Assembly (NCBI RefSeq): GCF_012516315.1
Contig: NZ_CP051185.1
Coordinates: 5,089,363-5,153,362, forward strand
Length of the DNA stretch: 64,000 nucleotides
Source: Limnospira fusiformis SAG 85.79
GTDB taxonomy: Bacteria > Cyanobacteriota > Cyanobacteriia > Cyanobacteriales > Microcoleaceae
Direction: 5' to 3'
The first letter of the stretch is position 1; each line of letters opens with the position of its first letter. The translations under genes were made by a program, and so were the position numbers. This document shows, one piece after another, positions 1-64,000 of this stretch. Under the pieces are notes generated by a model, which was given only the letters and a program-made list of their open reading frames with translations, was not told where the DNA came from and searched no databases.

Positions 1-421
<421 letters not shown>

Positions 422-450
422 CACCGTGCCTAATTAGGCAATAAACAAGA

Positions 451-484
451 GTAGAGACAAAGCGTACCTTGTCTCTACTTTTTT
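451..484 (+). terminator. Rho-independent terminator of rpoC2
   Basis: A perfect 10-bp inverted repeat, gtagagacaa (451-460) and ttgtctctac (469-478), with an 8-base loop is followed by six T. It sits 30 bases after the rpoC2 stop and is a textbook intrinsic terminator. Confidence 0.9.
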
Positions 485-668
485 GTTACGGAAGTTATGT
501 TAAGTTTTGTAACGAAAAATTAACAAATGCTGCAAAAATTTTTTTTTGGGGGGAGTGGTTGCTTTTTGCGGGGAGTTATGGTATACTGCTAAATAATTCA
601 GATATTGGAAATTTTAATAATTTAACACAAATTACAATTATAAAAAAGTATATCTTGATGATATAGCA
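485..668. repeat. Copy A of a ~175-bp AT-rich intergenic element
   Basis: This stretch aligns nearly end to end with 13605-13783 (copy B). Shared landmarks in order are TTATGTTAAGTTTTGTAAC, then an AAATTAA-AAATG block, a G run, TTGCTTTTT-GGG, TTATGGTAT, an AT-rich part and finally ATATAGCAT. No plausible protein is encoded; a 65-codon frame over it (469-666) starts inside the rpoC2 terminator and has no recognisable composition. Half sites like GTTACAAA in both orientations resemble halves of the cyanobacterial HLR1 motif (RpaB binding), but the spacing does not match a full HLR1. Function unknown: promoter-like repeat or small mobile element remnant. Confidence 0.6.
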
Positions 669-708
669 TTAGTCAAGGTGGTTAGGACGCAGCTTGACTA
701 ATGCTATA
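662..708. repeat. Perfect 16-bp inverted repeat (hairpin)
   Basis: tatagcattagtcaag at 662-677 is exactly complementary to cttgactaatgctata at 693-708, with a 15-base loop. It lies between repeat copy A and the left end of the IS630 copy. No T run follows, so it is not an obvious terminator; it may be the end structure of copy A or an older small palindromic element. Confidence 0.75.
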
Positions 709-716
709 CCCGATGA

Positions 717-1752
717 TACAGCCTTTACACAAAACACAAAGTACAGTATAATGTATGGCTATTGTATCAGTTATCACAACCAACTACCATGAGCCGTTAC
801 TCTTTAGATTTTCGGAAAAAGATAGTAGAAGCCTATGAAAAAGGAGACACTTCTATCCGAAAAGTAGCGAAACGCTTTTTGGTGAGTCCAGACACGGTAA
901 GGCGACTGGTCAAACAGTATCGATTAACGGGAGACTTATCTCCTCGTAAGTGTGGCACTAAAAAGAAAAGCATTTTATCTAAGCATGAGGAAGCCGTGAT
1001 AGATATTGTGGAAGCCCACCCCGACCTGACCTTATGGCAATATAGTGAGAAGCTCAGAGACAAGCTGGGCATAAATGTCAGTACGACCATGATAGATAGA
1101 TTTTTAAAGCAGCACGATATAAGTCTCAAAAAAAAACATACAGGAGCGAAAAAGTAGTAACTGAAGAAGTACAGAAAGCGCGAGTAGATTATTGGTAAAG
1201 AATTAGAGATGTGTCTCCTGAAAAGCTTGTGTTTATTGATGAAAGTGGGTTATGGGTAGGGATGAGCAGACCGTTAGCCAGAGCGACGAAAGGGAAAAAA
1301 GTCTATGAACTGCGGAAATCCTATCGAGGTCAAAAAATGACAATAATTGGTGCAATTAAGCTCTCCGGAGTGGTAGCGACTCAAACATTAGAAGGGTCCA
1401 TGAAAAAAGAGGATTTTCTCCAATTCATCAAGTTAGATTTATTGCCAAAATTAAAAAAAGGAGATGTAGTGGTAATGGATAACTGAAATTCTCATCATCG
1501 AGAAGAAGTCAAAGAAATGATAGAGTCAGTAGGAGCCAGGGTAGAATATCTGCCGGTGTATTCCCCTGAGTTTAACCCGATAGAGATGATGTGGTCACAG
1601 CTCAAAAGTTTAGTGTGCAAGTTCAGGACGGAGACCATGGAATTATTAGTGAGATTGGTAGAAGTGGCGGTAAGCCTTGTGGATTTACAGTGTTTGAATA
1701 ACTGGTTTACCAAGTGTTGTTACTGTGCTTAATGATTGAGATAAAGGCTGTA
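717..1752 (+). mobile_element. IS630-family insertion sequence, degenerate
   Basis: Terminal inverted repeats tacagccttta (717-727) and taaaggctgta (1742-1752) bound a ~1.04-kb segment with a TA at each extreme end, as expected for IS630/mariner elements that duplicate TA on insertion. The only gene inside is a broken IS630-type transposase. The element is probably immobile unless a related transposase acts in trans. Confidence 0.85.
789..1732 (+). pseudogene. IS630-family transposase, broken by a frameshift and two stops
   Basis: The N-terminal part from ATG 789 (MSRYSLDFRKKIVEAYEKG) is the helix-turn-helix DNA-binding region of IS630 transposases. The frame is lost near 1150, within an A-rich stretch just before the TAG at 1155-1157. 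The catalytic part continues one frame over with VTEEVQKARVDYW, a TAA stop at 1196-1198, then VSPEKLVFIDESGLWVG (first catalytic Asp), VVVMDN (second Asp) immediately followed by a TGA at 1484-1486 where a Trp is expected, and YSPEFNPIEMMWSQLK (catalytic Glu). All three acidic residues of the DDE triad are therefore readable but not in one polypeptide. Some IS630 copies use programmed frameshifting, but the two extra stops argue for a pseudogene. Confidence 0.88.
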
Positions 1753-2078
1753 TAGTCAAGCTGGGGACTGATGGCATTACGGTTTTTTTAGTCTGGCAAT
1801 TAATGAAGCAAAACCAGAAACTGATATCAGAGGTTAACTCCAGAGACAACGAATTAATGAAGCTGATTTACACAATCCTAAATCAATATAGGCAGTACCC
1901 AACAGGATTAAGCGATCGCACTAGCCGGATTAACCGTCCCAGGGGAGAAAGCAAGGAGTAAGTTATCAGACTGACCCAATGGAAGGTAGCCTACTGGGAA
2001 AATGGACAAAACAAGTACAAATTCCCAGTTAGGACAAAAAAGCGATCGCATTAAGTCCCTTGACACCAATCTGGACTT
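1753..2078. other. Intergenic, no gene seen
   Basis: This stretch holds two HIP1-type octamers (near 1913 and 2042) and no convincing coding frame, repeat or hairpin. A 68-codon frame starting at 2002 runs antisense into the neighbouring gene and looks like a shadow. Confidence 0.6.
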
Positions 2079-2681
2079 CTACAATTCCAAGACAAAGGTG
2101 AACGCTTCACTATTAATCTCATTAACGGGTTTGCGTCGCAGTTCTACAGATTTCTCACGGGGTAATAAGTCGAATACTTCCCGGAATACATCATCTACCT
2201 TTTCATAGGCGACTAGCCCCACCTCATCTAACACGACATCTCCTGATTGGTCAATTATCACTGTTTGGGGAACATATCCTCGATAGTAATGACCCGGTTC
2301 CGTGGGAGGTAGGGACGAGTCCATGGGGATTGAATCAATATTAACTGGGATAAAGTCCGCAGCCCTTCCGTAATACTCTTGTAGTTGCGATACTGTTGTC
2401 GAAAATACTTTGCAGTCGCGGCTGTCGTCCAGGAAAAAAACTAGCAATGCTGGTTTATGGAGTCTCAAAGACTGGGACAGTTCAACTCGTGGCGGCACCA
2501 GAGACCCATTACCGCCATAAAGAGCAAAAATGTTGCCATCAAACTTATCATCGTCAATATTTGCTAAAGCTGGACCAGTTCCCAGGGGAAATGTTAGCAA
2601 GGCAGCTAAGGCCATGATTAGTAAGCCCCTGGGTATGAGTCGGAGGTTGAATGTTATTGGGTTGGAGTTCAGCACTGTCAT
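2079..2681 (-). CDS. Exported thioredoxin-fold protein with a single cysteine
   Basis: The 200-residue product has an N-terminal signal or anchor: hydrophobic segment ~20-33 and an ALA-N cleavage site near residue 40. It probably sits in the lumen or is bound to the thylakoid membrane. The rest is thioredoxin-like: strand KPALLVFFLDDSRDC (Cys90 where CxxC would be), helix, strand DFIPVNIDS, and a VPQTVIID stretch with the conserved cis-Pro followed by the last strands. Only one Cys is present in the whole protein, so it cannot do classical dithiol-disulfide exchange. It resembles the cyanobacterial family that databases label thylakoid membrane photosystem I accumulation factor, which is my recollection and not verified. 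It is divergent from apcA, with ~500 bp between them. Confidence 0.7.
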   Translation of the reverse strand: MTVLNSNPITFNLRLIPRGLLIMALAALLTFPLGTGPALANIDDDKFDGNIFALYGGNGSLVPPRVELSQSLRLHKPALLVFFLDDSRDCKVFSTTVSQLQEYYGRAADFIPVNIDSIPMDSSLPPTEPGHYYRGYVPQTVIIDQSGDVVLDEVGLVAYEKVDDVFREVFDLLPREKSVELRRKPVNEINSEAFTFVLEL

Positions 2682-3187
2682 CAGTTAATTGAGAGTCCTA
2701 GCTTTCGGAATTGTTACAATCTTTTAACGACATTTTACAACAGCGATCGCCAAGATTATGACCCGAATATTCAGCCAGTATCGGGAAAATCACCGCCGGA
2801 TTTGGCCATTTACCTCAGTCCCTCGTCCCTAATTATTAAGTTTTTCCCCATGAAATGTTAAAAACTATTACAAATATACTAATAATGTGAACATAATGCC
2901 TCAAAATACATTTCGAGGTAGTCATGTCATGAGGTTTCATTTGGGGGACCAAATAGGGACACCCGAAACTCGTGGCGGCGTATAATCAAATACGCCCGAT
3001 CGCGATCGATAAATGACTCGGCAATCTTGGTAATAGCCAAAAGTTGCCTGCTCAGGAGAAGTTGCCTGCTAACCGCCACCTGTGGCAGGTTAAATGGTAC
3101 TTCCCAAAGCTGAGGAGCCACGACACCGGGCTGACCGAAAGTCGTAGGCTTCATCATGAACACATTAGCTAAACCCTGTGGTAGAAA
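2682..3187. promoter_or_regulatory. Divergent intergenic region with the apcA leader/promoter
   Basis: No gene is supported here; a 78-codon reverse frame (2927-3163) has no homology signal and lies in the leader. A TATACT box at 2875-2880 is a candidate -10 without a clear -35, which is common for phycobiliprotein promoters. It would give an apcA leader of roughly 300 bases. The leader contains a short direct repeat gttgcctgct (3043-3052 and 3061-3070). No Shine-Dalgarno precedes apcA. Confidence 0.4.
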
Positions 3188-3673
3188 ATGAGTATCGTTA
3201 CCAAATCCATCGTCAATGCAGACGCTGAAGCGCGTTATCTGAGCCCTGGTGAATTAGATCGGATCAAATCCTTTGTTACCTCTGGCGAACGCCGGGTTCG
3301 GATTGCTGAAACCATGACAGGTGCTCGTGAGCGCATCATCAAGGAAGCAGGAAACCAACTTTTCCAAAAACGTCCTGATGTAGTCTCTCCCGGTGGAAAT
3401 GCCTACGGTGAGGAAATGACTGCCACCTGCCTGCGGGATCTAGACTACTACCTGCGTCTGATCACCTACGGAATTGTTGCTGGCGATGTTACCCCCATTG
3501 AAGAAATCGGGGTTGTAGGTGTTCGCGAAATGTACAAATCTCTTGGTACTCCCATCGAAGCAGTAGCTGAAGGTGTACGGGCTATGAAGAGTGTAGCCAC
3601 TTCCCTGCTGTCTGGAGAAGACGCAGCCGAAGCAGGTGCTTACTTCGACTACCTAATTGGTGCAATGTCATAA
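3188..3673 (+). CDS. apcA: Allophycocyanin alpha subunit
   Basis: ApcA pairs with ApcB into trimers that form the phycobilisome core and pass excitation energy to the photosystems. The product has 161 residues, the standard length. The globin-like fold is recognisable throughout, with Cys81 in the motif [13 protein letters not shown] as the thioether attachment site for one phycocyanobilin. It is the first gene of the apcA-apcB-apcC operon, with 84 bases to apcB. It lacks an obvious Shine-Dalgarno, as highly expressed cyanobacterial genes often do. apcE, adjacent in some cyanobacteria, is not in the window. Confidence 0.98.
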
Positions 3674-3757
3674 GCACTGGCGATTATCTCTTATTAATCG
3701 ACCAAGATTCATCTAAACAATTCCTAGATCAAGCGACCATTAGCAAACGAAACCATC

Positions 3758-4243
3758 ATGCAAGACGCAATCACTTCCGTAATCAACTCCTCTGACGTTC
3801 AAGGTAAATACCTGGATGCTAGCGCTATCCAAAAACTGAAAGCCTATTTCGCTACTGGTGAACTGCGCGTTCGTGCAGCAACCACCATCAGCGCTAATGC
3901 AGCTAACATCGTTAAGGAAGCAGTTGCTAAGTCTCTGCTGTACTCCGATATCACCCGTCCCGGTGGTAATATGTACACCACTCGTCGCTATGCTGCTTGC
4001 ATCCGTGACCTGGACTACTACCTCCGCTATGCTACCTATGCTATGCTGGCTGGCGATCCTTCCATCCTGGATGAGCGTGTACTCAATGGCCTGAAAGAAA
4101 CTTATAACTCTTTGGGTGTACCCATTGGCGCTACCGTTCAAGCTATCCAAGCTATGAAAGAAGTTACTGCTGGCTTAGTTGGTGCTGATGCTGGTAAGGA
4201 AATGGGCATTTACTTTGATTACATCTGCTCTGGCTTGAGCTAA
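3758..4243 (+). CDS. apcB: Allophycocyanin beta subunit
   Basis: The 161-residue product is the partner of ApcA in the phycobilisome core. Cys81 ([18 protein letters not shown]) is the phycocyanobilin attachment site. Asn71 in RPGGNMYTT is the residue that is gamma-N-methylated in allophycocyanin and phycocyanin beta chains (family knowledge; the modification cannot be seen in DNA). The ATG follows a short spacer without a clear ribosome binding site. A 249-base gap separates it from apcC. It holds no gene, but its length fits the graded expression usually seen between apcB and the less abundant linker. Confidence 0.98.
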
Positions 4244-4492
4244 GACTGCTCACAGAGGAAGCTAGAATGTAGTCATCCCCTTTGGAAATACTACAGTCTT
4301 GGTTCTTCAATTCCTATAAACTTAGGGCCAGGGAAGTCTGAAGTGAGTGCTAGACCGCCAAAGGCTTGTCTGTATCATTGATAAGTTTTAGCGAGCTAGT
4401 ATTGGCTTATGACTCCCGGCCTTTAGTCATTTGATAAATATTACTGTCAAATACTGTCAAAATTGCTGACTTAACTCAGGAGCAAGATAATC

Positions 4493-4696
4493 ATGAGATC
4501 TTTCAAAGTAACAGCTTGCGTTCCCAGCCAAACACGGATTCGCACTCAGCGTGAGTTACAAAATACCTATTTCACTAAGCTGGTTCCCTATGACAACTGG
4601 TTCCGGGAACAGCAACGGATTATGAAAATGGGTGGAAAAATTGTCAAAGTTGAATTAGCCACTGGGAAGCCGGGAACTAATACAGGACTGCTGTGA
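4493..4696 (+). CDS. apcC: Phycobilisome core linker L_C 7.8
   Basis: The 67-residue protein is the small core linker that caps allophycocyanin trimers. It starts MRSFKVTACVPSQTRIRTQR and ends with a basic CpcD-type fold (KIVKVELATGKPGT), both diagnostic. An AGGAG Shine-Dalgarno about 10 bases upstream of the ATG fixes the start, in contrast to apcA and apcB. It is the last gene of the operon and is followed by a terminator hairpin. Confidence 0.97.
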   Translation: MRSFKVTACVPSQTRIRTQRELQNTYFTKLVPYDNWFREQQRIMKMGGKIVKVELATGKPGTNTGLL

Positions 4697-4707
4697 TCAT
4701 AGTGGAA

Positions 4708-4738
4708 ACGCCAACCGCCTTGGCGGTGTGGCGTGTTT
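4708..4738 (+). terminator. Terminator hairpin after apcC
   Basis: acgccaaccgcc (4708-4719) pairs with ggcggtgtggcgt (4722-4734) with one bulged G and a two-base loop, followed by a short T-containing tail. Placed 12 bases after the apcC stop, it is the likely end of the apcABC transcript. Confidence 0.75.
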
Positions 4739-5118
4739 AGTTCACCCGCTCAATTTCGCTACAATTGCGATCGGGTGTATATATGCCAATAGCAATCAGC
4801 GCTATATATCTAAAAATTAATTTAACTTCATCTTTTTGGACACTTGTGGCTAGGTGGGCTTGTATATTGATGGCCCCGTTTCTCACCACCACGAGTGGCT
4901 TTTCTGCTTGTATAATTAGAGAAATACACTTGACCAACAGAACTAATCACCTATCACGAGTAGATATAAGGGGTGCGTTTGGTCACTTATTCGCTCAAGT
5001 CCAGGAAACTGCTAGATCCGAAATACCTTCGAGGAATCCCTGTCCCCCGGCTTAAATAGTCAATATTTAAATGTAAAATTCCCCTGGGGAAGTATGTCAA
5101 CCTTATTGATGATTGCTG
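4739..5118. other. Intergenic, no supported gene
   Basis: Frames of 96 codons (+, 4765-5055) and 66 codons (-, 4737-4937) overlap each other and carry no recognisable protein features. A short string near 5032-5054 (ggaatccctgtcccccgg) resembles the right-end sequence of IS200/IS605-type elements, but nothing else of such an element is visible. Confidence 0.45.
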
Positions 5119-5979
5119 ATGGATAATAGTACAAATTTCGTTGAATCTATATTAGCACAAACTCCTTCCGAAAATCCTACCACTAATCTGAGTAATAAAG
5201 TCACCTCAGAAATGTTGTGGATGGGGGCTACAGGTTTGATGCTAATAATACTGATTGTAGTCTCAGTCATTTATAACTCTAAAAACAAAGGTCTTGCCAA
5301 GCAGTTGAAAATGGAGACCTTTAGAAATAAAGAACTCCATAAAAAATATAAATTAGCCTTGGCGACTATTTCTAAAATGGAGAAAAACCCAGACTTAATT
5401 CACTCCAGGGAATTTAACCTTGATTATCTCAGGATGAGAATGTCTGAGGATGTTTTCCATTATGCCATCATTGTTCAAATTAAGATGAAGGTCAAGCAGC
5501 AAATAGCTGTGGCTCTGCGACCTACACAGGCGGCTGTGGGAGAAAAAAGTAATGCTGGTCAAGGTCGCCAAGTTGATTCAATTTTTGATGTTGAATACGA
5601 CACAGGAGACTCTGAACATAGCAAAAAACGGGTATTATTTCGGATACAAATTAGGTTGATGAAATTACCCACGCAAGCAACTTCAACGACTATTAATCAG
5701 ATTATTGACTGCTTGGAAACCTATTTGAGTCCCTCGGATGACCATGATAATTGGCAACCGACAATTCAGGGGAGAATTGCCCATATTGAATGGGACCAAA
5801 AAGCCAAACCTACTCCCCTATTAGTGTTAGAACAATCTAACGAAGGCATGAATGTTACGTTCCGTACTAATAGGAAACTCCCGGAAAGTCAGGGTAAAAC
5901 TCCCTTACCAGCATCAGGTCGCAACAAGTCTAAACGCCGTAAAACTACTTCGAGTGGTAACACTCATTTTACCCCTTAA
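5119..5979 (+). CDS. Conserved-looking membrane-anchored protein of unknown function
   Basis: I do not recognise this family. The ~286-residue product has one transmembrane segment at about residues 34-51 (GATGLMLIILIVVSVIY). A basic, probably coiled-coil stretch follows at about 53-90, then a soluble domain of about 180 residues with alternating strands (FHYAIIVQIKMKVKQQIAVAL, RVLFRIQIRLMKLP), and a basic Ser/Thr-rich tail ending in KSKRRKTTSSG. The short N-terminus outside the membrane implies that most of the protein is cytoplasmic if the positive-inside rule applies. ATG 5119 is preferred over the TTG at 5113. It lies between apcC and the convergent pcyA, 12 bases from the pcyA stop; no functional link can be claimed. 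Confidence 0.7.
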   Translation: MDNSTNFVESILAQTPSENPTTNLSNKVTSEMLWMGATGLMLIILIVVSVIYNSKNKGLAKQLKMETFRNKELHKKYKLALATISKMEKNPDLIHSREFNLDYLRMRMSEDVFHYAIIVQIKMKVKQQIAVALRPTQAAVGEKSNAGQGRQVDSIFDVEYDTGDSEHSKKRVLFRIQIRLMKLPTQATSTTINQIIDCLETYLSPSDDHDNWQPTIQGRIAHIEWDQKAKPTPLLVLEQSNEGMNVTFRTNRKLPESQGKTPLPASGRNKSKRRKTTSSGNTHFTP

Positions 5980-5991
5980 CTGTGGCTGGTC

Positions 5992-6741
5992 TCAGTCTTC
6001 AGGAGTATCAAATAAAACTGTGGTCATATAGCGTTCTGCCCATTCCTCGCCAAAGGCTTTTTCGAGGACGCGCCTGGTCTTATCGTTTTGCTGTTGTTGT
6101 TGACAGTAGTGGCGTTGAGCGTTGATCATGTGAATTTGTTGCTCTGGGGAAACTGGAGTTTGAGCGATCGCACTTTGACAGTGTAGTTCCATATAAGTCT
6201 CAACCCGACTCAGAAACAGGTTTTCCTCTTGCTCATTTGCCGGACGCACAAACAGACAAAACTCGGAAAAAATATCCCCCCAGGCGGGAATATCACGGGG
6301 TTGAGAAAAATGATTTTGGGGTAATTCTTGCAGGACTCGGTGATAATTTTCGGGTAAAGTGCGATCGCCATTCATGGGCGACAAATCCACAATCGCCGCC
6401 CCAATTCTACCACGTCCCCCCACCAAATCCGTACCAAACATAGGCAGAGCATAGGAACTGCGGGGAAACATCACACAATGGAGAATATCCAAACCACTAC
6501 CCACCTTAGCCAATTCCAAGTGCATCTTACGAAACTGTGGAGTTTGATAGCAGCGATTTTCAATAGTCAACCTTTCCCCTTCTAATCGCCCCTCAATATA
6601 TCCTAAATCATCAGGCAGATGATAGGGTTGCAGATCCAAATACTGACCCCACAGGCGTTCAATACTGTTCGCCAATCTACGAATTAACGGGTGTTGTTGT
6701 TCCCGCAAAGAATTTTGGTTGTAAGTTGATTGCATTCTCAA
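5992..6741 (-). CDS. pcyA: Phycocyanobilin:ferredoxin oxidoreductase
   Basis: PcyA reduces biliverdin IXalpha by four electrons, taken from ferredoxin, to phycocyanobilin (EC 1.3.7.5), the chromophore bound by the allophycocyanins encoded 2 kb away. The 249-residue length is typical. The residues known from the family for catalysis are all present at canonical numbering: Glu76 (HLELAKVG), His88 ([11 protein letters not shown]) and Asp105 (MFGTDLVGG). A second in-frame Met (position 3) is an alternative start. It is transcribed toward the unknown membrane gene and is not in the apc operon. Confidence 0.97.
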
Positions 6742-7070
6742 ACCTAATTAAAACAGCCGTTCCCAAAAAAGCAAGTTATGAATATTGTAAGTCCCCCTGA
6801 ACAACTATGTGCATCAGCCAGGAAGCGTCGGCCCAATTATTTCAGTGAACCCGCCACAGCCCAATTTATGTTAAAGGGAGACAAGCGACAGCAGTTTCTG
6901 AAACCATACCCCTGCTTAGGTTTCAGCCTATCACCTTAGACCTGAGCCGGAATGTTTCGGATACTGATACGGTTATTATCACACAATTAGTGGGTATCTG
7001 TAAGTATAATTAGTTAGATTTGCTGTAATTCGTTTGCACTCCCTGGGTTAATTGGAAATCCGCAAGACCT
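6742..7070. other. Intergenic with a small unsupported frame
   Basis: A 53-codon frame at 6778-6939 (+) starts MNIVSPPEQLCASARK but has no Shine-Dalgarno, no recognised family and no neighbour link, so it is not called as a gene. No hairpin or repeat of note was found. The segment must contain the pcyA promoter and that of the helicase gene. Confidence 0.4.
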
Positions 7071-10000
7071 ATGTATATTTACACTACCCCCAGGTTTGAT
7101 CAACAAGCCAAACAATTTGGTATTCAGGGTCAGATTGCAGAATTAGTGGTAGCCATTCAGACCCAGGGCAGTTCTGCTGTCCATGCCTATTTTAACTGGA
7201 ATTATCCCTATCTGAAGCGGCCTGTCCGTAATCTGAGACTGCTAGGGAAAATCTTTCCTTTTAAGAATGAGCGAGTATTGTGTTTACTGGATGTTTTGAC
7301 TAGGGGGGGTAATGAATATGAGTCTTTTCTGCAAAACCCCGAAGACTACGGGAAAAAGCATTTAGACCCTCTAGTTTATTATACTGACCTGGAAAATAGT
7401 ATCAAAGGCCAAAAAGAAAGACAAAAAGGGCCTTTACGTCCAAAATTTTTACCAGAAATCTATCACGGTTGGCTACAACGACCTACCTGGACTCGCAACA
7501 CAGACGATCGCATTATTTGTGAAGGTGAGGTCTGGATCAAACAATTTCAGCAGCAGGAAACTCGCGACCAATGGCAGAGTTATGGTGAAATTGTCCTAGC
7601 CATTGTCGAAGGACAGGAGGAAAAACAGGACACTCCATGGCCAAATTTATACTTAACCCGTAAACCAGACAGTAGTAATTATGTCCTCTATAGCCATTTA
7701 GAGACAGCCGACGGCTTACCTCGTCGGGTAGTGTTCTTAGTAGCCAGTTTTGATAGTCCACCTCAACCAGGCGATATTGAGGCGGTGCTACAACAGACCC
7801 GTCTGTTAACTCTCGACTTTCCCCAGGGTATTTTTTCCACACCCATTACATTTGATATTCTCTCCCGTTATACCCGTCGCGCTTATCCAGATTATTTAGT
7901 TCTAGACCCAGCACTTTGGCTAGAACTCGAAGCAGATAATGGTATTAATTTAGCCCTTTCTGTGGAAGAAGAAAGAATTTTACATGAACTTTCTAGCCCG
8001 GATTCTGAAAATTCTCTACCGTTATTTATTAATGGTCGCGCGGGCAGTGGCAAATCAACCATGTTGGTTTATTTGTTTGCTGAATACTGCGATCGCTACC
8101 GGAAAATTTATGCTCAAACACTCCCCGAAAAAGTGATCAAACCACTATTTTTGACTTATAATGAACGTCTGTTAACTCGCGCTAAACAAGGGGTAGAAAA
8201 GCTGCTGATAACTAACTATAAGTTCATGCTAAACAGCAGTAATCTGGAGAAAATGCCCCCATTAGAACCTTGCTTTCAATCCTTTCAAGATTTTCTAATT
8301 AATTTACTTCCTCCAGAAGAAAGCGACAAATTTGATCGCGATCGCTATATCTCCTTCTACGACTTCCGCCAACACTGTACCCATCGCCAAAAACGCTACT
8401 CTCCCGAATTATGCTGGCATATTATCCGCACATTTATCAAAGGCTATAGCCTCGTCACTCAAAACGATGAATACATGACCCCAGAGGATTATGATGATGT
8501 TCCTCGCCGAGAAAAAACCATTTCCTCAGAAGTCTTTGATGCCATTTATAGACAGGTATGGCCATGGTACTATAAACTAACCCATGATGGTGGCTATTGG
8601 GATGACCAAGACTTAATCCGGCGAGTCCTGCAAGTCCAAGGTGATAACCTCCCCAAATATACAGCCATTTTTTGTGATGAAGCCCAGGATTTCACCAAGT
8701 TAGAACTATTGCTAATCGTCAAACTCTCTCTATTTTCCGACTCAGTTATGTATCCCCCCATTCCCAGTTTACCCTTTGCCTTTGCGGGGGACCCATTTCA
8801 GACCCTTAACCCCACCGGATTTCGTTGGCAAAGCGTCAAAGCCACATTTTTTGATCAGGTAATTTCTCACCTAGATCCTGACCAAAAACTCAATCTAGGA
8901 ATGTCATTTTATGAACTAGAATCTAATTACAGATCCAGCCCAGCCATAGTCAAAATGACCAATTTAATTCACCTATGGCGGCATCTAGTTTTTAAAATTC
9001 CCCAACTCAAACCCCAGGAAGCATGGCAACCGATCGCCAATGCTCGTCATCCCCAAAAATTCATCTTTGGTCAGCGTAATTTTTCCGTGAATGACCTCAA
9101 ACGCCACATCGAAAAATCGCCCATTTTCATTGTACCATGTGAAGCCCACGGCGAACTAAAATATATTAAAAACGATGAATTTTTATCCTCCTTATATCCC
9201 CTAGCCAGCGAAACGAATCCCCCCAAAAATGTGTTAAGCGCCATTCAAGCTAAAGGCTTAGAATTCCCCCTAGTAATTTTATATAAATTTGGCGAACAGT
9301 TTGCCAAGGAATTTGGGCGATCGCTTTGGGATTACATCAACTTAGACCAAGAACATCCCTTAGAATTAGAGTATTTTTTCAATAAATTGTATGTAGCAGC
9401 CAGTCGAGGAATCACTAACCTAATAGTCATTGATACAGAAGCGGGAGACCGTCTCCTCTGGCAATATGCAACCACAGACTCGTTGCACCAATCTACATAC
9501 CAACTAGAACAATGTTTAGCTGCATCAGACGATCGCCAAATTTGGTACGGCTATATAGGCGGTTTAAATTGGGGGGATAGTCTCGAAAATCTCGATCTCG
9601 ATCACCGGGAATTACAAGCCCAAGAATTTGAAGAAAATGGGCGAATGCAGAAAGATCCAGTTTCCCTGCGACGGGCTAAACAGTTTTATCTCGAACTCGG
9701 AAAGGAACAAGAAGCCCTACTATGTGAAGCCTGGGCTCTGAGATTCGATCGCCGATTTCGAGAAGCCGGGCTATTGTTCTATCGCCGTGGTGAAAACGAC
9801 GCAGCCTGGGAATGTTTCTGGCATGGTCTATGTTGGCAAGCCCTACTCGACTGGTATCACCAATTCCCTGAATCAAGACCAGCAGAACGTCCCCTAGTCC
9901 AATTTATGGCAACCCCCACCAAAACCTTAGCTGTGGTCTTTGCATTTACCCTGTTTTTAGAAGAAGTCCTAGCCCAAAAATCTACTACCGACCCGGGAAA

Positions 10001-11369
10001 AGTCAGTTTATCCAATTATGTAGGATCAAATGCCAGTACCCAGTATAGTTCTGGGCGCCCCCACCTCGGTTCTCGCACGCCGGACCACAACCGCAAACCC
10101 TGGAAAGCCGCCATTTCTGAATATGCCAGCAGAATCAAACGTTTGATGGCCGAAAAGCGATTATCTCCCCCTGTGTGGCAAAGATTTGGTGATGTATTGG
10201 AAGCCTTAGATGAAGCCAAATATGATGGCCTCCTAGATATTGCTGGGGAATGCTTCTATCGAGCCAAAAACTTGCGGCGGGCGGTCCGCTGTTGGCAGCG
10301 TTGTGGGTCTACTGACCGACGGGAATATAATATTGCTTTAGCTGATGTATTAGGCTTCCCAGAAGGTTTGGCTTATTTGGAACGAGCCGGAAATAGCGAT
10401 CGCATTATTGCTGAATGGGAACGCGCCGGTCGTCCCGTCACCGCCCAGTGGTTAAAATATGGCGAATGTGTTAGACGCGCTTTACTTGCACAAAATCGCT
10501 ACCGTGACTGGGTAGAATATTTGATGCGCTCCCGACAATGGTCTGATGCGATCGCCGCCTTAGAAGAGTGTTCTCCATCCGAAATCAAGAGCTTACAGTT
10601 TGAGTTAATCCGACAACTGGCTCGCTCTAATTTGACCCCACAACAGGTCCGCATTGCTCGCTCTCGCTATATGACCCTCATAGACCAAGTATTATCTAAT
10701 TCCGATTGGAAAACCTATCTAGCAGTTCCCGAAGTCGGCATAGTCCTCGAAAGAATTGGCGATTTGGTGCGGACTTTACGATTTTATGAGCAGTTTGTTC
10801 AAGCCGAAAACCTGCATTTAAAGGTGTTTGCTCGACAACGTTGGATTGTTAATAAAATTAAACAGCAAAATTATGCGGCCAACGTTGACACTAGGCGGGC
10901 TGTCGCTATTCAGGAGGAGATTAACCGCAAAGCCTCTGATTGGAGGATTGATTTAGACGCTTTACCTACCGATCTGCCACCCATAGACCGTTTGACAGTC
11001 CATAAATCCCAGCAAGCCGCTATCAATCTTGTCCAAGGGTTGCCCCCTGGAGTGCAGCTAAATCTTTCCTCTTCCGATGGTCATGCTTATAGTTTCCGTA
11101 TTGATTCCATTGAAGTGCGGGTCGTTAAACGCGATCACCTCCTCAAGGCGACAATTACCGATCTGCATACTCTCAATTTGCTACAAATCGAGGTTGATAG
11201 TCGCGGCGGTAGGGTCTGTATTGGCAATATGTTTGTCGAAGCGGATGATGGTCAGCGTCTTTTGTTTCAAGGTCCTGTTACTGGCTGTAGTGGCGCGATT
11301 ATCTATCGTCAGAGTCCCCCATTGGTTCAACTAAAGTTACCCAATCACCCTGATACTATTGTTTTTTAG
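7071..11369 (+). CDS. Giant SF1 (UvrD/Rep-like) helicase fused to a RelE-like N-terminus and a long helical repeat region
   Basis: The product has 1432 residues. Residues ~1-100 (MYIYTTPRFDQQAKQFGIQ onward) look like a RelE/ParE-type fold. Superfamily 1 helicase motifs follow: Walker A GRAGSGKST (~322-330), Walker B FCDEAQDF (~533-540), motif III AGDPFQTLNPTGF (~572), motif IV ESNYRSSP (~616), motif V SAIQAKGLEFPLVI (~723) and motif VI YVAASRG (~772). Insertions between motifs are large. From ~850 to ~1280 the chain is helical, TPR-like, with repeated W/A/E-rich helices. The last ~140 residues are beta-rich and unknown. The layout recalls TRANK1-like helicases (TPR plus helicase) rather than repair UvrD. 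A role in RNA/DNA surveillance or defence is inference. It appears to be a single gene, and its last 38 bases are duplicated just downstream. Confidence 0.85.
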   Translation: MYIYTTPRFDQQAKQFGIQGQIAELVVAIQTQGSSAVHAYFNWNYPYLKRPVRNLRLLGKIFPFKNERVLCLLDVLTRGGNEYESFLQNPEDYGKKHLDPLVYYTDLENSIKGQKERQKGPLRPKFLPEIYHGWLQRPTWTRNTDDRIICEGEVWIKQFQQQETRDQWQSYGEIVLAIVEGQEEKQDTPWPNLYLTRKPDSSNYVLYSHLETADGLPRRVVFLVASFDSPPQPGDIEAVLQQTRLLTLDFPQGIFSTPITFDILSRYTRRAYPDYLVLDPALWLELEADNGINLALSVEEERILHELSSPDSENSLPLFINGRAGSGKSTMLVYLFAEYCDRYRKIYAQTLPEKVIKPLFLTYNERLLTRAKQGVEKLLITNYKFMLNSSNLEKMPPLEPCFQSFQDFLINLLPPEESDKFDRDRYISFYDFRQHCTHRQKRYSPELCWHIIRTFIKGYSLVTQNDEYMTPEDYDDVPRREKTISSEVFDAIYRQVWPWYYKLTHDGGYWDDQDLIRRVLQVQGDNLPKYTAIFCDEAQDFTKLELLLIVKLSLFSDSVMYPPIPSLPFAFAGDPFQTLNPTGFRWQSVKATFFDQVISHLDPDQKLNLGMSFYELESNYRSSPAIVKMTNLIHLWRHLVFKIPQLKPQEAWQPIANARHPQKFIFGQRNFSVNDLKRHIEKSPIFIVPCEAHGELKYIKNDEFLSSLYPLASETNPPKNVLSAIQAKGLEFPLVILYKFGEQFAKEFGRSLWDYINLDQEHPLELEYFFNKLYVAASRGITNLIVIDTEAGDRLLWQYATTDSLHQSTYQLEQCLAASDDRQIWYGYIGGLNWGDSLENLDLDHRELQAQEFEENGRMQKDPVSLRRAKQFYLELGKEQEALLCEAWALRFDRRFREAGLLFYRRGENDAAWECFWHGLCWQALLDWYHQFPESRPAERPLVQFMATPTKTLAVVFAFTLFLEEVLAQKSTTDPGKVSLSNYVGSNASTQYSSGRPHLGSRTPDHNRKPWKAAISEYASRIKRLMAEKRLSPPVWQRFGDVLEALDEAKYDGLLDIAGECFYRAKNLRRAVRCWQRCGSTDRREYNIALADVLGFPEGLAYLERAGNSDRIIAEWERAGRPVTAQWLKYGECVRRALLAQNRYRDWVEYLMRSRQWSDAIAALEECSPSEIKSLQFELIRQLARSNLTPQQVRIARSRYMTLIDQVLSNSDWKTYLAVPEVGIVLERIGDLVRTLRFYEQFVQAENLHLKVFARQRWIVNKIKQQNYAANVDTRRAVAIQEEINRKASDWRIDLDALPTDLPPIDRLTVHKSQQAAINLVQGLPPGVQLNLSSSDGHAYSFRIDSIEVRVVKRDHLLKATITDLHTLNLLQIEVDSRGGRVCIGNMFVEADDGQRLLFQGPVTGCSGAIIYRQSPPLVQLKLPNHPDTIVF

Positions 11370-11403
11370 CAATTTGTTATCTTTGGGCGTGCATCACATC
11401 CCT

Positions 11404-11460
11404 AGGGGCGGGTTCTCCCATCCATCCTCTATTTCACCAGAGTCTTCATAACCCGCCCCT
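11404..11460. terminator. GGGGCGGGTT/AACCCGCCCC hairpin, first copy
   Basis: aggggcgggtt (11404-11414) and aacccgcccct (11450-11460) form a perfect 11-bp stem around a 35-base loop. Placed 35 bases after the helicase stop, it could end or stabilise the transcript. There is no T run, so a classical terminator is not certain. Confidence 0.5.
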
Positions 11461-11540
11461 ATAAAGTTACCCAATCACCCTGATACTATTACTATTATTT
11501 TTTAGCAATCTGTTATCTTTCCGCGTCCATCACCATCCGT

Positions 11541-11597
11541 AGGGGCGGGTTCTCCCATCCATCCTCTATTTCACCAGAATCTTCATAACCCGCCCCT
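11541..11597. terminator. GGGGCGGGTT/AACCCGCCCC hairpin, second copy
   Basis: The arms lie at 11541-11551 and 11587-11597. This is the duplicate of the preceding hairpin, with the loop differing at one position. Confidence 0.5.
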
Positions 11598-11640
11598 ATC
11601 CTAGTTTTTCCCGTAGCTTGTCCGATGCGAAGCACCCTAC

Positions 11641-11970
11641 GCGGGTGCAGCAGTCTTATCCTGTGTGCTGTGGCTGGCTTTAGCACCGGGGCGGGTGTAG
11701 CAGTCTTATCCTGTGTGCTGTGGCTGGCTTTAGCACTGGGGCGGGTGTAGCAGTCCTATCCTGTGTGCTGTGGCTGGCTTTAGCACCGGGGCGGGTGTAG
11801 CAGTCCTATCCTGTGTGCTGTGGTGGCTTGGGGCGGGTGCAGCAGTCTTATCCTGTGTGCTGTGGCTGGCTTTAGCACCGGGGCGGGTGTAGCAGTCCTA
11901 TCCTGTGTGCTGTGGCTGGCTTTAGCACCGGGGCGGGTGTAGCAGTCCTATCCTGTGTGCTGTGGCTGAT
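11641..11970. repeat. Minisatellite: seven copies of a 50-bp unit
   Basis: Units begin with GCGGGTG at 11641, 11691, 11741, 11791, 11833, 11883 and 11933. The fourth is shortened to 42 bases and the seventh is partial. Variation is limited to a few positions (T/C in the cagtCttatc segment, accggg/actggg). There are no differing spacers, so this is not a CRISPR array. All frames checked are short; the repeat lies in the gap between the helicase and rhodanese genes and carries no sign of coding. The rest of the 11370-12077 gap holds only the duplication described above. Confidence 0.92.
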
Positions 11971-12077
11971 CGCGCACCCGCCCCTACAGGGCCCGCCTCT
12001 ACAACTTTTCGGCAACCTTCTCCAGAATCTGCCATAATTATTGAAATTGATACAGGAACTAAAAATACCTTAGTTAT

Positions 12078-12431
12078 ATGTCGGTTCAATTTTTTTACTT
12101 ACCTGAAATTGATGTCAAGACCGTTGCTGATTACCTACAAAAGCCTACCCAAGAGGTGCAGCTTATTGATGTTCGAGAACCTCAAGAATTGGCGATCGCT
12201 AGTATTGATGGTTTTGTCAATTACCCCTTGAGTGAACATCAGCAGTGGTCAGAGTCCATTTTCTCTGAACTTGACCTCCATAAGGAAACTTGGGTAATGT
12301 GTCATCATGGCAGACGTTCAGCCCAAATGGGTCAGTGGCTCATTCAACAGGGTTTTACTAATGTTAAAAATATTACCGGGGGCATTGATGCTTACTCTGT
12401 AATCGTTGATGATACCGTACCCCGCTACTGA
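12078..12431 (+). CDS. Rhodanese-like domain protein
   Basis: A single rhodanese (sulfurtransferase) domain of 117 residues: the CH2A-like motif VQLIDVREPQE at 28-37, and the active-site loop CHHGRRSAQ with the nucleophilic Cys75, which in the family carries a persulfide. The C-terminus GGIDAYSVIVDDTVPRY is typical of single-domain bacterial rhodaneses such as GlpE-like or PspE-like proteins. There is no signal peptide, so it is cytoplasmic. The substrate is unknown. It starts at ATG 12078 and is convergent with the small gene at 12535. Confidence 0.92.
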   Translation: MSVQFFYLPEIDVKTVADYLQKPTQEVQLIDVREPQELAIASIDGFVNYPLSEHQQWSESIFSELDLHKETWVMCHHGRRSAQMGQWLIQQGFTNVKNITGGIDAYSVIVDDTVPRY

Positions 12432-12446
12432 TTTCGCAGAACAAAA

Positions 12447-12469
12447 AGAGTCCGCGCTATGCGGACTCT
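12447..12469 (-). terminator. Intrinsic terminator, best read on the minus strand
   Basis: agagtccgc (12447-12455) and gcggactct (12461-12469) form a perfect 9-bp stem with a 5-base loop. The plus-strand side is preceded by five A, which gives a U run to transcripts coming from the minus-strand gene at 12535-12738. It also lies 15 bases after the rhodanese stop and may serve both genes. Confidence 0.75.
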
Positions 12470-12534
12470 CCTGGGATAAACAGAAGGCTGTCGAGTTCAT
12501 TCTGTTGATCGACTCGATTTATTCATACCGTTAC

Positions 12535-12738
12535 TTATATTTCGTCTACTAGCCGGACCCGTCCCCGCCGAATTGAGTACAATAGGCGATCTATGGATCG
12601 TAGTTCTTCTTTTTCTAAGGATTCATCTAGTACCGCTGCCATTAGACCATAGCGATCGGCTTTAGTCAGCGCTCTGGTTTCAGTTACCGATGCAGTGATT
12701 TCGGAGAGTGCGCCGGGAAGTAGTTTGACTGGAGACAT
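12535..12738 (-). CDS. Small conserved cyanobacterial protein of unknown function
   Basis: The 67-residue product contains the string LTKADRYGLMAAVLDESL followed by EELRSIDRLLYSIRRGRV, a pattern I recognise as a widespread small cyanobacterial protein without assigned function. It is predicted helical and soluble, with a basic patch (RRGRVRLVDEI) near the end. The gene stands alone between the convergent rhodanese and recR, with a terminator hairpin 66 bases downstream. Confidence 0.75.
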   Translation of the reverse strand: MSPVKLLPGALSEITASVTETRALTKADRYGLMAAVLDESLEKEELRSIDRLLYSIRRGRVRLVDEI

Positions 12739-12951
12739 AAGTGCGTTTTGAACTCGACACTTTTATCATCCTCCATTTCTCAGATTAGATCCGTGATCTG
12801 CTCTCCCACCATCAGTGATTATACAGATGTAATTTGGTGAGTTAAAACACTTATAGCTGGTGATAACTGTCACAGTTACATCCAATAGGTTTCACTTATA
12901 GCTGCTCTAATCACAACTTATCTTTAAACACTAGAAATCTCAAACCCTTAA

Positions 12952-13578
12952 TTAATCTAACTCCCGTCTCCCTTCTAACGCCCGCGCTAAGGTCACTTCA
13001 TCAGCATATTCTAAATCTCCACCCACAGGTAAACCAAAAGCAATACGAGTTACCCTCGTAAAAGGCTTCAGTAATTGGCCTAAATATAATGTCGTCGTTT
13101 CCCCTTCCACGCTTGGGTTAACCGCGATAATCACTTCCTTAACCTGTTGTTGACTAACCCGCCTCACTAGGGGTTGAACTGTTAGTTGTTCTGGTCCAAT
13201 TCCATCCATCGGGGAAATTACTCCCCCCAAAACATGATACAATCCTCTATATTCACGAGTCTTCTCTAACGCAATTACATCCCGTGAGTCGCTAACTACA
13301 CATATCGTTTCGCGATCGCGTTGCGGATTACGGCAAATTTCGCAAACAGGTTCCGCTGACAGGTGAAAACATACCTGACACAAACCTACCTGTTTTTTCG
13401 CTTCCAACAACGCCCTCGCTAAAGCCTGTACTTCTTCCTCTGGCCGTTTGATAATATGAAGGGCAAGTCTTTGGGCAGTTTTGGGGCCAATACCGGGCAG
13501 CCTCTGGAACTGTTCGATTAGACGGGCTAAGGGGCGTGTGTAAACCGTTGTTTTTCCTCCATTTATGCGCTCACACAA
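12952..13578 (-). CDS. recR: Recombination mediator RecR
   Basis: RecR works with RecO and RecF to load RecA on SSB-coated gaps during post-replication repair. The 208-residue protein shows the family order: helix-hairpin-helix [11 protein letters not shown] (27-37), a four-Cys zinc finger C67-C70-C79-C82 (CQVCFHL, VCEICRN), the Toprim domain starting ICVVSDSRD (92-100), and the C-terminal [20 protein letters not shown]. The first ~12 residues ([12 protein letters not shown]) extend beyond the usual start near [13 protein letters not shown], so the true start could be slightly downstream, although no better start codon is available. Confidence 0.96.
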
Positions 13579-13604
13579 TAGTATATCCCCTTACCAGTGG
13601 GAAC

Positions 13605-13783
13605 CGAATTATGTTAAGTTTTGTAACAAAAAATTAATAAATGTTACAAAAAATTTCTGTTTTGGGGGTTCCCTTGCTTTTTGGGTTGACTTATGGTATT
13701 ATTTTAGAAAATGGAAATATATTCAATTTTTTTATTTTTGCAAATATCCAATTATATAAAAATATGTCAATAATATAGCATGA
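13605..13783. repeat. Copy B of the ~175-bp AT-rich intergenic element
   Basis: The sequence is similar along its whole length to 485-668. It contains the same TTATGTTAAGTTTTGTAAC start, the GTTACAAA half site, a TTGACTTATGGTATTATTTT stretch that could serve as a -35 and extended AT region, and the closing ATATAGCAT. It lies just upstream of recR (reverse strand) and 325 bases before purS. Confidence 0.6.
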
Positions 13784-14108
13784 GTTCCCGTCGCCTGTCA
13801 ACCCCCCCCAGCCACCCTGGCTGTACATTTTTTTAAAAATTGAACAAAAAATCAACCATAAAGCCAAAAAAAATCCACCGACGCGGTGGCGGTGGAACTA
13901 CAAAGGATGATGGTGTGAGGAGCGAGTTACTAAACTTGCTTGCTTACAGTGTTAAGAATAGTCAGGCCTTGTTACAGCCCTGTGTCATGTGTATGAAGAT
14001 TTTGTGACACCTGCCAGAAGCCAACTAGAGTCTTGTTGCAGTTGATAATTCGTAGATGTTTCTTGTGATCCGGGTTTGGTGGATAATAAGATTTGTTAGT
14101 TAAGCAGT
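13784..14108. other. Intergenic upstream of purS
   Basis: This segment contains small hairpins (agcca-ccc-tggct at 13810-13822; ccaccg-acg-cggtgg at 13875-13889) and poly-C and poly-A tracts, but no coding frame. The purS promoter should lie here. No clear riboswitch fold was recognised. Confidence 0.4.
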
Positions 14109-14405
14109 ATGGGTAGTTTTGTGGCACAAACATTTCAAGCTAAAGTTTACGTCACCCTTCGTCCTTCAGTGTTAGACCCAGCCGGGACGGCGGTTCGTTC
14201 CGGCGTTCAGCAGATGGGATATCAAAATGTCGAACAAATCCGAATTGGTAAATATATAGAGGTGACACTCCAGGCGGCGGACGAAGCGGAAGCAGTCCAG
14301 CAAATTGATCAAATTTGCGATCGCATTTTAGCCAACCCGGTCATCGAAACCTATCGTTTTGATTTAACCCCCCTATCGGAAACTGCAACCACTACAGCCC
14401 ATTAG
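14109..14405 (+). CDS. purS: FGAM synthase subunit PurS
   Basis: PurS is the small subunit that bridges PurL and the glutaminase PurQ in phosphoribosylformylglycinamidine synthase, step four of purine synthesis. The core (FQAKVYVTLRPSVLDPAGTA, then QNVEQIRIGKYIEVTL) is characteristic. At 98 residues it is slightly longer than the usual ~85, with short N- and C-terminal extensions. An internal GTG eight codons into the gene (VAQTF) is an alternative start. Only two bases separate its stop from purQ, so the two are co-transcribed. Confidence 0.95.
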   Translation: MGSFVAQTFQAKVYVTLRPSVLDPAGTAVRSGVQQMGYQNVEQIRIGKYIEVTLQAADEAEAVQQIDQICDRILANPVIETYRFDLTPLSETATTTAH

Positions 14406-14407
14406 AT

Positions 14408-15085
14408 ATGAAATTTGGTATCCTAGTTTTCCCTGGTTCTAACTGCGATCGCGATGTCGCCTGGGTGACACAGGGACTTTTAAACAAACCCACCCGCATG
14501 GTGTGGCACCAAGATACAGACCTTTCTGATATTGATGTGGTAGTCATTCCCGGCGGGTTTAGTTATGGTGATTATCTGCGCTGTGGTGCGATCGCCCGTT
14601 TTTCTCCCATTATTCGCGCTACTATTGACCATGTAAATGCTGGTAAATTCGCGATCGGTATCTGTAATGGTTTCCAAGTTTTAACCGAAGCCGGACTTTT
14701 ACCTGGGGCTTTGGTTCGCAATCGGGATCTGCATTTTATTTGCGATCGCGTTCCCATCAGAGTTGTCAATAATAAAACTCCCTGGACTAGAAAATATCAA
14801 CCTAATGAGGTGATTACTCTTCCTATTGCTCACGGTGAGGGTTGTTACTATGCCGACGAAAAAACTCTGGCACAATTAGAAGATAATAACCAGGTCGTGT
14901 TCCGCTATGAAGGCGATAACCCTAACGGTTCTCTCAATAATATTGCCGGAATTTGTAACCAATCCGGTACTGTGGTCGGTATGATGCCTCACCCCGAAAG
15001 AGCTGCTGACCCTATGTTGGGTAATACTGATGGCATTAAAATGTTTGAAGCTGTATTACAACAAGTAGTTAGGGCTAGGGTTTAG
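14408..15085 (+). CDS. purQ: FGAM synthase glutaminase subunit PurQ
   Basis: PurQ is a class I glutamine amidotransferase that delivers ammonia to PurL for formylglycinamidine ribonucleotide synthesis. Visible signatures are KFGILVFPGSNCDRDV at the start, the nucleophile elbow GICNGFQ with Cys86, and the His195/Glu197 pair in MMPHPERA, completing the triad. Its length (225) is normal. It follows purS directly; purL is not in the window. Confidence 0.97.
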   Translation: MKFGILVFPGSNCDRDVAWVTQGLLNKPTRMVWHQDTDLSDIDVVVIPGGFSYGDYLRCGAIARFSPIIRATIDHVNAGKFAIGICNGFQVLTEAGLLPGALVRNRDLHFICDRVPIRVVNNKTPWTRKYQPNEVITLPIAHGEGCYYADEKTLAQLEDNNQVVFRYEGDNPNGSLNNIAGICNQSGTVVGMMPHPERAADPMLGNTDGIKMFEAVLQQVVRARV

Positions 15086-15112
15086 TTATCAATTCTCAAT
15101 TCTACTTTAATG

Positions 15113-15159
15113 GCGGGTTCCACAGTTAATGAAACTTACTGCGATATTAACAAACCCGC
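15113..15159. terminator. GCGGGTT/AACCCGC hairpin after purQ
   Basis: gcgggtt (15113-15119) and aacccgc (15153-15159) form a stem with a 33-base loop, 27 bases after the purQ stop. It belongs to the same palindrome family as those at 11404, 11541, 26943 and 37662. Confidence 0.45.
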
Positions 15160-15287
15160 CCCCCTCACCTATCCCCTTATATCATCGAGCATAGTTAAGT
15201 TTTGCTGATAGATAAATTTCCAAGGTTTTGAATTTTAAAAGTATGTTAAGAATTGTTAAAATTTTATTGAGAATATCTCTCAAACAC

Positions 15288-15317
15288 TTGACGAATTTAT
15301 AGGGGTTTTGGTATGCT
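15288..15317 (+). promoter_or_regulatory. Sigma70-type promoter candidate
   Basis: TTGACG (15288-15293), an 18-base spacer and TATGCT (15312-15317) fit a group 1 sigma promoter on the plus strand. No gene follows directly. The segment 15320-15570 has no coding frame that can be supported, so the product, if any, would be a non-coding or leader transcript. Confidence 0.45.
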
Positions 15318-15579
15318 ATAAATAATCGCATCCAAGGGCTTCTTGTGTTTTTACGCCAAAAAAGAGGCTACAACCCTTATTATATCGCGGATTATCAATA
15401 TTCTCTGGCTAAAACTTAAAATCACGATGCACGAGTTTTGGGGCTAAAATGGACGGCTCAAAATCTGGCTATTGACAAAAACGCCATTTTGTGCGTTATG
15501 GCTCATCTGGCGGTTAGGGGCATAAAAAACTAAGTAATTTTCCCCATATCAATGAATGGAAAATAAATGATGATTTAGT

Positions 15580-15646
15580 ATTGACAAACCCTGGAACTTG
15601 ACCTATTATAGAAGCATGGGAATCTGTGGCGACATATATATAGGAT
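15580..15646 (+). promoter_or_regulatory. Conserved promoter-leader element E1, upstream of the RmlD-like gene
   Basis: TTGACA (15581-15586), a 17-base spacer and TATTAT (15604-15609) make a near-consensus promoter. They are followed by the leader core TGGGAATCTGTGGC and CATATATATA. The same arrangement occurs twice more, on the minus strand, at 18210-18283 and 18443-18513. Downstream lies the reductase gene starting at 15713, so a ~97-base 5' leader is predicted. The rest of the 15086-15712 gap has no gene. Confidence 0.75.
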
Positions 15647-15712
15647 TATCCCCAAAAGTATCGACCACTAGGCGGGAAGATAACAGAAGCAAAAGCCATA
15701 CAATAAAAAGCG

Positions 15713-16594
15713 ATGATTCCAAAACTGTTAGTCACAGGTGCGAGCGGTTTCTTGGGTTGGAATATATGCCAGGTAGCCAAATCTGAATGGGAGGTTTACG
15801 GAACGTATAATTCCAGTCCGGTGACAGATAGTGGTGTCAAATTTATCAAAACTGATTTGACGGTATTAGGAGACTTAAAGCAGGTATGGGAAGAAATAAA
15901 ACCTGATGCGGTCATTCATGCAGCGGCGGCTTCAAAACCGAATTTTTGCGAAGAGAACCCGGATATATCTCATAAAATTAACGTGGTGGCGGCTGGGGAT
16001 ATGGCGAGTTTGTGCGGCGCGGCGGGAATTCCTTATGTGTTTACTTCGACTGACCTAGTATTTGATGGTTTAAACCCTCCGTATCGAGAAACTGATCTAG
16101 TTTGTCCGATTAACACTTATGGGGGACAGAAAGTGAAAGCGGAAGGGGAAATATTAGCCAGATATCCGAAAGCTGCTATCTGTCGAATGCCTTTAATGTA
16201 TGGGATAGCCTCGCCTCATGGGGGTAGTTTTATCCAGGGATTTATCAAAACGCTAAAATCGGGAAATTGCCTCAACCTGTTTGAGGATGAATTTCGCACG
16301 CCAGTTAGCGGCACGACTGCGGCTAGGGGGTTACTGTTAGCGATTGAAAAAAAGGTTAATGGGATATTACACCTAGGGGGAAAACAGAGGATATCTCGCT
16401 ATGAGTTTGGCTTGCTAATGGCGCAGGTGCTAGATTTACCAGCGGATAGAATTACGCCAGGAAAGCAACAGGATGTTAAATCGATCGCACCCCGTTCTCC
16501 CGATACATCCCTAGACAGTTCCCAAGCGTTTGATTTAGGATATGAACCCCCTTCAATTATGGAAGAGTTGGCAGCATTACGGGGTCTAGTTTAA
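15713..16594 (+). CDS. NAD(P)-dependent sugar/epimerase-type reductase, RmlD-like SDR
   Basis: A 293-residue extended short-chain dehydrogenase. The Rossmann motif VTGASGFLGWN (8-18), the strand VIHAAAASKPNFCE, the substrate-side STDLVFDG and the catalytic pair YGGQK (Tyr-x-x-x-Lys) are all present. The pattern STDxVFDG with PxNxYGxxK is typical of dTDP-4-dehydrorhamnose reductase (RmlD/RfbD) and its relatives. The other rhamnose genes are not nearby, so the exact substrate is unknown. It has its own conserved promoter element upstream and ends two bases before the convergent MFS gene. Confidence 0.85.
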   Translation: MIPKLLVTGASGFLGWNICQVAKSEWEVYGTYNSSPVTDSGVKFIKTDLTVLGDLKQVWEEIKPDAVIHAAAASKPNFCEENPDISHKINVVAAGDMASLCGAAGIPYVFTSTDLVFDGLNPPYRETDLVCPINTYGGQKVKAEGEILARYPKAAICRMPLMYGIASPHGGSFIQGFIKTLKSGNCLNLFEDEFRTPVSGTTAARGLLLAIEKKVNGILHLGGKQRISRYEFGLLMAQVLDLPADRITPGKQQDVKSIAPRSPDTSLDSSQAFDLGYEPPSIMEELAALRGLV

Positions 16595-16596
16595 GG

Positions 16597-17913
16597 TTAA
16601 CTAGAAACTACATTAGCAGAATGAGCGATCGCATCAGGAACCTCAGCTTCCAAACGACGGAGACGAGGACTGCGATAGGCAATAATGACGGCAGCAATAT
16701 TAATTATACCGACCCCACACAAAAGCAAAGCACTTCCCCGTCCGGGTCCCATACCGATAATATGTCCGACTCGATCTGCCAATATTCCCCCAGGCTGCAT
16801 CATGGGTTCAAAAATGCCATCAACCAAAGGTCCGACGCTGAGTTGTGTTACGACTAACAAGGATTTTTCAAATAACCCTTGTAAAGCGAAAACTCGTCCT
16901 TGCAGATATTGGGGAACTTTGCATTGCCAGATAGTTTGGTTGCTGCTGATGACAATGGGCTGGGAGAATAGATAACCAAATCCGCCAATAGCTGCTAAAA
17001 ATAGGGTAGGTTGAAATCCTCCTAAACATAAACAGAGTCCCTGTAGGGCGACAAACAACAGAATTCCATTAACTTGGCGTTTTAATCCTCCCCAGGCGCT
17101 GACTACTAGGCTACCGAATAACATCCCGCAACCACTAATAGATAACACTATCCCCAATTGGGAACTAGATGCAAAACTGAGAATAATCGGCCAGAAAAGA
17201 ACCTGGATCATTCCTTCTGTTAGATAAATGACTGCAAAAAATAGCATTAACCCTAACAGTCCCGGACGCGCGGCTACATAATCCCACCCGGAGCTAATTT
17301 CTCCCCAGATCCGTTCAAAGTTAACGGTTTTGCGATCGCTTGATGCGACTGGTTTCGGATCGGGAAGCCTCACACTCAGCAGAGCAATGGTGGCTAGTAC
17401 ATAGGTGGCAAAATCAAAGACTAATACCCCCTGCAACTGGACAGCTTCTACTAAAAATCCGGCAATGGTCGGACCCAAAATTCTAGCCAGCGCCCGCGAT
17501 ATCTGTACCATGCCGTTAGCTCGACCTAAATGCTGTTTGGGAACAATTTGGGCGATCGCTGCCATGTAAGCTGGAATATGGAAGGCGTTAGCGACGGAAC
17601 TGATGCTAACGGCTATGTAGATGTGCCAAATTTCCAGGCTGCCGGACTGTAACAGGATCATCATCCCTATTGCTGTCACACCTGTGGTAGAATCAGCTAT
17701 TAGCATCACCCAACGTCGGTTCCACCGATCTACTAGCACCCCTGCTATAGGGGAAATTAGCAGATTGGGTAGATAGGCTAACACCATGATCAGAGCAAAC
17801 AGGGTTAGGGAACCTGTGGTCTGATAAGCCCACACCCCTAAAGCGAAGTCTGTGATGTATGTGCCGACTACGGAGATAATTTGTCCTAACCAGATTCGCA
17901 AGAAGATTTGCAT
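16597..17913 (-). CDS. MFS transporter, probable drug or metabolite exporter
   Basis: The 438-residue protein has the 12-helix major facilitator pattern. It starts directly in helix 1 (IFLRIWLGQIISVVGTYITDFAL) and carries the loop 2-3 signature AGVLVDRWNRRWVM (the GxxxDRxxRR motif). The GRANGMVQISRALARILGPTIAGF helix 5 motif is typical of the MFS_3/macrolide-enterobactin exporter group. Export of a small hydrophobic compound is the family norm; the substrate is unknown. It lies between the RmlD-like gene and the FAAL cluster but on the opposite strand, so co-regulation is not shown. Confidence 0.85.
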   Translation of the reverse strand: MQIFLRIWLGQIISVVGTYITDFALGVWAYQTTGSLTLFALIMVLAYLPNLLISPIAGVLVDRWNRRWVMLIADSTTGVTAIGMMILLQSGSLEIWHIYIAVSISSVANAFHIPAYMAAIAQIVPKQHLGRANGMVQISRALARILGPTIAGFLVEAVQLQGVLVFDFATYVLATIALLSVRLPDPKPVASSDRKTVNFERIWGEISSGWDYVAARPGLLGLMLFFAVIYLTEGMIQVLFWPIILSFASSSQLGIVLSISGCGMLFGSLVVSAWGGLKRQVNGILLFVALQGLCLCLGGFQPTLFLAAIGGFGYLFSQPIVISSNQTIWQCKVPQYLQGRVFALQGLFEKSLLVVTQLSVGPLVDGIFEPMMQPGGILADRVGHIIGMGPGRGSALLLCGVGIINIAAVIIAYRSPRLRRLEAEVPDAIAHSANVVSS

Positions 17914-18209
17914 AGTCTATTGATTTATCGAAAAATGGGCAGATGCGGGAAACACAAAGTCAGCCAGCAAATAGTAATAGCTTCCCTTAGTCCCTGTCAA
18001 TCAAGTGGGTTTCTCATTGCCTCGCATTTATTGACAACGATTTCCCTATTGTCGGCTTTTTCGGTAACTTTGGGGACTATTCAGGAATAAAAAAGCTAAT
18101 ACTGACCTGAGATGAACTATGGTGTTGGGATAAGGGCGATAAGATTAAGTTCTGGTGAGGCTTTTATGGCAATTTTTCCGATTTCTAAATGATATCGAAG
18201 GGGTCCCGG

Positions 18210-18283
18210 CTCTCAAAAGCCATATATATGTCGGCACAGATTCCCACAATAAAATTGTATGTCAAGTGCCGAGGTTTGTCAAC
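18210..18283 (-). promoter_or_regulatory. Conserved promoter-leader element E2
   Basis: On the minus strand: TTGACA (18282-18277), a 17-base spacer, TACAAT (18259-18254), then the leader core TGGGAATCTGTGCC and CATATATAT. Transcription would run leftwards toward the MFS gene 300 bases away. A ggct-agcc hairpin follows in the leader (about 18206-18219). The MFS gene, starting at 17913 on the same strand, is the obvious candidate target. Confidence 0.7.
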
Positions 18284-18378
18284 TGTTTAAAGGTTAATTA
18301 AATGCGGGGCGCGTCCAACCCCAGCGTTATCGGTAGCGATCATTAAGCGATCGCCATCAAGTTCTGTAGGGGGGGGTT

Positions 18379-18475
18379 AAAAACTAGCAAAGACCCATGA
18401 AAATTCGGGTCTTTAATTCTTGGGATATGAAGATATCGGCCAAATTTCTATATATATGCGGCCACAGATTCCCAT
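18379..18475 (-). ncRNA. Candidate small RNA between a strong promoter and a terminator
   Basis: E3 predicts a start near 18475 on the minus strand. About 60-100 bases downstream, aaagaccc and gggtcttt (complements of 18407-18414 and 18389-18396) form an 8-bp stem with a 10-base loop, followed by gctagttttt, an intrinsic-terminator-like end. The ~97-base transcript contains no start codon with an open frame of meaningful length. It begins with the conserved GGGAATCTGTGGC and can form a ggcc-ggcc stem. No Rfam family was recognised (it is not obviously Yfr1 or Yfr2). Confidence 0.5.
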
Positions 18476-18513
18476 GCTTATATAATAAGTCAAGCCCTAA
18501 TATTTGTCAATAG
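18443..18513 (-). promoter_or_regulatory. Conserved promoter-leader element E3
   Basis: On the minus strand: TTGACA (18510-18505), a 17-base spacer, TATTAT (18487-18482), then the core ATGGGAATCTGTGGCC and CATATATATA. It is very similar to E1, including the AAGCATGGGAATC part. It drives leftward transcription away from the FAAL gene. Confidence 0.75.
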
Positions 18514-18610
18514 AAAATGGAGAATTTGGGTAAAAATGTGAGGGAAGTTAAAGGGGGGGTAGGAAGTGGCAAAATGTGGTTTGATCAAAAAGATGGGATA
18601 TGCAAGCCAA

Positions 18611-20401
18611 ATGACTGAGTATCAAACGTTAGTAGACCTACTGCGCGATCGCGCCGAAAAATTAAGAGACCAAAACGCCTATACATTTTTAGCGGACGGA
18701 GAAACGGAGTCGGGGCGCTTAACCTATAGGGAACTAGACGAACAAGCGAAAGCGATCGCCACAGAAATTCGTCGCCACGTCCCCCCCGGAACCCATGTAT
18801 TAGTAGTGTATCCCTACACCACCGGACTAGAATTTATCGCGGCTTTTTTTGGGTGTCTGTATGCGGGGGTAGTAGCGGTAACGGATAACCCACCCCGGTC
18901 TAGCCAAGGATTAGGAAAACTGCAAGAACGCATCGAATTATCAAACGCTACAATAGCCCTAACCAGTAAACCCTTGTTATCCCATATACAAGGACTATTA
19001 AAAAAAGTGCCGGAATTAGCGCCCAAATTCGAGCAACTCCCCTGGATAACTACAGACAGTCTAAACCCGAAGCTAGGAGAGTCCTGGTCTCCCCCAGACA
19101 TCAACCCGGAAACCCTAGCATTTCTGCAATATACTTCGGGTTCTACGGGAACACCAAAAGGAGTAATGGTGACTCACCAAAACGTCCTACACAACTCGGA
19201 AATGATTTATCAAGCCTTTGAACACAGGGGGGAAAGTCAAGGCTTGATCTGGCTACCCCTATTCCACGATATGGGACTTATTGGGGGAGTCATTCAACCG
19301 CTATATGGTGGTTTTCCGGTAACGTTAATGTCTCCGGTGGCGCTAGTACAGAAACCCATGAACTGGTTAAAAGCCATATCTCGGTACCAAGCGACGACCA
19401 GCGGCGGGCCGAATTTTGCCTATGATTTACTGTGGCGACAGGCGACCCCTAGTGAGATCAAAAAATTGGATTTAAGTAGCTGGGAGGTGGCATTTTCTGG
19501 GGCTGAACCTGTCCGCGCCGAAACTTTAGAGAATTTTGCCAAAACGTTCGCGGAGTGTGGTTTTCGACGATCGGCTTTTTATCCCTGTTATGGTATGGCG
19601 GAGACGACTTTATTTATTTCTGGGGGTCGAAAAGCAGATCTTCCGGTGATTCGCTATGTCGATCGCACGGCTTTGGAGGAAAATAAGGTGGTAGCTGTGG
19701 AGAGTGATCATCGGTCGGCGAAAGCTGTGGTTGGCTGTGGTCATGGTTGGCTAGGGGATGAAATTGTCATTGCTAACCCGGAAACCCTAACCCGTTGTGC
19801 TGAGGGAGAAGTAGGGGAAATTTGGCTGCGCGGCGCGGGTATTGGTTTGGGTTATTGGAATAACCCAGAGGAAAGCGATCGCACGTTTAAGGCTAAATTA
19901 GGTAATCAGGGTGGGTTTCTGAGGACGGGTGATCTGGGGTTTTTGGAGAATGGGGAATTATTTATTACGGGTAGGATTAAGGAGATGATGATTCTCTGGG
20001 GTCGCAACCATTATCCCCAACATATTGAACAAACTTTAGAAACCTGTCATGATCAGTTACGTCCGGGCTGTGGGGCGGCTTTTTCGATTGAAGTGGAGGG
20101 GGAAGAACGTCTGGTCATCGCCTACGAGGTACAACGGCAATTTCTGCGAAAGCTGAATGTCGAGGAGGTTATTGGCGCTATCCGTCATGCGATCGCTGAT
20201 CAGCATCTAGCGGATGTTTTTGCGGTAGTATTACTGAAAACTGGAACTCTCCCGAAAACTACCAGCGGTAAGGTCCAACGCCAAGTCTGTGGCCGTCAGT
20301 TTCTCGCGGGAACTCTGGAGGTGGTCGGACAATGGCAATGTCAGGAGTTGCAACAAAGCAATATTTCTGACCTGGTGCGCCGGGAACAAGTTAACAGTTA
20401 A
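18611..20401 (+). CDS. Fatty acyl-AMP ligase (FAAL), first copy
   Basis: FAALs convert a free fatty acid and ATP to acyl-AMP and pass the acyl chain to a carrier protein. The adenylate-forming core motifs are YTSGSTGTPKGVMVTHQN (A3), the FAAL-typical TTSGGPNFAYDL, FYPCYGMAETTL (A5), LRTGDLGF (A7) and a C-terminal LPKTTSGKVQR with the catalytic Lys. A start at ATG 18611 (MTEYQTLVDLL) aligns best with the second FAAL at 21564. GTG 18566 and ATG 18593 are in-frame alternatives that would add up to 15 residues, and none has a good Shine-Dalgarno. It is the first gene of a six-gene co-directional cluster. Confidence 0.92.
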   Translation: MTEYQTLVDLLRDRAEKLRDQNAYTFLADGETESGRLTYRELDEQAKAIATEIRRHVPPGTHVLVVYPYTTGLEFIAAFFGCLYAGVVAVTDNPPRSSQGLGKLQERIELSNATIALTSKPLLSHIQGLLKKVPELAPKFEQLPWITTDSLNPKLGESWSPPDINPETLAFLQYTSGSTGTPKGVMVTHQNVLHNSEMIYQAFEHRGESQGLIWLPLFHDMGLIGGVIQPLYGGFPVTLMSPVALVQKPMNWLKAISRYQATTSGGPNFAYDLLWRQATPSEIKKLDLSSWEVAFSGAEPVRAETLENFAKTFAECGFRRSAFYPCYGMAETTLFISGGRKADLPVIRYVDRTALEENKVVAVESDHRSAKAVVGCGHGWLGDEIVIANPETLTRCAEGEVGEIWLRGAGIGLGYWNNPEESDRTFKAKLGNQGGFLRTGDLGFLENGELFITGRIKEMMILWGRNHYPQHIEQTLETCHDQLRPGCGAAFSIEVEGEERLVIAYEVQRQFLRKLNVEEVIGAIRHAIADQHLADVFAVVLLKTGTLPKTTSGKVQRQVCGRQFLAGTLEVVGQWQCQELQQSNISDLVRREQVNS

Positions 20402-20425
20402 TCAACAAACATCAAGCAGCTTTGG

Positions 20426-20463
20426 CCAGGGCATCGCAACCGGATCTCTTTGGTTGCCCCTGG
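20426..20463 (+). terminator. Hairpin after the first FAAL gene
   Basis: ccaggg-catc-gcaacc pairs with ggttgc-ccctgg, with a four-base bulge and a loop of about ten bases, followed by tcttgtataatt. It lies 25 bases after the FAAL stop and may be a partial terminator or processing site within the cluster. Confidence 0.5.
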
Positions 20464-20530
20464 TCTTGTATAATTAAATATACCTGTATTACTATATGGG
20501 TGATTAATCAAATAAGGAAAAGTGCTATTT

Positions 20531-21337
20531 ATGACTGAGGTAGGGTTACAGAGCAATTTTAAAGATAAACTGCGAAATTTCTTAATTTATGGCATTGGCG
20601 AACCGATATTAAGAGGCTTAGAAACATCGATTGGTAAATATTCCAAAATTGGAGATACGGCATTTTTTGACGCTGCCAAATACCCGGAACATTTCCAATG
20701 GGTTGACCTGTTAGAAAGGGATTGGCATTTAATCCGCCAGGAGGTAGACGAACTGTTAAAATATCGGGATAATTTGCCTAATTTTCAGGATATTTCGCCG
20801 GATCAAGCCTATAATACGAGTACGGATAATTTATGGAAAACCTACTGTTTATATGGCTATGGAGTTAAATCTGCTGAAAGTTGTGATCGCTGTCCTGAGA
20901 CCACCAAAATCATCCAAAAAATCCCAGGTTTAAAAACGGCATTTTTCTCTATATTACTGCCGGGCAAACATATCCCGGAACATCGGGGACCATACAAGGG
21001 GGTAATTCGGTGTTTGTTAGGTTTAAAAGTGCCGGAACCCCGGGAAAAGTGCCGTCTGCGAGTAGGGGATGAAATCCGGCATTGGGAAGAGGGAAAATGT
21101 ATGTTATTTGACGATTCATTTCCCCATGAAGCGTGGAATGAAACGGATGGAATTAGGGTAGTGTTATTCTTGGATATTGTGCGACCTTTAAAGTTTCCTT
21201 GGTCGGCGGTTAATGAGTTATTGATTAAACTAATTGCGGCTTCTCCATACATTCAGGAAGCGACGGCGAATCAGAAAAAATGGAACGATCGCCTAGACCA
21301 AGTATGGCAGAGAGATCCACAAAATTCCCGACAGTAA
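20531..21337 (+). CDS. Aspartyl/asparaginyl beta-hydroxylase family dioxygenase (LpxO-like)
   Basis: Members are Fe(II)/2-oxoglutarate dioxygenases. The best-known bacterial one, LpxO, hydroxylates the C2 position of a lipid A acyl chain, while others act on Asp/Asn. The ~268-residue protein has the double-stranded beta-helix signatures HIPEHRGPYKG (His151, iron ligand), then LRVGDEIRHWEEGKCMLFDD and SFPHEAWN (His199, second ligand). ATG 20531 is chosen because an AAGGAAA ribosome site precedes it at reasonable spacing; GTG 20522 is too close to that site. Its place between two FAAL genes suggests an acyl chain as substrate, which is inference. Confidence 0.87.
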   Translation: MTEVGLQSNFKDKLRNFLIYGIGEPILRGLETSIGKYSKIGDTAFFDAAKYPEHFQWVDLLERDWHLIRQEVDELLKYRDNLPNFQDISPDQAYNTSTDNLWKTYCLYGYGVKSAESCDRCPETTKIIQKIPGLKTAFFSILLPGKHIPEHRGPYKGVIRCLLGLKVPEPREKCRLRVGDEIRHWEEGKCMLFDDSFPHEAWNETDGIRVVLFLDIVRPLKFPWSAVNELLIKLIAASPYIQEATANQKKWNDRLDQVWQRDPQNSRQ

Positions 21338-21563
21338 CCCGGGGTAATTTATAGCCAGTATAATGATTAATCAAAAAACGGCGTAAACTTGAAGCGGGCT
21401 ATAAGCCTGTAGACTCTAGGGATGTAATTATAGTCCCTAGGGTCAGCCGGAAAAGATGATGTCAGCATCCAATCAACAAAAAAGTTGCCAAAAAATTAAA
21501 ATAGGTTATATTATCCAAGAGACCGGAAACTTTTTCGCTTACTCAATCACTTATTAAGACTTA

Positions 21564-23345
21564 ATGACTGCTTTCCAACATCCGTTTGATGCAGCAACGT
21601 TAATGGAAATATTAAAGGGTCGAGCCATCCATCAACCCCATCAAGTTGCTTATAAATTTTTAGTGGATGGAGAAACTGAAACCATCAGTTTAACCTACCA
21701 AAAGTTAGACAGAATATGTCGAGCGATCGCCGCCCATCTCCAAAGCCTCAGCCAACCGGGAGAGAGAGCCTTACTACTATATCAACCGGGCATAGATTAT
21801 ATTACGGCATTTTTTGGCTGTTTGTATGCAGGTATAGTACCAATTCCGGCCTATCCGCCGCGCCCCAACCGCTCGCTGTCGAGGATTATGGGTATCTTAG
21901 AAGACGCGGACTCTCACCTAGCCCTAACCACAGAATCTGTGCTACCGAGTCTACAGCGGCAATTTGGGGAGGTTTGGGAACTACAGAAACTGAACTGGGT
22001 TGCCACAGATAAGGTAGCCGAAAGTTGCAGCGATCGCTATGAGGACCTAAGCATCAACCCGGAAAGTTTAGCGTTTCTCCAATATACATCAGGTTCAACG
22101 GCTACCCCCAAAGGGGTGATGATCAGCCACCAGAACCTGATGCACAATTCGGGCTGGATTTATGAGAAATTCGGTCACAACCAGGACAGCATAGGGATGA
22201 TCTGGCTACCACCCTATCACGATATGGGGTTAATTGGGGGGATTATCCAGCCCCTATATGGAGGATTTCCGGTGGTGTTAATGTCTCCGCTAATGTTCCT
22301 CCAACGTCCTATCAGGTGGCTAGAAGCAATATCAAGACATGGTGCGACCACCAGCGGCGGGTCAAACTTTGCTTATGACTTGTGCGTGCGCCGAGTCACA
22401 CCAGACCAAATAGAAACCCTAGACCTGAGTAGTTGGGATTTAGCATTTAATGGGGCGGAACCGATATCCCATGAAGTGTTAGAAAAATTTGCGCGGACGT
22501 TTGCTAGTTGTGGATTTAATCCCCAGGCTTTCTATCCCTGCTATGGTATGGCGGAGGCTACCCTAATCGTCAGTGGCGGCGATAAAACTCAACTACCGAC
22601 GTTGAAAACGATTCAAGCATCATCCCTAGAACAACATCAGGCGATCGCCACCAACGGTCACGCCGAGAATACTCGCACAGTAGTAGGCTGTGGCTCAAGT
22701 TTGGAAGATCAGGCGATCGCCATTGTGGACCCATCCACGGGGATACCCTGTGAACCCGGACAGGTAGGAGAAATTTGGGTATCAGGACCAAGTATCGCCC
22801 AAGGTTACTGGAATCGACCATCAGAAACCGAGTCCATCTTTAGTCAATATCTAGCCACCACCGGAGAAGGACCATTTTTGCGGACTGGAGATTTAGGCTT
22901 CATCGAAAACGGCGAACTATTTATTACTGGTCGCCTGAAAGATGTAATTATCATTAACGGCCGCAACCATTATCCCCAAGACATAGAATGGACGGTTGAA
23001 CAAAGTCACCCCTTAATCCGTCCTAGTTGTGCGGCGGGATTTTCCGTAGATGTGGGGGGGGAAGAAAGGTTAGTGGTGATTGCAGAAGTAGAACGCTACT
23101 ATTGGAAACGGCAATCTAGTCCTCGTCGTGAAACCTCAACCAATGTTTCCAGGGAGGAATCCTTCAGCACTAAGGACCTAATTCAATCAATCCGGCGTGC
23201 GGTTTCCCAAAATCATGATTTGCAAGTTTATAGTACCCTGCTACTCAAACCTGGAACCATTCCCAAAACATCAAGTGGTAAGATCCAACGTCATGCTTGC
23301 CGTGCTGGTTTTCTAGCGGGGACTTTGGAGGTAGTCGAAGACTAA
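21564..23345 (+). CDS. Fatty acyl-AMP ligase (FAAL), second copy
   Basis: The 593-residue paralogue of the first FAAL shares its entire domain order: YTSGSTATPKGVMISHQN (A3, with Ala replacing the second Gly), TTSGGSNFAYDL, FYPCYGMAEATL, LRTGDLGF and PKTSSGKIQRHACR. It is followed after 168 bases by an acyl carrier protein gene, the natural acceptor of its product. The 226-base gap upstream contains a ctaggga/tccctag hairpin (21416-21440) of unknown role. The two copies are clearly diverged, so they may prefer different chain lengths. Confidence 0.93.
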   Translation: MTAFQHPFDAATLMEILKGRAIHQPHQVAYKFLVDGETETISLTYQKLDRICRAIAAHLQSLSQPGERALLLYQPGIDYITAFFGCLYAGIVPIPAYPPRPNRSLSRIMGILEDADSHLALTTESVLPSLQRQFGEVWELQKLNWVATDKVAESCSDRYEDLSINPESLAFLQYTSGSTATPKGVMISHQNLMHNSGWIYEKFGHNQDSIGMIWLPPYHDMGLIGGIIQPLYGGFPVVLMSPLMFLQRPIRWLEAISRHGATTSGGSNFAYDLCVRRVTPDQIETLDLSSWDLAFNGAEPISHEVLEKFARTFASCGFNPQAFYPCYGMAEATLIVSGGDKTQLPTLKTIQASSLEQHQAIATNGHAENTRTVVGCGSSLEDQAIAIVDPSTGIPCEPGQVGEIWVSGPSIAQGYWNRPSETESIFSQYLATTGEGPFLRTGDLGFIENGELFITGRLKDVIIINGRNHYPQDIEWTVEQSHPLIRPSCAAGFSVDVGGEERLVVIAEVERYYWKRQSSPRRETSTNVSREESFSTKDLIQSIRRAVSQNHDLQVYSTLLLKPGTIPKTSSGKIQRHACRAGFLAGTLEVVED

Positions 23346-23513
23346 ACTTATTCTGCCCGTTAGAGGTAATAACAGAAACAGCAAAGGATTGATCAGATCG
23401 GCTTCGTGGCACAATAACCGTCTAGGTGCGATTTAAGATTCACCGCCGACGGGCTGCCTAATCTGCCCCGGAATCTTGCATAGCCAGCCTAAAATGTGAT
23501 GGAGGAGTGAATA

Positions 23514-25300
<1,787 letters not shown>

Positions 25301-25357
25301 AACCCTCATATATCATGAAATTCCCATCTCTAGTTTATCCTTAATCTGGTGCATTCC

Positions 25358-26932
25358 ATGAGAGTCTTACTGGTTTATCCAATTTTCCCAAAAAGTTTTT
25401 GGTCTTTTGAAAAAACCTTAGATTTAGTCGATTGCAAGGCTCTATTACCGCCTTTGGGTTTAATCACAGTAGCGGCTATTCTCCCCCAAGAATGGGAATT
25501 TAAGCTGGTCGATCGCAATGTGCGAGCCGTCACGGAAGCAGAATGGGAATGGGCAGAATTAGTGATTTTGTCCGCCATGATTGTTCAAAAAAATGACTTC
25601 CTCGACCAAATTCAGGAAGCCAAAAAACGCGGCAAAATTGTAGCAGTTGGGGGTCCTTTCCCGACCGCACTACCCCACGAAGCTGAAAAAATGGGGGCTG
25701 ATTTTCTAGTGTTAGATGAGGGAGAAATTACCCTCCCTATGTTTGTAGCAGCCCTGGAAAGAGGGGAAACAAGTGGGATATTACGCGCCGCTAATGGCGA
25801 AAAACCTGATGTAACTACTACCCCAATTCCTAGGTTTGATTTGTTGGAAAAACAAGCCTATGATATGATGGCTTTGCAATTCTCCAGAGGCTGCCCGTTT
25901 CAGTGCGAATTCTGTGATATTATTGTGTTATATGGTCGCAAACCTCGCACCAAAGCACCGGAACAGTTACTGGCGGAACTGGATCGCCTCCTAGAACTAG
26001 GATTTACTCAAACTATCTTTTTGGTTGATGATAACTTCATTGGGAATAAACGCAATGTCAAATTGCTGCTTCCGGCGTTGAAAGAATGGATGGAAAAAAA
26101 TAACTATCCCTTCCGTATGATGACAGAAGCATCAGTTGATCTCGCCCAAGACCAAGAATTAATGAACATGATGGTAGAGGCTAATTTCTATGCGGTTTTC
26201 CTGGGAATTGAAACCCCGGACGAAGGTAGTCTCGCGCTGACTAAAAAATTCCAAAATACCCGTAATTCCCTAGTTGATGCTGTGGATAATATTACTAGGT
26301 CTGGACTGCGGGTAATGGCTGGTTTTATTATTGGCTTTGATGGTGAAAAGTCTGGGGCTGGCGATCGCATTATCCAATTTGTAGAAACTACGGCTATTCC
26401 AGTGGCTATGTTTAGTATGCTACAGGTTCTCCCTAATACAGGATTATGGCATCGTTTAAAGAAAGAAGGGAGACTGCTGGAAGCATCAGAAACCGCCAAT
26501 ATTAACCAGACTACTCTGATGAATTTTATTCCTACTCGTCCCATTGAGGAAATTGCACAGGAATATATAGACGGTTTTTGGAAACTCTACGATCCGCAAG
26601 TGTTTCTCGATCGCACTCACCGCTATTATCTGAAACTAGGCGCACCTCGTCGCCAAAAAGCTGGGGGAAGAACCCTAAGCTGGAAAACTATAAAAGCCTT
26701 GTCAATTCTGATATGGCGACAGGGAGTAGTCCGTAAGACTCGCTGGACTTTTTGGATTTATCTACTGGATATTATCCGCAAAAACCCGGATGTGGTGGAA
26801 ATGTATCTAGTCATGTGCGCTCACTTTGAACACTTCTACGACTACCGCCAAGAAGTGCGCCAGCAAATCGAATCACAACTGGCTGAATATGTCAAGAAAA
26901 AACAGGAGTTAGAATTGGTAAAAGTAGCTTAA
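25358..26932 (+). CDS. B12-binding domain radical SAM protein
   Basis: The ~524-residue protein has an N-terminal cobalamin-binding-like Rossmann domain (MRVLLVYPIFPKSFW, ending near GADFLVLDEGE). A radical SAM domain follows with the [4Fe-4S] ligands Cys179, Cys183 and Cys186 (SRGCPFQCEFCD), then a C-terminal DUF4070-like region. Enzymes of this layout methylate or rearrange unactivated carbons; the hopanoid 2-methylase HpnP is one known relative. The canonical DxHxxG cobalamin motif was not seen. ATG 25358 is preferred over ATG 25349. It is 57 bases after the oxoamine synthase and probably tailors the same product, but the housekeeping alternative cannot be excluded. Confidence 0.87.
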   Translation: MRVLLVYPIFPKSFWSFEKTLDLVDCKALLPPLGLITVAAILPQEWEFKLVDRNVRAVTEAEWEWAELVILSAMIVQKNDFLDQIQEAKKRGKIVAVGGPFPTALPHEAEKMGADFLVLDEGEITLPMFVAALERGETSGILRAANGEKPDVTTTPIPRFDLLEKQAYDMMALQFSRGCPFQCEFCDIIVLYGRKPRTKAPEQLLAELDRLLELGFTQTIFLVDDNFIGNKRNVKLLLPALKEWMEKNNYPFRMMTEASVDLAQDQELMNMMVEANFYAVFLGIETPDEGSLALTKKFQNTRNSLVDAVDNITRSGLRVMAGFIIGFDGEKSGAGDRIIQFVETTAIPVAMFSMLQVLPNTGLWHRLKKEGRLLEASETANINQTTLMNFIPTRPIEEIAQEYIDGFWKLYDPQVFLDRTHRYYLKLGAPRRQKAGGRTLSWKTIKALSILIWRQGVVRKTRWTFWIYLLDIIRKNPDVVEMYLVMCAHFEHFYDYRQEVRQQIESQLAEYVKKKQELELVKVA

Positions 26933-26942
26933 CTCGAATCCG

Positions 26943-26984
26943 GCGGGTTGGGGTGGTAATCAAAAAACCTATCTCTTAACCCGC
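26943..26984. terminator. GCGGGTT/AACCCGC hairpin closing the lipid cluster
   Basis: gcgggtt (26943-26949) and aacccgc (26978-26984) pair across a 28-base loop, 10 bases after the radical SAM stop. Same family as the hairpins after the helicase gene, after purQ and before DUF4079. Confidence 0.5.
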
Positions 26985-27105
26985 TTGGCGTAACCTCTCG
27001 CTGAGACTCTAAGATACCTGGGTGCTTTTGTGATCAAAAACACAAGCGGATAGGATAAGATATAGATACAATCTATAATCATGAACATTTACGCAAAGCT
27101 GGGCG

Positions 27106-27315
27106 ATGAACAACCTAGGTATGGAAAGAATGCGGCTACAGTCCCATCGACAAATCAAACGGTTTATAGAACATCACGAACAGCGTTATAACCTGCTATC
27201 AAAGACGGTTAATAAACAGGCGACCTGTAAATTTAACGCTAACTCGGCATTTTTGTTATGTGCTGTTAATCCTACAGGTTGCTGTTCTAGCTGTGATCAT
27301 TATCAGCCTAAATAA
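27106..27315 (+). CDS. Small Cys-rich cyanobacterial protein (DUF6464-like)
   Basis: The 69-residue protein ends with LCAVNPTGCCSSCDHYQPK. The CAVNP(T/C)GxCxxC-x-(Y/F) ending is a pattern I recognise from a small cyanobacterial family usually labelled DUF6464. The Cys cluster could bind a metal. The N-terminal half is basic and helical (RLQSHRQIKRFIEHHEQRYN). Two Met near the start (MNNLGMERM) leave the exact start open. It is convergent with the ATP-grasp gene, seven bases from its stop. Confidence 0.65.
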   Translation: MNNLGMERMRLQSHRQIKRFIEHHEQRYNLLSKTVNKQATCKFNANSAFLLCAVNPTGCCSSCDHYQPK

Positions 27316-27321
27316 CGCTAA

Positions 27322-28932
27322 CTAATAAATAGATCCTGATAAATGTTCACAGACTTTTCCCAGGTTTGGGGATAGGTCTAGTGTGTCTTCTGACTGTTCG
27401 ATCGCCTGAGTTTCTCGATCTAAAACGGCGACAATGCGATCGTAGATTTCCTGTGCTTGTGTGGGAGAGTCACCAATACAGGTTAAACCCAGTTTCCCGA
27501 ATTGAGACAAACAGCCGATTAAGTGAAATACGGTTCCGGTTTCTGTTTTATTGTTAAAATGCAGATGATATTGGGCGATAATATCCATTAAATCATTGGG
27601 TAAAAGACCGCGATAATGATGGCTATGAAGATTATCTGAGGCAATATAATATTTAGGTTGTTTATTCTGGCTGTAGAATAAGCCAGTATGGCGATCGTAT
27701 TCGCCATTAGTTAATAATTGGAGGGTCATAAATGGATGAGTTGTGCCACCCCGACGCAGGTTAATTTCAATGGCTTGTAGTTCCCATTGTGCCTCTGGTG
27801 GCTGTGGTTGACGAACGGCAATACAATCTAAACCAAATCTTTCGAGGGCTCCTTTTTGGGCTAAGATTTTACCGACTTTTTCACCTAATTCTTGCAGTTG
27901 TAATCGATAGGCTTGGTCAGCGGGGAAACTACAACCCTCAAAAATTTGACCATCTGGACCCCCCAGAATTTGGTCATGGGTAGATAGAACTTCGACCTCC
28001 CCGGAAGGGTAAATCTGACATTGAACACTAGGCGATCGCTTAATGTCTCCCTCGATAAAGGCTTCGACAATTGCGCCTAATTCAGGGATTCTGCTACGGA
28101 AACTAGACCAGGTTTCATGGCTGGCTTGAAAACTTAAATTCACCAAGCGATCGCTAATTTTTGCGACCCTTTGATGAGGGGGAATGTCGCCAAGTCCTTG
28201 GAGATTAAGGATAGCATTGCCTTCTCCAGAAAAGCCCTCATTTAGCTTAATTACTGCTCGTTTTAACTGGGGTTGTCGTTCCCATAAAGCGTTAACTTCT
28301 GCGGCTAAAGCTGTTTCATTCCAGACTAATTTACTGCCGTCTGGGTGGGGAATATTGGCTTCTGCGAAAATCTGGCGACTGCCGCTTTTGGTTCCCCAAT
28401 GGGCTAAATCGGGGTCAGAAGCCCAGAGGGGAATTTGTAATTTAACTGATAATTTTCGTTCCCATTGAGTAGAGTTAAAGCAGACCATATAGGTGCGGTT
28501 AGGTCGCAGGACTTGGCGTATTCTTTCGACTAACCGGGGACGTTCTAGGATTTTTTCGGTGAGGGAGCGATTAGAGGAATCGTAGGTAGAAAATAATAGT
28601 AGGCGATCGCGCGCGTGAGAAAAGGGAATTCCGGGCATTAAATGCAGATAATAGTCAATAACGCTGGGGTGAAGGGGTTGGGAAGTTACATAAATTAATC
28701 TAACTCTAGGATTTCGTAAACGAGTCAGAGAAAACAGAAATCTCTCCTCATACTGATGAACTCCGGGAATTTTCTGCAATTGCTGCTGATCTAAGGTGAG
28801 GGATGGAATCACTAATACATCAAAATCATCAAATCCCAGGTTTCCCCCTTGACTGAAAGACTCTCGGAGTTGATGTTGCAATGCTTGAAACTGATCTACT
28901 ATTCCCTGTGGCGATCGATAATCTCCTGTCAT
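27322..28932 (-). CDS. ATP-grasp ligase, PGM1-related peptide ligase-like
   Basis: The ~536-residue protein has an N-terminal Rossmann-type region (FDVLVIPSLTLDQQQLQKIPG) and a central ATP-grasp fold (RAVIKLNEGFSGEGNAIL as the nucleotide-binding strand-loop; ERFGLDCIAV and AIEINLRRGGTTHP as the metal-binding end). This matches proteins labelled peptide ligase PGM1-related or carboxylate-amine ligase-like. PGM1 itself joins amidino amino acids to peptides in pheganomycin synthesis, but the broad cyanobacterial family has no confirmed substrate. ATG 28932 is preferred over an in-frame TTG at 28953. Confidence 0.8.
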   Translation of the reverse strand: MTGDYRSPQGIVDQFQALQHQLRESFSQGGNLGFDDFDVLVIPSLTLDQQQLQKIPGVHQYEERFLFSLTRLRNPRVRLIYVTSQPLHPSVIDYYLHLMPGIPFSHARDRLLLFSTYDSSNRSLTEKILERPRLVERIRQVLRPNRTYMVCFNSTQWERKLSVKLQIPLWASDPDLAHWGTKSGSRQIFAEANIPHPDGSKLVWNETALAAEVNALWERQPQLKRAVIKLNEGFSGEGNAILNLQGLGDIPPHQRVAKISDRLVNLSFQASHETWSSFRSRIPELGAIVEAFIEGDIKRSPSVQCQIYPSGEVEVLSTHDQILGGPDGQIFEGCSFPADQAYRLQLQELGEKVGKILAQKGALERFGLDCIAVRQPQPPEAQWELQAIEINLRRGGTTHPFMTLQLLTNGEYDRHTGLFYSQNKQPKYYIASDNLHSHHYRGLLPNDLMDIIAQYHLHFNNKTETGTVFHLIGCLSQFGKLGLTCIGDSPTQAQEIYDRIVAVLDRETQAIEQSEDTLDLSPNLGKVCEHLSGSIY

Positions 28933-29158
28933 AATCGCTGCCCACAATAACAATATTACGATTTTAGCAGGTTGTTTGACCTCAGAGCGACACCTTTGGA
29001 TTTGCTGATCTCGTTCTTAGCAATGGTTGGAGAAAAGCTAGTGACACAATTAATATGAGCAGATTGGTCTAGGTTAACCAATAGGATTGATTGGTGCTAT
29101 AATTATGGGAGCTTCGCTCAAACTGATATCAAACGGAATTTCATCTGAATATCGCGAT

Positions 29159-32100
29159 ATGATCCCACAGAAACTCACCCTGAAGAATTTTCTCAGTTAT
29201 CGCGACGCCAGCCTAGATTTTAGTGGCTTGCACACTGCCTGCATTTGTGGACCGAATGGGGCGGGTAAGTCTTCGCTGTTAGAGGCGATCGCCTGGTCGA
29301 TTTGGGGTCATAGTCGGGCGGGGACGGAAGATGATTTAATTCAAATTGGCGAAACCCAAATGCGGGTGGATTTTATCTTTATTAGTCATGGTAACTTATA
29401 CCGGGTAATTAGGACTCGTCGCCGTGGTCAGTCGGGGACTCTGGATTTTCAAATCGCACCATTAGAACCGGACAAAAAAGCGGAGCAAATTAAGTTTACT
29501 GCCCTCAGTCAAGGGGGAGTCCGTAGCACACAACAAAAGATTTTAGAACATCTGCGCCTAGACTACGATACTTTTATTAATTCTGCCTATTTGCGTCAGG
29601 GAAAAGCTGATGAGTTTATGTTAAAACGTCCCAGCGATCGCAAAGAAGTGTTAGGCAGCTTACTCAAGTTAGATGAATATGATACTTTAGTGGAGAAAGC
29701 TAAAGATATCTCGAAGGAATATAAATTCAAGATTGAGCAATTAGAACAAACTTTAACTATCGGAGAGTTGGAGACACAAAAACTGCCGGAAATAGTGGCT
29801 CAAATGACTCAGTTAGAAGCTACCCTTGGTAAACTTCAGAAACAACAAGAGTCTGAGCAAAAGCAACTGCAAGCCTACCGAGAACAACAACAATATCGCC
29901 AAACCTGTGAACAACTATTAGAGGGACAGCGACAACAATATCATGGGATTAAACAAGAATGCGATCGCCTTCAACAGGAAATTATCGTCACCCAAACTCA
30001 ACTACAACAATTAGATTGTATTCGGCAACAACAGGAAGAAATAAACGCTGGGATTGTGGAATTTCAGACCCTACAGGCTACAGAAGAAACGATGAGTTTA
30101 CAGTTTCAAACTCACCAAAAAATTCAACAGCAACTCCGGGAACTTCAGCAGCAACAACAGGATAAAATCCACCAATTACAACGGGATAAAGATACGATTG
30201 AAACTCGCCTGGAATCTCTCCATAAACAGGAACAAGAATATCAAAAGGTGCTGGTTGAACAGCCGGAAGTCGAAGCAGGAATGGCTCAACTGTTTCAGGC
30301 TCGTTTGCGCCTGAATGAGTTAGATAAACTACAAATTGAAGTTACCCCTATCCTGCAAGAACATCAACGTATACAGGGGGAAATAGACCGCGCTCAAGCG
30401 CGTCTTAGCGCCCGTTTTGATGAACTATATACGTCGATGCACAAAATGCAGAACCGCCTGGAAAATAACCGCCCTAAATTAGAACAAGAGTTACAAAATC
30501 TCCATCAAACTATTGAGGAAATTGAGAAGAAACGCACTTATCAAAATCGGGTCACAGCTAAGGGTCAGTCACGCCATAACCACTTGGAAAAATTGGCTCA
30601 TCAACAGCAGGAGTATGAGTCGAAATTAGCGGAATTAGACAAAAAGATGGAAATGTTAGGGCGTTCTTTTAGTGAGGAAAATAGGGGGGACTCTGCGCCT
30701 GTTTGTCCCCTATGCGATCGCCCTTTAGATGAACATCACTGGAATTTGGTAATGGGTAAACACCAAAACCAACAACAGGAAATTCGCGATCGCCTGTGGA
30801 TAATTCGGGAAGATTTGGCGCGTTCCGAACAGGAAATAGCTGCGTTACGGGTTGAATATACAACCTTACAAAGGCAAATCTCTAATTATGAAGAATTGCG
30901 AGAACAACGAGGTCAACTACAAGCACGCTTAGAGGGTTTCGGTAGTGATGAATTGCAGCTACAACAGTGGGGAGATGAAGCTAGTCAAATTGAGCGATCG
31001 CTATCTGATGGTAGTCACTCCGCGACGCTGTATCAGCAACTGCAACAACTAGATCTGCAACTGCAAGAACTAGATTATAATGAACAAAGCCACGCTCTGG
31101 CTAGGAATGAAGAAAAGCGCTGGAGATGGGCAGAAATGAAGCAAATACAAATTCGGGATTCCCAACAAAAACTAGGGCAACTACAAGCCGACAAACCGCC
31201 AATGGTGGCACAATTACAGTCGGCATTAGACCAGATAATTTATCTACAAACCGCCTCGGAATTACAGCAGAGGATTATTCAGCTCAAAAAACAGTTAAAT
31301 GAGAGCGGTTATAATTTGGAAGACCATAATCAAGTCCGGGTGCGGTTGCGTGAGGCACAGCAATGGGTGAGGAAAGCAGAACAGTTGAAAGTGGCGGAAA
31401 GTCAGTATCCACAAATTCAACAACGGCTGACTGAATTACGACAATTAAATCAAGTGCGATCGCAGGATTTATCGGGGGTAAAATCACAGATACTACTCTT
31501 AACTAAACAGTTGGAAGATACACCAAATCCTAGGTTATATATTAGTAACCTAGAAGGGAAAATAAAACAGCAGCGACAACAACTTGATCAATATTTAAGT
31601 CAATTAGGAAAGCTGCAACAACAACGAATCCATTTAGAAAATCTGAGCCAGCAGCAAAGCCAGCAAAAACAGGAATTATCGGAATATCGTCACCAAGCCC
31701 TAATTTATAAGGAATTAGCCCAAGCCTTTGGGAAAAATGGTATTCAAGCACTGATGATTGAAAATGTGTTACCGCAATTAGAAGCCGAAACGAATCAAAT
31801 TTTAGCGAGGCTGTCGGCGAATCAACTCCATGTCCAGTTTGTTACCCAACGGAGTGGACGCAGTGGCAGCGCGAAACGGAAAAAGGCTAAGTTAATTGAT
31901 ACACTGGATATATTAATTGCTGATGCCAGGGGAACTAGACCCTATGAAACCTATTCTGGCGGCGAGGCGTTTAGGATTAATTTTGCGATTCGATTAGCCC
32001 TAGCTAAATTATTAGCACAAAGAGCGGGATGTGCGCTACAAATGCTGATTATTGATGAAGGGTTTGGTACCCAAGACGCGGAAGGATGCGATCGCCTAAT

Positions 32101-32239
32101 TGCTGCGATCAATGCGATCGCCCCAGATTTTTCCTGCATTTTAGCTGTCACCCACATTCCCCACCTGAAAGAGGCATTTCAAGCCAAAATAGAAGTCACT
32201 AAAACCGCTACCGGATCACAATTACATCTATCTGTTTAA
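29159..32239 (+). CDS. sbcC: SbcC/Rad50-type SMC nuclease subunit
   Basis: The ~1026-residue protein opens with MIPQKLTLKNFLSYRDASLDF and the Walker A loop CGPNGAGKSSLLEAI. It has two long Gln/Glu-rich coiled-coil arms split by a zinc hook CPLC (Cys516-Cys519), then a C-terminal ABC signature YSGGEAFRINFAIRLALAKLL and Walker B LIIDEGFGTQD. With SbcD this forms an ATP-dependent nuclease that opens hairpins and processes double-strand ends. SbcD is not encoded next to it. The start at 29159 is chosen because the canonical N-terminus begins there; an in-frame ATG at 29087 would add 24 unusual residues. The many palindromes in this genome are the type of structure this enzyme cleaves. Confidence 0.94.
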   Translation: MIPQKLTLKNFLSYRDASLDFSGLHTACICGPNGAGKSSLLEAIAWSIWGHSRAGTEDDLIQIGETQMRVDFIFISHGNLYRVIRTRRRGQSGTLDFQIAPLEPDKKAEQIKFTALSQGGVRSTQQKILEHLRLDYDTFINSAYLRQGKADEFMLKRPSDRKEVLGSLLKLDEYDTLVEKAKDISKEYKFKIEQLEQTLTIGELETQKLPEIVAQMTQLEATLGKLQKQQESEQKQLQAYREQQQYRQTCEQLLEGQRQQYHGIKQECDRLQQEIIVTQTQLQQLDCIRQQQEEINAGIVEFQTLQATEETMSLQFQTHQKIQQQLRELQQQQQDKIHQLQRDKDTIETRLESLHKQEQEYQKVLVEQPEVEAGMAQLFQARLRLNELDKLQIEVTPILQEHQRIQGEIDRAQARLSARFDELYTSMHKMQNRLENNRPKLEQELQNLHQTIEEIEKKRTYQNRVTAKGQSRHNHLEKLAHQQQEYESKLAELDKKMEMLGRSFSEENRGDSAPVCPLCDRPLDEHHWNLVMGKHQNQQQEIRDRLWIIREDLARSEQEIAALRVEYTTLQRQISNYEELREQRGQLQARLEGFGSDELQLQQWGDEASQIERSLSDGSHSATLYQQLQQLDLQLQELDYNEQSHALARNEEKRWRWAEMKQIQIRDSQQKLGQLQADKPPMVAQLQSALDQIIYLQTASELQQRIIQLKKQLNESGYNLEDHNQVRVRLREAQQWVRKAEQLKVAESQYPQIQQRLTELRQLNQVRSQDLSGVKSQILLLTKQLEDTPNPRLYISNLEGKIKQQRQQLDQYLSQLGKLQQQRIHLENLSQQQSQQKQELSEYRHQALIYKELAQAFGKNGIQALMIENVLPQLEAETNQILARLSANQLHVQFVTQRSGRSGSAKRKKAKLIDTLDILIADARGTRPYETYSGGEAFRINFAIRLALAKLLAQRAGCALQMLIIDEGFGTQDAEGCDRLIAAINAIAPDFSCILAVTHIPHLKEAFQAKIEVTKTATGSQLHLSV

Positions 32240-32407
32240 GATCATGATTGGCCAATATTTGAGGAGCAAGGGGTGGAACTAGAGCATATTATGCCATAGT
32301 TGGTTAATATAGTTATATGAGACTAGCTAGACCCCGGCCCGAAAATTGGGTGCAGCCAGGTCGGAGGTTCCCTTGATATCAATTTTATAAACCGTTAAGC
32401 AGTAGCT

Positions 32408-35400
32408 ATGCCAGGTGTACGAGTCGGGATACTGCATTCTTTGAGTGGGACAATGGCAATTAGCGAAGCGCCCCTCAGAGATGCCGAGTTGATGGCCATT
32501 CGAGAAATTAACCGAAGTGGAGGAATTCTCGGAAAGTTTATTGAACCTGTTATTGAAGATTGTCAATCAGATCCGGCTTGCTTTGCTCAGAAAGCCAAAA
32601 ATCTAATTCAGGACAAACAGGTTGTCACCCTCTTTGGGTGTTGGACTTCAGCCAGTCGTCAGGCTGTCAAACCCGTTTTAGAAGAATTAGGGGTGGGGTT
32701 GTGGTATCCCGTCCAATACGAAGGACTAGAAGACTCCCCCAACATTTTTCACACAGGAGCCTGTGCTAATCAACAGGTTGAACCTGTCGTTTCCTGGTTG
32801 TTGGAAAATATTGGCAAGCGCTTTTATTTGCTCGGTTCTGATTATACATTCCCCCATACGGTGAGTAAACTGATCAAAATTCAGCTTCAGCAAAATGAAG
32901 GCTATGTGGTGGGTCAAGCATATCAACCCTTGGGGGCTAAGGATTTTAGGTCGATTATTGCGCGTATTGTGCGAGCGAAACCTGATGTGGTGTTTAATAC
33001 GCTTACTGGTGATAGCAATATAGCATTTTACCAACAATTTCAAGCGGCAGGTTTAAACGCGAAACAAATCCCCATTTTGGCTATTTCTGTTTCGGAAACG
33101 GAACTGAAAAGCATTGGGAATGCGGCGACGGGTCATCTGAGTTGTTGGAGTTATTTTCAGAGTTTAGATACTCCCGAAAATCGTCGGTTTGTTCAACATT
33201 TTCAGGCGAGATATGGAAGCGATCGCGTTACTAGCGACCCCATAGAAGCCGCCTATAGTCAAGTTTATCTATGGAAACAAGCCGTAGAGTTAGCCGAATC
33301 TTTCGACCCGGAAAGGGTACGAATTGCTACCTATGGTCAAAGTTTCTCAGCCCCCAGTGGCATTATCCGCATGGAACCCAACCATCATATTAGGAAATTA
33401 TGCCGCATTGGTAGGGCTAAATCTGATGGTCAGTTTGAGATTATTTACACCAGTCCCCATCGCATTAAACCCTTGCCATGGTTAGGGTTTGAAGCCAATA
33501 ACTTTAATGCTTCCGAAATTGTGATTGGCTTACTTGCTGAAGTTAGCCAAAGTACCGAACGCGCCGAAAAACTCAAACAAAAAACCCGCGAATTAGAAGA
33601 AACCAGAAAGCAACTTGAACAAGAAATCGAAATCAGGAAACAGGTAGAATCCCAACTGCAATTGGTTAATGAAGGCTTAGAAAATATCGTCGCGGAACGC
33701 ACCGCCGCCCTACGAGAATCCAACACTCAACTACTGCAAGAAATTGTCGAACGCACTAGAGTTGCGGAGGCTCTAAGAATGGCTAATGCTAGACTGCAAG
33801 CGGTGTTAGAAGCTGTACCTGGCACGGTTTCTTGGATTAGTAGGGATTTACGCTATTTGGAAGTTAATCAATCTTTGGCAGACTTATTTAAATTGCCACG
33901 AGAAACTTTTGCTAATCAACATATTGGCTTTTTGGGAACCAGTTCCGAATTTAATGACTTTGTAACTGACCTATTTAATCGCCCGGAAAAAGAAGCCCAT
34001 CGCGAGGTGCGGACTCATGTGGACAATCAAGAACGCCATTATCTAATTGTGGCTCAGAAATATGATAATAATCAAGCTGTATTTGTGGTGGGAATTGATA
34101 TTACGCAACGTCGCCAAGCTGAGGAAGAACTCCGCCAAGCTAATATGCGTTTACAAGCGGTTTTAGCAGCGGTTCCTGGTACGGTTTCCTGGGTGACATC
34201 AGACCTGCACTATATCGAAGTTAATCAAAAATTAGCTGATTTATATGGCTTACCCAGAGAAGATTTTTCTAATCAACATATTGGTTTTCTGGGTAGGGGT
34301 TCTCAGTTTCAGAATTTTATACAATATTTCTTTGAAAGTCCCGAATTAGAAGCATATCAAGAAATATCATCTTCCCTAGAAAATGAGGAATATTATTATC
34401 TGATTGCTGCCCACAAGTATAATAATAATCAAGCGGCTTTTGTGGTGGGAATTGATATTAGCGATCGCAAACGTGCAGAAGCCGCATTAAAAACGACTCA
34501 AGACCAGTTAGAAGCTGTGTTAAATGTCGTCCCAGGAACAGTATCTTGGATTGATTCTAACCAACGTTATTTAGGGGTTAATCAATATCTAGCCCAAACC
34601 TTCGACCTCCCCGCCGAGGCATTTATTGGTCAGCACATCGGTTTTCTGAAAGCTAGTCCGGAATTTAATGACTTTGTGGAAGACTTCTTTAATAGCGGTA
34701 GTTTTGAAGCCTATAAAGAAGTGACATCTTATATTAAAAATGAACCCAGAGATTACCTAATTGCCGCCCGGAAATACAACAGCGGTAGTGCCGCCTTTTT
34801 TGTAGGTATTGATATTACGGATCGTCGGCGCGCAGAAGAAGCCTTAAAACAGGCAGAATCCAACTATCGTAGCATTTTTGAAAATGCCCTAGAAGGAATA
34901 TTTCAAACTACCCCAGAAGGTCGTTATATCAGCGCTAATCCCGCCTTAGCCAGGATTTACGGCTACGAATCCCCGACCATATTAATGACCAATTTAACCG
35001 ATATTCAATCCCAACTGTATATCGACCCCAAGCGCCGCCAGGAATTTGTTTATCTCTTAGAAAGCCAAGGTTCCGTAGTAGATTTTGAGTCCCAAATTCG
35101 ACGGATAGATGGTCAAGTTCGTTGGATTTCGGAAAATGCCACCGCCGTCCGTAGTCCCCAGGGAGAAATTCTTTATTATGAAGGAACTGTCGAAGATATT
35201 ACCGATCGCAAACTAGGACAAATCGGCCTCCAACAAGCCAAAGAGGAACTAGAAAAGCGGGTCGTCGAACGCACCGCCGCCTTACAAGAAGCCAACCATC
35301 ACCTAATCAGAGAAGTGGCCGAAAGACGAAGGATAGAAGCAGCCTTACGAGCCTCAGAAGCCGAATTGCGAGCCTTATTTGCAGCCATGACCGACGTGAT

Positions 35401-36400
35401 CGCGGTTTTTGATGGAGAGGGACGCTATAAGAAAATAGTCACCACTAACGCGGAAGTAGTCTATACACCTAGTAGCGATTTACTCGGAAAAACAGTATTT
35501 GACATATTTCCGACCCCCCAAGCACAGCTTTTTTACGAAAATATCCAGAAAGTCCTTCAAACCGGACAAACCATCAACCTAGAATACAGTATGCAATTAG
35601 CACCCCCAGAACCCGGGCAGCAAGGCCCTGTTAATATCTTACCCTCTGCTGCTGATGCCGATCTGGTGTGGTTTGCTGCCACAGTTTCCCCCATGCCAGA
35701 CAATAGTGTAATTTGGGTGGCTCGTAATACTACCGAGCGCCGCCGGGTTTTAGATGCTTTGCGGGTTGAACAACAAAAATCCGAGCGGCTGCTATTGAAT
35801 ATTTTGCCTCACTCTATTGCGGAACGTTTAAAACAGAGCCCCCATTCTATTGCGGAACGCTTTGAGCAAGCAACAGTCATGTTTGCAGATTTGGTCAATT
35901 TTACCGGGTTTTCCGCACAGATATCCCCCACGGAATTGGTGGATTTACTCAATGATATATTTTCCTGTTTTGATGAACTCGCTCAAAAACACCAACTCGA
36001 GAAAATTAAGACTATTGGGGATTCCTATATGGTAGTCGGAGGTTTACCCACCCCTAGAGAAAACCATGCAGAAGCGATCGCTCAGATGGCTCTAGATATG
36101 CAGCGAGAAATTGTCCGTTTCCGTCGCCAAGACGGCGAACCCTTCAATTTACGCATTGGGATGAATACCGGACCTGTGGTAGCCGGGGTAATTGGCACTC
36201 GTAAATTTATCTATGACCTGTGGGGGGATGCCGTCAATGTCGCCTCCCGTATGGAGTCTCAAGGCGAAGTGGGAAGAATTCAGATCACCGCCGCCACCAA
36301 AGCGCTACTCAACGATAATTTTATTTTTGAGGAAAGGGGTGTAATTGATGTAAAAGGAAGAGGCAAAATGATGACATTCTGGCTCAAAGACCGTCGTTAA
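32408..36400 (+). CDS. Amide/urea-binding-like sensor with five PAS domains and an adenylate cyclase
   Basis: Residues ~3-350 match the periplasmic binding protein fold of UrtA/AmiC type (VRVGILHSLSGTMAISE, then FGCWTSASRQAVKPVLEE). No signal peptide precedes it and no transmembrane segment follows, so the sensor is predicted to be cytoplasmic. A coiled coil lies at ~375-455. Three very similar PAS units start near 458, 578 and 696 (each with LQAVLxxVPGTVSW or a close variant and QHIGFL). A fourth PAS lies near 817, a second coil at ~940 and a fifth PAS near 983. The class III cyclase occupies ~1150-1330: FADLVNFTGF (metal Asp), EKIKTIGDSY (base-selecting Lys) and YDLWGDAVNVASRM (Asp, adenine-type). 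This indicates cAMP rather than cGMP. It stands alone. Confidence 0.9.
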   Translation: MPGVRVGILHSLSGTMAISEAPLRDAELMAIREINRSGGILGKFIEPVIEDCQSDPACFAQKAKNLIQDKQVVTLFGCWTSASRQAVKPVLEELGVGLWYPVQYEGLEDSPNIFHTGACANQQVEPVVSWLLENIGKRFYLLGSDYTFPHTVSKLIKIQLQQNEGYVVGQAYQPLGAKDFRSIIARIVRAKPDVVFNTLTGDSNIAFYQQFQAAGLNAKQIPILAISVSETELKSIGNAATGHLSCWSYFQSLDTPENRRFVQHFQARYGSDRVTSDPIEAAYSQVYLWKQAVELAESFDPERVRIATYGQSFSAPSGIIRMEPNHHIRKLCRIGRAKSDGQFEIIYTSPHRIKPLPWLGFEANNFNASEIVIGLLAEVSQSTERAEKLKQKTRELEETRKQLEQEIEIRKQVESQLQLVNEGLENIVAERTAALRESNTQLLQEIVERTRVAEALRMANARLQAVLEAVPGTVSWISRDLRYLEVNQSLADLFKLPRETFANQHIGFLGTSSEFNDFVTDLFNRPEKEAHREVRTHVDNQERHYLIVAQKYDNNQAVFVVGIDITQRRQAEEELRQANMRLQAVLAAVPGTVSWVTSDLHYIEVNQKLADLYGLPREDFSNQHIGFLGRGSQFQNFIQYFFESPELEAYQEISSSLENEEYYYLIAAHKYNNNQAAFVVGIDISDRKRAEAALKTTQDQLEAVLNVVPGTVSWIDSNQRYLGVNQYLAQTFDLPAEAFIGQHIGFLKASPEFNDFVEDFFNSGSFEAYKEVTSYIKNEPRDYLIAARKYNSGSAAFFVGIDITDRRRAEEALKQAESNYRSIFENALEGIFQTTPEGRYISANPALARIYGYESPTILMTNLTDIQSQLYIDPKRRQEFVYLLESQGSVVDFESQIRRIDGQVRWISENATAVRSPQGEILYYEGTVEDITDRKLGQIGLQQAKEELEKRVVERTAALQEANHHLIREVAERRRIEAALRASEAELRALFAAMTDVIAVFDGEGRYKKIVTTNAEVVYTPSSDLLGKTVFDIFPTPQAQLFYENIQKVLQTGQTINLEYSMQLAPPEPGQQGPVNILPSAADADLVWFAATVSPMPDNSVIWVARNTTERRRVLDALRVEQQKSERLLLNILPHSIAERLKQSPHSIAERFEQATVMFADLVNFTGFSAQISPTELVDLLNDIFSCFDELAQKHQLEKIKTIGDSYMVVGGLPTPRENHAEAIAQMALDMQREIVRFRRQDGEPFNLRIGMNTGPVVAGVIGTRKFIYDLWGDAVNVASRMESQGEVGRIQITAATKALLNDNFIFEERGVIDVKGRGKMMTFWLKDRR

Positions 36401-36554
36401 TCCTCACCACCCCATACTAAAGGGCAGGGGATAGCGGGCATGGTTAAGCAAGAATTAGCATGGGACTTGACGGCCAGTAAACTTGTGTTAAGATAAGTTA
36501 AATTAAGTCAAGATTATTTGAACAGTTCTGTAGAAAACTCTCTAAAGGAAAACT

Positions 36555-37199
36555 ATGACTTTGATGGCTAAACGGCTTTTGATCCTGTTAGTGACCCTAG
36601 GTGGTACAGCATTCTTGGCGGCTTGTGGCGAACCTACTGCCACCGAAACCCAAGGCGAACCCACCGAACAAATTGCCGAAACCAGTGAGCCTGTAGCCAC
36701 TGAAACCGTTTCTGATGAAACCATCGAAGCCCAAGCAGAACCCGCCGGGGAAGAAATGACTGCTGTAGTTGACTCAGACCCCACAGAAACCATTGTTGGT
36801 ATTGCTAGTGGTGACGACCAATTCAGCACTCTAGTAGCTGCTTTAGAAGCAGCCGAATTAGCCGAAATCCTTTCTGGTGAAGGACCTTTCACCGTTTTTG
36901 CTCCCACTGACGAAGCATTTGCGGCCCTACCGGAAGGCACTGTTGAAGAACTTCTCAAACCCGAAAATCGCGATCAACTGGTTCAAATTCTTACCTATCA
37001 CGTTGTCCCCGCCCAAGTTCTGTCTGCTAACATTACTGATGGGTCTGTGGAAACCGTTGCCGGAATGCCCTTAACTATTACTGTTATGGACGGCACTGTA
37101 ATGGTGAATGAAGCCAGTGTCATTCAATCTGACATTTTGGGCAGCAATGGGGTGATTCATGCTGTTGACACCGTAATCTTGCCGGGTGTGGTCGAATAA
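36555..37199 (+). CDS. Fasciclin (FAS1) domain lipoprotein
   Basis: The 214-residue protein has a lipoprotein signal (KRLLILLVTLGGTAFLAAC, lipidated Cys24). An Ala/Glu/Thr-rich low-complexity linker follows (~25-75), then one FAS1 domain: TIVGIASGDDQFSTLVAALEAA, GPFTVFAPTDEAFAALPEG, LTYHVVPAQVLSA and SNGVIHAVDTVILP. FAS1 domains mediate adhesion or matrix contacts. An AAAGGAAAA ribosome site supports ATG 36555; the ATG three codons later is possible. Confidence 0.93.
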   Translation: MTLMAKRLLILLVTLGGTAFLAACGEPTATETQGEPTEQIAETSEPVATETVSDETIEAQAEPAGEEMTAVVDSDPTETIVGIASGDDQFSTLVAALEAAELAEILSGEGPFTVFAPTDEAFAALPEGTVEELLKPENRDQLVQILTYHVVPAQVLSANITDGSVETVAGMPLTITVMDGTVMVNEASVIQSDILGSNGVIHAVDTVILPGVVE

Positions 37200-37215
37200 C
37201 TTTTAACTTGGCTTG

Positions 37216-37619
37216 ATGTCAGCACCCCCGGCTGAAGCACGGGGGCTTCGTGCCCCCCTTTCAGGTAGCTGACCAGCTATAGCCTTAACTGGCTCCGTTC
37301 AGAGCAAGAGTTAAAGTTCCTACCCTGGAATGCGTGCTAGTTCCAGGCCCTAGAACCGAATCGTTAAACATCTCTAAGGGGTTAAGGACGTGCGATTTGG
37401 ATAGTACCGACTCTGAACATTGGCGTTCGCGCAGCGTGCGCGTTAGCGCAAGCGCAAACATTACCCCGCAAGGGAGTCGGAGCCAACCATAGCTCCATGG
37501 AGGGGCAACCATACCCCTCCACCCCGCAAGGGGGTGCTGGCGGCGGTCAGCCGCTTGAGTCGGTTTTCCTCTCCGTGATCAATCACGGAGCTTCCAACCC
37601 TCCCAGGAGTTTTACGTGA
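37216..37619 (-). ncRNA. Structured RNA-like region, possible ORF-less HEARO/omega-RNA
   Basis: No supported protein lies here, but stable hairpins are packed in series: ctccgtgat/atcacggag (37571-37590), caccc/gggtg (37520-37536), ggagggg/cccctcc (37499-37520), a GCGC-rich palindromic stretch (about 37422-37456) and ccccc/ggggg near 37225-37258. Density and pattern resemble the HEARO RNAs (omega-RNAs of IsrB/IscB elements), which are abundant in Arthrospira and often occur without the nuclease gene. Similarity is from memory and not computed. The minus orientation is chosen because the HEARO-like order (ggttggaagctccgtg first) reads on that strand. Two reverse frames (37285-37512, 37461-37649) are treated as artefacts. 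Confidence 0.45.
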
Positions 37620-37661
37620 GTGTTTAACTCTAGACAAGGTTTCGCTCATACCATACTTATG

Positions 37662-37696
37662 AACCCGCTCTTATTAGTGAATAGTAGGGGCGGGTT
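37662..37696. terminator. AACCCGC/GCGGGTT hairpin
   Basis: aacccgc (37662-37668) and gcgggtt (37690-37696) pair around a 21-base loop, followed by TTC. The arms are in the opposite order to the other four members of this palindrome family. It lies upstream of the DUF4079 gene, not directly after a gene end. Confidence 0.4.
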
Positions 37697-37783
37697 TTCA
37701 GTTAATCAAAGATTGATAACGGCTCAACAAACATTTATAATATCGGGATTGATAGCGCATAGAGAAGAGAACCAGAGCCAGTT

Positions 37784-38260
37784 ATGGACATCAGAGGCTT
37801 ATTAGAACCGATCGCCAATTTTTTTGCTAGTTTAGGAGTTCCCGAACCTATTGTTCATTGGGGACACCCCCTGATGATGGGAATTGTAATTTTTGTGATG
37901 GGTAGTTTTGTCGGTTATACTGGCTGGCAGGGACGTTTAGCCACAGACCAAGAGGCGGCGATCGCTTCTCGGTCTAGTCACCGAAAACTTGCCCCTTTTA
38001 TGACCCTATTTATGGCTTTGGGGTTTAGCGGCGGGCTACTATCCTTAATTATGCAGGGACAACCAATTTTTGAAAGTCCCCATTTTTGGACCAGTACCGC
38101 AGTTTTAGGCCTATTAGGAATTAACGGCGCTATTTCCCTCAGCAAATTTGGCGGCAACCAAGACCAATGGCGCAAGGCTCATGCTTATATTGGCAGTGTC
38201 GCCCTATTAATGATGGTCATTCACACCGTACTCGGTCTAAAATTGGGACTATCCATTTAG
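37784..38260 (+). CDS. DUF4079 membrane protein
   Basis: The 158-residue protein has four predicted membrane segments (HPLMMGIVIFVMGSFVGYTG; FMTLFMALGFSGGLLSLIM; FWTSTAVLGLLGINGAISL; AYIGSVALLMMVIHTVLGL) and conserved His residues (VHWGHPLMMG, RKAHAY, MVIHTVLG). This is the cyanobacterial/plastid DUF4079 family, which has a cytochrome b561-like appearance with possible haem ligands but no established function. It is followed 62 bases later by comEC. Confidence 0.88.
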   Translation: MDIRGLLEPIANFFASLGVPEPIVHWGHPLMMGIVIFVMGSFVGYTGWQGRLATDQEAAIASRSSHRKLAPFMTLFMALGFSGGLLSLIMQGQPIFESPHFWTSTAVLGLLGINGAISLSKFGGNQDQWRKAHAYIGSVALLMMVIHTVLGLKLGLSI

Positions 38261-38322
38261 CAAACAATCAGGGTTGGTTCCTAATCCCAACCCTAACCGG
38301 TCCTCCATCACTTCCCGGATAG

Positions 38323-40770
38323 ATGAACCAAACCGCTGCGATCGCCCTAGGATTAGCCTATATTGTCGGATTACTAATGGCGAGCTTTAGCTGGGGAGGA
38401 TATTCTCTCCTCGCCCTAGGAGTCGGAATGGCAATTATGACAACCATTTGGCAATATAAACTCCGTGGCCGTCTGATTAAGCCAAATTCTCCGACTACTA
38501 CAAACCGCCGTCAAAGGCAACGTAGACAAAGGACATCTGATCCAGATAGGTTGACAGTCCCCCGACCTCCTATCCCTAGAAGCCTTTGGCTAGTAGCTGG
38601 ATTAATAGGTTTCCTCGCTACCCTATATTTTCAACTACAAACTCCACAACCAGGGCCTCATGACATTAGCAGATTAATTGTCAGCGGTGGTAATGCCGAA
38701 AACCTGGTAATCACCGTCTGGGGAAGGGTGATTAGTTCTCCACGGGTCACTCGTTCAGGAAATGTCCAGTTTTGGCTACAGGCTAACCTTGTTAACCAGA
38801 TTACCAGTAATGATCAGAACAGCCCGGTTCAGGTTAACAAAACAGTTACAGGTAAACTTTATGTTACCGTACCCATTCTACAAGCCACAGGATTACAAGG
38901 CAACGAAACTGTTTCTGTGACCGGAACTTTATATGCACCAAAATCCCCTTTAAATCCTGGTAGCTTTGATTTTAAAGCCTATCTCGCCAGACAAGGGGGG
39001 TTTGCGGGAATGTATGGTCGCCACCTCTCTATTAACACTACCCCTAGGTGGGGACTGTCTAGGGTGCGACAGCGAATTGTCAGGGCTAAGGTTCAGGGTT
39101 TGGATGTTACCAAAGGCACACTATTATCAGCCATGGTTTTGGGGCGGCGGGCTGTGGATATCTCCCCAGAAATTAGCGATCGCTTTGTGCGAGTTGGTTT
39201 AGCTCATACTTTAGCCGCTTCTGGGTTTCATGTCTCTTTACTTCTGGGCGTAGTCCTAGCTTTGACAGCCCGCTGGTCTCCTAAGTTGAGATTGGTTTTT
39301 GGTGCAACTATCCTATTGTTATATGTCGGATTAACTGGGGGTTCGGCTTCCGTACTGCGGGCGGCTTTAATGGGGTTAGCTGCGTTGGTGGGTGTCGTCA
39401 TGAAACGACAGGTGCGACCCTTGGCTGTGTTATTAGCTGTAGCCGTTTTCTTATTGTTATGGAATCCTCTATTGATTCAAGACTTAGGATTTCAATTCAG
39501 CTTTTTGGCAACTCTGGGGCTATTGGTGACTGTACCACCTTTGATGCGATCGCTACAATGGCTTCCCCCAGTAATTGCTAGTTGTATAGCAGTTCCTATC
39601 GCCGCCACCGTTTGGATTCTTCCCCTGCAAATTTATGTGTTTAATTTGGTATCACCATTCAGTATTTTTGTCAATATTTTGGTGGTGCCTTTTATTACAG
39701 TCATTACCCTGGGAGGAATGCTAACTGCATCGGTCGCGATCATCTCGCCCTGGGCGGCTGCCGCTCTAGCCACCGCTTTATATTACCCCCTAGAAGGGTT
39801 AATTTATATAGTCGAATTTTTTAATGATTTACCTGGCAATTCCATCGCTGTAGGCAGTTTATATATGGCACAATTAATCGGTTTATATACCATTAATATA
39901 TTGCTCTGTTTATTGCCGATACTCCTACCGGAAAAAGTTGGTAAAACTGACCAGAAGAAGAAAACCAGAAACCATAGCCGATTTTATGCCGTTATCGCTG
40001 GTATATTAATGGCGATCGCCATCATCACTTTACCCATGGCTTATGCTCAATTTACCCAATTTCGAGTCACCGTTTTAGCTACCGCCGAAAAACCTATTCT
40101 GGTCGTGGAAGATCGCGATCGCGTTTTGTTAGTAAATGCCGGGGATGAACGCACCGTTAAATTTACCGTTTTGCCCTTTTTACTAAGGCAGGGAATTAAT
40201 CAGATTGATTGGGCTATTCTCACTCACCCTCAGCTAGGCTTGACTATCGGTTTCCCACATATTTTAGACACTTTACCAATTCATAAATTCTATGATACTC
40301 CCGCTTCTAAGAATGCTTACCAAGTGAGCGCCCAGGCTATTCAAAATAAAATTGTTAGCGCCCAAGGACAATATCTAACTCTGCCAGTTCAGCAAAATTT
40401 GGATTTAGGAGAAACTCAGGTTACACTGATTAATGCTGAGGTTCCCCTGGTGGAATTTATGATCAGCGATCGCCGCTGGCTACTCATGGGAAATATCCCC
40501 AAACAACAACAATCACAGTTGTTACAACAGTATGATTTATCCCCCGTTGATGTCCTCTGGTGGTTGGGTAACGATTTGAATGCTCAACTACTAGAGACCC
40601 TCAAACCCCAAGTGGCGATCGCCACCACTGATACCCTCAGTCCGGAAACATCTCAAATGCTCGAAAATCTTAACATTCAACTATTTTGGACTGGGCGAGA
40701 TGGCGCACTACATTGGACACCACAGCAGGGCTTTTCCCCTAGCATTACCGCCGACCAAACCGTTGACTGA
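38323..40770 (+). CDS. comEC: ComEC/Rec2 competence channel protein
   Basis: ComEC conducts single-stranded DNA into the cytoplasm during natural transformation. The 815-residue protein has the N-terminal membrane and OB-like part (VTVWGRVISSPRVTR), the competence domain (GTLLSAMVLGRRAVDIS, then LAHTLAASGFHVSLLLGV) and many helices. A C-terminal metallo-beta-lactamase-like region follows (ILVVEDRDRVLLVNAGDE, WAILTHPQLGLTIGF) that lacks the full HxHxDH zinc motif. The last codon and TGA stop (40768-40770) fall at the very end of the IS607 copy, so the C-terminus may have been altered slightly by the insertion. Confidence 0.92.
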   Translation: MNQTAAIALGLAYIVGLLMASFSWGGYSLLALGVGMAIMTTIWQYKLRGRLIKPNSPTTTNRRQRQRRQRTSDPDRLTVPRPPIPRSLWLVAGLIGFLATLYFQLQTPQPGPHDISRLIVSGGNAENLVITVWGRVISSPRVTRSGNVQFWLQANLVNQITSNDQNSPVQVNKTVTGKLYVTVPILQATGLQGNETVSVTGTLYAPKSPLNPGSFDFKAYLARQGGFAGMYGRHLSINTTPRWGLSRVRQRIVRAKVQGLDVTKGTLLSAMVLGRRAVDISPEISDRFVRVGLAHTLAASGFHVSLLLGVVLALTARWSPKLRLVFGATILLLYVGLTGGSASVLRAALMGLAALVGVVMKRQVRPLAVLLAVAVFLLLWNPLLIQDLGFQFSFLATLGLLVTVPPLMRSLQWLPPVIASCIAVPIAATVWILPLQIYVFNLVSPFSIFVNILVVPFITVITLGGMLTASVAIISPWAAAALATALYYPLEGLIYIVEFFNDLPGNSIAVGSLYMAQLIGLYTINILLCLLPILLPEKVGKTDQKKKTRNHSRFYAVIAGILMAIAIITLPMAYAQFTQFRVTVLATAEKPILVVEDRDRVLLVNAGDERTVKFTVLPFLLRQGINQIDWAILTHPQLGLTIGFPHILDTLPIHKFYDTPASKNAYQVSAQAIQNKIVSAQGQYLTLPVQQNLDLGETQVTLINAEVPLVEFMISDRRWLLMGNIPKQQQSQLLQQYDLSPVDVLWWLGNDLNAQLLETLKPQVAIATTDTLSPETSQMLENLNIQLFWTGRDGALHWTPQQGFSPSITADQTVD

Positions 40771-40775
40771 TACAT

Positions 40776-41922
40776 TTACGCGACATTTATCCGGCTATTG
40801 CCTGACAATGCGACGATAGCACTATTACCCGTTAAGGTAACAGAGGCGGTATCCCGCAAAGCTTTTAGAAAGATTCCAAAAGCACCGTTCCAGTCCCTGG
40901 GTAGAGTGAACCCACACTCAGGACATCGGAACACTTTTGAGCCACCTAGCTGGGAATGCACATGACCACAGTGAGTACAGGTTTTGCTGGTGTATTCTTC
41001 CGTCACATCTACAACTGTGGTTCCAGTTATCTCGGCTTGATGTCTCAGGGTTAGTTTGAATCGATAATGCGCCCATGTCAGCATGGCGCGGGCAGTCTTA
41101 GACCTGATTAGACGCTTCACCTTGGCAACCATATCGGAAGTCTCGAAGGTGGGCAAAAAAATTAGGCTGTAGTTGTGAGTCAAGTAGTGAGCAATTTGTT
41201 TGTGGGCTTCATCAACTAGATTGCGGATTTTGGTTCTCATTCGTTGAGCCGCTTGCCTCATCCGTCGCCTCCTTGAACGACAGGGTTCCTTGGCGATTCG
41301 GCTGATCAAATCATCCAAATGTTGACATAGCCTAGTAATGCCTCCAATATCCCCGGAGCCCAATTCCAGAAATCGTGAACCATCAAACCCGGTTATGAAA
41401 GTTCGGACACCCGGGTCTAATGCAATCACGCCAGTAGCGTCAGTTGGGGTAACGGCAACTGGTTCAGGGAAAATCGCCAACCATCGACCTTTGGTAAACA
41501 CCAACTGAGTCCCTTGCCCGCAAGTTTTAGGGATGGGTTCGGAAACCATGAAAGTTAATCCTTTCGTTAGTCTTGGATACCAACTCCCTGAAGAGAAATT
41601 AGCATTGTTAAACTTGATGGCTTGAGAACTATCCCGACAGCTCCTAAACCTGGCGCCTGGACTGGCTGAAAAGGCGAGATAGGCATCAAAGATAGCATTC
41701 TGCCGAATGTGGCAGGGTGTTTCTTTGACCCATGCAGGCAAGTCGCTCTGCATCACTTTATTGCGTAACTTTAACTTGCTTAGTCGTTTACCACTCCGGG
41801 ATAATGCAATTGCTTGGTTGTAGCAATACCGACAAGCGGCCAACCATTTGCGCCAGACTTGATTTAGCTCGGGGCTGGGGTAAATCCGGATCTTCTTTGA
41901 CCTGAGTTTTGTATTTACGCAC
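40776..41922 (-). CDS. tnpB: TnpB RNA-guided nuclease, RuvC core intact, start disturbed
   Basis: TnpB proteins are omega-RNA-guided DNA nucleases, ancestral to Cas12. Visible: KKIRIYPSPELNQVWRKWLAACR at the start, RuvC-I Asp in GVIALDPGVRTF, RuvC-II Glu in IFLPTFETSDMV, the zinc ribbon CTHCGHVHSQLGG with CPECG, and RuvC-III Asp in LPRDWNGAFG. The open frame continues far upstream, to 42470, but that part is the shadow of tnpA. The expected GTG start (41922-41920) is in the tnpA frame, and one extra base just after it (gtcaaaGaagatc) would put it out of frame. The protein may therefore not be made unless another start is used. The omega-RNA would overlap the 3' end, with a guide taken from comEC sequence. 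Confidence 0.78.
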
Positions 41923-42456
41923 TCCGTATAATCGGGAACTGAAGCAGTGGAAGAGGGCGAGGATGTCCTCAACCATTTCTCGTTCTGGACTGAGACTTGT
42001 CTGGTTGAGAACCATGAGTGAGCACCTGTTTTGCTCACAGAGCCATCGAAACAAGTCAAATCCAAACCTTGCCAATCGGTCTTGGTGGGCAATGACAACC
42101 ATGCGGACATCTCCTGACAAATGATGTCCCAGTCAGGCCAGCATTTTCTTTCCCTTGAAGTTGAGCCCGCCTCCGATTTCTGAGACGACTTCTGCTTCGG
42201 GGTAGAGGTTGGACAGTGCGGCCACCTGTCGGTTGAGGTCTGACTGCTGGGCGCAGCTACTAACTCTGGCATAGATAACGACTTTGCGTTTGTCACTGCC
42301 TGATTTGGCAGCAGTATATGACTCAACGTTGTATCGTCGTTGCCCAGCGGGGGTTCTGATGGTGTCGATTGAGCCATTGTCGTCCCATCTGCGGAGTGTT
42401 CTTTCATGGACTCCAAGGATTTGGGCGGCTTCCTTGGGTTTGACATATCTGGCAAT
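41788..42456 (-). pseudogene. tnpA: IS607 serine recombinase TnpA, inactivated
   Basis: Read in frame on the minus strand: IARYVKPKEAAQILGVHE (MerR-type HTH), RKVVIYARVSS (catalytic Ser region of serine recombinases), NRQVAALSNLYPEAEVVSE, a TGA stop at 42135-42133, then SGDVRMVVIAHQDRLARFG and MVEDILALFHCFSSRLYG. The expected start codon is ATT (42456-42454) rather than ATG/GTG. Two independent lesions make it a pseudogene. It overlaps tnpB, as is normal for this IS group. Confidence 0.85.
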
Positions 42457-42564
42457 AGGTTTATCCTCAACTCTTCTCGCTTATTAGACCCTATTGCCCT
42501 AAAATATTAACCTAATTTGAGATTAAATCATGCTCCTTTTTGTGACACTCCTAGGTAATCATAC

Positions 42565-42730
42565 CGTAGGGTGCGTCAGACACCGAGAATTATCATCAAC
42601 ACCCGATAATTGATTTCTGACGCACCAGACACCGAGAATTATCATCAAAGCCCAGATAATTGATTGAGGTGCGTAGCGCCGATAATGATTCGGTGAGGAT
42701 GTAGATAGCCTGCTTCTGACGCACCCTACG
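42565..42730. repeat. MITE-like element with perfect 15-bp terminal inverted repeats
   Basis: cgtagggtgcgtcag (42565-42579) and ctgacgcaccctacg (42716-42730) are perfect inverted repeats bounding 166 bases without a coding frame. Inside, a direct repeat cagacaccgagaattatc occurs twice (from 42577 and from 42628). GGGTGCGTCAGAC-type elements are familiar as dispersed non-autonomous elements in cyanobacterial genomes (recollection). Confidence 0.75.
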
Positions 42731-42753
42731 AAAATGATTAAGTCGAACCTAGG

Positions 42754-44436
42754 TTACAAATTTACATCCGTGACCGCGCCGCGACTGCTAGTGGATACCA
42801 ACTTAGCATACTTAGCTAGGACTCCCCTCGTATAGCGAGGTTGACGAGGCTGCCATTCCTCCCGTCGCGCCTGTAATTCCTCATCAGAGATATTAATTTG
42901 TAATAGGCGGGCTTTAGCATCAATAGTAATACTATCGCCCTCCTTCACTAAGGCGATCGCACCTCCGACCGCCGCCTCTGGAGCCACATGACCCACAACC
43001 AGACCATAGGTTCCCCCTGAGAAGCGACCATCAGTAATCAGCCCCACAGAATCCCCCAAACCAGCCCCAATAATCGCCGAAGTAGGAGCCAGCATCTCCC
43101 GCATTCCCGGCCCCCCTTTCGGGCCTTCATAGCGGACGATAATCACATCTCCCGGATTAATTGAACCCGCCAGAATTGCCTCAAGACATTCCTCCTCCGA
43201 CTCAAACACCCTAGCCGGTCCAGTAATTTGAGGATTTTTGACCCCAGTAATTTTAGCCACAGACCCCTCCGAAGCCAAATTACCCTTGAGAATAGCCAAA
43301 TGTCCTTGAGCATACATAGGATTATCCCAAGGGCGAATCACCTCCTGGTTAGGGTCAGGTTCAGCCGGGATATCAGTCAACTGTTCCGCAATAGTTTTAC
43401 CAGTAATCGTCAAAGCATCGCCATGTAACAAGCCATGTTCCAACAACATTTTCATCACCTGGGGAACTCCCCCAGCTTGGTGAAATTCTGTAGTTACAAA
43501 CCGACCACTAGGTTTCAGGTCGCACAATACCGGAACCCGTTGTCGCATAGTTTCAAAATCATCCAGAGTTAGTTCTACCCCCATAGAACTGGCGATCGCC
43601 AGTAAATGTAGCACCGCATTAGTAGAACCCCCCACAGCCATAATCACCGCCATAGCATTTTCAAAAGCATCACGGGTGAGAATTTGGCTCGGTAAAATCT
43701 GTTTCCGAATCGCCTCAGCCAATACAAACGCCGATTGTTCAGTGCTTTCCGCTTTCTCCGCATCTTCAGCCGCCATAGTCGAAGAGTACATCAAACTCAT
43801 CCCCATAGCCTCAAAAGCTGACGACATAGTATTAGCCGTAAACATACCACCACAGGAACCCGCCCCAGGACAAGCATTGCGTTCAATCCCCAGTAATTCC
43901 TCATCAGGGATTTTCCCCGCGCTATGTTGTCCCACCGCTTCAAAGGCGCTAACCACAGTGAGGTCACAGCCATTATAGTGACCCGGTTTGATAGTTCCCC
44001 CGTAAACGAAAATTGCCGGAATATTCATGCGAGCAATGGCAATCATCGCCCCAGGCATATTTTTATCACATCCGCCAATAGCTAACACCCCATCCATACT
44101 CTGACCATTACAGACAGTTTCTATGGAATCGGCAATTACATCCCGCGACACTAGGGAATATTTCATCCCCTCCGTACCCATAGAGATACCATCACTGATA
44201 GTAATCGTTCCAAACAGTTGGGGCATAGTTCCCGATTGTCTCAGGGCCGCTTCTGCCCGTAATGCTAAATCATTTAAGCCCATATTGCAGGGAGTAATGG
44301 TACTATAACCATTAGCAATGCCCACAATGGGTTTATTGAAATCCTCATCGCCAAAGCCTACAGCCCTTAACATAGCCCGGTTAGGGGTTCGCTGATTGCC
44401 CTGGGTAATTGCTTTACTTCTCAAATTATCTGACAT
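42754..44436 (-). CDS. ilvD: Dihydroxy-acid dehydratase
   Basis: IlvD dehydrates 2,3-dihydroxy-isovalerate and its homologue in valine, leucine and isoleucine synthesis (EC 4.2.1.9). The 560-residue protein carries the iron-sulfur ligands Cys50 ([10 protein letters not shown]), Cys123 ([10 protein letters not shown]) and Cys195 ([16 protein letters not shown]). This is the three-Cys pattern of the oxygen-stable [2Fe-2S] type typical of plants and cyanobacteria. The C-terminal [18 protein letters not shown] stretch is conserved. It is monocistronic, as far as the window shows. Confidence 0.97.
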
Positions 44437-44755
44437 CCCTGGTTTCCTGTTTCTAGTAAATCTTGGGGGGTTGACCTATTTTCTCTGGTATCTTTCCCTA
44501 ACGATCCTATAATTTACCAGGTTAGTGATGCCTAAGCGATCGCTAATTGGGGACAGGATGTGGGGGTTACCCCTCAAATTATGAACTATCACCACCAATG
44601 TGCCGTTTTCAGGAGATGATTATTACATACAGGGTATAACTACGCGGTTGGACATATAGTGCGGAAAGTAGGGAAACTTGTTGAAATCATAATTCTGAGG
44701 GATTTTAGCCCTCAGTTGTTTAATACTGCAATACTGATGATGAGGTTAATTAAAC
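44437..44755. other. Divergent intergenic region between ilvD and the pentapeptide gene
   Basis: No coding frame, repeat or strong hairpin was identified. A HIP1 octamer lies near 44536. The promoters of ilvD and of the pentapeptide-repeat gene must both lie here, but no near-consensus boxes stood out. Confidence 0.4.
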
Positions 44756-45580
44756 ATGGAGGTTGAGGAGCTACTCAAACAATATGCCGCCGGAGAGAGA
44801 ATGTTTCGGTCTGTTAACCTGGTTGGGGTCAATCTCAGTGATATGGATCTGCGGGAGGTTAGCTTTATCCGGGCTAATCTCGAAAATACTAGCTTCATTA
44901 ATACTAATCTGAGTGGCTCTAATTTCCGTGAGTCTAAATTGATGGGCGTGGATCTCACTGATGCTCAACTCGCTGATGCTAACCTGATTAGCGCTAATTT
45001 AACTGATGCTAATTTTTCTAGGGCTAATCTAACCGGGGCTAGTATGCGGGGGTCTATCTCCAAAAATGTCACCCTAAATATGGCTAATCTTACTGATGCT
45101 AATTTGGCTGAGGCTAATTTTACAGAGGCTAATTTTATTGGCGCTCATCTAGTTAACAGCACTTTGATCCGAACTAATTTGTTAAAAGCTAATTTGAGTG
45201 GTGCTAACTTGGATGGAGCTAATCTCACTAATGTGATTATGCGCGATTCTACCCTTGAGGGTGCTAATTTATCTAATGCTACCCTCAGTGGCGCGATGCT
45301 GATGGGAGCTAATTTTCATCGAGCTGATTTGAGTCGGGTTACTATGGTGGGGGCTGATTTAACTGATGCTAACCTCAGTGAGGCGAATCTACGGGCGGCT
45401 AATGTCAGTTGGACCAGTTTAAGGGGGGCTAATATGAGTCGCGCCCGACTTTATCGCACTAAACTCAATTGGTCTAATCTTAGTGGCGTTAATTTGATTG
45501 AGGCTGTCATGTTGGACACGGTACTCTACCGCGCTAATTTGCGTGATGCTGATTTGCGGGGCGCTATTTTACCTGATTAA
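44756..45580 (+). CDS. Pentapeptide repeat protein
   Basis: The 274-residue protein consists, after ~18 residues, almost entirely of A(D/N)Lxx repeats (for example ADANLISANLTDANFSRANL). These build a four-sided right-handed beta-helix, and the repeat run continues to the last residues (DADLRGAILPD). Such proteins are numerous in cyanobacteria and mostly of unknown role; some bind gyrase or act in transport regulation. There is no signal peptide or membrane segment, so it is cytoplasmic. The short N-terminus MEVEELLKQYAAGERMF is the usual helical cap. Confidence 0.93.
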   Translation: MEVEELLKQYAAGERMFRSVNLVGVNLSDMDLREVSFIRANLENTSFINTNLSGSNFRESKLMGVDLTDAQLADANLISANLTDANFSRANLTGASMRGSISKNVTLNMANLTDANLAEANFTEANFIGAHLVNSTLIRTNLLKANLSGANLDGANLTNVIMRDSTLEGANLSNATLSGAMLMGANFHRADLSRVTMVGADLTDANLSEANLRAANVSWTSLRGANMSRARLYRTKLNWSNLSGVNLIEAVMLDTVLYRANLRDADLRGAILPD

Positions 45581-45587
45581 TTAGCCT

Positions 45588-45692
45588 TTAGGGCGAGAAT
45601 CCCGCAATAATTAGGGGAATTAATATCAGGGCTGTTAACACCACTGTTACTGTGATCGGATCTATCTCGGGCTTTGGTTGCGGATTGCTCAT
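45588..45692 (-). CDS. Possible 34-residue single-span membrane protein
   Basis: This short frame on the minus strand reads MSNPQPKPEIDPITVTVV and continues into a hydrophobic helix (LTALILIPLIIAGF) before its TAA. The organisation (short polar N-terminus, one helix, tiny size) is that of the small subunits of photosynthetic and NDH complexes, but I could not match it to a named one. There is no clear Shine-Dalgarno. It ends 8 bases from the convergent pentapeptide gene. Confidence 0.42.
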   Translation of the reverse strand: MSNPQPKPEIDPITVTVVLTALILIPLIIAGFSP

Positions 45693-46008
45693 GATTATTA
45701 CTTAGTGCTACAGGACATCAAAATTAGTGTTTCTGACTCACCCTTGGTTAATTAGTCTAACTTAGAGATAATCGGCTTGGTATACTCAGAATTGATGGAG
45801 GTCATTATAGCATAGTGTATCAAATTTGTATATATTTATGCTCCATAAGTTCTGATGGAAATCCGGCTCTATACCATGATCAATATGGGTGAATTGCCAT
45901 TGAGGTTTGAGAAACTATTGCTGATGTTAATATTTGTTAATGTGGCTAGAGTGAACCCGACAGAGTATGCTACAAGGTTGAATTAATTTGTGGTGAGGAG
46001 TAATTCCA
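45693..46008. other. Intergenic, promoter side of the secreted protein gene
   Basis: No coding frame. AT-rich, with a GAGGAG ribosome site at its right end serving the ATG at 46009. No repeat or hairpin was recognised. Confidence 0.4.
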
Positions 46009-46416
46009 ATGCAGTGGACAAATAGGTTGAATTTCATTGCCGCTACCCCAACTATTATTGGTATAAGTGTTTTAGGAGTTGCTGTTCCTAAAGCCTTGGC
46101 TGATATTGTCTGTCGGGGAACTATTTTCCGGACCGACGCAGATAACCTATCTTTTTCTGTTCCCTGGAGTCCTAATACTGGCTTTGAACAGGAAGTAGAG
46201 TTTCGTAATGCTCGGACGGGTGCGGGTATCGCTCAATCTTCCCGTTTACAATTCGATCGCAGAAATGATCAAGGTCAACGGGTTTATCGTGGCAATGTCA
46301 GCGGTATGGCTAGTGTCACTTTAATTGATTTGGCAGAGTTTCAACCTAGACCCGGAACTAAAGTTTCCGTATCCTATGATGGTCAATGGGGACGCGGAAC
46401 CTGTTCTGGTCTTTAG
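46009..46416 (+). CDS. Small secreted protein of unknown function
   Basis: The 135-residue precursor has a signal peptide (hydrophobic TPTIIGISVLGVAVPKALA, cleavage near residue 36 before DIVCRGT), leaving a ~100-residue mature domain. Its two Cys, VCRGTIF near the start and GRGTCSGL at the end, could form one disulfide. The composition is beta-rich (RLQFDRRNDQGQRVYRG). No family recognised. A GAGGAG Shine-Dalgarno supports the start. It is monocistronic. Confidence 0.75.
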   Translation: MQWTNRLNFIAATPTIIGISVLGVAVPKALADIVCRGTIFRTDADNLSFSVPWSPNTGFEQEVEFRNARTGAGIAQSSRLQFDRRNDQGQRVYRGNVSGMASVTLIDLAEFQPRPGTKVSVSYDGQWGRGTCSGL

Positions 46417-46848
46417 TATCTTCGATCGCTTAATGTGCCTTATCCTCATCTCTGTGGCAGATATTCCGAAGTTGACAGGGACGTGATCAAACTTAACAAT
46501 AGGTGTCACTTGACAATTCAGGTTATGGTGTTCTGTGCTAGAAATTAGGTAGAGATTTCCCGCTGCGGTGCTGAGGTAAAAACCTAACCCGTAAGTTAAG
46601 AGGGAAGTCTTGTATCTGCTATGATACTTCGTAGCCCAGAGACTCTGGGTGGTAATGCCTGTGGAGCTTAATTTAATCGCAGATTAGTTGAACCAATTAG
46701 GGCGATCCGCTACAATACCAAGTATTGTGCGAGACCTTCGGGTATGAAATAGAGCTGAAATGGGCGAAATAACTACCCGGTGAGGACTTCAACCCCTTGG
46801 TTGATTGGGTCGCATCCCTAGCCATCCCATAACACAGCCTGATTTTTT
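46417..46848. other. Intergenic, unexplained sequence upstream of the tnpB fragment
   Basis: No coding frame. From about 46560 there are several short inverted repeats, for example cgggta/tacccg near 46738-46784, and a GTGCGAGACC string, suggesting a structured RNA or an eroded element. No group II intron reverse transcriptase is present. Confidence 0.35.
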
Positions 46849-47226
46849 GGGCTCACCTTCGAGACTTCCAATATGGTTGCCAAGGTGAAGCGTCTAATCA
46901 GGTCTAAGACTGCCCGCGCCATGCTGACATGGGCGCATTATCGATTCAAACTAACCCTGAGACATAAGCGCGGAAATAACTGAACAGTTGTAGATATGAC
47001 CGAAGAATACACCAGCAAAACCTGTACTCACTGTGGTCATGTCCATTCCCAGCTAGGTGGCTCAAAAGTGTTCCGATGTCCTGAGTGCGGGTTCACTCTA
47101 CCACGGGACTGGAACGGTGCTTTTGGAATCTTTCTAAAAGCTTTGCGGGATACCGCCTCTGTTACCTTAACGGGTAATAGTGCTATCGTCGCATTGTCCG
47201 GGAACAACCGGAAAAATGTCGCGTAA
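46849..47226 (+). pseudogene. tnpB 3' fragment, second copy
   Basis: The sequence is nearly identical to the last third of the tnpB at 40776, from the RuvC-II region (cttcgagacttcc, AKVKRLIRSKTARAMLTWAHY) through the zinc ribbon CTHCGHVHSQLGG to the stop at 47224-47226. A small deletion and rearrangement near 46967-46990 breaks the frame; an ATG at 46996 leaves a 76-codon remnant. The whole 5' part of the gene is missing. Confidence 0.85.
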
Positions 47227-47454
47227 ATGTATCAGGTATCGGAACGGGGCAACAATGTTGGGAGGCTTAGGCCACTTGTACCAACGAACTGCTAGGGAAG
47301 ACCAAGGAAACAGGAATGCCTTATCGCAAGGTAAGGAAGCCCTCATCGTAATCTTGGATTCGATGACGGGAAGATGTCAGAATAAATTGGTTATATTATA
47401 GACCTGGGCTTCGCGAAGGCGAATCTAGGGTGTATAAAATAGCGAGGGGAGGTT
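47227..47454 (+). other. Putative right end of a transposon of the TnpB/IS605 type
   Basis: After the tnpB remnant come an aaggaaacaggaatgcc stretch, a short stem region and a closing aagatgtcag (near 47370-47382). This resembles right ends of cyanobacterial IS200/IS605-type elements, which end with a GATGTCA motif. No gene is supported. The porin promoter probably lies at 47390-47500. Confidence 0.35.
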
Positions 47455-47511
47455 TTGATCTCCTCGTTGCGAAACCTTATCAACCAAGTTATCCGTGTGA
47501 GGAGAGAGAGA

Positions 47512-49341
47512 GTGTCGAAACGATCATTAAATCTTTGGCTGCTCAGTCCAGCAGTATTGGGAGCTAGTCTATTAGCCTCTCTACCTGCGGTGGCGGAAAT
47601 TTCGGCTACTGAGACAGGAGAAACAGAATTAACGACAAACAACGCTATCACGATCGCATCTATTGAGGATGTCACAGCCGAGTTACCCCAGCAACTAGCT
47701 CAAGTTCCGGTTAACCCCCATGCTGGCGGTGTATTTTCCCAAGGTAACTCAGTCGCGGACCGTGGCACAGAAATTCCCCTCGCTGACCTAGATGCTCCCA
47801 GTTCCGATGGGAATACGCTAAATCAGCTCAATCAATACGGTAGAGAAGGACAAAGCCGGAGACAGTCTCAGGTGACTTCCGTTTCTCAGTTGTCCGACGT
47901 ACAGCCTACAGATTGGGCATTCCAAGCACTCCAGTCTTTAGTTGAGCGCTATGGTTGTATTGCAGGTTATCCAGATGGGACATTCCGAGGAAACCGTGCC
48001 TTAACCCGTTTTGAATTTGCGGCGGGGGTTAACGCCTGTTTAGAAAGGGTTAACGAATTAATTAACGCCGCCACAGCCGACCTAGTGACTCGGGAAGACC
48101 TGGCGAAAATGCAGCGACTGATGGAAGAGTTCGCGGCGGAACTAGCCAGCATTCGCGGACGGGTAACCGTGTTAGAAGCTCGTACTGCGGAATTGGAAGC
48201 TAACCAATTCTCCACCACTACCAGGCTGCATGGGGAAGTCATCTTTTGGCCGGGTGATAGCTTTGGCGATCGCGCTAGACATAACGTGGCAGGAGGTCCC
48301 TTTAGCCGCCGCAATAGTGACCCGACCCAAACCTATCTTGGCTATCGAGTTCGCTTAGACTTCGATACTAGCTTCACCGGACAGGATCTGTTAAAAACCC
48401 GTTTACAGGTTTACGACAATCCCAACCTGAGCGACTTCGACCTAACCAATAGCCTGATGTCTCGGACTCCCTTTGATGGGACTTCCAACGGAGTAGAGCT
48501 AGATGATTTATACTATCGTTTCCCAGCTTTCAATGGCAGGGCGCAAATCTTTATCGGTGCTAACAGCCTCGATTTAGATGACACCATGGAAATTCTGACC
48601 CCCTTTAATAGTGAAGGTACAGGCTCAATTTCCATGTTTGGTCAGCGCAACCCTGCCATTTTCCGGGGTCCAGAAGGAGCCGGGGTAGGGGCTAACTTCG
48701 CCTTTGGCGATCGAGACCGTTACCGATTGAATCTGAGTTATTTAGCTGGTAACGCATCGGATGCTACTGCTGGGAATGGCTTATTCAACGGTAGTAATAC
48801 AGCATCGGCTCAGTTTGTGTTTGAACCGACGGAAAAACTGGGATTTGCGGTAGAATATGCCCGCAAGTATTTCACTAACGGCGGTGTAGAGGTAGCTGGC
48901 GGGACTGGTAGCTGGATTGCCGATCGCCCCTTTGGTGATAATGCGACCACCAGTGATAACCTAGGTTTCCAATTCAATTGGCGGCTGGCTAACAGCTTCC
49001 AATTAGGAGGTTGGTTCGGTGCTACCTGGGCTAACCAACAGAATAATGGCAGTGATAGCGCGACCATTCTCAACTGGGCGGTAACTCTTGGTTTCCCCGA
49101 TTTACTGCGAGAAGGCGACACAGGCGCATTAATTGTGGGAATGCCTCCTAAAGTGACCTCCCATGACAGACCAAGCCTAGAAAATAGTGATACTTCACTG
49201 CACATTGAAGCCTTCTATCACTTCCCCTTCAGCGAGTATATTTCCATTACTCCCGGAGGATACTTCATCACCAATCCCGGTCATAACGATCGCAATGCCA
49301 CCATTTTCGTAGGAACCCTGAGAACTACATTCCAGTTCTAA
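47512..49341 (+). CDS. Cyanobacterial SLH-OprB outer membrane porin
   Basis: The product has an N-terminal signal peptide (SLNLWLLSPAVLGASLLASLPAVA), an SLH domain binding pyruvylated peptidoglycan-linked polymer (VQPTDWAFQALQSLVERYG, then GYPDGTFRGNRALTRFEFA), a coiled-coil spacer (~180-225) and a C-terminal carbohydrate-selective OprB-type barrel ending in Phe. These are the major outer membrane proteins of cyanobacteria and have been implicated in ion, including iron, uptake. GTG 47512 is chosen as start because GAGGAG lies seven bases upstream and the signal peptide begins there. An in-frame ATG at 47455 would bury the signal peptide. Confidence 0.93.
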   Translation: MSKRSLNLWLLSPAVLGASLLASLPAVAEISATETGETELTTNNAITIASIEDVTAELPQQLAQVPVNPHAGGVFSQGNSVADRGTEIPLADLDAPSSDGNTLNQLNQYGREGQSRRQSQVTSVSQLSDVQPTDWAFQALQSLVERYGCIAGYPDGTFRGNRALTRFEFAAGVNACLERVNELINAATADLVTREDLAKMQRLMEEFAAELASIRGRVTVLEARTAELEANQFSTTTRLHGEVIFWPGDSFGDRARHNVAGGPFSRRNSDPTQTYLGYRVRLDFDTSFTGQDLLKTRLQVYDNPNLSDFDLTNSLMSRTPFDGTSNGVELDDLYYRFPAFNGRAQIFIGANSLDLDDTMEILTPFNSEGTGSISMFGQRNPAIFRGPEGAGVGANFAFGDRDRYRLNLSYLAGNASDATAGNGLFNGSNTASAQFVFEPTEKLGFAVEYARKYFTNGGVEVAGGTGSWIADRPFGDNATTSDNLGFQFNWRLANSFQLGGWFGATWANQQNNGSDSATILNWAVTLGFPDLLREGDTGALIVGMPPKVTSHDRPSLENSDTSLHIEAFYHFPFSEYISITPGGYFITNPGHNDRNATIFVGTLRTTFQF

Positions 49342-49370
49342 CCCCAGTTCCATTCAGATATTAGCAGATT

Positions 49371-49414
49371 GAGTTTTGAGCGACCCCATATCGGTTCTCA
49401 AAACTCATTTTTTT
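49371..49414 (+). terminator. Terminator of the porin gene
   Basis: gagttttgag (49371-49380) and ctcaaaactc (49397-49406) form a perfect 10-bp stem with a 16-base loop, followed by seven T. It is 29 bases after the porin stop. Confidence 0.9.
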
Positions 49415-49456
49415 GTTATATTTTGGGGAAATGTTAAGCAACCAAAAGGAGCGCCT

Positions 49457-51184
49457 ATCGAAACCATACACGGAAACCTGCAAGGTCTCAAACCGAGTCA
49501 GCTTAAACAACTGCAACGCCTGTACCATCAAAAACTACCAGGCGATCGCATTACTACTTCAGAATTTGCCCAGCGACTCGCCGGGGTAAGTACAGACATC
49601 AAAGAGCCAGTCTGCGCCTATATAAACCGTCGTGGGCAGGTGATTAGGGTGGGAGTAGGCACGGTCAGTCAGACCCGCATTCCTGCCCTAGAATTGCCCC
49701 GCTATGGTAATGGTCGCCTCAGTGGTATTCGGTGTATAGCCACCCAGTTAAAATCTGATGTACCTAGGGAGTCAGTCTTAACCGCCATGGCTATGCAACG
49801 GTTAGATGTTTTGGCGATTTTGACCCTGACCGGAAGCGGGTTTGAACGTCGTGGGGGGGGTGGGACAGGTTATGTGAAAGAAGCCTATCTCGCCCATTTG
49901 TTACCCCAAGGGGAAGGGGAAAACCAGACCCAACTTGATAGTCCTCTGGCTCCAGTACCCTATTATGTTTCATCCCCCATGAGTCTTGATGTTCTCTCTA
50001 ACCAAGATTTCCTGGATTTGGTAGATGGACTAGAAGCCGAATTTCAGCGGGAATTTGTCGCCCTTGATGTCAACTCTGACCAAGATAGGGTGCTATTGGT
50101 GGGGGTACAAACTGACAAAATTTCCACCCAGAGATTTGAAGAAGGGTTAGCCGAATTAGCCCGCCTGGTGGATACTGCGGGGGGTATTGTCCTGCAAACT
50201 CTTCGCCAAAAGCGATCGCGTCCCCATCCCCAAACGGTAGTCGGAGAGGGAAAAACCCAGGAAATTGCCCTGGCGGCGCAAACTCTGGGGGCGACCTTAA
50301 TTGTTTTCGATCGCAGTTTATCTCCGGCGCAAGTCCGTAATTTGGAAACCCGCATTGGAGTCCGAGTAGTCGATCGCACGGAAGTTATCCTAGATATTTT
50401 CGCCCAACGCGCCCAGTCTGGGGCGGGAAAATTACAGGTTGAACTCGCGCAGCTAGAATACAGTCTACCGCGTCTCACCGGAAGGGGTCAGGCTATGTCT
50501 CGGTTAGGTGGCGGTATTGGTACTCGTGGACCTGGGGAAACTAAACTAGAAACCGAAAGACGGGCCATTCAGCGGCGCATCGCCCGCCTTCAGCAGGAGG
50601 TTAACCAACTACAGGCCCATCGCGCCCGTCTCCGCCAACGTCGCCAACGCCAGGAGGTTCCTACATTGGCTATTGTGGGTTATACGAATGCGGGTAAGTC
50701 TACTTTGCTTAATGTTCTCACCGCTTCGGAAATTTACGCCGCTGACCAATTATTTGCTACTCTCGACCCCACTAGCCGCCGCCTAACTATCCCCGATGCG
50801 ATTACGGAAGAACCCCAAAATATTGTAATTACTGATACGGTGGGGTTTATTCATGAATTACCCCCAGCTTTAATTGATGCTTTTCGCGCTACTTTAGAGG
50901 AGGTGACTGATGCTGATGCCCTGCTGCATTTGGTAGATTTATCTCACCCAGCGTGGCAGGCACAAATTCAATCCGTGATGGAGATTTTAACTCAAATGCC
51001 GATTACTCCCGGTCCGGCTTTATTGGCTTTTAATAAAATCGATTCTGTGGATGGGGAAACTCTCCGTTTTGCCCAAGAAGAATACCCCCAAGCTGTATTT
51101 ATTTCGGCTGCTAATGCCCTCGGTTTGGAAACTCTCCGCCGCCGCATTGCACAGTTAATTGATTATGCGATCGCTAATCAATAA
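49457..51184 (+). CDS. hflX: Ribosome-splitting GTPase HflX, apparent ATC start
   Basis: HflX binds 50S or stalled 70S ribosomes and splits them after stress. Visible are the N-terminal HflX domain (VGVQTDKISTQRFEEGLAELARL, GKTQEIALAAQTLGATLIVFD), the glycine-rich RLGGGIGTRGPGETKLE linker, and the G domain GYTNAGKSTLLNVL with DTVGFIHELP. The open frame reaches back to a TTG at 49376, but that lies inside the porin terminator. No ATG, GTG or TTG exists between. The only well-placed site is ATC 49457, preceded by AAAGGAG at five bases and giving an N-terminus (IETIHGNLQGLK) that matches the usual start METIHGN. So either initiation is at ATC or the ATG has been mutated. Confidence 0.9.
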   Translation: METIHGNLQGLKPSQLKQLQRLYHQKLPGDRITTSEFAQRLAGVSTDIKEPVCAYINRRGQVIRVGVGTVSQTRIPALELPRYGNGRLSGIRCIATQLKSDVPRESVLTAMAMQRLDVLAILTLTGSGFERRGGGGTGYVKEAYLAHLLPQGEGENQTQLDSPLAPVPYYVSSPMSLDVLSNQDFLDLVDGLEAEFQREFVALDVNSDQDRVLLVGVQTDKISTQRFEEGLAELARLVDTAGGIVLQTLRQKRSRPHPQTVVGEGKTQEIALAAQTLGATLIVFDRSLSPAQVRNLETRIGVRVVDRTEVILDIFAQRAQSGAGKLQVELAQLEYSLPRLTGRGQAMSRLGGGIGTRGPGETKLETERRAIQRRIARLQQEVNQLQAHRARLRQRRQRQEVPTLAIVGYTNAGKSTLLNVLTASEIYAADQLFATLDPTSRRLTIPDAITEEPQNIVITDTVGFIHELPPALIDAFRATLEEVTDADALLHLVDLSHPAWQAQIQSVMEILTQMPITPGPALLAFNKIDSVDGETLRFAQEEYPQAVFISAANALGLETLRRRIAQLIDYAIANQ

Positions 51185-51189
51185 GAGAC

Positions 51190-51250
51190 TTCCAGAAACC
51201 CGGTATCTCCCAGAAACCCGGTTTCTCCCAGAAACCGGGTTTCTTTTCCC
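51190..51250. repeat. Palindromic element with AGAAACCCGGTTTCT arms
   Basis: cagaaacccggtatctccc, then agaaacccggtttct and agaaaccgggtttct arms with a short loop, and a TTTTCCC tail. Identical in type to the hairpins repeated at 58038-60070. It lies between hflX and the conflict-system operon and could serve as the hflX terminator. Confidence 0.75.
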
Positions 51251-51305
51251 AGTGTCTTTTCCCAATTGTGGTATCATCGGAATACTTCCTAATCAGTAGT
51301 TACTT

Positions 51306-53198
51306 ATGACCATTGGGCGATCGCTTCGTCGTGTAGCGATTTGTAGCGGAATTTATGTTGGGGCTTCCGTCTTATTACCGGAGTTGGCTATCCCGGTCGG
51401 TTTTTTATCGACTGAGAAAGGTCAAGACATATTGACCAAAGTGGGCGAAATGATTAGCGGTGTGACGGCGGGTAATACGGCTAATGCAATTGATAACTTT
51501 GACCGAAGCAGAGGTTCTGATTACGTTAGGCTAGAGAATGAGGATTTAATTCGCGTTTGTGGAAAGGCGATCGCGCAAATTATTCATTTGGCTGCCGAAC
51601 AGTATAATAACCGCAATTTCAAAGATTATAATCAACGCTATTCTAAACATCTGAAAATGATAGCCGCCCAAGCTACCGAAAAATGGGTAAAATTGGCGCG
51701 TTTTGAATTTGATCAATCTAAATATAAACAGTTAACCGAGGGAGAAATCCCCTTAATTCTTACCCCCACAGAAGAAGGGTTAACCCAAGCGGAAATTTTG
51801 ACCGTTGAAGAGTGGCGGGATATTTTAGCCAAATTAGATTTAAAGGCGGTAGACTCAGACAAAGGCGTTGATTTGCCGGGTTATGTGCGCCAATATGTAG
51901 CAGAATTACTGCATAAAGAATTTCCGCGAGTCTTACGAGAAGCATTAAAACAGGACTTTAAGGCAGATGGGAAAGCCTTTGCTGGGTTAATGATTCAACT
52001 GATTACTGGCATTAGTCAAGAGTTGGATAAACAGGGTGAAATTGCCCTAATTTCCTTGGCAAAAATCGAACAGATAGAACAGCAGTTAAACGGAACCGAA
52101 CAGGAGATCCAGGAATTATTTATCGATATTTCTGACCGGATGCAAACCGGGTTTGAGCAACTTTGCCATGAATTCGGACTTCTTGAGACCAACATTAACA
52201 AAAACCTGCAAACAATCCGAGAATCACTGGTTGAGATTAAAGAAGATACAACAGTTATCCGACAAGATACTACAGAAATCAAAGAATCTCTGGCATCTAT
52301 GCAGGATGAATTTACGAAGCGTATGTTGGATGAACTTAGTAAGGTACGGCAGGATATTCAAAGCCTTAATCAACCTCACCCTAGGGAAACTACCGAGGAG
52401 AAACTACTTAAAGCATTGCTGAATTTAGATTATGATAAACAGGCGAATTTATTTAAAGAGTTTGTGGACAATCATCAAATCGGAGCTTGTTTAGTTCACG
52501 GTTCGCGTGAAACTGCACCCCGTTGGTTGCTCAATCGTTTGATTCGCCATGTTCCCAACGGCAAGACATCTACCAACCGCAACGCATCTGATAGTAATTA
52601 TGTTAATTTTGTAGCAAAAATCAGTTTTGTTTCCCGGAGTTATGCTTACTCCTTAGACAATTTTTTAAAAGCAATTAGTCGTGAATTGAAAATGGTAGAA
52701 ACCAGTTCAGTTACAGACATTCATCAAAAAATTTTGGAATTATGGCAATCTCAAACGCTGATTTTAATTTTTACAAATCCTGACAAGGTTGAAGAATCTG
52801 ATCTTGAGGAATTTTTGCAAGAGTTTTGGCAACCATTAGCCCAGTTGGCTCGTCAGAGAGGGACAACTCATGAAAACTACAGTTTACTTTTATTCTTGCT
52901 AGATGAAGATGGATGTACCAATCATTGGAATATTGCTTATACTCAAGAACCGACCTCAGATTTAATTCCCCACGCTCTGATTAAATTGATGGATATACAA
53001 CCCATAACACGCCGACAATTATCAATTTGGCTAGAGTCATTTTGTGGCGCTGAAAAACTACTCGAATATACTGATAATTTAGTTGGTGAGATTATTGGAG
53101 ACAGTCAAAATGGACTTCATAAAGATATCTTGAAAAAAATCTGCTCTCTCTGTAAAATTGAATTGGAGGACTATGTATCAACATGGATGAAATATTAA
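51306..53198 (+). CDS. iSTAND-like protein, first gene of the MoxR-vWA operon
   Basis: The 630-residue product begins with a hydrophobic, helical N-terminal segment (RVAICSGIYVGASVLLPELAI) of the kind seen in cyanobacterial STAND ATPases. A helical region, a coiled coil (~270-345) and a C-terminal ~240-residue domain follow. The latter has the STAND outline: NLDYDKQANLFKEFV, strand-loop GACLVHGSRETAPRWLLNRL, strand TLILIFTNPD. The loop lacks the GxxGxGK(T/S) P-loop, so it cannot bind ATP normally; it matches the inactive STAND (iSTAND) class described in conflict systems. It overlaps the MoxR gene by 16 bases. Role (inference): recognition or scaffold subunit. Confidence 0.72.
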   Translation: MTIGRSLRRVAICSGIYVGASVLLPELAIPVGFLSTEKGQDILTKVGEMISGVTAGNTANAIDNFDRSRGSDYVRLENEDLIRVCGKAIAQIIHLAAEQYNNRNFKDYNQRYSKHLKMIAAQATEKWVKLARFEFDQSKYKQLTEGEIPLILTPTEEGLTQAEILTVEEWRDILAKLDLKAVDSDKGVDLPGYVRQYVAELLHKEFPRVLREALKQDFKADGKAFAGLMIQLITGISQELDKQGEIALISLAKIEQIEQQLNGTEQEIQELFIDISDRMQTGFEQLCHEFGLLETNINKNLQTIRESLVEIKEDTTVIRQDTTEIKESLASMQDEFTKRMLDELSKVRQDIQSLNQPHPRETTEEKLLKALLNLDYDKQANLFKEFVDNHQIGACLVHGSRETAPRWLLNRLIRHVPNGKTSTNRNASDSNYVNFVAKISFVSRSYAYSLDNFLKAISRELKMVETSSVTDIHQKILELWQSQTLILIFTNPDKVEESDLEEFLQEFWQPLAQLARQRGTTHENYSLLLFLLDEDGCTNHWNIAYTQEPTSDLIPHALIKLMDIQPITRRQLSIWLESFCGAEKLLEYTDNLVGEIIGDSQNGLHKDILKKICSLCKIELEDYVSTWMKY

Positions 53199-54160
53199 CA
53201 ACACCCACAGAAAACTTACGCTATACCGGAAAAAAGCATCCTCCTAAAGACCATAAGGAGAATGGACAGCGAGTTTATCCCTATTTACCCAGTGATGAAC
53301 TTGTGGAAGCCGTTAATTTAGCCATTACTTTACAGCGTCCTTTGCTGCTGCAAGGTGAACCCGGTTGTGGTAAAACTAAATTAGCCCAAGCTGTCGCCTA
53401 TGAGTTGGAATTACCCTATCTCTGCTGGACGATTAAATCCACCAGTCGCGCACAAGATGGCCTCTATACCTATAATAACTTAGCCAGACTGCGGGACTCT
53501 CAATTACTGGGGTTAGGTCAAATTACTGACCCGCAAGAAAAACGGCGGGTTAAAGACCCTAAAACCTATGTAGAATTGGGTAAACTTGGGGAGGCTTTTC
53601 TCAGCGATAAACCTACCGTTTTATTGATTGATGAAATTGACAAGGCGGATATTGATTTCCCCAATGATTTATTATTGGAGTTAGACGAAAAACGCTTCTC
53701 TATACCCGAAACGAAAAAGGAAAAGACGGCTAGACATTCTCCGATTATCTTTATTACCAGTAATCAGGAACGAGATTTACCCGATGCTTTTTTAAGGCGC
53801 TGTTTATTTCATTATATTGAGTTTCCCAAAAAAGAACGGTTAATTGAGATTATTATGGCTCGGGTTTTTGGGGTTACACAAGATAAATCAACGATTCCTG
53901 AAAATGAAAATGAGTTGATTGAAGCAGCGGTGGATAAGTTCCAGGAGTTGCGGGAATTTTTGCGGGAGGAAAAAGGAGAAAGAGGTAAAAATATCAGTAC
54001 CAGTGAGTTGATTGATTGGTTTGAGGTCCTGCGTAAATATCCTCATGATGAGGTGCTGAAAAAGTTACAGGGTCCACTTCCCTATTTAGGGGTTTTACTG
54101 AAAACTTGGGATGACCACCGACTTTATTTAAGCAAATCTAGGGGGAAGGATGAAAGTTAA
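53183..54160 (+). CDS. MoxR-family AAA+ ATPase
   Basis: MoxR ATPases are chaperone-like AAA+ proteins that usually act with a vWA partner. The 325-residue protein shows Walker A QGEPGCGKTKLAQ, Walker B VLLIDEIDKADIDFPNDLL, sensor 1 IFITSNQERDLPDAFLRRC and the MoxR lid region. Its gene overlaps the iSTAND-like gene by 16 bases and the vWA gene by 11 bases, so the three are translated in a coupled way. Confidence 0.93.
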   Translation: MDEILTTPTENLRYTGKKHPPKDHKENGQRVYPYLPSDELVEAVNLAITLQRPLLLQGEPGCGKTKLAQAVAYELELPYLCWTIKSTSRAQDGLYTYNNLARLRDSQLLGLGQITDPQEKRRVKDPKTYVELGKLGEAFLSDKPTVLLIDEIDKADIDFPNDLLLELDEKRFSIPETKKEKTARHSPIIFITSNQERDLPDAFLRRCLFHYIEFPKKERLIEIIMARVFGVTQDKSTIPENENELIEAAVDKFQELREFLREEKGERGKNISTSELIDWFEVLRKYPHDEVLKKLQGPLPYLGVLLKTWDDHRLYLSKSRGKDES

Positions 54161-55334
54161 TGATTTACCCCTGCGAGAGTTATTTGACAAGCTGCGTCAA
54201 GCGGGTTTTGTGTTGGGGATTGATGAATATGAACTGCTGTTAGAAGCCTTGATGAAAGGGTTTGGCATTGAGGATGAAGCGGCGTTAAAAAGACTCTGTA
54301 AAACTTTGTGGGTGAAGTCGGTTGAAGATGAAAAAATTTTCAATTCTTATTTTGAGGAGGTGATGTCTCAACCCCTTGAGAATCCATTGGTCACAGTCGA
54401 GAAACCTACTCCCGCCAAACCAGCGATTCCTACTACACAGCCGCAGGTAAAACAGGTAAAAACGACACCCACATTACCTCCAAATGATGAGAGGGTATCA
54501 CCGGATAAATTACCCCCGCCTGAACCACGCCGTGACGAACCCCCACAGCCACCAACTCAGCCATCTTCGGAAGCTGAAAAATCAGAACCTGATGAATCTG
54601 AATTTATGTTGCCAGAGGTGGCGGTAGAAATGGATGATGAGGTACAGTTACTGAAAACCATAACCAGTGAACAGTTTTTTTTATCTTCGGATTATTTGCC
54701 GTTAACCAAAAGGGAAATGAAACAAACTTGGCGTTATTTACGGCTTCCGATTCGCGAGGGGCCATTGGTTGAATTAGATGTGACGGCAACCATAGAAAAA
54801 ATTATCCGGGATGGGTTTTTCTTGGAACCCGTGTTAGTCCCCCGACGCAGGAATCTGGTTGAGTTGGTTTTGCTGTTGGATATTGATGGTTCAATGGTGG
54901 CTTTTCATCCTTTGGGGGATAGACTGAAAGACACTGCGACGCGGGGGGGAAAGTTGGGTGCATCGCGGGTTTATTATTTCCATAATTGTCCGGTGGATTA
55001 TGTTTATGGGAAGCCGGGATATTCTGAGGCGGTGAGGGTGGAGGATATGTTGAGCGGATTATCTGCCAATCGCGCTTGTATGCTCATTTTTAGCGATGCT
55101 GGCGCGGCACGGGGGGGATATAGTGAAGATAGGTTACAATTGACTGAGAGATTCCTGCGGCAGTGTCAGCAACACTTACGTTATCTGGTTTGGGTGAATC
55201 CTGTGCCGAGAGAACGGTGGGCAAGGTCCACGGCTGGGGAAATCGCTAAGTTAATCCCGATGTTGGAATGCGATCGCCTTGGGTTACAAAATGCCGTTAA
55301 GGTGTTACGGGGAAATCCAGTGAGTCAGTCATAA
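54150..55334 (+). CDS. von Willebrand factor A domain protein, MoxR partner
   Basis: The 394-residue protein has an N-terminal helical region (~1-75), a Pro-rich linker (~80-150) and a C-terminal vWA domain (~225-385): the MIDAS loop LLLDIDGSMVAFHP, then ASRVYYFHNCPVDYVYG and MLIFSDAGAARGG. The MIDAS reads DxDxS instead of the usual DxSxS, so one Ser metal ligand is replaced by Asp. In MoxR-vWA pairs the vWA protein is the substrate adaptor of the ATPase. It is the third gene of the operon, with 41 bases to the MNT gene. Confidence 0.88.
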   Translation: MKVNDLPLRELFDKLRQAGFVLGIDEYELLLEALMKGFGIEDEAALKRLCKTLWVKSVEDEKIFNSYFEEVMSQPLENPLVTVEKPTPAKPAIPTTQPQVKQVKTTPTLPPNDERVSPDKLPPPEPRRDEPPQPPTQPSSEAEKSEPDESEFMLPEVAVEMDDEVQLLKTITSEQFFLSSDYLPLTKREMKQTWRYLRLPIREGPLVELDVTATIEKIIRDGFFLEPVLVPRRRNLVELVLLLDIDGSMVAFHPLGDRLKDTATRGGKLGASRVYYFHNCPVDYVYGKPGYSEAVRVEDMLSGLSANRACMLIFSDAGAARGGYSEDRLQLTERFLRQCQQHLRYLVWVNPVPRERWARSTAGEIAKLIPMLECDRLGLQNAVKVLRGNPVSQS

Positions 55335-55375
55335 ATCCTAGCATTTTTTCATCTAATTGTCAAGGGTATTATTGT

Positions 55376-55684
55376 ATGAAACTCAAAGATGAATTACAAC
55401 AAAGACGAGATGAAATTTTAGCGGTTGCACAACAGCATGGGGCGTTCAATGTGCGGATATTTGGGTCGGTGGCGAGGGGGGAAGAACAGGAGGATAGTGA
55501 TATTGATTTCTTGGTGGAAATGAACAGTAATTGCAGTTTATTGGATAGAATTGCCTTAATCCAAGATTTAGAGGACTTGTTAAACCGAAAAGTTGATGTC
55601 ACGACGGTTAAAGGTTTACGGGATTATTTGAGAGAACGGATTATCAATCAGGCGATTAGTTTGTCAGATTTGGGCAATCATTGA
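55376..55684 (+). CDS. MNT-type minimal nucleotidyltransferase without a HEPN partner
   Basis: The 102-residue protein has the polymerase-beta-like signature GSVARGEEQEDSDIDFLVE (Gly30-Ser31 and Asp42/Asp44) and a third acidic position in KVDVTTV. In MntA-HepT modules, such proteins AMPylate and silence a HEPN RNase. Here no HEPN gene is adjacent on either side. It may modify another protein of this operon or be a stray antitoxin. The gene starts ATG 55376; its end overlaps a possible TTG start of the next gene by four bases. Confidence 0.87.
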   Translation: MKLKDELQQRRDEILAVAQQHGAFNVRIFGSVARGEEQEDSDIDFLVEMNSNCSLLDRIALIQDLEDLLNRKVDVTTVKGLRDYLRERIINQAISLSDLGNH

Positions 55685-55707
55685 ATGATGAAAATGGACG
55701 GCATATC

Positions 55708-57978
55708 ATGGAACTAGAAGCGGCTAAACGTCGGATTAATGCTTTTCAGAAAAGGTTTGGGGAGCCTCACCTTTTGTTTGCTTATCATGCCGCGTTACCG
55801 TTGGCGATAACTCCCGATTTGCTGTATCAGATTTTGGCGAATTTTCGGCGGGATATTCAGGGGGAATTTATCGAGATTCCTTGGATTGCGGTTTCGGATT
55901 TAATTCTCTCCAGTTTGTGTGATGAGGTGGGGCATGAATTGTATGAAATGGATGCGACAGTCCGCCAAGAATTGTTAGACCAGTTGAAAGCTAATCCTCG
56001 ATTTACAGGGCAACGCCTGAAGGAAGTGGCGTGTTTTTTATTGCAGTATGTGCAGAAAGATTTAAACAGTCAAGATAGTTATGACCGGGAGTTTGCCGAG
56101 TCGCAAAGTTGGGCGGCTTGGGCTTATGCCAAACCTCAGAAATCAGTGGAGTTATTGGCGGCGGCTTTCCGGCGGGCATATCAAGAAAATCCTAGGGATT
56201 TGATGCGACTTTCGACGCTGACGGAGATGATTCATCAACCGATTACAGAGTTTGACCGCCTGCTAATTTTTGCCAGGGCAATGGGGCATTATCGACGCAA
56301 GAAGTTTGAAGAAGCAAAGGCAGGGATCGCCCAGTTACCGCATGAGGGCGGGGTAGTTTCTGTGAGTGACAAGATTAAGATTCCGATTCCCCGCGAGTTG
56401 TTACCTGTTATTAAGACGGTTGAGGATGAAGAAATCGCTAAGTTGCTTGGAGTTATTGAAAATACTCAGGATGAAAATACCCGTAGGGAGGCGATTGAGA
56501 GTTTAGGGGAAATCGGTGTCGGAAATCCTGAAGCGATCGCCACGTTAGTTCAAGTTATTGAAAATACTCAGAATGAATATATCCGTAGTCGGGCTGCTAA
56601 TAGTTTAGAGAAAATTGACCCAGGAAATTATCAAGTTATTGCCGGGTTAGTTCAAGTTATTGAAAATACTCAGAATGAATATATCCGTAAGCGGGCGGCT
56701 GAGAGTTTAAGAAAAATCGATCCCGGAAATCCTCAAGCTATTGCCACGTTGGTTCAAGTGATTCAAAATACTCAGGATCAAGATAACCGTTGGCGGGCGG
56801 CTGAGAGTTTAGAGAAAAGTTTAGAAAAAATCGGTGTCGGAAATCCTCAAGCGATCGCCGCGTTGGTTCAAGTTATTGAAAATACTCAGGATGAAGATAC
56901 CCGTAGGAAGGCGATCGCAAGTTTAGAAAAAATCGGTGTCGGAAATCCTCAAGCGATCGCCGCGTTGGTTCAAGTTATTCAAAATACTCAGGATGAAAAG
57001 ACCCGTAGGGAGGCGGCTGAGGGTTTATGGAAAATCGACCCCGGAAATCCTGAAGCGATCGCCGGGTTGGTTCAAGTTATTCAAAATACTCAGTATGAAC
57101 GTACCCGTAGGCAGGCGATCGCACGTTTAGGGGAAATCGGTGTCGGAAATCCTGAAGCGATCGCCGGGTTGGTTCAAGTTATTCAAAATACTCAGGATGA
57201 AGATACCCGTAGGAAGGCGGCTGAGAGTTTAGGGAAAATAGACCCCGGAAATCCTCAAGCGATCGCCGGGTTAGTTAAAGTTATTGAAAATACTCAGGAT
57301 GAATATACCCGTAGTCAGGCGATCGCACGTTTAGGGGAAATCGGTGTCGGAAATCCTGAAGCGATCGCTGGGTTGGTTCAAGTTATTCAAAACACTCAGT
57401 CTGAATATACCCGTAGTCAGGCGGCTGAAAGTTTAGGGAAAATAGACCCCGGAAATCCTGAAGCGATCGCCGCGTTGGTTCAAGTTATTCAAAATACTCA
57501 GTCTGAAAATACCCGTGGTCAGGCGGCTGAAAGTTTAGGGAAAATAGACCCCGGAAATCCTGAAGCGATCGCCGCGTTGGTTCAAGTTATTCAAAACACT
57601 CAGTCTGAATATACCCGTAGTCAGGCGGCTGAAAGTTTAGGGAAAATAGACCCCGGAAATCCTGAAGCGATCGCCGCGTTGGTTCAAGTTATTCAAAATA
57701 CTCAGTCTGAAAATACCCGTGGTCAGGCGGCTGAGAGTTTAGGGAAAATAGACCCCGGAAATCCTCAAGCGATCGCCGGGTTAGTTAAAGTTATTGAAAA
57801 TACTCAGGATGAATATAACCGTATGCTGGCGGCTAAGAGTTTAGCAAAAATCGACCCCGGAAATCCTCAAGTTATTACTGGGTTGGTTCAAGTTATTCAA
57901 AATACTCAGCATGAATATACCCGTAGGCAGGCGATCGCCACTTTAAGAAAAATCGACCCCGGAAATCCTCATCTGTAA
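55708..57978 (+). CDS. Conflict-system protein with 15 near-identical 34-residue HEAT-like repeats
   Basis: The N-terminal ~220 residues (MELEAAKRRINAFQKRFGEPHLLFAYHAALPLAITPDLLY...) form a domain I associate with cyanobacterial proteins encoded beside MoxR-vWA pairs. From about residue 245 to the end are 15 HEAT-like repeats of 34 residues (VIQNTQDEDTRRKAAESLGK, then IDPGNPEAIAALVQ), one with a four-residue insertion. At DNA level, many repeats carry a HIP1 octamer at the same place (PEAIA codons). Repeats 10-13 are almost identical copies, a sign of recent expansion. ATG 55708 is preferred; a TTG at 55681 is an alternative. The gene's last bases are the seed of the downstream array. Confidence 0.87.
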   Translation: MELEAAKRRINAFQKRFGEPHLLFAYHAALPLAITPDLLYQILANFRRDIQGEFIEIPWIAVSDLILSSLCDEVGHELYEMDATVRQELLDQLKANPRFTGQRLKEVACFLLQYVQKDLNSQDSYDREFAESQSWAAWAYAKPQKSVELLAAAFRRAYQENPRDLMRLSTLTEMIHQPITEFDRLLIFARAMGHYRRKKFEEAKAGIAQLPHEGGVVSVSDKIKIPIPRELLPVIKTVEDEEIAKLLGVIENTQDENTRREAIESLGEIGVGNPEAIATLVQVIENTQNEYIRSRAANSLEKIDPGNYQVIAGLVQVIENTQNEYIRKRAAESLRKIDPGNPQAIATLVQVIQNTQDQDNRWRAAESLEKSLEKIGVGNPQAIAALVQVIENTQDEDTRRKAIASLEKIGVGNPQAIAALVQVIQNTQDEKTRREAAEGLWKIDPGNPEAIAGLVQVIQNTQYERTRRQAIARLGEIGVGNPEAIAGLVQVIQNTQDEDTRRKAAESLGKIDPGNPQAIAGLVKVIENTQDEYTRSQAIARLGEIGVGNPEAIAGLVQVIQNTQSEYTRSQAAESLGKIDPGNPEAIAALVQVIQNTQSENTRGQAAESLGKIDPGNPEAIAALVQVIQNTQSEYTRSQAAESLGKIDPGNPEAIAALVQVIQNTQSENTRGQAAESLGKIDPGNPQAIAGLVKVIENTQDEYNRMLAAKSLAKIDPGNPQVITGLVQVIQNTQHEYTRRQAIATLRKIDPGNPHL

Positions 57979-60290
57979 ATCAAGTCGCTTTCACCCTTCA
58001 CCGGACTTCCGAAACCCGGTGGCTTGTTGAGACTCTTAGAAACCCGGTTTCTCTAAGAAACCGGGTTTCTTTTCCCAGTAGCAGGGCGATCGCCACTTTA
58101 AGAAAAATCGACCCCGGAAATCCTCACCTGTAAATCAAGCCGCTTTCACCCTTCACCGGACTTCCGAAACCCGGTGGCTTGTTGAGACTTTTAGAAACCC
58201 GGTTTCTCTAAGAAACCGGGTTTCTTTTCCCAGTAGCAGAGCGATCGCCACTTTAAGAAAAATCGACCCCGGAAATCCTCACCTGTAAATCAAGCCGCTT
58301 TCACCCTTCACCGGACTTCCGAAACCCGGTGGCTTGTTGAGACTCTTAGAAACCCGGTTTCTTTTCCCATTTCTTTTCCCAGTAGCAGAGCGATCGCCAC
58401 TTTAAGAAAAATCGACCCCGGAAATCCTCACCTGTAAATCAAGCCGCTTTCACCCTTCACCGGAATTCCGAAACCCGGTGGCTTGTTGAGACTTTTAGAA
58501 ACCCGGTTTCTTTTCCCATTTCTTTTCCCAGTAGCAGGGCGATCGCCACTTTAAGAAAAATCGACCCCGGAAATCCTCACCTGTAAATCAAGCCGCTTTC
58601 ACCCTTCACCGGACTTCCGAAACCCGGTGGCTTGTTGAGACTTTTAGAAACCCGGTTTCTCTAAGAAACCGGGTTTCTTTTCCCAGTAGCAGAGCGATCG
58701 CCACTTTAAGAAAAATCGACCCCGGAAATCCTCATCTGTAAATCAAGCCGCTTTCACCCTTCACCGTACTTCCGAAACTCGGTGGCTTGTTGAGACTCTT
58801 AGAAACCCGGTTTCTTTTCCCATTTCTTTTCCCAGTAGCAGAGCGATCGCCACTTTAAGAAAAATCGACCCCGGAAATCCTCACCTGTAAATCAAGCCGC
58901 TTTCACCCTTCACCGGACTTCCGAAACCCGGTGGCTTGTTGAGACTTTTAGAAACCCGGTTTCTTTTCCCATTTCTTTTCCCAGTAGCAGGGCGATCGCC
59001 ACTTTAAGAAAAATCGACCCCGGAAATCCTCACCTGTAAATCAAGCCGCTTTCACCCTTCACCGGACTTCCGAAACCCGGTGGCTTGTTGAGACTCTTAG
59101 AAACCCGGTTTCTCCCAGAAACCGGGTTTCTTTTCCCAGTAGCAGAGCGATCGCCACTTTAAGAAAAATCGACCCCGGAAATCCTCATCTGTAAATCAAG
59201 CCGCTTTCACCCTTCACCGGACTTCCGAAACCCGGTGGCTTGTTGAGACTTTTAGAAACCCGGTTTCTCTAAGAAACCGGGTTTCTTTTCCCAGTAGCAG
59301 AGCGATCGCCACTTTAAGAAAAATCGACCCCGGAAATCCTCATCTGTAAATCAAGCCGCTTTCACCCTTCACCGGACTTCCGAAACCCGGTGGCTTGTTG
59401 AGACTTTTAGAAACCCGGTTTCTCTAAGAAACCGGGTTTCTTTTCCCAGTAGCAGAGCGATCGCCACTTTAAGAAAAATCGACACCGGAAATCCTCATCT
59501 GTAATCAAGCTCCGCCTTCACCTCCGGACTTCCGAAACCCGGTGGCTTGTTGAGATTCTTAGAAACCCGGTTTCTCTAAGAAACCGGGTTTCTTTTCCCA
59601 GTAGCAGAGCGATCGCCACTTTAAGAAAAATCGACCCCGGAAATCCTCATCTGTAAATCAAGCCGCTTTCACCCTTCACCGGACTTCCGAAACTCGGTGG
59701 CTTGTTGAGACTCTTAGAAACCCGGTTTCTCCCAGAAACCGGGTTTCTTTTCCCAGTAGCAGAGCGATCGCCACTTTAAGAAAAATCGACCCCGGAAATC
59801 CTCACCTGTAAATCAAGCCGCTTTCACCCTTCACCGGACTTCCGAAACTCGGTGGCTTGTTGAGACTCTTAGAAACCCGGTATCTCCCAGAAACCGGGTT
59901 TCTTTTCCCAGTAGCAGAGCGATCGCCACTTTAAGAAAAATCGACCCCGGAAATCCTCACCTGTAAATCAAGCCGCTTTCACCCTTCACCGGACTTCCGA
60001 AACCCGGTGGCTTGTTGAGACTTTTAGAAACCCGGTTTCTCTAAGAAACCGGGTTTCTTTTCCCAGTAGCAGAGCGATCGCCACTTTAAGAAAAATCGAC
60101 CCCGGAAATCCTCACCTGTAAATCAAGCCGCTTTCACCCTTCACCGGAATTCCGAAACCCGGTGGCTTGTTGAGACTTTTAGAAACCCGGTTTCTTTTCC
60201 CATTTCTTTTCCCAGTAGCAGAGCGATCGCCACTTTAAGAGAAATCGACCCCGGAAATCCTCACCTGTAAATTAAGCCGGTTTCACCCCA
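57979..60290. repeat. Tandem array of 15 ~153-bp units derived from the HEAT gene end plus a palindrome
   Basis: The anchor gcgatcgccactttaag occurs in the gene at 57931 and again at 58086, 58241, 58390, 58539, 58693, 58842, 58992, 59147, 59302, 59457, 59609, 59763, 59919, 60073 and 60222. The period is 149-156 bases. Each unit holds, in order, the last ~16 codons and stop of the HEAT gene, a caccgg/ccggtg hairpin and an AGAAACCCGGTTTCT palindrome. In ten units the second arm is present, as a perfect 15-bp stem plus TTTT; in five units (149-150 bases) it is replaced by TTTTCCCATTTC. No gene is encoded in the 2.3 kb. Confidence 0.95.
58038..58074 (+). terminator. First intrinsic-terminator-like palindrome of the array
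   Basis: agaaacccggtttct (58038-58052) and agaaaccgggtttct (58056-58070) form a perfect 15-bp stem with a 3-base loop, followed by TTT. It lies 60 bases after the HEAT gene stop and probably ends the operon. It is then repeated in most units of the array. Confidence 0.8.
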
Positions 60291-60384
60291 GGGGTAAAAT
60301 TATGTTATCATGGGAGAGTGTGGTCGGTCACGCTTTGAGATATAGCCCATCAATAAAATTCCTATTTGGGTTAGGGGAAAAAAT

Positions 60385-60942
60385 ATGGTACTGTCAACCA
60401 TCAAATGGAGTTTAGACGATTATCATCACATGATTAAAACCGGGTTGCTGGTGGGTCGTCCCGTAGAATTCCTAGCCGGAGAAATTGTCGAAATGCCCCC
60501 AGAAGGTGAATCTCATGCCTTTTTTAGTCGCGCGGCTGGATCTTATCTTACTCGTATTTTAGCCGATCGCGCTTTAGTCAGTCCAGCCAAACCCATTACT
60601 CTCCCCAATAACTCCGAACCCGAACCAGATATCGCTATTGTTGCACCTTTGGGTCGGGAATATCTCAATCATCACCCCTACCCCGAAAATATTTTCTGGG
60701 TGATTGAATATGCGGACAGCAGCCTACTGAAAGATAAAACAGTGAAATATCATATCTATGCTGAGGCTGGTATTCCAGAATATTGGCTGGTGAATTTACA
60801 AACGGGAGAGTTGATTATTCACCGGGAACCGAGACGACGGGAATATGGTTCTAAAATTACCCTCACTTATGGAGAGGTTTCCCCCGTGGCTTTTCCTGAT
60901 ATTACTATTCCCGTGGAGGCGATAATTTCAGCGGTTATATAA
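60385..60942 (+). CDS. Uma2 family (DUF820) PD-(D/E)XK nuclease-like protein
   Basis: The 185-residue protein has the Uma2 layout: WSLDDYHHMIKTGLLVG, GEIVEMPPEGESHA, then the nuclease core EPEPDIAIV (metal Asp), FWVIEYADSS (Glu) and KYHIYAEAGIPEYWLVN (Lys region). The family is hugely expanded in cyanobacteria, and the function of most members is unknown. An AGGGGA ribosome site supports ATG 60385. It lies directly after the repeat array and could belong to the same defence-rich region. Confidence 0.92.
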   Translation: MVLSTIKWSLDDYHHMIKTGLLVGRPVEFLAGEIVEMPPEGESHAFFSRAAGSYLTRILADRALVSPAKPITLPNNSEPEPDIAIVAPLGREYLNHHPYPENIFWVIEYADSSLLKDKTVKYHIYAEAGIPEYWLVNLQTGELIIHREPRRREYGSKITLTYGEVSPVAFPDITIPVEAIISAVI

Positions 60943-60946
60943 CCAG

Positions 60947-63349
60947 CTATTCCGGCTGGGATTTTATTGATGGGGGAAAATCGGCGGGGGTGAATTGGCG
61001 ACGTAATAGTAGGGAATTGGTGACTACACTCACGGAACTAAAAGCCATAAATGCCGCTGCTACCGAGGGACTGAAAACTATACCAAAACCTGGTAGCAGG
61101 ACACCCGCCGCCATGGGTAAACCGATGGTATTATAAGCAAAAGCCCAGAACAGATTTTGGCGAATTTTGTTGAATGTTTGTTGACTCAACCGAATAGACT
61201 CCACTACGTCACCGAGTGCGTCTCCCATGAGTACAATATCAGCAGTTTCGATCGCCACATCAGTTCCGGTTCCCAAAGCGATCGCTACATCAGCCTGAGC
61301 TAAAGCCGGAGCATCATTAATGCCATCCCCCACCATGGCTACCCGGTGTCCTTGCTGTTGGTAAGCAGCGATCGCCTTAGCCTTATCTTCCGGTCGCACT
61401 TCTGCCAGCACCGACCCCTCAGACAATTGTAGCTCCGAAGCGATCGCCTCGGCTACCGAAAAGCGATCGCCTGTGAGTAGAACTACATTTAACCCCATTT
61501 TCTGGAGCCGTTCCACCGTCATTTTAGCATCAGACTTGAGGCGATCGCAAATACCAATCACCCCCACCAACTCATCACCCACAGTCACATATACCACCGT
61601 TTCTCCTGGTGGAATTATCGATAACACCGACTCCGACAAAATCACCCCACAGCCGCTCAAACCTTCTGCACTACCCACCCAAACTCTCTCTCCATCGACC
61701 ATAGCAGCCGCACCCAGCCCCGTCTGAGTCACAAAACCTTCGGCATCTATAATAGGCAGGTTACGCCCTTCTAAGGCTCTACAGATGGCGGTAGCGATAG
61801 GGTGATGGGTTCCCTGTTCCACCGCCGCGGCCAATTGCAAAATCCGGTCCTCACTAAAGCCGTGAGACAAACTAACGCAGGTAGTCACCTGGGGAGAAGC
61901 CGTCGTCAAAGTTCCCGTCTTATCAAAAACCACAGTGTGGAGTTGGTGAACCCTCTCTAGGATATCACCACCTTTAATCAATATACCTCGTTCCGCACCG
62001 ATCGCAGAACCCACTAAAATAGCCGTAGGGGTAGCCAGTCCCAAAGCACAGGGACAAGCAATCACCAAAACAGCGATCGCCAATTTGAGACTCAATAGCA
62101 AAGGTGCATCAACCGCCAAATTCACCCCTCCCGAGGTCATCACCTCCGGCCAAATTTTAGTGCCAATTGTGTACCAAAAAATGAGAGTCAGCGTCGCCAA
62201 ACCCATGACCAGATAAGTAAAATATCCCGCCACCTTATCCGCCAAAAATTGAATCGGTGCTTTGCGAGTTTGAGCCGTTTCTACTAAACTGATAATTTGG
62301 GCAACAGTAGTTTCTTCTCCCGTGCGAGTTGCCGCAATTATCAGCCCTCCCGACTGGTTTAAAGTTCCCGCAAAAACCATTAAATCCCGTTGTTTAGTCA
62401 CTGGGAAAGACTCTCCCGTGAGCATCGACTCATCAACCGTACTACTCCCCATAATCACCCTACCATCAACGGGGATTTTCTCACCCGGAAAAACCTTAAC
62501 CAAATCCCCCACCCGCACCTGTTCCGCCGGAACCTCCACCGTCGGAGATGACCAGGCGATCGCCGAATTTTCCTGAGTTAGTTCAGGTAGTTGTGTCGAG
62601 AGAATCACCTGAGCCGTTGTCGGTTGCAAACCCCACAAAGCCTCAAAAGCCCTAGCCGCCCTAATTCTTGCTTGTTGTTCCAGGGTTTTTCCCAGCAAAA
62701 TAAACCCCAACAGCATCACAGGTTCATCAAAGAAACACTCCCAACCCAACCGAGGAAATAACAGAGCCACCAAACTCGCAGTATAGGCGCTAATAGTCCC
62801 CAATCCCACGAGGGTATTCATATTAGGAGCATTTCGCGCCAGACTACGCACGCCATCCACTATAAGCGATCGGCCTGGGAATAGTAAAGCCAAAGTGGCT
62901 AACCCCCAGTGAAACCAAATACTACTCACTAGGGGAAGCCCTCCCCAAGCTATATGATGAAAGTGACCTATTCCCGACAGAAAAATCAGCACCCCACAAA
63001 TAATCACCCGCCCAATTTGGTCGCGCATTTCTTGGCGGTGACGTTCCTCAAAAGTCAGCTTTTGGTGAGCCGCAGACCCATAACGCAGTTGACTATTAAA
63101 CCCCGTTTCTGTTAAAATATCGGCCAGTTTTTGTGGATCGACTGTACCGGGTTCACATTCAACCGTCGCCACTTCCGTGGCTAAGTTAACCCGAACAGCA
63201 ATCACCCCCTGCTGCTGGTTTAGTTGACGTTCTACCGCCATCACACAACCAGCGCATTTCATTCCCCCAACATCCAAAATAATCGTCTGTGTGGGTAGGG
63301 TAGTCGAGGTTAACTGCTGCTCTGATGTAGTTTGGGGATTTAATTGCAT
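60947..63349 (-). CDS. ctaA: Copper-transporting P1B-type ATPase, CtaA-like
   Basis: The 800-residue protein has one N-terminal heavy-metal domain with Cys32-x-x-Cys35 (DVGGMKCAGCV) and eight predicted helices. It carries the transport motif ACPCALGLATP, the phosphorylation loop VFDKTGTLTT, and the hinge VGDGINDAPALAQADVAIALG. These are P1B-1 Cu(I) pump features. Cyanobacteria have two such pumps: CtaA, supplying copper toward the cytoplasm/thylakoid, and PacS in the thylakoid. The N-terminal LDVGGMKCAGC and the length match CtaA better, but the choice is tentative. It is divergent from the mgsA-like gene. Confidence 0.92.
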   Translation of the reverse strand: MQLNPQTTSEQQLTSTTLPTQTIILDVGGMKCAGCVMAVERQLNQQQGVIAVRVNLATEVATVECEPGTVDPQKLADILTETGFNSQLRYGSAAHQKLTFEERHRQEMRDQIGRVIICGVLIFLSGIGHFHHIAWGGLPLVSSIWFHWGLATLALLFPGRSLIVDGVRSLARNAPNMNTLVGLGTISAYTASLVALLFPRLGWECFFDEPVMLLGFILLGKTLEQQARIRAARAFEALWGLQPTTAQVILSTQLPELTQENSAIAWSSPTVEVPAEQVRVGDLVKVFPGEKIPVDGRVIMGSSTVDESMLTGESFPVTKQRDLMVFAGTLNQSGGLIIAATRTGEETTVAQIISLVETAQTRKAPIQFLADKVAGYFTYLVMGLATLTLIFWYTIGTKIWPEVMTSGGVNLAVDAPLLLSLKLAIAVLVIACPCALGLATPTAILVGSAIGAERGILIKGGDILERVHQLHTVVFDKTGTLTTASPQVTTCVSLSHGFSEDRILQLAAAVEQGTHHPIATAICRALEGRNLPIIDAEGFVTQTGLGAAAMVDGERVWVGSAEGLSGCGVILSESVLSIIPPGETVVYVTVGDELVGVIGICDRLKSDAKMTVERLQKMGLNVVLLTGDRFSVAEAIASELQLSEGSVLAEVRPEDKAKAIAAYQQQGHRVAMVGDGINDAPALAQADVAIALGTGTDVAIETADIVLMGDALGDVVESIRLSQQTFNKIRQNLFWAFAYNTIGLPMAAGVLLPGFGIVFSPSVAAAFMAFSSVSVVTNSLLLRRQFTPADFPPSIKSQPE

Positions 63350-63492
63350 AGATATGGATACCCTAGATATCAGCTAATTTTGAGTTTTTGGGGGAGAAAC
63401 AGCCCGAAACCATCACGGGAATTGGTGAAACTTATCCCCAAATAATTGATAATTGTTGACTGTCTACTTTTAACTGTCAACTATAATCCCCC

Positions 63493-64000
63493 ATGTCTAC
63501 AACCATCGCCCTAATCGCCCATGATAGCCAACGAGAGGAACTGGTCAGCTTTGTAGAAGAGAATACTGTGGCTTTGTCCTTCTACGAACTAATCGCCCCA
63601 GAAAGGACCGCCCAATATCTCCTACAGGGAACGGGAGTAGAGGTGCAGGTGTTATCATCTCTCCATCACGGAGGAGATATTGAACTAGCCTATCGCATCC
63701 TACAGGAAACAGAAATCGCCGCTGTAATTTTCTTCCTCGATCCTGGTTTTAACTTATCCTCCCCCGAAATTCAAGTATTGATTCGCGCTTGTAACCTGCA
63801 AAATGTACCCCTAGCCACCAACCGCGCTACTGCTAGGGCTATGTTAAGCGGTCTCACCCGTAGTCGGTCGGCTTGTTTAATTTTTAACCCGGTTTCCGGG
63901 ACGGGGAACTCCCAACAGGACTTGGTTTTGATTCGACAATTGTTAGAACCCCATATATATCTCAAGGTATCCTTCACAACTCCTACCATTAGCGCCGAAC
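63493..64000 (+). CDS. mgsA: Methylglyoxal synthase fused to a lipid kinase, partial
   Basis: The frame starts ATG 63493 and runs off the window edge. Residues ~1-120 are methylglyoxal synthase (STTIALIAHDSQREEL, HHGGDIELAYRI with the catalytic Asp, FFLDPGF, TNRATARAML). This enzyme turns dihydroxyacetone phosphate into methylglyoxal. From about residue 130, ACLIFNPVSGTGNSQQDL begins a diacylglycerol-kinase-type (YegS/LCB5-like) domain. Both halves are continuous in one frame, so this is a fusion, an arrangement I recall in cyanobacteria. The remainder lies outside the window. Confidence 0.9.
   Translation, partial: MSTTIALIAHDSQREELVSFVEENTVALSFYELIAPERTAQYLLQGTGVEVQVLSSLHHGGDIELAYRILQETEIAAVIFFLDPGFNLSSPEIQVLIRACNLQNVPLATNRATARAMLSGLTRSRSACLIFNPVSGTGNSQQDLVLIRQLLEPHIYLKVSFTTPTISAE

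Follow-up and report, generated by a model that had tools for sequence, protein, structure and literature searches.

A tandem array of gene-end copies and a REP-like palindrome behind a HEAT-repeat gene of Limnospira fusiformis

The closest described relatives of the locus analyzed here are the REPIN and REP clusters of Pseudomonas fluorescens SBW25. In that strain the largest REPIN cluster contains four REPINs and exceeds 700 bp, whereas tandem REP arrays reach 12 sequences (PMC3116915). REP families are known with GTAG or CGTC tags, the named cyanobacterial ones being GTAG-12, GTAG-15, and GTAG-16 (PMC3733652). For the RAYT transposases, PMC6006769 reports no REP-like sequences for TnpAY1 subclass 2.1 (RAYT group 1), which it gives a length of 238 and an extended C terminus, and notes the absence of the GT[AG]G guide in subclasses 2.6 and 3. 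HIP1 (GCGATCGC) is an over-represented cyanobacterial palindrome (PMC4390886).

Array structure and neighboring genes

The array occupies positions 57931-60288 (+ strand) of the window, a 64,000-nt stretch of the L. fusiformis SAG 85.79 genome. It follows a HEAT-repeat protein gene (55681-57978, + strand; Pfam HEAT_2, 7.5e-107) and precedes a Uma2-family gene (60385-60942, + strand; Pfam Uma2, 1.4e-27). TRF reported 57927-60288 as 15.5 copies of period 155 with 94% matches, and anchoring on GCGATCGCCACTTTAAG gave 16 gene-end copies. The array of about 15 units proposed in the earlier note is thereby confirmed as 15 complete units plus a partial last unit of 66 bases (60223-60288, + strand), which is composed of a 48-nt gene-end copy and 18 nt of 3' sequence. 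In the anchored decomposition nine units were 155 bp long, five were 149 bp, and one was 152 bp.

Every unit carries a copy of the final 48 nt of the HEAT coding sequence (57931-57978), followed by a small hairpin and a 15-bp palindrome. The copied gene end had been given as 16 codons plus the stop; the copying was upheld and the count was corrected to 15 sense codons plus the stop. The two unit types, with and without the second palindrome arm, were also found as described, the palindrome being doubled in 10 of the complete units and single in five. The 155-bp unit includes everything from the 48-nt gene end to the palindrome doublet, and each unit has one HIP1 site at its left edge. Doubled units have the form AGAAACCCGGTTTCT-3 nt-AGAAACCGGGTTTCT, a 15-bp inverted repeat in which both arms are exact in nine of the 10. 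The first such doublet, AGAAACCCGGTTTCT-CTA-AGAAACCGGGTTTCT (58038-58070), is a perfect 15-bp inverted repeat that recurs in the long units, and the fold of 58026-58078 has a predicted energy of -23.5 kcal/mol (z -4.3). In the first short unit, which retains the single palindrome at 58348-58362, the second arm is replaced and the strong hairpin is lost (58340-58385, -3.1 kcal/mol, z 0.24).

Long and short units alternate in the order LLSSLSSLLLLLLLS; units 2, 5, and 14 are identical, as are units 9 and 10. The suggested unequal exchange is plausible. The lag test gives no proof of it and showed no higher-order periodicity at lags 1-8 (lag 3, fraction 0.34). A three-unit higher-order structure (TRF period 453) was rejected because that test was not significant. 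A further copy of the palindrome doublet together with an 18-bp short repeat (51192-51244; TRF) lies 3' of the upstream ORF at 49376-51184, with palindromes at 51212 and 51230.

Like the SBW25 clusters, which are tandem near-identical palindromic doublets including their flanks and which adjoin RAYT genes (PMC3116915), the array consists of tandem copies that include flanking DNA. Unlike those clusters it comprises 15 units over 2.3 kb (about 26 units over 6.1 kb at another locus), its flank includes the last codons of a gene, and it has no guide tag.

The orthologous HEAT gene of the sister genome has neither an array nor gene-end copies in the stretch read, and thus the array probably grew after the two lineages parted. 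By eye, the sister gene is followed by a similar Uma2-type gene at a distance of about 0.8 kb. A scan of genome contigs gave five relatives of the HEAT gene, of which one is the record of the sister locus and another ends with its contig; the two gene ends that were read had no palindrome within 3 kb and no gene-end copy in the 260 bases examined. The HEAT gene would tolerate the array because frame and stop codon remain intact in its first copy.

The palindrome and an associated RAYT clade

As a repeat the palindrome is abundant and mostly extragenic, and its spread through the order is patchy. The sequence AGAAACCNGGTTTCT occurs 608 times in the L. fusiformis genome whereas its backwards-read control is absent, which excludes chance as the source of its abundance. 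Of 291 genomes sampled from the order, 130 contained it, with up to 1466 copies per genome (control at most 2). In sampled stretches of eight genomes, 56 of the 66 elements located outside arrays fell outside ORFs of at least 100 aa, and 77-93% of random points fell inside such ORFs. Doublets of the 15-3-15 form (start spacing 18) were found in seven of eight genomes looked at. When a search was restricted beforehand to spacings of 46-57, 17 of 23 elements had a spacing of 50 or 51.

The palindrome is REP-like, as it flanks one RAYT clade on both sides, although the GT[AG]G guide typical of REPs is missing. This tetranucleotide was found at the palindrome foot in three of 102 cases in seven other genomes (12 in control windows), at RAYT loci in 32 of 243 (37 in controls), and in the sister genome in one of 36 (four in controls). 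The missing tag sets the palindrome apart from the GTAG-tagged families (PMC3733652), and it may be linked by sequence to one of GTAG-12, GTAG-15, or GTAG-16. Unlike the HIP1 octamer, of which the window has 101, this palindrome is 15 bp long, mostly extragenic, and transposase linked. A literature search gave no report containing the 13- or 15-base palindrome with a C or G center, and the literature searched on cyanobacterial repeats, REPs, RAYTs, Limnospira, and minisatellites gave no report of this array or of the RAYT-palindrome pairing. Rfam returned only four sub-threshold matches (17.4 bits versus a gathering score of 49.5), which were dismissed.

The transposase is a REP-associated tyrosine transposase by NCBIfam NF047646 (REP_Tyr_transpos; 81.6, 84.5, and 83.7 bits with a cut-off of 80), and its sole PDB sequence match at E 0.01 was TnpArep 4er8 (E 2.6e-07). 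HUH and Tyr motifs were recognized by eye. The L. fusiformis genome carries an open gene of this clade, which encodes a 189-aa protein. Its NHYH, FQ, and YIHLNP motifs, matched by eye, are those of TnpAY1 subclass 2.1 as given in PMC6006769; its shorter length and its palindromes distinguish it from that subclass.

RAYT relatives were present in 53 of the 291 genomes. Among the best 30 loci, taken one per genome, 23 had the palindrome within 600 nt on both sides. Sorted by identity, 23 of the 26 loci at 61% or above were flanked (three of these close loci had no palindrome) versus none of the four below 60%, although the latter test little because three of the four sit in genomes devoid of the palindrome. 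Among 30 Y1_Tnp loci of seven genomes, the three having the PNHYHLLV motif of the clade had 13, 9, and 9 palindromes, whereas of the remaining 27 loci 23 had none and four had one to four. Another Y1 protein, in a different genome, had four palindromes on one side only, about 1 kb away. At least 20 palindromes were found in 30 of 53 RAYT-positive genomes versus 47 of 238 RAYT-negative genomes (Fisher p 2e-7, with genomes that are not independent and many fragmented assemblies), which lends weak support to the idea that RAYT presence tracks palindrome abundance; 23 of the 53 RAYT-positive genomes hold fewer than 20. The pairing of transposase and palindrome is the newer finding of this study.

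Tandem arrays elsewhere in the genome

The array looks like one case of genome-wide tandem copying rather than a purpose-built stack of terminators. In an unbiased sample of 800 kb, non-coding tandem arrays accounted for 25.2 kb, about 3%. Two more genes are followed by gene-end arrays: a 301-aa gene, whose array has the palindrome described here, and a PPC-like gene, where the unit has a TAATTAT heptamer tract and no palindrome. The sister orthologs of both genes had no gene-end copies in the stretches read. Array overlaps with ORF ends among 650 ORFs gave 15 end matches and 11 start matches, and no 3'-end bias is claimed. Among the end matches with at least three copies, four were set aside by eye: in 1753657 the frames belong to a palindrome array, in 1912294 and 1912417 they belong to a coding repeat, and 792462 is part of a gene copied next to 793742. 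The start match 321635 is a CRISPR array. HIP1 was rejected as a general array junction; it occurs in the unit described here, in the 301-aa unit, and in a few others and is absent from most consensus units listed.

These data bear on the strongest alternative, that the genome freely duplicates intergenic DNA in tandem, as in ordinary minisatellite growth, and carries the palindrome along as a passenger. Array growth does not require the palindrome, as it is absent both from 29 of the 37 non-coding arrays of the unbiased sample and from the PPC-like gene-end array; moreover, the sister genome has nine arrays in 400 kb (16.4 kb in total) despite only 70 palindromes. However, seven of 33 array units carried the palindrome versus 0.5 expected for random non-coding intervals, an enrichment of about 14-fold that none of 5000 random placements reached. 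Long inverted repeats are also enriched generally, arms of at least 11 bp being present in nine of 31 array units versus one of 465 control intervals. As units carry the palindrome above chance, it seems to favor array growth without being required, and we consider the passenger explanation rather unlikely, though it is the most serious competitor. At loci chosen for their palindromes, a biased set, 25 of 33 arrays had it. In L. fusiformis, where the transposase gene is open, 106 of 123 sampled palindromes lay inside arrays, whereas in the sister genome, where that gene is frameshifted, no long palindrome array was found among the 50 listed.

Origin of the array

A functional reading holds that the array was selected as a terminator stack or as a barrier that insulates the HEAT gene and the Uma2 gene from each other. 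The array does sit between two genes of the same strand, and in ten units a 15-bp hairpin with TTTCCC behind it can form, yet a consensus scan flagged no terminator-like site on either strand of the array and the strong hairpin is lost in five of the 15 units, so the stack of about ten terminators that had been envisaged is not borne out. Nor does the sister genome, which lives without the array, favor a barrier. Elements no more than 80 nt downstream of a stop made up a larger share than random in five of eight genomes and a smaller one in three, with one to eight elements per genome; convergent genes flanked 12 of 56 extragenic elements. Selection for termination or insulation is therefore improbable. 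Of the claim that the gene end was copied together with its own terminator, the gene end stands and the terminator falls, since copies of the palindrome are dispersed and linked to a transposase.

Tandem arrays are notoriously difficult to assemble, but an artefact is very improbable: the window lies within a single-contig genome of 6,423,694 bases, the published 6.42-Mb genome was closed using nanopore reads longer than 35 kb (PMC8085491), and the units differ by several variants and thus are not one read copied over. Least credible is a recombination reservoir supplying new repeats to the HEAT gene, as proposed earlier: units and gene have the final 48 nt in common and the gene itself is built of similar 102-bp coding repeats (56451-57971, TRF), but a unit holds under half of one 102-base repeat and ends it in a stop, unit lengths of 155, 149, and 152 are multiples of neither 3 nor 102, and the array-free sister gene has the longer open frame (870 versus 772 codons).

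We therefore regard the array as probably a tandem cluster of REP-like elements into which the 3' end of the gene was incorporated. A palindrome doublet would first have lain behind the HEAT gene. A first tandem duplication would have arisen between short similar sequences, either by strand slippage or by nicking at the hairpin, for which the RAYT is a candidate. Unequal recombination would then have enlarged it, and the variant lacking one arm would have arisen and spread to five units. No dedicated function would be required. No excision or insertion event was observed. More tentatively, and with somewhat less than even confidence, the order may carry a guide-less REP system composed of the 15-bp palindrome and a short RAYT clade having motifs of the REP-less subclass; in Limnospira its hairpins, perhaps via transposase nicking, may set off runaway tandem copying by which the 3' ends of genes become satellites, the contrast within the genus being one of two genomes.

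The reading of these palindromes as simple terminators is corrected by this analysis. A bacterial genome can build kilobase satellites from gene ends, and one RAYT clade and its palindrome offer a testable driver. If the transposase acts on the palindrome, the tandem arraying of REPs with the DNA of their neighbors would become experimentally approachable, and a RAYT subclass described as REP-less would gain a REP.

The array behind the HEAT gene

The HEAT-repeat protein gene (55681-57978 of the window; HEAT_2 match at 7.5e-107) is followed on its 3' side by a tandem array that runs from ~57927 to 60288, in a genome that consists of one contig of 6,423,694 bases. With GCGATCGCCACTTTAAG as anchor, 16 copies of the gene end were found. 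These make up 15 complete units (nine of 155 bases, five of 149 and one of 152) and a partial last unit of 66 bases, each with the last codons of the gene, and the gene-end array described in the earlier note is thus real. Each unit joins the gene's final 15 codons and stop codon to a small CACCGG..CCGGTG hairpin and a palindrome part. The last of these gives the two unit types that had been distinguished by the second palindrome arm, in that 10 units carry a doublet (both arms exact in nine) and five a single arm. In the first doublet the two arms form a perfect inverted repeat of 15 bp around a loop of 3 nt (-23.5 kcal/mol, z -4.3), and a one-arm unit folded no better than its shuffles. The row of genes at 53183-57978, AAA ATPase-like and VWA-like (both by eye), nucleotidyltransferase (NTP_transf_2) and HEAT, may by eye be a conflict-type operon.

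Along the array the unit types follow the sequence LLSSLSSLLLLLLLS; units 2, 5 and 14 are identical, as are units 9 and 10. When the odd unit 11 was left out, there was 1 variable column in the 48 gene-derived bases versus 19 in the other 107, 12 of the 19 lying in the arm and loop block. In our reading, the array grew in more than one step. Unequal exchange between units, as had been proposed, is plausible but unproven, unit similarity at lags 1 to 8 being not significantly above that of shuffled order. No array was found behind the HEAT ortholog of the sister genome of the same genus (G001), which shares 90% identity over residues 1-275 and has nearly identical last codons; there a short CCCAGAAACTGGG hairpin comes after the gene, and then ~0.8 kb of different sequence leads up to a gene that by eye resembles the Uma2 gene downstream of the array here. 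Two Laspinema/Oscillatoria relatives keep a similar HEAT gene end, with the palindrome absent within 3 kb. Judged from the sequences, the array is probably young.

A dispersed palindrome and its transposase clade

This genome holds 608 copies of the palindrome, AGAAACCNGGTTTCT, and 0 of the same pattern read backwards. The palindrome is present in 130 of 291 genomes of the order Cyanobacteriales at up to 1466 copies (control counts at most 2), with a distribution that is patchy by family. The palindrome is not private to the HEAT gene. Sampled stretches of other genera contain singles, doublets of the 15-3-15 type and ~65-bp elements with two inverted copies, the spacing of which was 50 or 51 in 17 of 23 (in a search preset to 46-57). 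Of 123 palindromes sampled in this genome, 106 fell within tandem arrays. Such arrays also occur outside Limnospira, where by TRF they held 4 of 16 sampled palindromes of G106, 4 of 34 of G057, 10 of 19 of G118 and 4 of 16 of G031; none of those sampled in G053 (0/10), G163 (0/12), G064 (0/2) and G016 (0/2) lay within arrays. Palindromes of G229 are listed at steps of ~184 bases.

Matches to Y1_Tnp, the Y1 transposase domain family, were sought in eight genomes. One of these, a gene at 6319569-6320135 of this genome, is flanked by palindrome arrays, with 21 and 7 copies on its two sides. Its 189-aa product scores 81.6 bits (cut-off 80) against NCBIfam NF047646, REP-associated tyrosine transposase (RAYT), and among PDB sequences it matches only TnpArep 4er8. 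Of the 291 genomes, 53 hold relatives at E 1e-20 or better. At the best 30 loci from these 53, one per genome, the palindrome lay on both sides of the RAYT gene within 600 nt in 23, versus a chance expectation of 0 to 0.7 palindromes per whole locus of 2.2-3.6 kb. Both-sided placement was seen in 23 of 26 loci at 61% identity or more and in 0 of 4 below 60%, three of the latter being in genomes without any palindrome. Among 30 control Y1_Tnp loci, three belonged to the RAYT clade and had 13, 9 and 9 palindromes; of the other 27, 23 had none and four had 1 to 4. Of seven further short Y1 proteins bearing a YIHYNP-like motif, examined over ~3 kb each side using the 13-base core, five had no palindrome, one had a single palindrome at 3.1 kb and one had four at ~1 kb on one side. 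The palindrome goes with this RAYT clade. The RAYT gene of the sister genome (~540762-541300, L087) carries a frameshift close to its start (by eye). Palindromes in the sister genome number 70, 50 of these listed, against 608 here.

In canonical REPs the foot of the hairpin bears the guide GT[AG]G. This palindrome lacks it, the guide standing at its foot in 3 of 102 cases (control windows, 12). By eye the RAYT motifs NHYH, FQ and YIHLNP fit subclass 2.1 of PMC6006769, a survey that states that REP-like sequences were not found for that subclass.

Tandem arrays and captured gene ends

Forty 20-kb stretches, spaced evenly along this genome (800 kb, 12.5%), contained 37 non-coding arrays, meaning arrays not contained within one open frame, which total 25.2 kb, and a further 34 inside open frames. 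The 13-base palindrome core was present in 8 of the 37. When arrays of period 25 or more were collapsed to one unit, the 15-mer was found in 7 of 33 versus 0.5 for random non-coding intervals (maximum 4 in 5000 trials). Inverted-repeat arms of at least 11 bp occurred in 9 of 31 array units versus 1 of 465 matched intervals; the 25 units lacking the palindrome included three with such arms, and their arms were overall longer than those of controls (p 0.0016). Since array units are enriched for the palindrome and for longer inverted repeats, hairpins accompany tandem growth, although this palindrome is missing from most arrays. The array at 568314-574462 (L047) is 6.1 kb of non-coding DNA with ~26 units of 234 bp, 99% matches and 26 palindromes. 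Two adjoining arrays at 11332-11968 of the window (periods 137 and 50/142) are without the palindrome. At 4443819-4454110 the sister genome has a 10.3-kb array (L130) whose units differ in length and which does not lie within one open frame.

The retrieved loci, followed by 650 ORFs of the 800-kb sample, were scanned for copied gene ends. Once frames inside arrays and coding repeats had been left out, there were two further clear arrays with three or more downstream copies. The first (792025-794486, L050) has ~238-bp units made of the last ~60 codons of a 301-aa gene ending at 793742 plus a palindrome doublet; the gene has no Pfam match, and a partial second copy with the same repeat pattern lies just upstream. 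In the second (2718067-2719859, L074) a PPC-like gene ending at 2718111 (PF04151 at 22.1 bits, under the cut-off of 25.9) is followed by 12 copies of its last codons (13 in all); between the copies there is no palindrome but a TAATTAT heptamer tract that varies in length. Their sister orthologs (87% and 91%) had no gene-end copy over the 700 and 400 bases examined. A single stray piece of the end of the 301-aa gene does lie elsewhere in the sister genome, at 3954492. A further array, noted at 1600817 and covering 1600764-1602401 (L101), lies behind a truncated transposase. Its 12.6 copies of a 129-bp unit are built on a different palindrome, GTAGGTTGGGT..ACCCAACCTAC, which may represent a second REP-like family. 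Arrays take in gene starts too (2714609), so we claim no 3' preference.

Origin of the array

The simplest account is that a REP-like doublet would first have come to lie behind the HEAT gene, that a first tandem duplication would then have covered the end of the gene and the doublet behind it, and that the array would later have been enlarged. The RAYT may have taken part. This main explanation, a tandem REP-like cluster that took in a gene 3' end, we consider reasonably probable. Our confidence is slightly lowered by the palindrome arrays in other genera and by the mixed placement at stop codons, elements just behind them being above random in five of eight genomes and below in three (1 to 8 elements each). 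A stack of terminators, as earlier suggested, fits poorly, as a consensus terminator scan flagged 0 array units and the strong hairpin is lost in a third of them. Neither the unit length nor the stop codon is compatible with a recombination reservoir for HEAT repeats.

PMC3116915 describes REPIN clusters as tandem repeats that include flanking sequences, the largest having four REPINs over more than 700 bp. Its tandem REP arrays number at most 12 sequences, and clusters beside RAYT genes are described as well. On that description, the HEAT gene-end array is a large form of a known type. What is newer is a palindrome that lacks the guide, together with its RAYT clade.
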